Of a DNA stretch of 14,801 nt, positions 1-14,801 are shown one piece after another. The stretch is from a bacterium. GTDB lineage: Bacteria; Blakebacterota; Blakebacteria; Blakebacterales; Blakebacteraceae. A program made the translations under genes and the position numbers. Every line of letters starts with the position of its first letter. Positions within the stretch are counted from its first letter, which is position 1. The DNA lies in assembly GCA_025774615.1 (NCBI GenBank), contig JALGVQ010000051.1:1-14801 (forward strand), written 5' to 3'. Under the pieces are notes generated by a model. It was given only the letters and a program-made list of their open reading frames with translations, ran no database searches and had not been told where the DNA came from.

Positions 1-1095
1 GACGTTCCGTGGTTCTTCAGGTGCCGGCCACTCTACGGTATCCCGGGTATTGTAGAAACGGACGATCTCCTCGAGACTCTTGAAGTATCCGTTGTGCCCG
101 AATGCCTTGACGAAATCGGGATATGGTCTCAGATCCACGTTCCTGAGGGTGGGTACCTTCATCTTCCCCAGTTCGCTCTCTTCTCCCGTGAATCCTCCAA
201 GGCCGGGATCGACCCAGTCGGATCCGTCGGGATTAATGTTGGCGGGCATCCGGTAATACGGGTTATCACGATTCTTCGGGATACCGAGGTTGTCGTAGGT
301 GAAGTCGGTGAAGAGGGGCGGGGTGCCATCATCTGATGGCTGGCTGGGATGGCAGGCTGCGCAGTTGCCCTTATCCTCGGCCTCGAAGAGCTTCAGTCCG
401 AGCGCCTCATGCGGGGTCAGTTCCACTTTGCCAGCCAGGTAATAGTCGTATTTCGATGAGAACTGGTTGATCTCCGCTGAAGCCTCATAGGCGCCGATCG
501 CCTCGGCTATCAGATGATACGTCCGCTCCACATCTTCTCCGGTCTCAAGAGCGAGAGCATCCTCACCAAAGACCTCCCTGAAGAGGGAGGCGTATCCTGA
601 ATCCGCCACCTGACGGCAGATGTAGCGTTCATCGGGACCTGCCTGCTCGACCGGGTTGATGAAGGGCCCCTTTGCCTGCTCCACGACATCATTCGCACGC
701 CCGTCCCAGAACTGTCCGCCGACGTAATGTACTTCTTCCTCCTCACACTCCTCCTCTTCGTGCTCCTCCTTCTCGATCTCCCGGTGGAGACCGGGACTGA
801 AGGAGGCATAGGCGGCCGAGGGGGGCTTCCGATTCCCGAACAGACCGGCGACCGCTCCTTCATAGACCGAGGTCGTGGCGTTGACCTCCGAAGTGGGACC
901 GGTGAAGCCCACGGCAACACCATGACAGGAGGCACACGACTGACCGGTGGGACTCGAGAGGGTCGTGTCGAAGAAGAGCTTTTTACCCAGCTCTTCCTTC
1001 TTCGTGAGAGTCACGGATGCATCATCACCGCTGCTGCCTGAGCAGGCGACCAGAAGGATGGTTCCCCAGGTGATCAGTGTTTTCCCCTTCAGCAT
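1..1095 (-). CDS. Di-haem cytochrome c peroxidase (MauG/CcpA family) lipoprotein, C-terminus cut by window edge
   Basis: 365 codons are visible, all open; the C-terminal end lies beyond the left edge of the window. The start is ATG at 1095, followed by a short lipoprotein signal ending LLLVAC (Cys18), so the mature protein is probably anchored outside the cytoplasmic membrane. Two haem-c sites are visible: CASCH (Cys54-His58) and CAACH (Cys245-His249). The family signature GGQFWDGRA followed by EQAKGPFINPVEQ lies between them, and KMKVPTLRNV comes later, its Met a candidate axial ligand. These are hallmarks of bacterial di-haem peroxidases, which reduce H2O2 or, in MauG-like members, oxidise other substrates. 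Odd: before FWDGR there is an acidic loop (about residues 104-124) with 12 Glu, 3 His and 1 Cys in 21 residues. The gene is divergent from the propeller lipoprotein. The family is certain; the substrate is not known. Confidence 0.93.
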   Translation of the reverse strand, partial: MLKGKTLITWGTILLVACSGSSGDDASVTLTKKEELGKKLFFDTTLSSPTGQSCASCHGVAVGFTGPTSEVNATTSVYEGAVAGLFGNRKPPSAAYASFSPGLHREIEKEEHEEEECEEEEVHYVGGQFWDGRANDVVEQAKGPFINPVEQAGPDERYICRQVADSGYASLFREVFGEDALALETGEDVERTYHLIAEAIGAYEASAEINQFSSKYDYYLAGKVELTPHEALGLKLFEAEDKGNCAACHPSQPSDDGTPPLFTDFTYDNLGIPKNRDNPYYRMPANINPDGSDWVDPGLGGFTGEESELGKMKVPTLRNVDLRPYPDFVKAFGHNGYFKSLEEIVRFYNTRDTVEWPAPEEPRNV

Positions 1096-1173
1096 GAAAC
1101 GGTTCCTTCTTTCGGTCTCTCTCTGACATGTTCTCAAGGAACGCATCACCCACAGTGACTATCTGCAACATCC

Positions 1174-1201
1174 ATTTTACTATCTTCGTACTGGTCAACA
1201 A
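1174..1201 (-). promoter_or_regulatory. Possible sigma-70-type promoter for the cytochrome c peroxidase gene
   Basis: Read on the minus strand, TTGTTG (1196-1201) and TAAAAT (1174-1179, one mismatch to TATAAT) are separated by 16 bp, about 80 bp upstream of the peroxidase start. The -35 match is modest. This is the best candidate in the 200-bp divergent region, but it is not proven. Confidence 0.3.
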
Positions 1202-1295
1202 GAACAGAACCCGATTCGTATTATGAGGAAATCATATCCATTTCGGCACTCTCCGGCCGAGTTTGCATAGATGTCCCGCGAAAGGACCGCTTCCC

Positions 1296-2321
1296 ATGAA
1301 TACGCAATTCATCGACCGGATTATCATGGTCGTCACCCTTCTCCTGGTAGTGACAGCAACAGCGTGTTCCTCATCATCCGACGGGGCGTTTCCCGTCCTC
1401 AATGGTGACTACCTCGGTCAGACTCCTCCTGGATCTGAGCCGGAATTGTTTGCTCCCGGGATAGTGTCGACCGGACTCTATGTTCGTGACGTGGCAATGA
1501 CACCGGACGGTAACGAAATCTACTGGTGCGCGGCAGGAACCGGATATGCGTGGTCGACGATTCTGGTCAGCAGGCGAGTGAACGACCGGTGGACGAAGCC
1601 CGCCGTGACGCCGTGGAGCCGGGAGATCGGCTATTTCAATATCGAACCGCATATCTCACCAGATGGGAAACATTTCTACTTCCTCTCGAACAGGCCAGAT
1701 CCGGCCACCGGTGAGGAAGCGGGCGACTCGGACATCTGGGTGATGGACCGGGTGGGCAGTGGCTGGAGTGAACCGTACAACCTGGGAACGCCGATCAATA
1801 CCGAGCATGCCGAGTTCTTCCCTTCGGTCACCCGGGATGGCACGATGTATTTCACACGCCAGCCTGTCGGCGAACGCGCCAATAACATCTACAGGTCGCG
1901 CATGGTGGATGGGGAGTACCGGGAGCCGGAGCGGCTTCCCATACAGGTGAACTGCGGTGTCTCGCAGTATAACGCCTTCATCGATCCCGATGAGGAATAC
2001 CTGATCGTCTGCGTGGATGGCCGGGATGATACCGTGGGGGCTTGCGACTATTTCATCATATTCCGGAACGGGGACGGCGCGTGGAGTGAGCCGGTCAACA
2101 TGGGCGATACAGTGAATACCGCCCACTGGCAGGAGTATTCCCCGTACATCTCTCCCGACGGGAGATACTTCTTCTTCATGTCCACACGGATGCGCGAGGG
2201 CGGAGATGAGATCCTGACCTGGGATTCGATCATGGCCTCGCATAATGAGTCAGGGAACGGTAATCCCGACATCTACTGGATGGATGCCTCATTCATCGAT
2301 GATCTGAGACCTGACTGGTGA
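1296..2321 (+). CDS. PD40/WD40-like beta-propeller lipoprotein
   Basis: 341 residues. I chose ATG 1296 over an upstream TTG at 1263 because AAAGGA (1281-1286) is well spaced before it and it gives a compact signal peptide. The signal ends VVTATAC (Cys24) and is followed by a Ser-rich linker, so it is a probable lipoprotein. The body consists of repeated propeller blades with the PD40 pattern SPDG-(K/R)-x-F-(Y/F)-F-x-S-(N/T)-R followed by D-I-(W/Y)-x-M-D. Clear copies lie near residues 126-155 and 285-330, with weaker ones between. PD40 repeats occur in TolB and in many secreted or periplasmic proteins, where they act as binding scaffolds. No catalytic domain is attached, so a specific role cannot be assigned. 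The protein ends shortly after the last blade and looks complete. Confidence 0.85.
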   Translation: MNTQFIDRIIMVVTLLLVVTATACSSSSDGAFPVLNGDYLGQTPPGSEPELFAPGIVSTGLYVRDVAMTPDGNEIYWCAAGTGYAWSTILVSRRVNDRWTKPAVTPWSREIGYFNIEPHISPDGKHFYFLSNRPDPATGEEAGDSDIWVMDRVGSGWSEPYNLGTPINTEHAEFFPSVTRDGTMYFTRQPVGERANNIYRSRMVDGEYREPERLPIQVNCGVSQYNAFIDPDEEYLIVCVDGRDDTVGACDYFIIFRNGDGAWSEPVNMGDTVNTAHWQEYSPYISPDGRYFFFMSTRMREGGDEILTWDSIMASHNESGNGNPDIYWMDASFIDDLRPDW

Positions 2322-2365
2322 TCGGGCACCATGCTGTTGATCCGAATGCGTACGTCATCAGCCTT

Positions 2366-2525
2366 GTGCCCTGTCACGCAACAACCGTCGCATTCGAGCG
2401 GCGCCGTATCCCGACCGGCTGCGTTGCACCTCCTCGCCATAGCCACCGCTATGCCTCGTCGTCACGCCTTGCCGGTCAAGCACGGCGTCACTCTCGGTAC
2501 CGACGTTTGTCACCTGACATGACAC
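2366..2525 (+). repeat. 160-bp near-palindromic interspersed repeat, copy A
   Basis: This block matches 11454-11613 in the same orientation with no gaps; I count 16 differences in 160 positions (about 90% identity). Most differences lie in the right-central part, at about 2461-2495. The block is itself a large imperfect palindrome: its ends begin GTGCCCTGTCA and, on the other strand, GTGTCATGTCA, with about 16 of the next 24 positions matching. GACCGGC (2413-2419) pairs with GCCGGTC (2471-2477). CATAGC-CACC-GCTATG (2438-2453) sits exactly on the dyad at 2445.5. It encodes no plausible protein. It resembles a MITE or a long REP-like element. No clear target-site duplication is visible. Confidence 0.85.
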
Positions 2526-2539
2526 TATGAGGAGACACG

Positions 2540-2629
2540 ATGCACAGCGAATACGTGTACCAACAGGTACGGGTAATAGATTGGTCTGTACCTGATGGTA
2601 CAGAATGGACAGCTTCAACGTGGCTCTGA
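2540..2629 (+). CDS. Possible 29-residue small ORF (leader-like), unproven
   Basis: ATG at 2540 follows GAGGAG (2529-2534) at a 5-base spacing, the best Shine-Dalgarno match in this intergenic stretch. The ORF runs 29 codons to TGA (2627-2629). The predicted peptide is hydrophilic, rich in Val and Trp (three Trp), with no signal peptide. Both GTACC-type palindromes lie inside it. It could be a real small gene, a leader, or chance in a regulatory region. It belongs to no family I recognise. Confidence 0.2.
   Translation: MHSEYVYQQVRVIDWSVPDGTEWTASTWL
2557..2604 (+). promoter_or_regulatory. Tandem palindromic operators, probable enhancer sites for a sigma-54 activator
   Basis: Two inverted repeats share the core GTACC-N4-GGTAC. 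Site 1 is GTACC-AACA-GGTAC (2557-2570). Site 2 is the longer, perfect TCTGTACC-TGAT-GGTACAGA (2585-2604). Their centres (2563.5 and 2594.5) are 31 bp apart, close to three helical turns, so they face the same side of the DNA. They lie about 130-160 bp upstream of the -24 element at 2726, the usual distance for enhancer sites of NtrC-type activators. The palindromes and spacing are read directly; the identity of the binding protein is inference. Confidence 0.6.
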
Positions 2630-2661
2630 AGGAATATCCCGGTATCTCATGAAGGTCTGTA

Positions 2662-2690
2662 ACCTGTTATCAATAAAACAATTAACAGGT
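2662..2690 (+). promoter_or_regulatory. Inverted repeat with AT-rich centre between enhancer sites and sigma-54 promoter
   Basis: Perfect 8-bp arms ACCTGTTA (2662-2669) and TAACAGGT (2683-2690) flank a 13-bp AT-rich centre. The position between the upstream palindromes and the promoter would suit a bending or auxiliary-protein site. It does not fit the IHF consensus well (the TTR half is missing). Function unknown. Confidence 0.35.
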
Positions 2691-2724
2691 CAGTTCGTGT
2701 TCGATTACCGGTCATGGAAAAGAA

Positions 2725-2740
2725 TGGCACGCTGATTGCA
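2725..2740 (+). promoter_or_regulatory. Sigma-54 (-24/-12) promoter of the DUF4382 lipoprotein gene
   Basis: TGGCAC-GCTGA-TTGCA has the invariant GG (2726-2727) and GC (2738-2739) separated by exactly 10 bp, and essentially matches the RpoN consensus TGGCAC-N5-TTGCA. Transcription would start near 2750, giving a leader of about 85 nt before the ATG at 2836. The tandem palindromes upstream support activator-dependent control. This is the strongest promoter call in the window. Confidence 0.75.
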
Positions 2741-2768
2741 TTTGTTCATGGCATCAGACAGGTATGCC

Positions 2769-2783
2769 GCTCATCAGATGAGC
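2769..2783 (+). other. Small hairpin in the 5' leader of the DUF4382 gene
   Basis: GCTCAT-CAG-ATGAGC is a perfect 6-bp inverted repeat with a 3-nt loop, about 20 nt after the predicted sigma-54 start. Outer bases ACAG and CTGT could extend it with a bulge. It may affect mRNA stability or be an operator; there is no other evidence. Confidence 0.3.
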
Positions 2784-2835
2784 CTGTTGTGCCCGCCCGC
2801 ACATCCAGCCGCGCAACCTAAGGAGCCGGGACAGC

Positions 2836-3684
2836 ATGAAAGACTTCATACACAAGACCTGGATCGGGGGACTCCTGACAGCCCTGGTGCTGACACTGGG
2901 GTTAGCCGCGTGTTCCTCAACAGATTCTTCCGGAAGCGGGTCGCTCCAGCTGACGCTGGTTGACGCACCCACACCGATCGAGGGTATCGAAGCGATCGAC
3001 ATAACCTTCTCATCCATAATCGTCCACAAGACGAGCAGTGCTGAACTGGGTGACGCTCAGTGGATAGTTCTCCTGGATGAAGAACTGAGTGCCGCTGCGC
3101 GCACCTTCGATCTACTGGAATATGTTAATGGCGCGTCGGCGGTCCTGGGATCTGCATCCCTTGAATCAGGCCACTACAGTCAGATCCGTATCATCATCGA
3201 GTCGGCGACCATCACCATCGATGGCGTGGAATCAGCACTCACGATCCTCAGCGGGACCGTATCAGGTCTGAAACTGACACACGCCTTCACCATCGACGCG
3301 AATGTGATCACCGAGATAATTCTCGACTTCGATGCAGGGGAATCAGTATCGGAGGTTCCAGTCGGGAGCGGACAATATCGGCTGCAGCCCACTATCCGTA
3401 CCGTGACGAAGGTGATCTCGGGAACGATATCCGGCACGGTCACACCGACAGGTGTCGATGCCCTGGTGATCGCGTATGACGCGGGTACCACCACGGTCGT
3501 CACGTCGACCTACGTCGATAACGAAACAGGTGACTACGTCCTGCCGGCCCTGCTTGAGGGTTCCTACGATCTCGAAGCTGTTGCCGAAGGGTACGTGACA
3601 GGCACCGAAGCGGGAGTGACAGTGATTGCCCAGACGGATTCTGGAGATCACGACTTCGTACTCGCTACTGGTGGGGGAAACTGA
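2836..3684 (+). CDS. DUF4382 lipoprotein with C-terminal carboxypeptidase-regulatory-like domain
   Basis: 282 residues. ATG 2836 is preceded by AGGAG (2821-2825). The signal peptide has Lys/His near the N-terminus, a hydrophobic stretch and the lipobox LAAC (Cys26). Residues about 37-190 fit DUF4382: SLQLTLVDAPTP, then a dLLEYVNG segment, SGHYSQIRIII, a short ITIDGVES turn, and a LDFDAGESV..GQYRLQPTIR ending. A beta-rich C-terminal domain (about 195-278, beginning ISGTISGTVTPTG and later GDYVLPALLEGSYDLEA) fits the carboxypeptidase-regulatory-like (CnaB-like) fold found on many surface proteins. The molecular function of DUF4382 is unknown; a surface binding or structural role is the usual guess. 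Expression probably depends on sigma-54 and an activator, given the sites at 2557-2740. It ends before a strong terminator. Confidence 0.85.
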   Translation: MKDFIHKTWIGGLLTALVLTLGLAACSSTDSSGSGSLQLTLVDAPTPIEGIEAIDITFSSIIVHKTSSAELGDAQWIVLLDEELSAAARTFDLLEYVNGASAVLGSASLESGHYSQIRIIIESATITIDGVESALTILSGTVSGLKLTHAFTIDANVITEIILDFDAGESVSEVPVGSGQYRLQPTIRTVTKVISGTISGTVTPTGVDALVIAYDAGTTTVVTSTYVDNETGDYVLPALLEGSYDLEAVAEGYVTGTEAGVTVIAQTDSGDHDFVLATGGGN

Positions 3685-3738
3685 TCTGATACCAGCCCCG
3701 GATCCATACTGTTCTCTGTGCTGTGATCAGCAGAAATG

Positions 3739-3772
3739 AAGGGCGGGGGCTGTGATGCTCCCGCCCTTTTTT
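3739..3772 (+). terminator. Intrinsic terminator between convergent genes
   Basis: The stem AAGGGCGGGGGC / GCTCCCGCCCTT (one G-T pair) with loop TGTGAT is followed by a run of six T (3767-3772). It terminates the DUF4382 transcript. Because the leading arm starts with AA on the other side, it could also weakly stop the kbl operon arriving from the right. Confidence 0.88.
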
Positions 3773-3812
3773 CATGTGTGGTTGTAACTGCTTCGGTTGA
3801 TGAAACCGGCGA

Positions 3813-5060
3813 TCACATACCGAACTTCTCGATCAGCTCCTGCTTGCCGAGGCCGAGGATCCCGTACTTCTCACCTACCGTGGTGAAGGCCGCGATCGCC
3901 TTGTCGAGGTGGTGCTTCTCATGCGCGGCAGACAGCTGGGTGCGGATCCGCGCCTGTCCCTGCGGTACTACCGGAAAGAAGAAACCGACGGCGTAGATGC
4001 CTTCGGCGAACAGGTCGGTAGCGACATCCTGGGCCAGTTTGGCATTGTAGAGCATCACCGGCACGATCGGGCTGTCACCCGACTTGACGTCGAACCCTGC
4101 ATCGTCCAGGAGCTGTCGCCAGTACGTTGTGTTCTCCTCGAGCTTGTCCCGCCGTTCGGTCGACCCCGAGACGATCTCCATGACCCGCAACGTCCCCGAG
4201 ACGATCACCGGGGCGACGGTATTGGAGAAGAGATAGGGCCTGGCCTTCTGACGGCACAGTTCAACCAGTTCCCTGCGACCGCTCACACACCCGCCGGACG
4301 CGCCACCGAGGGCCTTGCCGAAGGTGGTTGTGACGATGTCGATCTTGCCGAGTACTCCGCAATGTTCATGGGTGCCGCGGCCGGTCCTGCCGATGAACCC
4401 GGATGCGTGTGATTCATCCACGAACACCATGGCATCGTATTTCTCGGCCAGCGCCACGATCTCATCGAGCTTTGCCAGATCGCCGTCCATCGAGAACACG
4501 CCGTCGGTGATGATCAGCCGATTCCGCTTGTCCTGGTGCAGTATCAGCTTCTTCTCGAGGTGCTTCATGTCGGAGTGTTTGTAGGAGTCGTTCATCGCCT
4601 TGCAGAGCCGCATTCCGTCGATGATGGAGGCGTGCACGAGCCGGTCGGCGATCATGACGTCCTCCTCATTCAGGACTGCTTCGAACACACCGGCGTTTGC
4701 GTCCATGCAGGAGGGGAAGAGGATGGTGTCCTCGGTGCCGAGGAACTCCGTCATCTTCTGTTCCAGTTCGCGATGGATATCCTGAGTACCGCAGATGAAA
4801 CGTACCGAGGACATACCGTACCCACGGCTGTCGAGGCCAGCGTGGGCAGCGTCGATGACCTCCTGGTTACCCGAGAGACCGAGGTAGTTGTTTGCGCACA
4901 TGTTGATGACCGACTTCAGGGCAGAACCCTCGGGGAATTCCACCTCGATCTCGGCGTTCTGGGGCGCATGGATGAACCGCTCCTTCTTGAAGAGTCCGGC
5001 ATCTTCGATTCCCTTCAGGTCCTCCTGGTACGCCGTGCGCGTCTTCTCACTGTAAGCCAT
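3813..5060 (-). CDS. kbl: Kbl-like alpha-oxoamine synthase (2-amino-3-ketobutyrate CoA ligase / glycine C-acetyltransferase family)
   Basis: 415 residues. ATG 5060 is preceded by AGGAG at good spacing. It is a fold-type I PLP enzyme. Kbl hallmarks along the chain are NMCANNYLGL, GMSSVRFICGTQD, the VDESH motif (Kbl has S-H where BioF and serine palmitoyltransferase have A-H), PLP-lysine Lys249 in TTFGKALGGASGG, and QARIRTQLSAAH. Apart from about 15 extra C-terminal residues (GLGKQELIEKFGM) it is close to normal length. Known Kbl condenses acetyl-CoA with glycine, or runs in reverse in threonine breakdown beside threonine dehydrogenase (tdh). Here there is no tdh. It is the last gene of acpS-acsA-acp-kbl, 24 bp after the carrier protein gene. 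An acyl-ACP donor is therefore plausible but is inference. The family call is firm; the physiological reaction is open. Confidence 0.93.
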   Translation of the reverse strand: MAYSEKTRTAYQEDLKGIEDAGLFKKERFIHAPQNAEIEVEFPEGSALKSVINMCANNYLGLSGNQEVIDAAHAGLDSRGYGMSSVRFICGTQDIHRELEQKMTEFLGTEDTILFPSCMDANAGVFEAVLNEEDVMIADRLVHASIIDGMRLCKAMNDSYKHSDMKHLEKKLILHQDKRNRLIITDGVFSMDGDLAKLDEIVALAEKYDAMVFVDESHASGFIGRTGRGTHEHCGVLGKIDIVTTTFGKALGGASGGCVSGRRELVELCRQKARPYLFSNTVAPVIVSGTLRVMEIVSGSTERRDKLEENTTYWRQLLDDAGFDVKSGDSPIVPVMLYNAKLAQDVATDLFAEGIYAVGFFFPVVPQGQARIRTQLSAAHEKHHLDKAIAAFTTVGEKYGILGLGKQELIEKFGM

Positions 5061-5084
5061 GACCTCGGTCTCCTTATTGTATTC

Positions 5085-5336
5085 TCAAGCGTCCAGGAAG
5101 CGCTCCACCAGGACGGCGATCTTCTCGACCGAGTCGAATGCCTCGGGAGTGGCGTCGGAGTCGGGGATCTGGATCCCGTATTTGTTCTCGAGGAATCGCT
5201 TCAGCGATACCATCGAAAAGGAGTCCACAATGCCTCCGGAGATGAGCGGGGTATCCATTTCGACTTCGCGGTCATCGTCTTCCTCGAGGTACTCATCCTG
5301 CACGTATTCCAGAACGGTCTCTTTGATATCTTCCAT
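5085..5336 (-). CDS. Acyl carrier protein (phosphopantetheine-binding)
   Basis: 83 residues, ATG 5336 with AAGGAA upstream. An acidic helical carrier with the 4'-phosphopantetheine site in GGIVDSFSMVSL; the modified residue should be Ser39. The DSF form, rather than the DSL of fatty-acid AcpP, is common in dedicated carriers encoded next to adenylating enzymes. It lies between the acyl-CoA synthetase-like gene (49 bp) and kbl (24 bp), so it most likely carries the acyl group between those two enzymes. The acpS gene in the same operon would convert it to the holo form. The cargo is unknown. Confidence 0.93.
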   Translation of the reverse strand: MEDIKETVLEYVQDEYLEEDDDREVEMDTPLISGGIVDSFSMVSLKRFLENKYGIQIPDSDATPEAFDSVEKIAVLVERFLDA

Positions 5337-5385
5337 CAGTCTGTTCCTTGCGTGGTGTTATGAACGCCGATTTCAGTGCCGGCGC

Positions 5386-7086
5386 TCAGTCGTTCTCCAG
5401 TGATGAGATGTCACCGATCGGCTCGCCCCATTCCTGCGCCCGGAGAAGCCGTCGCATGATCTTACCGCTTCGGGTCTTCGGCAGGGAATCGACAAACTCG
5501 ATCTCCTGCGGCATGGCCAGTGGCGAGAGCCGCTTACGGACGAAATTCATGATCTCCAGCTCGAGGTCGGGACCTGCTTCAAAGCCGGGTTTGAGCGCAA
5601 CGAACGCCTTGACGACCTCCATGTTGACCTCGTCCGGTTTCCCTATCGCGGCTGATTCGGCGACCGAGTCGTGCTCCAGGAGCGCCGATTCGATCTCGAA
5701 CGGGCCGACGAGGTGTCCGCCGGTGTTGATCGTGTCGTCGTCACGGCCCTGGAACCAGTAGTAACCGTCGGCATCGATGCTCGCCCGGTCACCACATACG
5801 TACCACCCGTTGATGAACTTGCTATCGTAGACCTCCTGGTTGTTCCAGTAGGTCCTGAACATCGAAGGCCAGCCGGGTTTAAGTCCGATCACACCGACAC
5901 TGCCGGTCTCGTTCAGTGGTTCGAAGGTGTCGGGGTCGAGGATGGTCGCTTCGATACCGGGGAATGGCTTGCCCATCGAACCTGCCTTGATCGGCATCCC
6001 GGGGTAGTTGGTGATGACCATCGAACCGGTCTCTGTCTGCCAGTAGGTGTCGTGAAAGGCGAGTCCGTAGGCCTCCATCGACCAGTGCACTGCCTCGGCA
6101 TTGAGCGGCTCGCCCACACTGCAGAGGTGACGGAGAGAGGAAAGGTCGAACTTGCTGACCGTATCGAGTCCCTCCCTCATCAGGAGCCTGATAGCTGTGG
6201 GAGCCGAGTACCAGACGGTGATCCGGTGTTTCTCGATGAACTTGTACCATCGTTCGGTCTGGAATCCGGAGTCGAGGACTGCCTGAGTGATGCCGTTCGC
6301 CCAGGGGCCGATGATCCCGTAGGAGGTGCCGGTCACCCAGCCGGGGTCGGCGTTGCACCAGTAGATGTCGTCGGGCTGAAGGTCAAGCACCCACCGGGCG
6401 GAGAGGTACTGCGAAATGAGCGAGTAGTGGACATGCAGGGCACCCTTCGGCTGACCGGTGGTGCCGGAGGTGTAGTGAAGCACCGAGGGAGTCTCGGCGG
6501 TAGAGGGATGGACATCGAACTCCTCGACTCGCGGCGTCGAATCGAGGTCGAAGATCACCTCACGCTCGCGCAATTTCTCCGGATCGCCATCGACAACGAT
6601 GATGTGCTTGAGGTCGGGCAGGGAGTCACGGATCTTCCTGATCTTCGCGACATGCTTCCGCTGGGTGAAGATCGCGGATGTCCCGGCGGGTCCGAGACGC
6701 TGGTGGAGTGATTCGTCTCCGAACGCGGAGAAGAGGGGCTGTGCGATGCCTCCCATCTTCAGGATGCCGAGAAAGGAGAGGTAGAGTTCAGGTACTCGGT
6801 CGAGGAAGAGACAGATCCGGTCGCCCGGTTCGAGCCCCAGCTCCTTCAGGTAGCTCGCAATGGTGTTCGTAAGCACCCGCATGTCATCGAACGTATAGGT
6901 CCGCTCATCACCCGCGGCGTTCTCCCAGATGAAAGCGGTCTTCTCGGCGAGACCCTGCTCGCAGTTCCGGTCGGTGCAGTACCAGCCGATGTTGATGACA
7001 TCACCCTTATTGTAGTCGAGTTCCTGTTCAGAGAGCGACCAGTCGAAGTCGTTCAGGCGCTCCCCGTAAGAGCCGATATTGGACAT
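5386..7086 (-). CDS. acsA: AMP-forming acyl-CoA synthetase, AcsA (acetyl-CoA synthetase) subgroup
   Basis: 566 residues, ATG 7086 with AGGAG about 9 bp upstream. ANL-superfamily adenylating enzyme: P-loop-like motif HYTSGTTGQPKGALHVH, then CNADPGWVTGTSYG, VWYSAPTAIRLL, the DTYWQTETGS motif, a GWYVCGDRA hinge-region motif, and catalytic Lys542 in PKTRSGKIMRR. It closely follows Bacillus AcsA in length and order. The Trp in YWQTETG corresponds to the residue that closes the acyl pocket to short acids in acetyl-CoA synthetase, so a short acyl substrate (acetate- to butyrate-sized) is likely by family knowledge. It sits 34 bp after acpS and 49 bp before the ACP gene, so it may load the carrier directly or through CoA. 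The exact acid and acceptor are not known. Confidence 0.92.
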   Translation of the reverse strand: MSNIGSYGERLNDFDWSLSEQELDYNKGDVINIGWYCTDRNCEQGLAEKTAFIWENAAGDERTYTFDDMRVLTNTIASYLKELGLEPGDRICLFLDRVPELYLSFLGILKMGGIAQPLFSAFGDESLHQRLGPAGTSAIFTQRKHVAKIRKIRDSLPDLKHIIVVDGDPEKLREREVIFDLDSTPRVEEFDVHPSTAETPSVLHYTSGTTGQPKGALHVHYSLISQYLSARWVLDLQPDDIYWCNADPGWVTGTSYGIIGPWANGITQAVLDSGFQTERWYKFIEKHRITVWYSAPTAIRLLMREGLDTVSKFDLSSLRHLCSVGEPLNAEAVHWSMEAYGLAFHDTYWQTETGSMVITNYPGMPIKAGSMGKPFPGIEATILDPDTFEPLNETGSVGVIGLKPGWPSMFRTYWNNQEVYDSKFINGWYVCGDRASIDADGYYWFQGRDDDTINTGGHLVGPFEIESALLEHDSVAESAAIGKPDEVNMEVVKAFVALKPGFEAGPDLELEIMNFVRKRLSPLAMPQEIEFVDSLPKTRSGKIMRRLLRAQEWGEPIGDISSLEND

Positions 7087-7120
7087 ACTCTTCTCTCCTC
7101 GTTCCCTCTGTGGTGTCCGT

Positions 7121-7504
7121 TCATCCTTCCAGGATGACGTAAGCCATTGCCATGGTCGACGTATGAGAGAGCGAGCAATGGATCGTGGTGACCCCGTTTC
7201 TGTCAGCCAGATCTTTCATGCTCCCGCGCAGAATCATCTGCGGCACGCCATCGTCGTCGATCTGGACCTCGGTATCGCGCCATGATGCTCCCTCATCGGG
7301 GGCGCCGCCGAGCGCCTTGATGAGCGCCTCCCGGGCGGCAAAACGAACTGCGTAATGCTGCGCCCGGTGTCTCTTCCCCTCACAGTATTCGATCTCGGTC
7401 CGGGTAAAGACATCGTCCCTGAAACCACCATCCTCCTTCGCGAGTTCCCGCTCCATGCGGTCCACGTCGAGGATGTCGCAACCGATTCCGAGGATCTGGG
7501 AGAT
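7121..7504 (-). CDS. acpS: Holo-[acyl-carrier-protein] synthase (4'-phosphopantetheinyl transferase, AcpS type); non-standard start
   Basis: Transfers phosphopantetheine from CoA to the Ser of the carrier protein, here probably the ACP two genes downstream. Family motifs: GIGCD (Mg-binding Asp), FTRTEIEYC, RFAAREALIKALG (catalytic Glu), IHCSLSHTSTMAMAYVILE. The first ordinary start in frame is GTG at 7465, which would give 114 residues and remove the essential GIGCDI motif. Upstream the frame stays open to a TGA at 7595-7597 but has no ATG, GTG or TTG. ATC at 7504 would give SQILGIGCDI at the N-terminus and 127 residues, the usual AcpS length, so I use it. No strong ribosome-binding site is visible there. 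A sequencing error or substitution of ATG is the alternative. It is the first gene of the four-gene operon. Confidence 0.8.
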   Translation of the reverse strand: MSQILGIGCDILDVDRMERELAKEDGGFRDDVFTRTEIEYCEGKRHRAQHYAVRFAAREALIKALGGAPDEGASWRDTEVQIDDDGVPQMILRGSMKDLADRNGVTTIHCSLSHTSTMAMAYVILEG

Positions 7505-7620
7505 CGTGTACCCGGCTTTCTGGGATCGTGACCCGGCCCGGGGATGCCGGGAGATATCTGCCCCGGATCCGGACCATTCAGTGCTGTAGTGGAGTCAATT
7601 CGATTTCAGCATCATGTCAA

Positions 7621-7647
7621 CAGTGATGTTTTCCGAAATCATCACTG
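7621..7647 (-). other. Perfect-armed palindrome over the MFS stop codon
   Basis: Arms CAGTGATG / CATCACTG (8 bp) surround an AT-rich centre that pairs further (TTTC with GAAA). The stop codon of the transporter (7642-7644) lies inside one arm. There is no T-run after it on either strand, so it is not a clear terminator. It could be an mRNA-stabilising hairpin between the transporter and acpS, or an operator for the acpS operon. Confidence 0.4.
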
Positions 7648-8853
7648 CATGCGGATCCTCGTCAGCCTGCGGATCGCTCCGATCCCGAATAGCGGCCCGA
7701 GTACGAGTATCTGGAAGCTCCATATCCAGCCGACGGCGTCCACCAGGAGCGGGATGAGCTGGATGCTCACCATGGTCAGGAGGAACCCGAGAGAGGTCTG
7801 CAGGGTGAGCGCGGTTCCCACCGAATGTGCCGGTGCAACCTCGGTTACGAGAGCGCTGAACTGCGCGGAATCAGCGACGACGAAGAATCCCCATATCCAC
7901 GCGAGAGGGGCGATAAGCCAGATTCCGGCCCCGAAGAGCAGCCCGATCGTGAGCGAGCACGCCCCACTGGCGATCAGGCTTATGGTCACCAGGCGTTCCC
8001 GCCCGATCCGGTCGGCGAGCCAGCCGCCCCAGACACAGCCAGCTCCGCCCGCCGCTATGGTACCGAAGGCGATGAGGTTGACTGCATCGCCGGAACCGCT
8101 CCCGCTCCGCAGCGCTGCTGCGGTCAGAAAGGCCGGGATCCAGGTCCACATGGCGTAGAGTTCCCACATGTGTCCCAGATAACCGGCCACGGCAAGGCGG
8201 GTAGGGGGATGGCGCAGGACGTCTGCTGCCAGCCGCCACTCGAACGGCCTCCGCTCGAATGGAAAGGGGCCGTCCCGGTAGCCGAGGCCGACCAGGAGAG
8301 CGGCAACAACAGCACCGCCTGAGGCCACCAGCACGATACCGGTCAGATCGTTGCCGATGAAGACGCTCACCAGCCATGGAGTCGCCTTGCCGAAGGTGAG
8401 TGCCCCGACCACCGTCCCGATCGCCAGACCTCGGGCTGAGCGGAACCAGGTTGCGATCATCTTCATCGCCGGCGGATAGACACCAGCCAGGAAGAAACCG
8501 GTCAGAAACCGCATGACGAGCGCGGCTGTGAATCCGGACACGGAGAGGAGCAGGGCATTCGCGATCGCGGCAAGGAGGACCGAGAGTGTGAAATAGCCAC
8601 GTGACGGCACGATGTCGGCCAGATTGAGAATGGCAGCGACAAGAGTACCGGCCACGAATCCGAACTGTACGATGGTCGTGAGCCAGCCTGTCTGCAATGG
8701 GCTCAGGCCCCACAGTGCCTGCAGGGTTGGGGATGCGGCGCTGGCTGTGAACCAGAGGGCCATGCCCAGCAGTTCGGCGAGAGAGAGCAGGAAGAGGATG
8801 CGCCAGCGGGCCGGATCTCTGTCTTCAGTGTTTTCAGGCAGGGATTCGCTCAT
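7642..8853 (-). CDS. Major facilitator superfamily transporter
   Basis: 403 residues with about 12 hydrophobic segments, the first at about residue 20 and the last near the C-terminus. MFS features include the cytoplasmic loop WLADRIGRERLV between the sixth-to-eighth segments, and GVYPPAMKMIATWF, typical of the second half of the first six-helix bundle. Its start ATG overlaps the stop of the preceding lipoprotein gene (ATGA, 8850-8853), so the two are probably translationally coupled. It lies 137 bp upstream of acpS on the same strand and may belong to the same transcript, so export or uptake of the operon's small molecule is possible but unsupported by sequence. The substrate cannot be read from the motif set. 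Confidence 0.88.
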   Translation of the reverse strand: MSESLPENTEDRDPARWRILFLLSLAELLGMALWFTASAASPTLQALWGLSPLQTGWLTTIVQFGFVAGTLVAAILNLADIVPSRGYFTLSVLLAAIANALLLSVSGFTAALVMRFLTGFFLAGVYPPAMKMIATWFRSARGLAIGTVVGALTFGKATPWLVSVFIGNDLTGIVLVASGGAVVAALLVGLGYRDGPFPFERRPFEWRLAADVLRHPPTRLAVAGYLGHMWELYAMWTWIPAFLTAAALRSGSGSGDAVNLIAFGTIAAGGAGCVWGGWLADRIGRERLVTISLIASGACSLTIGLLFGAGIWLIAPLAWIWGFFVVADSAQFSALVTEVAPAHSVGTALTLQTSLGFLLTMVSIQLIPLLVDAVGWIWSFQILVLGPLFGIGAIRRLTRIRMQ

Positions 8854-9791
8854 GGTCTCAGGTCGATGACTGCTGCCTGCAGTACGGCCCGATCGGTCTC
8901 CCTTTGAACGAAGGCGACCAGTCTGATCCGTTCAGGGTCGATGCGACTGTATTGCTGCAATGCCGCCATTAGCGATCGGAGGTAGGACGGGTCATCGATG
9001 GTATCGGGATTGAGATTAACGCGGCGGGAGAGGAAATCATGGATCCGGGCCTCGATCTGCCGGATATCGATCTGCCCGGCAATGTGGAAACGGTTGGATT
9101 CGAACACCACCTCGAAACCGTTCTCAGCACCGATCATTTCCCGCACGACCATGCGGTTGACCAGGCTATCTCCAGATGTCTGTGGTATGAAGACGGGATC
9201 CTCCACCAGCGCGATCCTGAGCCTGAGTGGATCGCCGGAGAGTTCGATGACCGGGACGACATCGACCTCATAATCCAGGATCGGACCGCTGCGTACTGCA
9301 TGCAGGTCGATCGTCACCGGCGGAATGAGTCTCAGTTCCCGGTTGACAACAGCCTGATATTTTTTCGTGGAACGGTCGACCTCGCGACTGAATGCAGTCG
9401 TGCCTTCACGGGAAAAAACATGGATGTTGTCGCCGGAAACAGAATTCCCATCGATGAAGAGACTCAGACCGAATGATCTCAGGTAGTATTGGGCGCGCTG
9501 GTGCGCGGACAGATTGGTCAGGAGACTTTCAGTGACATGGTATTCGAGGACTATCAGTTCCTCCGGCCGGTACCGGGCAATGAGAGTGTCGGCTACATCG
9601 ACCGTGATCTCGGAATAATCTCCGACGAGGACCTCGGCCAGCACGGTCCCATAGGTCGGGGGATGTGTTATTCCCCTGATCTTCGATCCGATCGCTCCGA
9701 TGCATGACGGGAGTGTCACTATCAGGATCATGGCAATCGTCAAAACGCCTGTGCGAATGGCTGCGTGACGTATATCTGTTCCCTGCTGCAC
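8850..9791 (-). CDS. Lipoprotein with Omp28-like, degenerate thioredoxin-fold layout
   Basis: 313 residues from GTG 9791. I chose it because AAGGGA and GAGG precede it, and because the longer reading from GTG 9878 (342 residues) adds a tail of scattered Arg unlike a signal peptide. The signal ends TLPSC (Cys30). Next is a region reading as beta-strand EELIVLEYHV, then QRAQYYLRSFGL and LFIDG, an order typical of thioredoxin-fold Omp28/DUF1223-type proteins but without any CxxC. The second half has LRIALVEDPVF and VNRMVVREMIGAENG, which resembles the Omp28 C-terminal domain. I recognise the layout, not strong sequence identity, so treat the family as tentative. It is coupled to the MFS gene by a 4-bp overlap. 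Function unknown; a periplasm-facing partner of the transporter is a guess. Confidence 0.7.
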   Translation of the reverse strand: MQQGTDIRHAAIRTGVLTIAMILIVTLPSCIGAIGSKIRGITHPPTYGTVLAEVLVGDYSEITVDVADTLIARYRPEELIVLEYHVTESLLTNLSAHQRAQYYLRSFGLSLFIDGNSVSGDNIHVFSREGTTAFSREVDRSTKKYQAVVNRELRLIPPVTIDLHAVRSGPILDYEVDVVPVIELSGDPLRLRIALVEDPVFIPQTSGDSLVNRMVVREMIGAENGFEVVFESNRFHIAGQIDIRQIEARIHDFLSRRVNLNPDTIDDPSYLRSLMAALQQYSRIDPERIRLVAFVQRETDRAVLQAAVIDLRP

Positions 9792-9901
9792 CCGACCTCG
9801 ATCCCTTCTTCTGGAGCGCACCCTGCATCTCGATGTACTCCGCAGTATACCATGAAACAATCGAGATGCGTGCATCACTCACAGACGAGTAGTATGAGAT
9901 G

Positions 9902-9918
9902 GCGTGATCTCTTCACGC
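9902..9918 (+). promoter_or_regulatory. Inverted repeat just upstream of the histidine kinase gene
   Basis: GCGTGA-TCTCT-TCACGC, perfect 6-bp arms with a 5-bp spacer, ends 18 bp before the kinase ATG in the divergent intergenic region. It may be an operator or a leader hairpin. Confidence 0.35.
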
Positions 9919-9936
9919 ACCCATCGGCAGGGAATC

Positions 9937-11322
9937 ATGGCAAGAACAGGAAAAATTCCATGGGAACTGGTTCTGGCAGCAGCGCTCCTTCTGCTGCCGC
10001 TTCTCCATCCGCTGCTCATTCCACTGATCGGCGTTCCCTCACATCTGACATGGTTTGCGCACGCTCTCGCTGTTGCGCTGGTCACGTATCGGTTCGGCTT
10101 CGCCGGGGCTCCATGGGTTGTTCTGCTCAGCGCTCTGCTGGTGTTAGGGGGTGAGCGCACATTTGGTACGGATTACGGGATTCCGGCGGATTGGGCAACC
10201 GCGATAGCGCTCACTGTCGCGACTCTGGCGGTCAACATCCTGATGGTCGGGTTCGCGGCCTATGCCCGCGCGATGACCCGACGACACACCCTGCTGTTCA
10301 GTGAACTCACGGTCGGAGTAGTGCGCCTGGACCGGCATCACGCGGTACGCGATGTCAATCCTGAAGCCTCCCGGATACTTGCCATCCCGGGAGAAGAAAT
10401 GGCCGGCCGGCCGGTGGGAGAGGTACTGCCTGCCAGTTGGCCTGATATCAACGAGATCGGAAAGACGGGCTGGAATGGCACCGTGAGGGTGGGCAGTGGA
10501 GATGAGGCGGAGGAACTGCAGGTGATCATCTTCGTTCTCACCCTCGAACGACCACACGCCGTGCAGATCCTGATCGTGGATCGCACCCTCGAGGTCGCTC
10601 AGGAACAGGAGATCGCCAGACAGTCGAAACTCGCTTCGCTCGGGGAAGCGCTTGCCGGCGTTGCCCACGAGTTCAAGAACCCGCTCCAGGTTATATCCGG
10701 TTATGCTGACCTGGCCGCGCAGGTCGAACAGGATGCCGACACTCTTCGCGAACGGTTCGGTAAAGTCAGTGAGCAGGCCGACCGGATGAACAACATGGTC
10801 CAGGACCTGCTCGGGTATTCCCGCCGATCATCTGAAGATAAGGAGATGGTCGATCTGGGTGAACTGATCGGGGATGTGGTGGCGATGGAGCGTATCGCGT
10901 TGGGAAAGCGGATCAGACTCGTTGAACAGATCGATTGGCAGGGAACCATCTGTGCAAGTGCAAGCAAGGTCCAGCAGATACTCCTGAACTTCATATCGAA
11001 CAGTGCCGATGCTATGGCCGAAGGTGGTGGCAGCACCATTACCGTGCGCACCGCCATGAAGGATGATCAGATCGAGATCGAAGTGTTCGATGATGGTCCG
11101 GGTGTGCCGCAGGAATTTCTGGATAAAGTGTTCCAGCCCTTTGCTACGACCAAGGAGAAGGGGAAGGGGACCGGCCTGGGGCTGGCGATCTCCATGCGGT
11201 TCGCCAAATCTATGGAAGGAGAGATCATCGCGGCCAACAGACCGAAAGGCGGAGCATCCTTCACACTGCAACTCCCGCTGATCGGACAGGCATGTCCGAA
11301 CGGAGTCGACAATACCTCCTGA
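9937..11322 (+). CDS. Membrane-bound PAS-containing sensor histidine kinase (NtrB/AtoS-like)
   Basis: 461 residues. I chose ATG 9937 over GTG 9904 because AGGGA sits just before it and the protein then starts with a short basic segment before the first membrane helix. Layout: about four hydrophobic segments between residues 9 and 112, a PAS-like domain (about 120-225, with GVVRLDRHHAVRDVNPEA), then HisKA with phospho-acceptor His244 in VAHEFKNPLQVISG. The ATPase domain has N-box Asn355 (NFISNSADAM), DDGPGV, FQPFATTK and GKGTGLGLAIS. The H-box and PAS order resemble NtrB/AtoS kinases, which often pair with sigma-54 activators. No response regulator is encoded within the window. The stimulus is unknown. 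Confidence 0.92.
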   Translation: MARTGKIPWELVLAAALLLLPLLHPLLIPLIGVPSHLTWFAHALAVALVTYRFGFAGAPWVVLLSALLVLGGERTFGTDYGIPADWATAIALTVATLAVNILMVGFAAYARAMTRRHTLLFSELTVGVVRLDRHHAVRDVNPEASRILAIPGEEMAGRPVGEVLPASWPDINEIGKTGWNGTVRVGSGDEAEELQVIIFVLTLERPHAVQILIVDRTLEVAQEQEIARQSKLASLGEALAGVAHEFKNPLQVISGYADLAAQVEQDADTLRERFGKVSEQADRMNNMVQDLLGYSRRSSEDKEMVDLGELIGDVVAMERIALGKRIRLVEQIDWQGTICASASKVQQILLNFISNSADAMAEGGGSTITVRTAMKDDQIEIEVFDDGPGVPQEFLDKVFQPFATTKEKGKGTGLGLAISMRFAKSMEGEIIAANRPKGGASFTLQLPLIGQACPNGVDNTS

Positions 11323-11387
11323 TCCTGCTTCAGGGGAACCCCCGGCCCTTATTTCCCGTATGAAATCTCAGAGAGCAGCAGGGATCA

Positions 11388-11418
11388 CAGGAGAGGTCTG
11401 AAAACCGGCAGGAGAGGT
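11388..11418 (+). repeat. Two direct repeats CAGGAGAGGT, 21 bp apart
   Basis: Identical 10-bp copies at 11388-11397 and 11409-11418, two helical turns apart, in the gap after the histidine kinase gene. They could be a tandem operator for the downstream lipoprotein, or a purine-rich coincidence. Confidence 0.35.
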
Positions 11419-11453
11419 TATCCCGCCCCGATTGAAGGATCGATACCATGCTA

Positions 11454-11613
11454 GTGCCCTGTCACGCGACAACCGTCGCATTCGAGCGGCGCCGAATCCC
11501 GACCGGCTGCGTTCCGCCTTCTCGCCATAGCCACCGCTATGCCTCGTCGCCGCGCCTTGCAGGCCGGGCCCGGCAGAACTCTCGGTGCCGACGTTTGTCA
11601 CCTGACATGACAC
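11454..11613 (+). repeat. 160-bp near-palindromic interspersed repeat, copy B
   Basis: Second copy of the element at 2366-2525, same length, same orientation, about 90% identical. The central CATAGC-CACC-GCTATG and both ends are unchanged, while the inner right arm has drifted and no longer keeps the GACCGGC/GCCGGTC pairing exactly. It lies between the kinase and the DUF4097 lipoprotein and ends 20 bp before that gene's likely start. The last bases (ATGACACC) form an in-frame alternative start codon at 11607. Confidence 0.85.
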
Positions 11614-11633
11614 CAGGATCACTCCGCAGGTAT

Positions 11634-12485
11634 ATGAGAGAACTCGCAGTGCCGGCAGCACTGCTCATTCCAGCGCTCCTCCTCACCTCATGCATTTTCG
11701 GGTCGGATATCTTCGGTGTCTCGAATACGCGGTATTCTGCCGAAGAGGACTTCTCCTATACGATCGATGTTACGAGCCAGACCAGATTCCTCCTGCAGGG
11801 GATCAACGGCACCGTTGAACTCGAAGGCGATCCCGACGCGACAACGGTGGAGGTCTGGGGTACCAGGAGGGTCAAATCGGAAAGCGTTGCCGATGCAAGA
11901 CAGCATCTCGAGGAACTGCTGGTACTGGTCGCGACAACCGCCGACCGGGTCACGGTAAGGACCGACCAGCCTGAGGACTCACACGGACGCAGTTACATCG
12001 TCAATTATCACGTGATCGTGCCGGAGGATATCAACGTCAGGGTGGTGCACGTGAACGGTGAGATAGAGATACTCTCCCTCACCGGCGACCTCGATGTCGC
12101 CTCCACCAACGGAGAAGCAAGGATCGACTCAGTCTACGGAGACACCGTGGTCAACCTCACCAACGGGAACCTGAGACTGTGGGAGATGTTCGGTGATGTC
12201 GAGGCGGACCTCTCCAACGGAAACGTCACCGCCCGGGTCACCATGTCAGGTTCTGCCGATTGTGATATTGCGGTGACTAACGGTCAGATCGATCTCACCG
12301 TGCCTTTCGACACATCAGCACAGTTCTCAGCGGCCGTTACCAACGGTTCAATCAATCTGGGAGCAGGATTTACCCTGGCGAACATTCAGAGTTCCCCGAC
12401 CTCTTTGAGTGGCAGGCTGGGTACCGGTCTTGGTACCATCCGGCTCAGGACGACGAACGGTACTATTGATGTGACCGGATTCTGA
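11634..12485 (+). CDS. DUF4097 repeat lipoprotein (beta-strand adhesin-like)
   Basis: 283 residues from ATG 11634. The frame is open further upstream through the 160-bp repeat (ATG 11448 and 11607), but translated repeat is unlikely to be part of the protein. The segment from 11634 gives a clean signal ending LLTSC (Cys20). The 11607 start would add a basic MTPGSLRRY tail and cannot be excluded; the ribosome-binding site is weak for both. The body has regular strands ending in N-G turns (INGTVELEG, VNGEIEI, STNGEARID, LTNGNLRL, LSNGNVTA, VTNGQIDL, VTNGSINL, TTNGTIDV), the DUF4097 pattern that predicts a right-handed beta-helix or beta-roll. DUF4097 proteins have no established function; many are membrane-exposed. 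It is convergent with the amidohydrolase gene. Confidence 0.85.
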   Translation: MRELAVPAALLIPALLLTSCIFGSDIFGVSNTRYSAEEDFSYTIDVTSQTRFLLQGINGTVELEGDPDATTVEVWGTRRVKSESVADARQHLEELLVLVATTADRVTVRTDQPEDSHGRSYIVNYHVIVPEDINVRVVHVNGEIEILSLTGDLDVASTNGEARIDSVYGDTVVNLTNGNLRLWEMFGDVEADLSNGNVTARVTMSGSADCDIAVTNGQIDLTVPFDTSAQFSAAVTNGSINLGAGFTLANIQSSPTSLSGRLGTGLGTIRLRTTNGTIDVTGF

Positions 12486-12568
12486 GAGGAGGGCCTGTGC
12501 CGCTGAGTCCCCACGCTGCTGCACACAAGTAACACATAATACAATCAATCTATTCTATTACCATTAAA

Positions 12569-14239
12569 CTAGTTATGTCCTGTCCAACCTGGGCCCCGAA
12601 CCACCATGCCGGGTGTTTCCCCTGTATGTTCACCATCACGGAGGACCTGCACACCGTTCACGAATACATGCACCATACCAGTGGCGTATTGATGAGGATC
12701 GGAGAAGGTGGCATGGTCACTGATCATCGCGGGATCGAAGATGATCACATCAGCAAAAAATCCTTCTGAAAGCCGTCCCCGATTCCTGATACGGAGATTG
12801 TGAGCCGGCAGGGAGGTGAGTTTTCGGATTGCCTCCTCAAGGGGGATGACACCCTCCTCCCGAACGTATTTCCCGAGCAGGCGTGAGAAATTGCCATATG
12901 CGCGGGGATGGGGATTCGATTGCAGGAACGCTCCCTCGGTGGCGGGAGCGCCGGCATCGGAGCAGAAGCTCACCCACGGCAGAGCGATCTGCTTCATCAC
13001 ATTCTCCTCCGACATGAGGAAGTAGACGGTCCCGACCCGGCTCTCATCCTCTATCACAAGGTCGATTGCGGTCTCTTCCGGGGAGGTGCCACGCTCTGAG
13101 GCAACTTCGGCGAGTGTTTTCCCCGTCAGGTGCTTCAGGTCATCGTTCCTGAATCCGACGAGCAGAAGATTCTCGGCAGATCCCGCCGCGAGGTAGAGGT
13201 TCTCCCACTCGGTCGTCGGGGTGGTCATCTCGGTAATCACCTGTCGACGGATGGCCGGATCCTTCAACCGCGCGATCCAGTCATCGAGTCCACCTTCCTG
13301 GACCCAGGGAGGCATGGCGGCATCAAGACCGGTCGCACCCGCGGTATAGGTGTACATGTCGGCGGTCATCTCCAGCCCCTCGGCGCGGGCTTCTTCCACC
13401 CGCCTGATGAGCTGATCCATCTTCGACCAGTTCGCCTGACCTGCAGCCTTCAGATGGTATATCTCGGAGCGGATACCCGCGGTACGCGTGATCGTCAGGA
13501 ACTCGGAGAACGCTTCCAGCAGTGCGTTTCCCTCACTGCGCAGGTGTGAGATGTACATGCCGTTGTATTCAGACGCGACTTGGGACAGTGCGATCAGCTC
13601 ATCGGTCTTCGCATAAAAGCCGGGCGCGTAAATCAGTGCCGAGGAGACACCCATCGCCCCTTCCTCCATCGCCTGGCGCGTGAGCTCGCGCATGCGCGCG
13701 AGTTCCACTGCATCGGGTGCCCGATCAGCATTACCGAGTACATACACCCGTGGGGTTGCTGCGCCCAGGAATGATGCGACATTCAGCGATACGCCACGAT
13801 CGACCAGGTACTCGAGGTATTCACCGAGGGTGGTCCATTCGATCTCGTAGGTGATATCGCCCTGTTGAGCGATGATCTCGGCTTTCATGGCATCGCTCAG
13901 CGGTCCCATCGAGTTACCTTCACCCATCACCTCGAGTGTCACACCCTGCAGGATATCACTCATCGCCCGGCCGTCCTCGATGAGCGATTCGGTCGCCCAG
14001 GAAAGCATATTGATGAAACCAGGAGAAACAGCGAGACCGGTAGCGTCTACCTCGGTGCGTCCCCGGGCCTCGTCAAGCGAGCCAATGACTGTAATAATGC
14101 CGTCGTCGATAGCAATATCCGAGACGACCGGTGCCGAACCGCTGCCGTCATAAAGAGTGCCGCCGCGGATGATGATGTCATGGTCGGCGCAGGCCGACAG
14201 GAGCAGGAGAAGGGTGAAGAGCGTGAGAGACCGGCGCAT
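12569..14239 (-). CDS. Amidohydrolase lipoprotein of the N-acyl-D-amino acid deacylase family, lacking the HxH metal motif
   Basis: 556 residues from ATG 14239. The frame is open upstream to 14572, but that part has no domain, and the chosen start gives the signal MRRSLTLF...LLSAC (Cys17). Amidohydrolase layout: small beta-domain (IIIRGGTLYDGSG, residues about 22-34), TIM barrel with ISHLRSEG and SEIYHLKAAG, FCSDAGAPATEG (candidate catalytic Asp), and a C-terminal composite beta-domain with RGRLSEGFFADVIIFDP. D-aminoacylases remove the acyl group from N-acyl-D-amino acids and normally have GFID-x-H-x-H after the first strand. Here the segment is GFINMLSWA (74-82), with Leu79 and Trp81 at the His positions. 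The metal site is therefore reduced, so the reaction may differ. It is probably periplasmic-side and membrane-anchored. Confidence 0.85.
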   Translation of the reverse strand: MRRSLTLFTLLLLLSACADHDIIIRGGTLYDGSGSAPVVSDIAIDDGIITVIGSLDEARGRTEVDATGLAVSPGFINMLSWATESLIEDGRAMSDILQGVTLEVMGEGNSMGPLSDAMKAEIIAQQGDITYEIEWTTLGEYLEYLVDRGVSLNVASFLGAATPRVYVLGNADRAPDAVELARMRELTRQAMEEGAMGVSSALIYAPGFYAKTDELIALSQVASEYNGMYISHLRSEGNALLEAFSEFLTITRTAGIRSEIYHLKAAGQANWSKMDQLIRRVEEARAEGLEMTADMYTYTAGATGLDAAMPPWVQEGGLDDWIARLKDPAIRRQVITEMTTPTTEWENLYLAAGSAENLLLVGFRNDDLKHLTGKTLAEVASERGTSPEETAIDLVIEDESRVGTVYFLMSEENVMKQIALPWVSFCSDAGAPATEGAFLQSNPHPRAYGNFSRLLGKYVREEGVIPLEEAIRKLTSLPAHNLRIRNRGRLSEGFFADVIIFDPAMISDHATFSDPHQYATGMVHVFVNGVQVLRDGEHTGETPGMVVRGPGWTGHN

Positions 14240-14556
14240 AACACTGACTGCTTTCGGCGAGGGTGCAAGTGGGACTATCCTTACATGCGATCGTTGAAAG
14301 ATAAACAAGGAAGTGGTCACGACAGTGTCCTGTCCCCCCGAATAAATCCATCCGTCCAATAACATCGCTTTCTGTTTCACACTGTGATTGTATTCAACCC
14401 GTTTCACAGGGGAAGAATCAGGCATAATCCAGCGAAACTTTCTGGCCAACGAGAGCTGGCATTGACATAAGGTGGCTCTGCCTGTACGAATGGTGTCCCT
14501 CCTGCCTACAGCCTCCTGTCGATGTCTCCCTTCACCCTGCCCCCGCCCGGGCGAAC
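14240..14556. other. Intergenic region, no gene recognised; probable junction of an IS91-type element
   Basis: About 317 bp between the amidohydrolase start and the transposase start. It must hold the amidohydrolase promoter and probably the left (terIS) end of the IS91-type element, but I cannot place either. TGTTTCACACTGTGATTG (about 14370) and CGTTTCACAG (about 14400) repeat GTTTCACA in direct orientation. No strong -35/-10 pair, terminator or RNA gene is visible. Confidence 0.4.
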
Positions 14557-14801
14557 GTGGCCTATCATTCAAGACGTTTCGCGAACAGCCCTCTCCACCG
14601 ACTTCTCCAGGATCACTGGGAGCCGTTTCTCGGTGTGTACGAAGAACAGTTCCAGCATACCTTCGGTACCCTGCGGTCGGTCTCTGAGCGGGTAGTCGGG
14701 AAGTTCCTTGATTGCGGCAATCCGATGAATGGATTTGCCCGGATCCGATGCCCGGAATGCGGTCACGAGAGGCTTCTGGCGTTTTCGTGCAAATGTCGTG
14801 G
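14557..14801 (+). CDS. IS91-type transposase, N-terminal zinc-binding domain, cut by window edge
   Basis: The open frame reads from GTG 14557 to the end of the window (81 codons and a partial one). It is not the frame that contains an ATG at 14472. Sequence features are ANSPLHRLLQDHWEPF, VYEEQFQHTFG, VVGKFLDCGNPMNGFARI and RCPECGHERLLAFSCKCR, the last with Cys pairs. This is the zinc-binding N-terminal domain of IS91/IS801-type transposases (Pfam Zn_Tnp_IS91 pattern); the catalytic Y2/HUH domain would follow outside the window. The frame is open a little further upstream (to 14428) without an ATG, so the start is approximate. Confidence 0.85.
   Translation, partial: MAYHSRRFANSPLHRLLQDHWEPFLGVYEEQFQHTFGTLRSVSERVVGKFLDCGNPMNGFARIRCPECGHERLLAFSCKCR

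What the first reader, a model, noticed from the sequence alone, without database searches (positions are those of the whole stretch)
3813..7504. Compact acpS-acsA-ACP-kbl operon: a carrier-protein-dependent alpha-oxoamine synthase route?
Seen: a Kbl-like enzyme, a dedicated DSF-type carrier protein, a short-acyl AMP-forming ligase and an AcpS-type transferase lie on one strand with gaps of 24-49 bp. Known: ordinary Kbl uses acetyl-CoA and sits with tdh, while serine palmitoyltransferase clusters sometimes combine an oxoamine synthase with an ACP and ligase. Inference: here a Kbl-type enzyme has been moved to an ACP-loaded acyl donor and makes an alpha-amino ketone from glycine (or another amino acid). 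No reductase, tdh or ceramide-type partner is present, so the product may be released or modified elsewhere. The MFS transporter upstream could export it.
Basis: partly seen in the sequence, partly recalled or inferred. Interest (0 to 1): 0.75.

Follow-up and report, generated by a model that had tools for sequence, protein, structure and literature searches.

The report
Carrier-protein version of threonine–glycine enzyme Kbl
Four neighbouring genes form a widely conserved but undescribed bacterial module in which an enzyme that normally joins or splits glycine and acetate on coenzyme A appears to use acetate carried on its own small carrier protein, usually alongside a threonine dehydrogenase elsewhere in the genome.

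Summary
The four genes are real and in the stated order and strand: acpS 7504-7121, acsA 7086-5386, ACP 5336-5085, kbl 5060-3813, with gaps of 34, 49 and 24 bp. The grouping is not chance. A scan with the 83-residue ACP returned 80 loci from at least six phyla; all 80 have kbl next to it, 79 also acsA, and 60 the full set in order. The cassette Kbl is one well-supported clade. It keeps every glycine/PLP residue of Kbl, but has lost the basic residue at the CoA-ADP position and gained a C-terminal helix. Two parts need correcting. The ligase pocket and neighbours (acetate transporter in 17 of 80 loci) point to acetyl, so the product is probably ordinary 2-amino-3-oxobutyrate. And Tdh is not missing: this genome has one on another contig, 44 of 50 cassette genomes have one, and in several phyla it adjoins the cassette. 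Best reading: acetate ⇌ acetyl-ACP ⇌ (with glycine) 2-amino-3-oxobutyrate ⇌ threonine. Direction is unproven. I found no description of it in the open literature.

The parts
3813..5060 (-). kbl-type alpha-oxoamine synthase of the cassette clade (PLP enzyme, 415 aa); PLP Lys249, His143, Ser190, His218 and Arg373 kept, CoA-ADP position changed, C-terminal helix 406-413 added
5085..5336 (-). dedicated acyl carrier protein, 83 aa, acidic (23 D/E, 7 K/R), phosphopantetheine serine in GGIVDSF
   Evidence: DSF in 90 of 90 homologues
5386..7086 (-). AcsA-type AMP-forming ligase with an acetate-sized pocket (Trp of DTYWQTETG kept); proposed acetyl-ACP synthetase
7121..7504 (-). AcpS-type phosphopantetheinyl transferase, second copy of the genome; start codon unclear (no ATG/GTG/TTG before the conserved N-terminus)
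7642..8853 (-). MFS transporter 137 bp upstream, linked on the same strand only in the window's own family
3738..3769 (.). G+C-rich hairpin about 44 bp past the kbl stop, possible end of the transcription unit (best T-run is on the + strand)

Best explanation
A self-contained, ACP-dependent Kbl module. AcpS arms the small ACP with phosphopantetheine. The AcsA-type ligase exchanges acetate and acetyl-ACP with ATP/AMP+PPi. The Kbl-type enzyme exchanges glycine + acetyl-ACP with 2-amino-3-oxobutyrate + HS-ACP. A Tdh, elsewhere in this genome but adjacent in some relatives, links this to threonine. In effect it is the Tdh-Kbl threonine/glycine/acetate pathway with the acetyl group kept on a private carrier protein instead of free CoA. 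Shown here: gene set, conservation, distinct clade, intact glycine site, altered CoA-ADP site, acetate-sized ligase pocket, linkage to acetate genes and Tdh. Inferred: that the ligase and Kbl really use the ACP, and the direction. I lean slightly towards threonine breakdown to glycine and acetate, because most cassette genomes, this one included, have a threonine synthase.
For: Core linkage: 80 of 80 ACP loci have kbl, 79 acsA, 60 all four genes. One clade, support 100/99. Residues CnKBL N52, V81, H138, S187, H215, K246, L274, F275 and R370 (PMC9814548) correspond to N57, V86, H143, S190, H218, K249, L277, F278 and R373, all invariant across the cassette sample. The position equivalent to ALAS2 Lys299 (His+14, at the CoA adenine site; PMC7272653) is Arg in 36 of 38 canonical Kbl but in 7 of 74 cassette Kbl; net charge of His+14 to +17 goes from +1.8 to -0.9; a 14-residue tail is present in 70 of 74. 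Acetate: ligase Trp kept in 78 of 83; acetate transporter NF038013 next to the cassette in 17 of 80 loci, ADP-forming acetate-CoA ligase in 15. Tdh: own genome; 44 of 50 genomes; adjacent or near in L011, L033, L036, L037, L053, L060, L074, L170. Precedent for the wiring: SPT-AcpR-AasR (PMC9386255).
Against: No biochemistry exists. The ligase scores as an ordinary acetate-CoA ligase and is the only close AcsA match in most cassette genomes, so it may make acetyl-CoA. Arg at His+8, the other ALAS CoA contact, is kept. In 199 Acidobacteriota, Tdh is not significantly commoner with the cassette (14 of 25 against 76 of 174, p = 0.29). Some cassette genomes show no Tdh. In G051 (own family) acsA is missing from the operon and an acylating aldehyde dehydrogenase lies nearby.
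Confidence: 0.6

Rival explanations
1. Same enzymes run as a synthetic route: acetate is taken up, loaded on ACP with ATP and condensed with glycine to 2-amino-3-oxobutyrate, which is reduced to threonine or lost as aminoacetone.
For: Linked transporter is named an acetate uptake transporter; ATP-driven loading on a carrier usually commits carbon to synthesis (general knowledge); a metX/homoserine dehydrogenase fusion lies between tdh and acpS in L036.
Against: Threonine synthase was found in 32 of 38 cassette genomes searched, 28 above the family cut-off, so another threonine route looks unnecessary; Tdh-Kbl is normally catabolic (general knowledge).
Confidence: 0.25
2. CoA-only reading: AcsA makes acetyl-CoA and Kbl uses CoA as usual; the ACP serves another partner or only tethers the enzymes.
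For: AcsA and Kbl pass curated cut-offs for the CoA enzymes and AcsA is the sole close copy in most genomes.
Against: The ACP sits beside Kbl in every locus, even where acsA is elsewhere (L034, L160, L175); Kbl lost the His+14 basic residue and gained a tail; many genomes keep a canonical Kbl as well.
Confidence: 0.1
3. One reading: a new alpha-amino ketone from another acyl group or amino acid, exported by the MFS.
For: Some cassette genomes show no Tdh; MFS linked in the own family.
Against: Acetate-sized ligase pocket, acetate genes nearby, unchanged glycine-site residues, Tdh in 44 of 50 genomes.
Confidence: 0.05

Closest known systems
Glycine C-acetyltransferase Kbl with Tdh (E. coli, Cupriavidus necator)
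   Same: Family models, about 50% identity, all PLP and glycine-site residues, Tdh in the genome
   Different: Separate clade; Arg at the CoA-ADP position lost; C-terminal helix added; tied to ACP, AcpS and AcsA
Serine palmitoyltransferase-AcpR-AasR system of Caulobacter and relatives (PMC9386255)
   Same: Oxoamine synthase + dedicated ACP + dedicated acyl-ACP synthetase
   Different: Long-chain acyl and serine there; here acetate and glycine, Kbl not SPT, and a dedicated AcpS in most loci
Cysteate acyl-ACP transferase of Alistipes finegoldii (PMC9304779, PDB 7u7h) and BioF (crosslinked to an ACP in PDB 8dle)
   Same: Oxoamine synthases that take, or were crosslinked with, an ACP
   Different: Different substrates; not seen here with an operon-borne acetate ligase
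AcsA acetate-CoA ligase (NF003313)
   Same: Above cut-off, acetate pocket kept
   Different: Genetically tied to an ACP; acceptor untested

Membership tests
Kbl / glycine C-acetyltransferase (TIGR01822) | score above curated cut-off | tested here: met
   577.6 against 493 bits
Kbl / glycine C-acetyltransferase (TIGR01822) | PLP and glycine-site residues | tested here: met
   N57, V86, H143, S190, H218, K249, L277, F278, R373 invariant
Kbl / glycine C-acetyltransferase (TIGR01822) | basic residue at the CoA-ADP position as in canonical Kbl | tested here: not met
   Arg 36/38 in canonical, 7/74 in cassette; Asn157 in the window protein
Kbl / glycine C-acetyltransferase (TIGR01822) | uses acetyl-CoA | not testable with these tools
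   needs assay
Kbl / glycine C-acetyltransferase (TIGR01822) | partner Tdh | tested here: met
   Tdh on another contig, NF003808 430.5 against 380 bits; not adjacent in this genome
SPT-AcpR-AasR type system | oxoamine synthase, ACP and AMP-forming ligase genetically linked | tested here: met
SPT-AcpR-AasR type system | oxoamine synthase is SPT | tested here: not met
   SPT models 225-314 bits, cut-offs 500-670
SPT-AcpR-AasR type system | ligase acylates the cognate ACP | not testable with these tools
   needs assay
AcsA acetate-CoA ligase | curated model and acetate-pocket Trp | tested here: met
   752 against 729 bits; Trp in 78 of 83
TIGR01825 BioF/Kbl-related acyltransferase | score above cut-off | tested here: not met
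   410 against 535 bits

The most novel reading that the evidence does not exclude
A carrier protein used in catabolism: threonine is split by an ACP-specific Kbl to glycine and acetyl-ACP, and the AcsA-type ligase runs backwards on acetyl-ACP with AMP and PPi to make acetate and ATP, so that energy is conserved outside the CoA pool. Reverse operation of an AMP-forming acetyl-CoA synthetase has precedent in Syntrophus (PMC4992975, title and abstract only); doing so on an ACP would be new as far as I know.
Probability: 0.22. Interest if true: 0.85.

Novelty: new variant of a known kind. Interest (0 to 1): 0.62.

Why it matters
Genes named kbl and acsA in many uncultured phyla are read as ordinary CoA enzymes in metabolic reconstructions. 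If this cassette keeps acetyl on a private carrier, those reconstructions are wrong at this step, and an acetyl-ACP would be a metabolic intermediate outside fatty acid and polyketide synthesis. The module is compact and the key question can be settled with four purified proteins.

Tried and rejected
Sphingolipid-type reading: rejected, SPT models far below cut-off, ligase pocket acetate-sized, no ceramide-type partner seen in the window. Housekeeping AcpS by chance: rejected, a separate AcpS beside a HAD-type gene lies on C184 and acpS is in the cassette in 60 of 80 loci. Structure model of Kbl: mean pLDDT 74 with a poorly placed core; best matches are Kbl structures (Z 25-26, 50-52% identity) ahead of AONS and SPT, but rmsd about 16 over the full length, so no pocket geometry was read from it. 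Co-occurrence of Tdh within Acidobacteriota: tested, not significant. Literature searches for Kbl with ACP and acetate ligase found nothing; the library holds open papers only. Rfam found nothing in the window. ACP-Kbl docking could not be run.

Full report
OBSERVATION. Kbl passes the glycine C-acetyltransferase models (TIGR01822 577.6 against 493; NF005394 580 against 460) and AcsA passes NF003313 (752 against 729). The ACP has the phosphopantetheine motif GGIVDSF; AcpS matches PF01648. The acpS frame has no standard start codon ahead of the conserved N-terminus 'ILGIGCDI'; this is either a rare start or a sequence error.

NOT CHANCE. The 83-aa ACP was used to scan one genome per species: 158 relatives, best 80 kept, 65-76% identical, from Bacteroidota, Aminicenantota/Acidobacteriota, Zixibacteria, Elusimicrobia, Krumholzibacteriia, Delongbacteria and Eisenbacteria. 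In all 80 a Kbl lies next to the ACP, in 79 also the AcsA, and in 60 all four genes in the same order; several of the rest are cut by contig ends. No other gene is conserved throughout. In an even sample of 199 Acidobacteriota, identity to the cassette Kbl is bimodal: 25 genomes at 69-78%, then a gap, then ordinary Kbl at 62% and below. The window's own phylum has only four genomes on hand; one of the same family has the ACP and Kbl (83%) and one of the same genus has only an ordinary Kbl (54-55%).

A SEPARATE KBL CLADE. A tree of 75 proteins puts 34 cassette Kbl on one branch, support 100/99, next to a tandem Kbl of a Delongbacterium. Canonical Kbl coexists in many of the same genomes and in 22 of 80 loci sits within the locus itself, mostly just before acpS.

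WHICH HALF OF THE ACTIVE SITE CHANGED. The residues that hold PLP and the amino acid in C. necator Kbl (PMC9814548) are all invariant in the cassette sample (the correspondence of numbers is mine, from the alignments). The CoA side is different. In human ALAS2, residues His+8 (Arg293) and His+14 (Lys299), counted from the active-site His285, lie where the CoA adenine and 3'-phosphoadenosine would bind, and a C-terminal extension covers that site (PMC7272653). In Kbl, His+8 stays Arg in both groups, but His+14 is Arg in 36 of 38 canonical and 7 of 74 cassette proteins; His+15 goes from Phe/Tyr to Asp in 74 of 74, and His+16 from mostly Arg to Thr/Ser in 73 of 74. Net charge over His+14 to +17 falls from +1.8 to -0.9 on average. 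A 14-residue C-terminal tail is present in 70 of 74 cassette proteins and in the Delongbacterial tandem copy among the canonical set; the model shows it as a helix (406-413, high local confidence). This is what one expects if the enzyme no longer reads the ADP part of CoA and takes a protein-borne pantetheine instead. It is inference from sequence.

THE ACYL GROUP IS ACETYL. The acetate-pocket Trp (DTYWQTETG) is kept in 78 of 83 cassette ligases (that this Trp limits the acid to acetate or propionate size is established knowledge of Acs). An acetate transporter (NF038013, PF01184) follows the cassette in 17 of 80 loci, an ADP-forming acetate-CoA ligase lies nearby in 15, and an acylating acetaldehyde dehydrogenase sits close to the cassette in L012, L160, L167 and L168.

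TDH IS THERE. The window's genome carries an MDR-type Tdh at C247, at a contig end, above the NF003808 cut-off. Of 50 cassette genomes, 12 have MDR-type and 33 SDR-type Tdh (49-63% identical to F. frigidimaris Tdh, PDB 2yy7; my recalled query sequence was checked against the PDB), 44 in all. Tdh adjoins or lies close to the cassette in L011, L033, L036, L037, L053, L060, L074 and L170. Within Acidobacteriota, though, Tdh is not significantly enriched with the cassette (14 of 25 against 76 of 174, p = 0.29), so Tdh is a frequent, not an obligatory, partner.

MECHANISM. Proposed: AcpS arms ACP; AcsA exchanges acetate and acetyl-ACP; Kbl exchanges acetyl-ACP + glycine and 2-amino-3-oxobutyrate; Tdh connects to threonine. 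A threonine synthase is found in 32 of 38 cassette genomes searched, including this one, so the route is probably not needed to make threonine, which tips me towards breakdown; the acetate transporter would fit either direction. The wiring has a clear precedent in SPT-AcpR-AasR, where the ligase loads only its ACP and SPT prefers acyl-AcpR (PMC9386255, abstract).

LIMITS. No biochemistry; most relatives are incomplete metagenome assemblies; the ligase may still make acetyl-CoA, as it is the only close AcsA match in most of these genomes. I found no paper on this gene set, but the library covers open papers only.

Noticed in passing
7465-7504 (-): acpS has no ATG, GTG or TTG ahead of the conserved N-terminus; the family relative G051 has ATG where this genome has CAG. 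Rare start codon or sequence error.
   Followed up: partly
2363-2530 and 11451-11618: A 168-nt direct repeat, 89% identical, 9.1 kb apart on either side of the cassette region; looks like an interspersed repeat of this genome, though not seen in 62 kb of its other contigs that were on hand.
   Followed up: partly
L160 (G051), 606-5419: In the window's own family the acsA is missing from the operon; the order is acylating acetaldehyde dehydrogenase, MFS, acpS, ACP, kbl.
   Followed up: yes
L081, 8257-10879: A Delongbacterium has cassette kbl and a second kbl in tandem; the second has the canonical CoA-side motif yet bears the cassette-type C-terminal tail, a possible evolutionary intermediate.
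   Followed up: partly
L036, 2026-9598: Terriglobia locus with tdh, a metX/homoserine dehydrogenase fusion gene, then acpS-acsA-ACP-kbl.
   Followed up: partly
14557-14799: Start of a possible transposase-like frame at the window's right end, judged by eye only.
   Followed up: no
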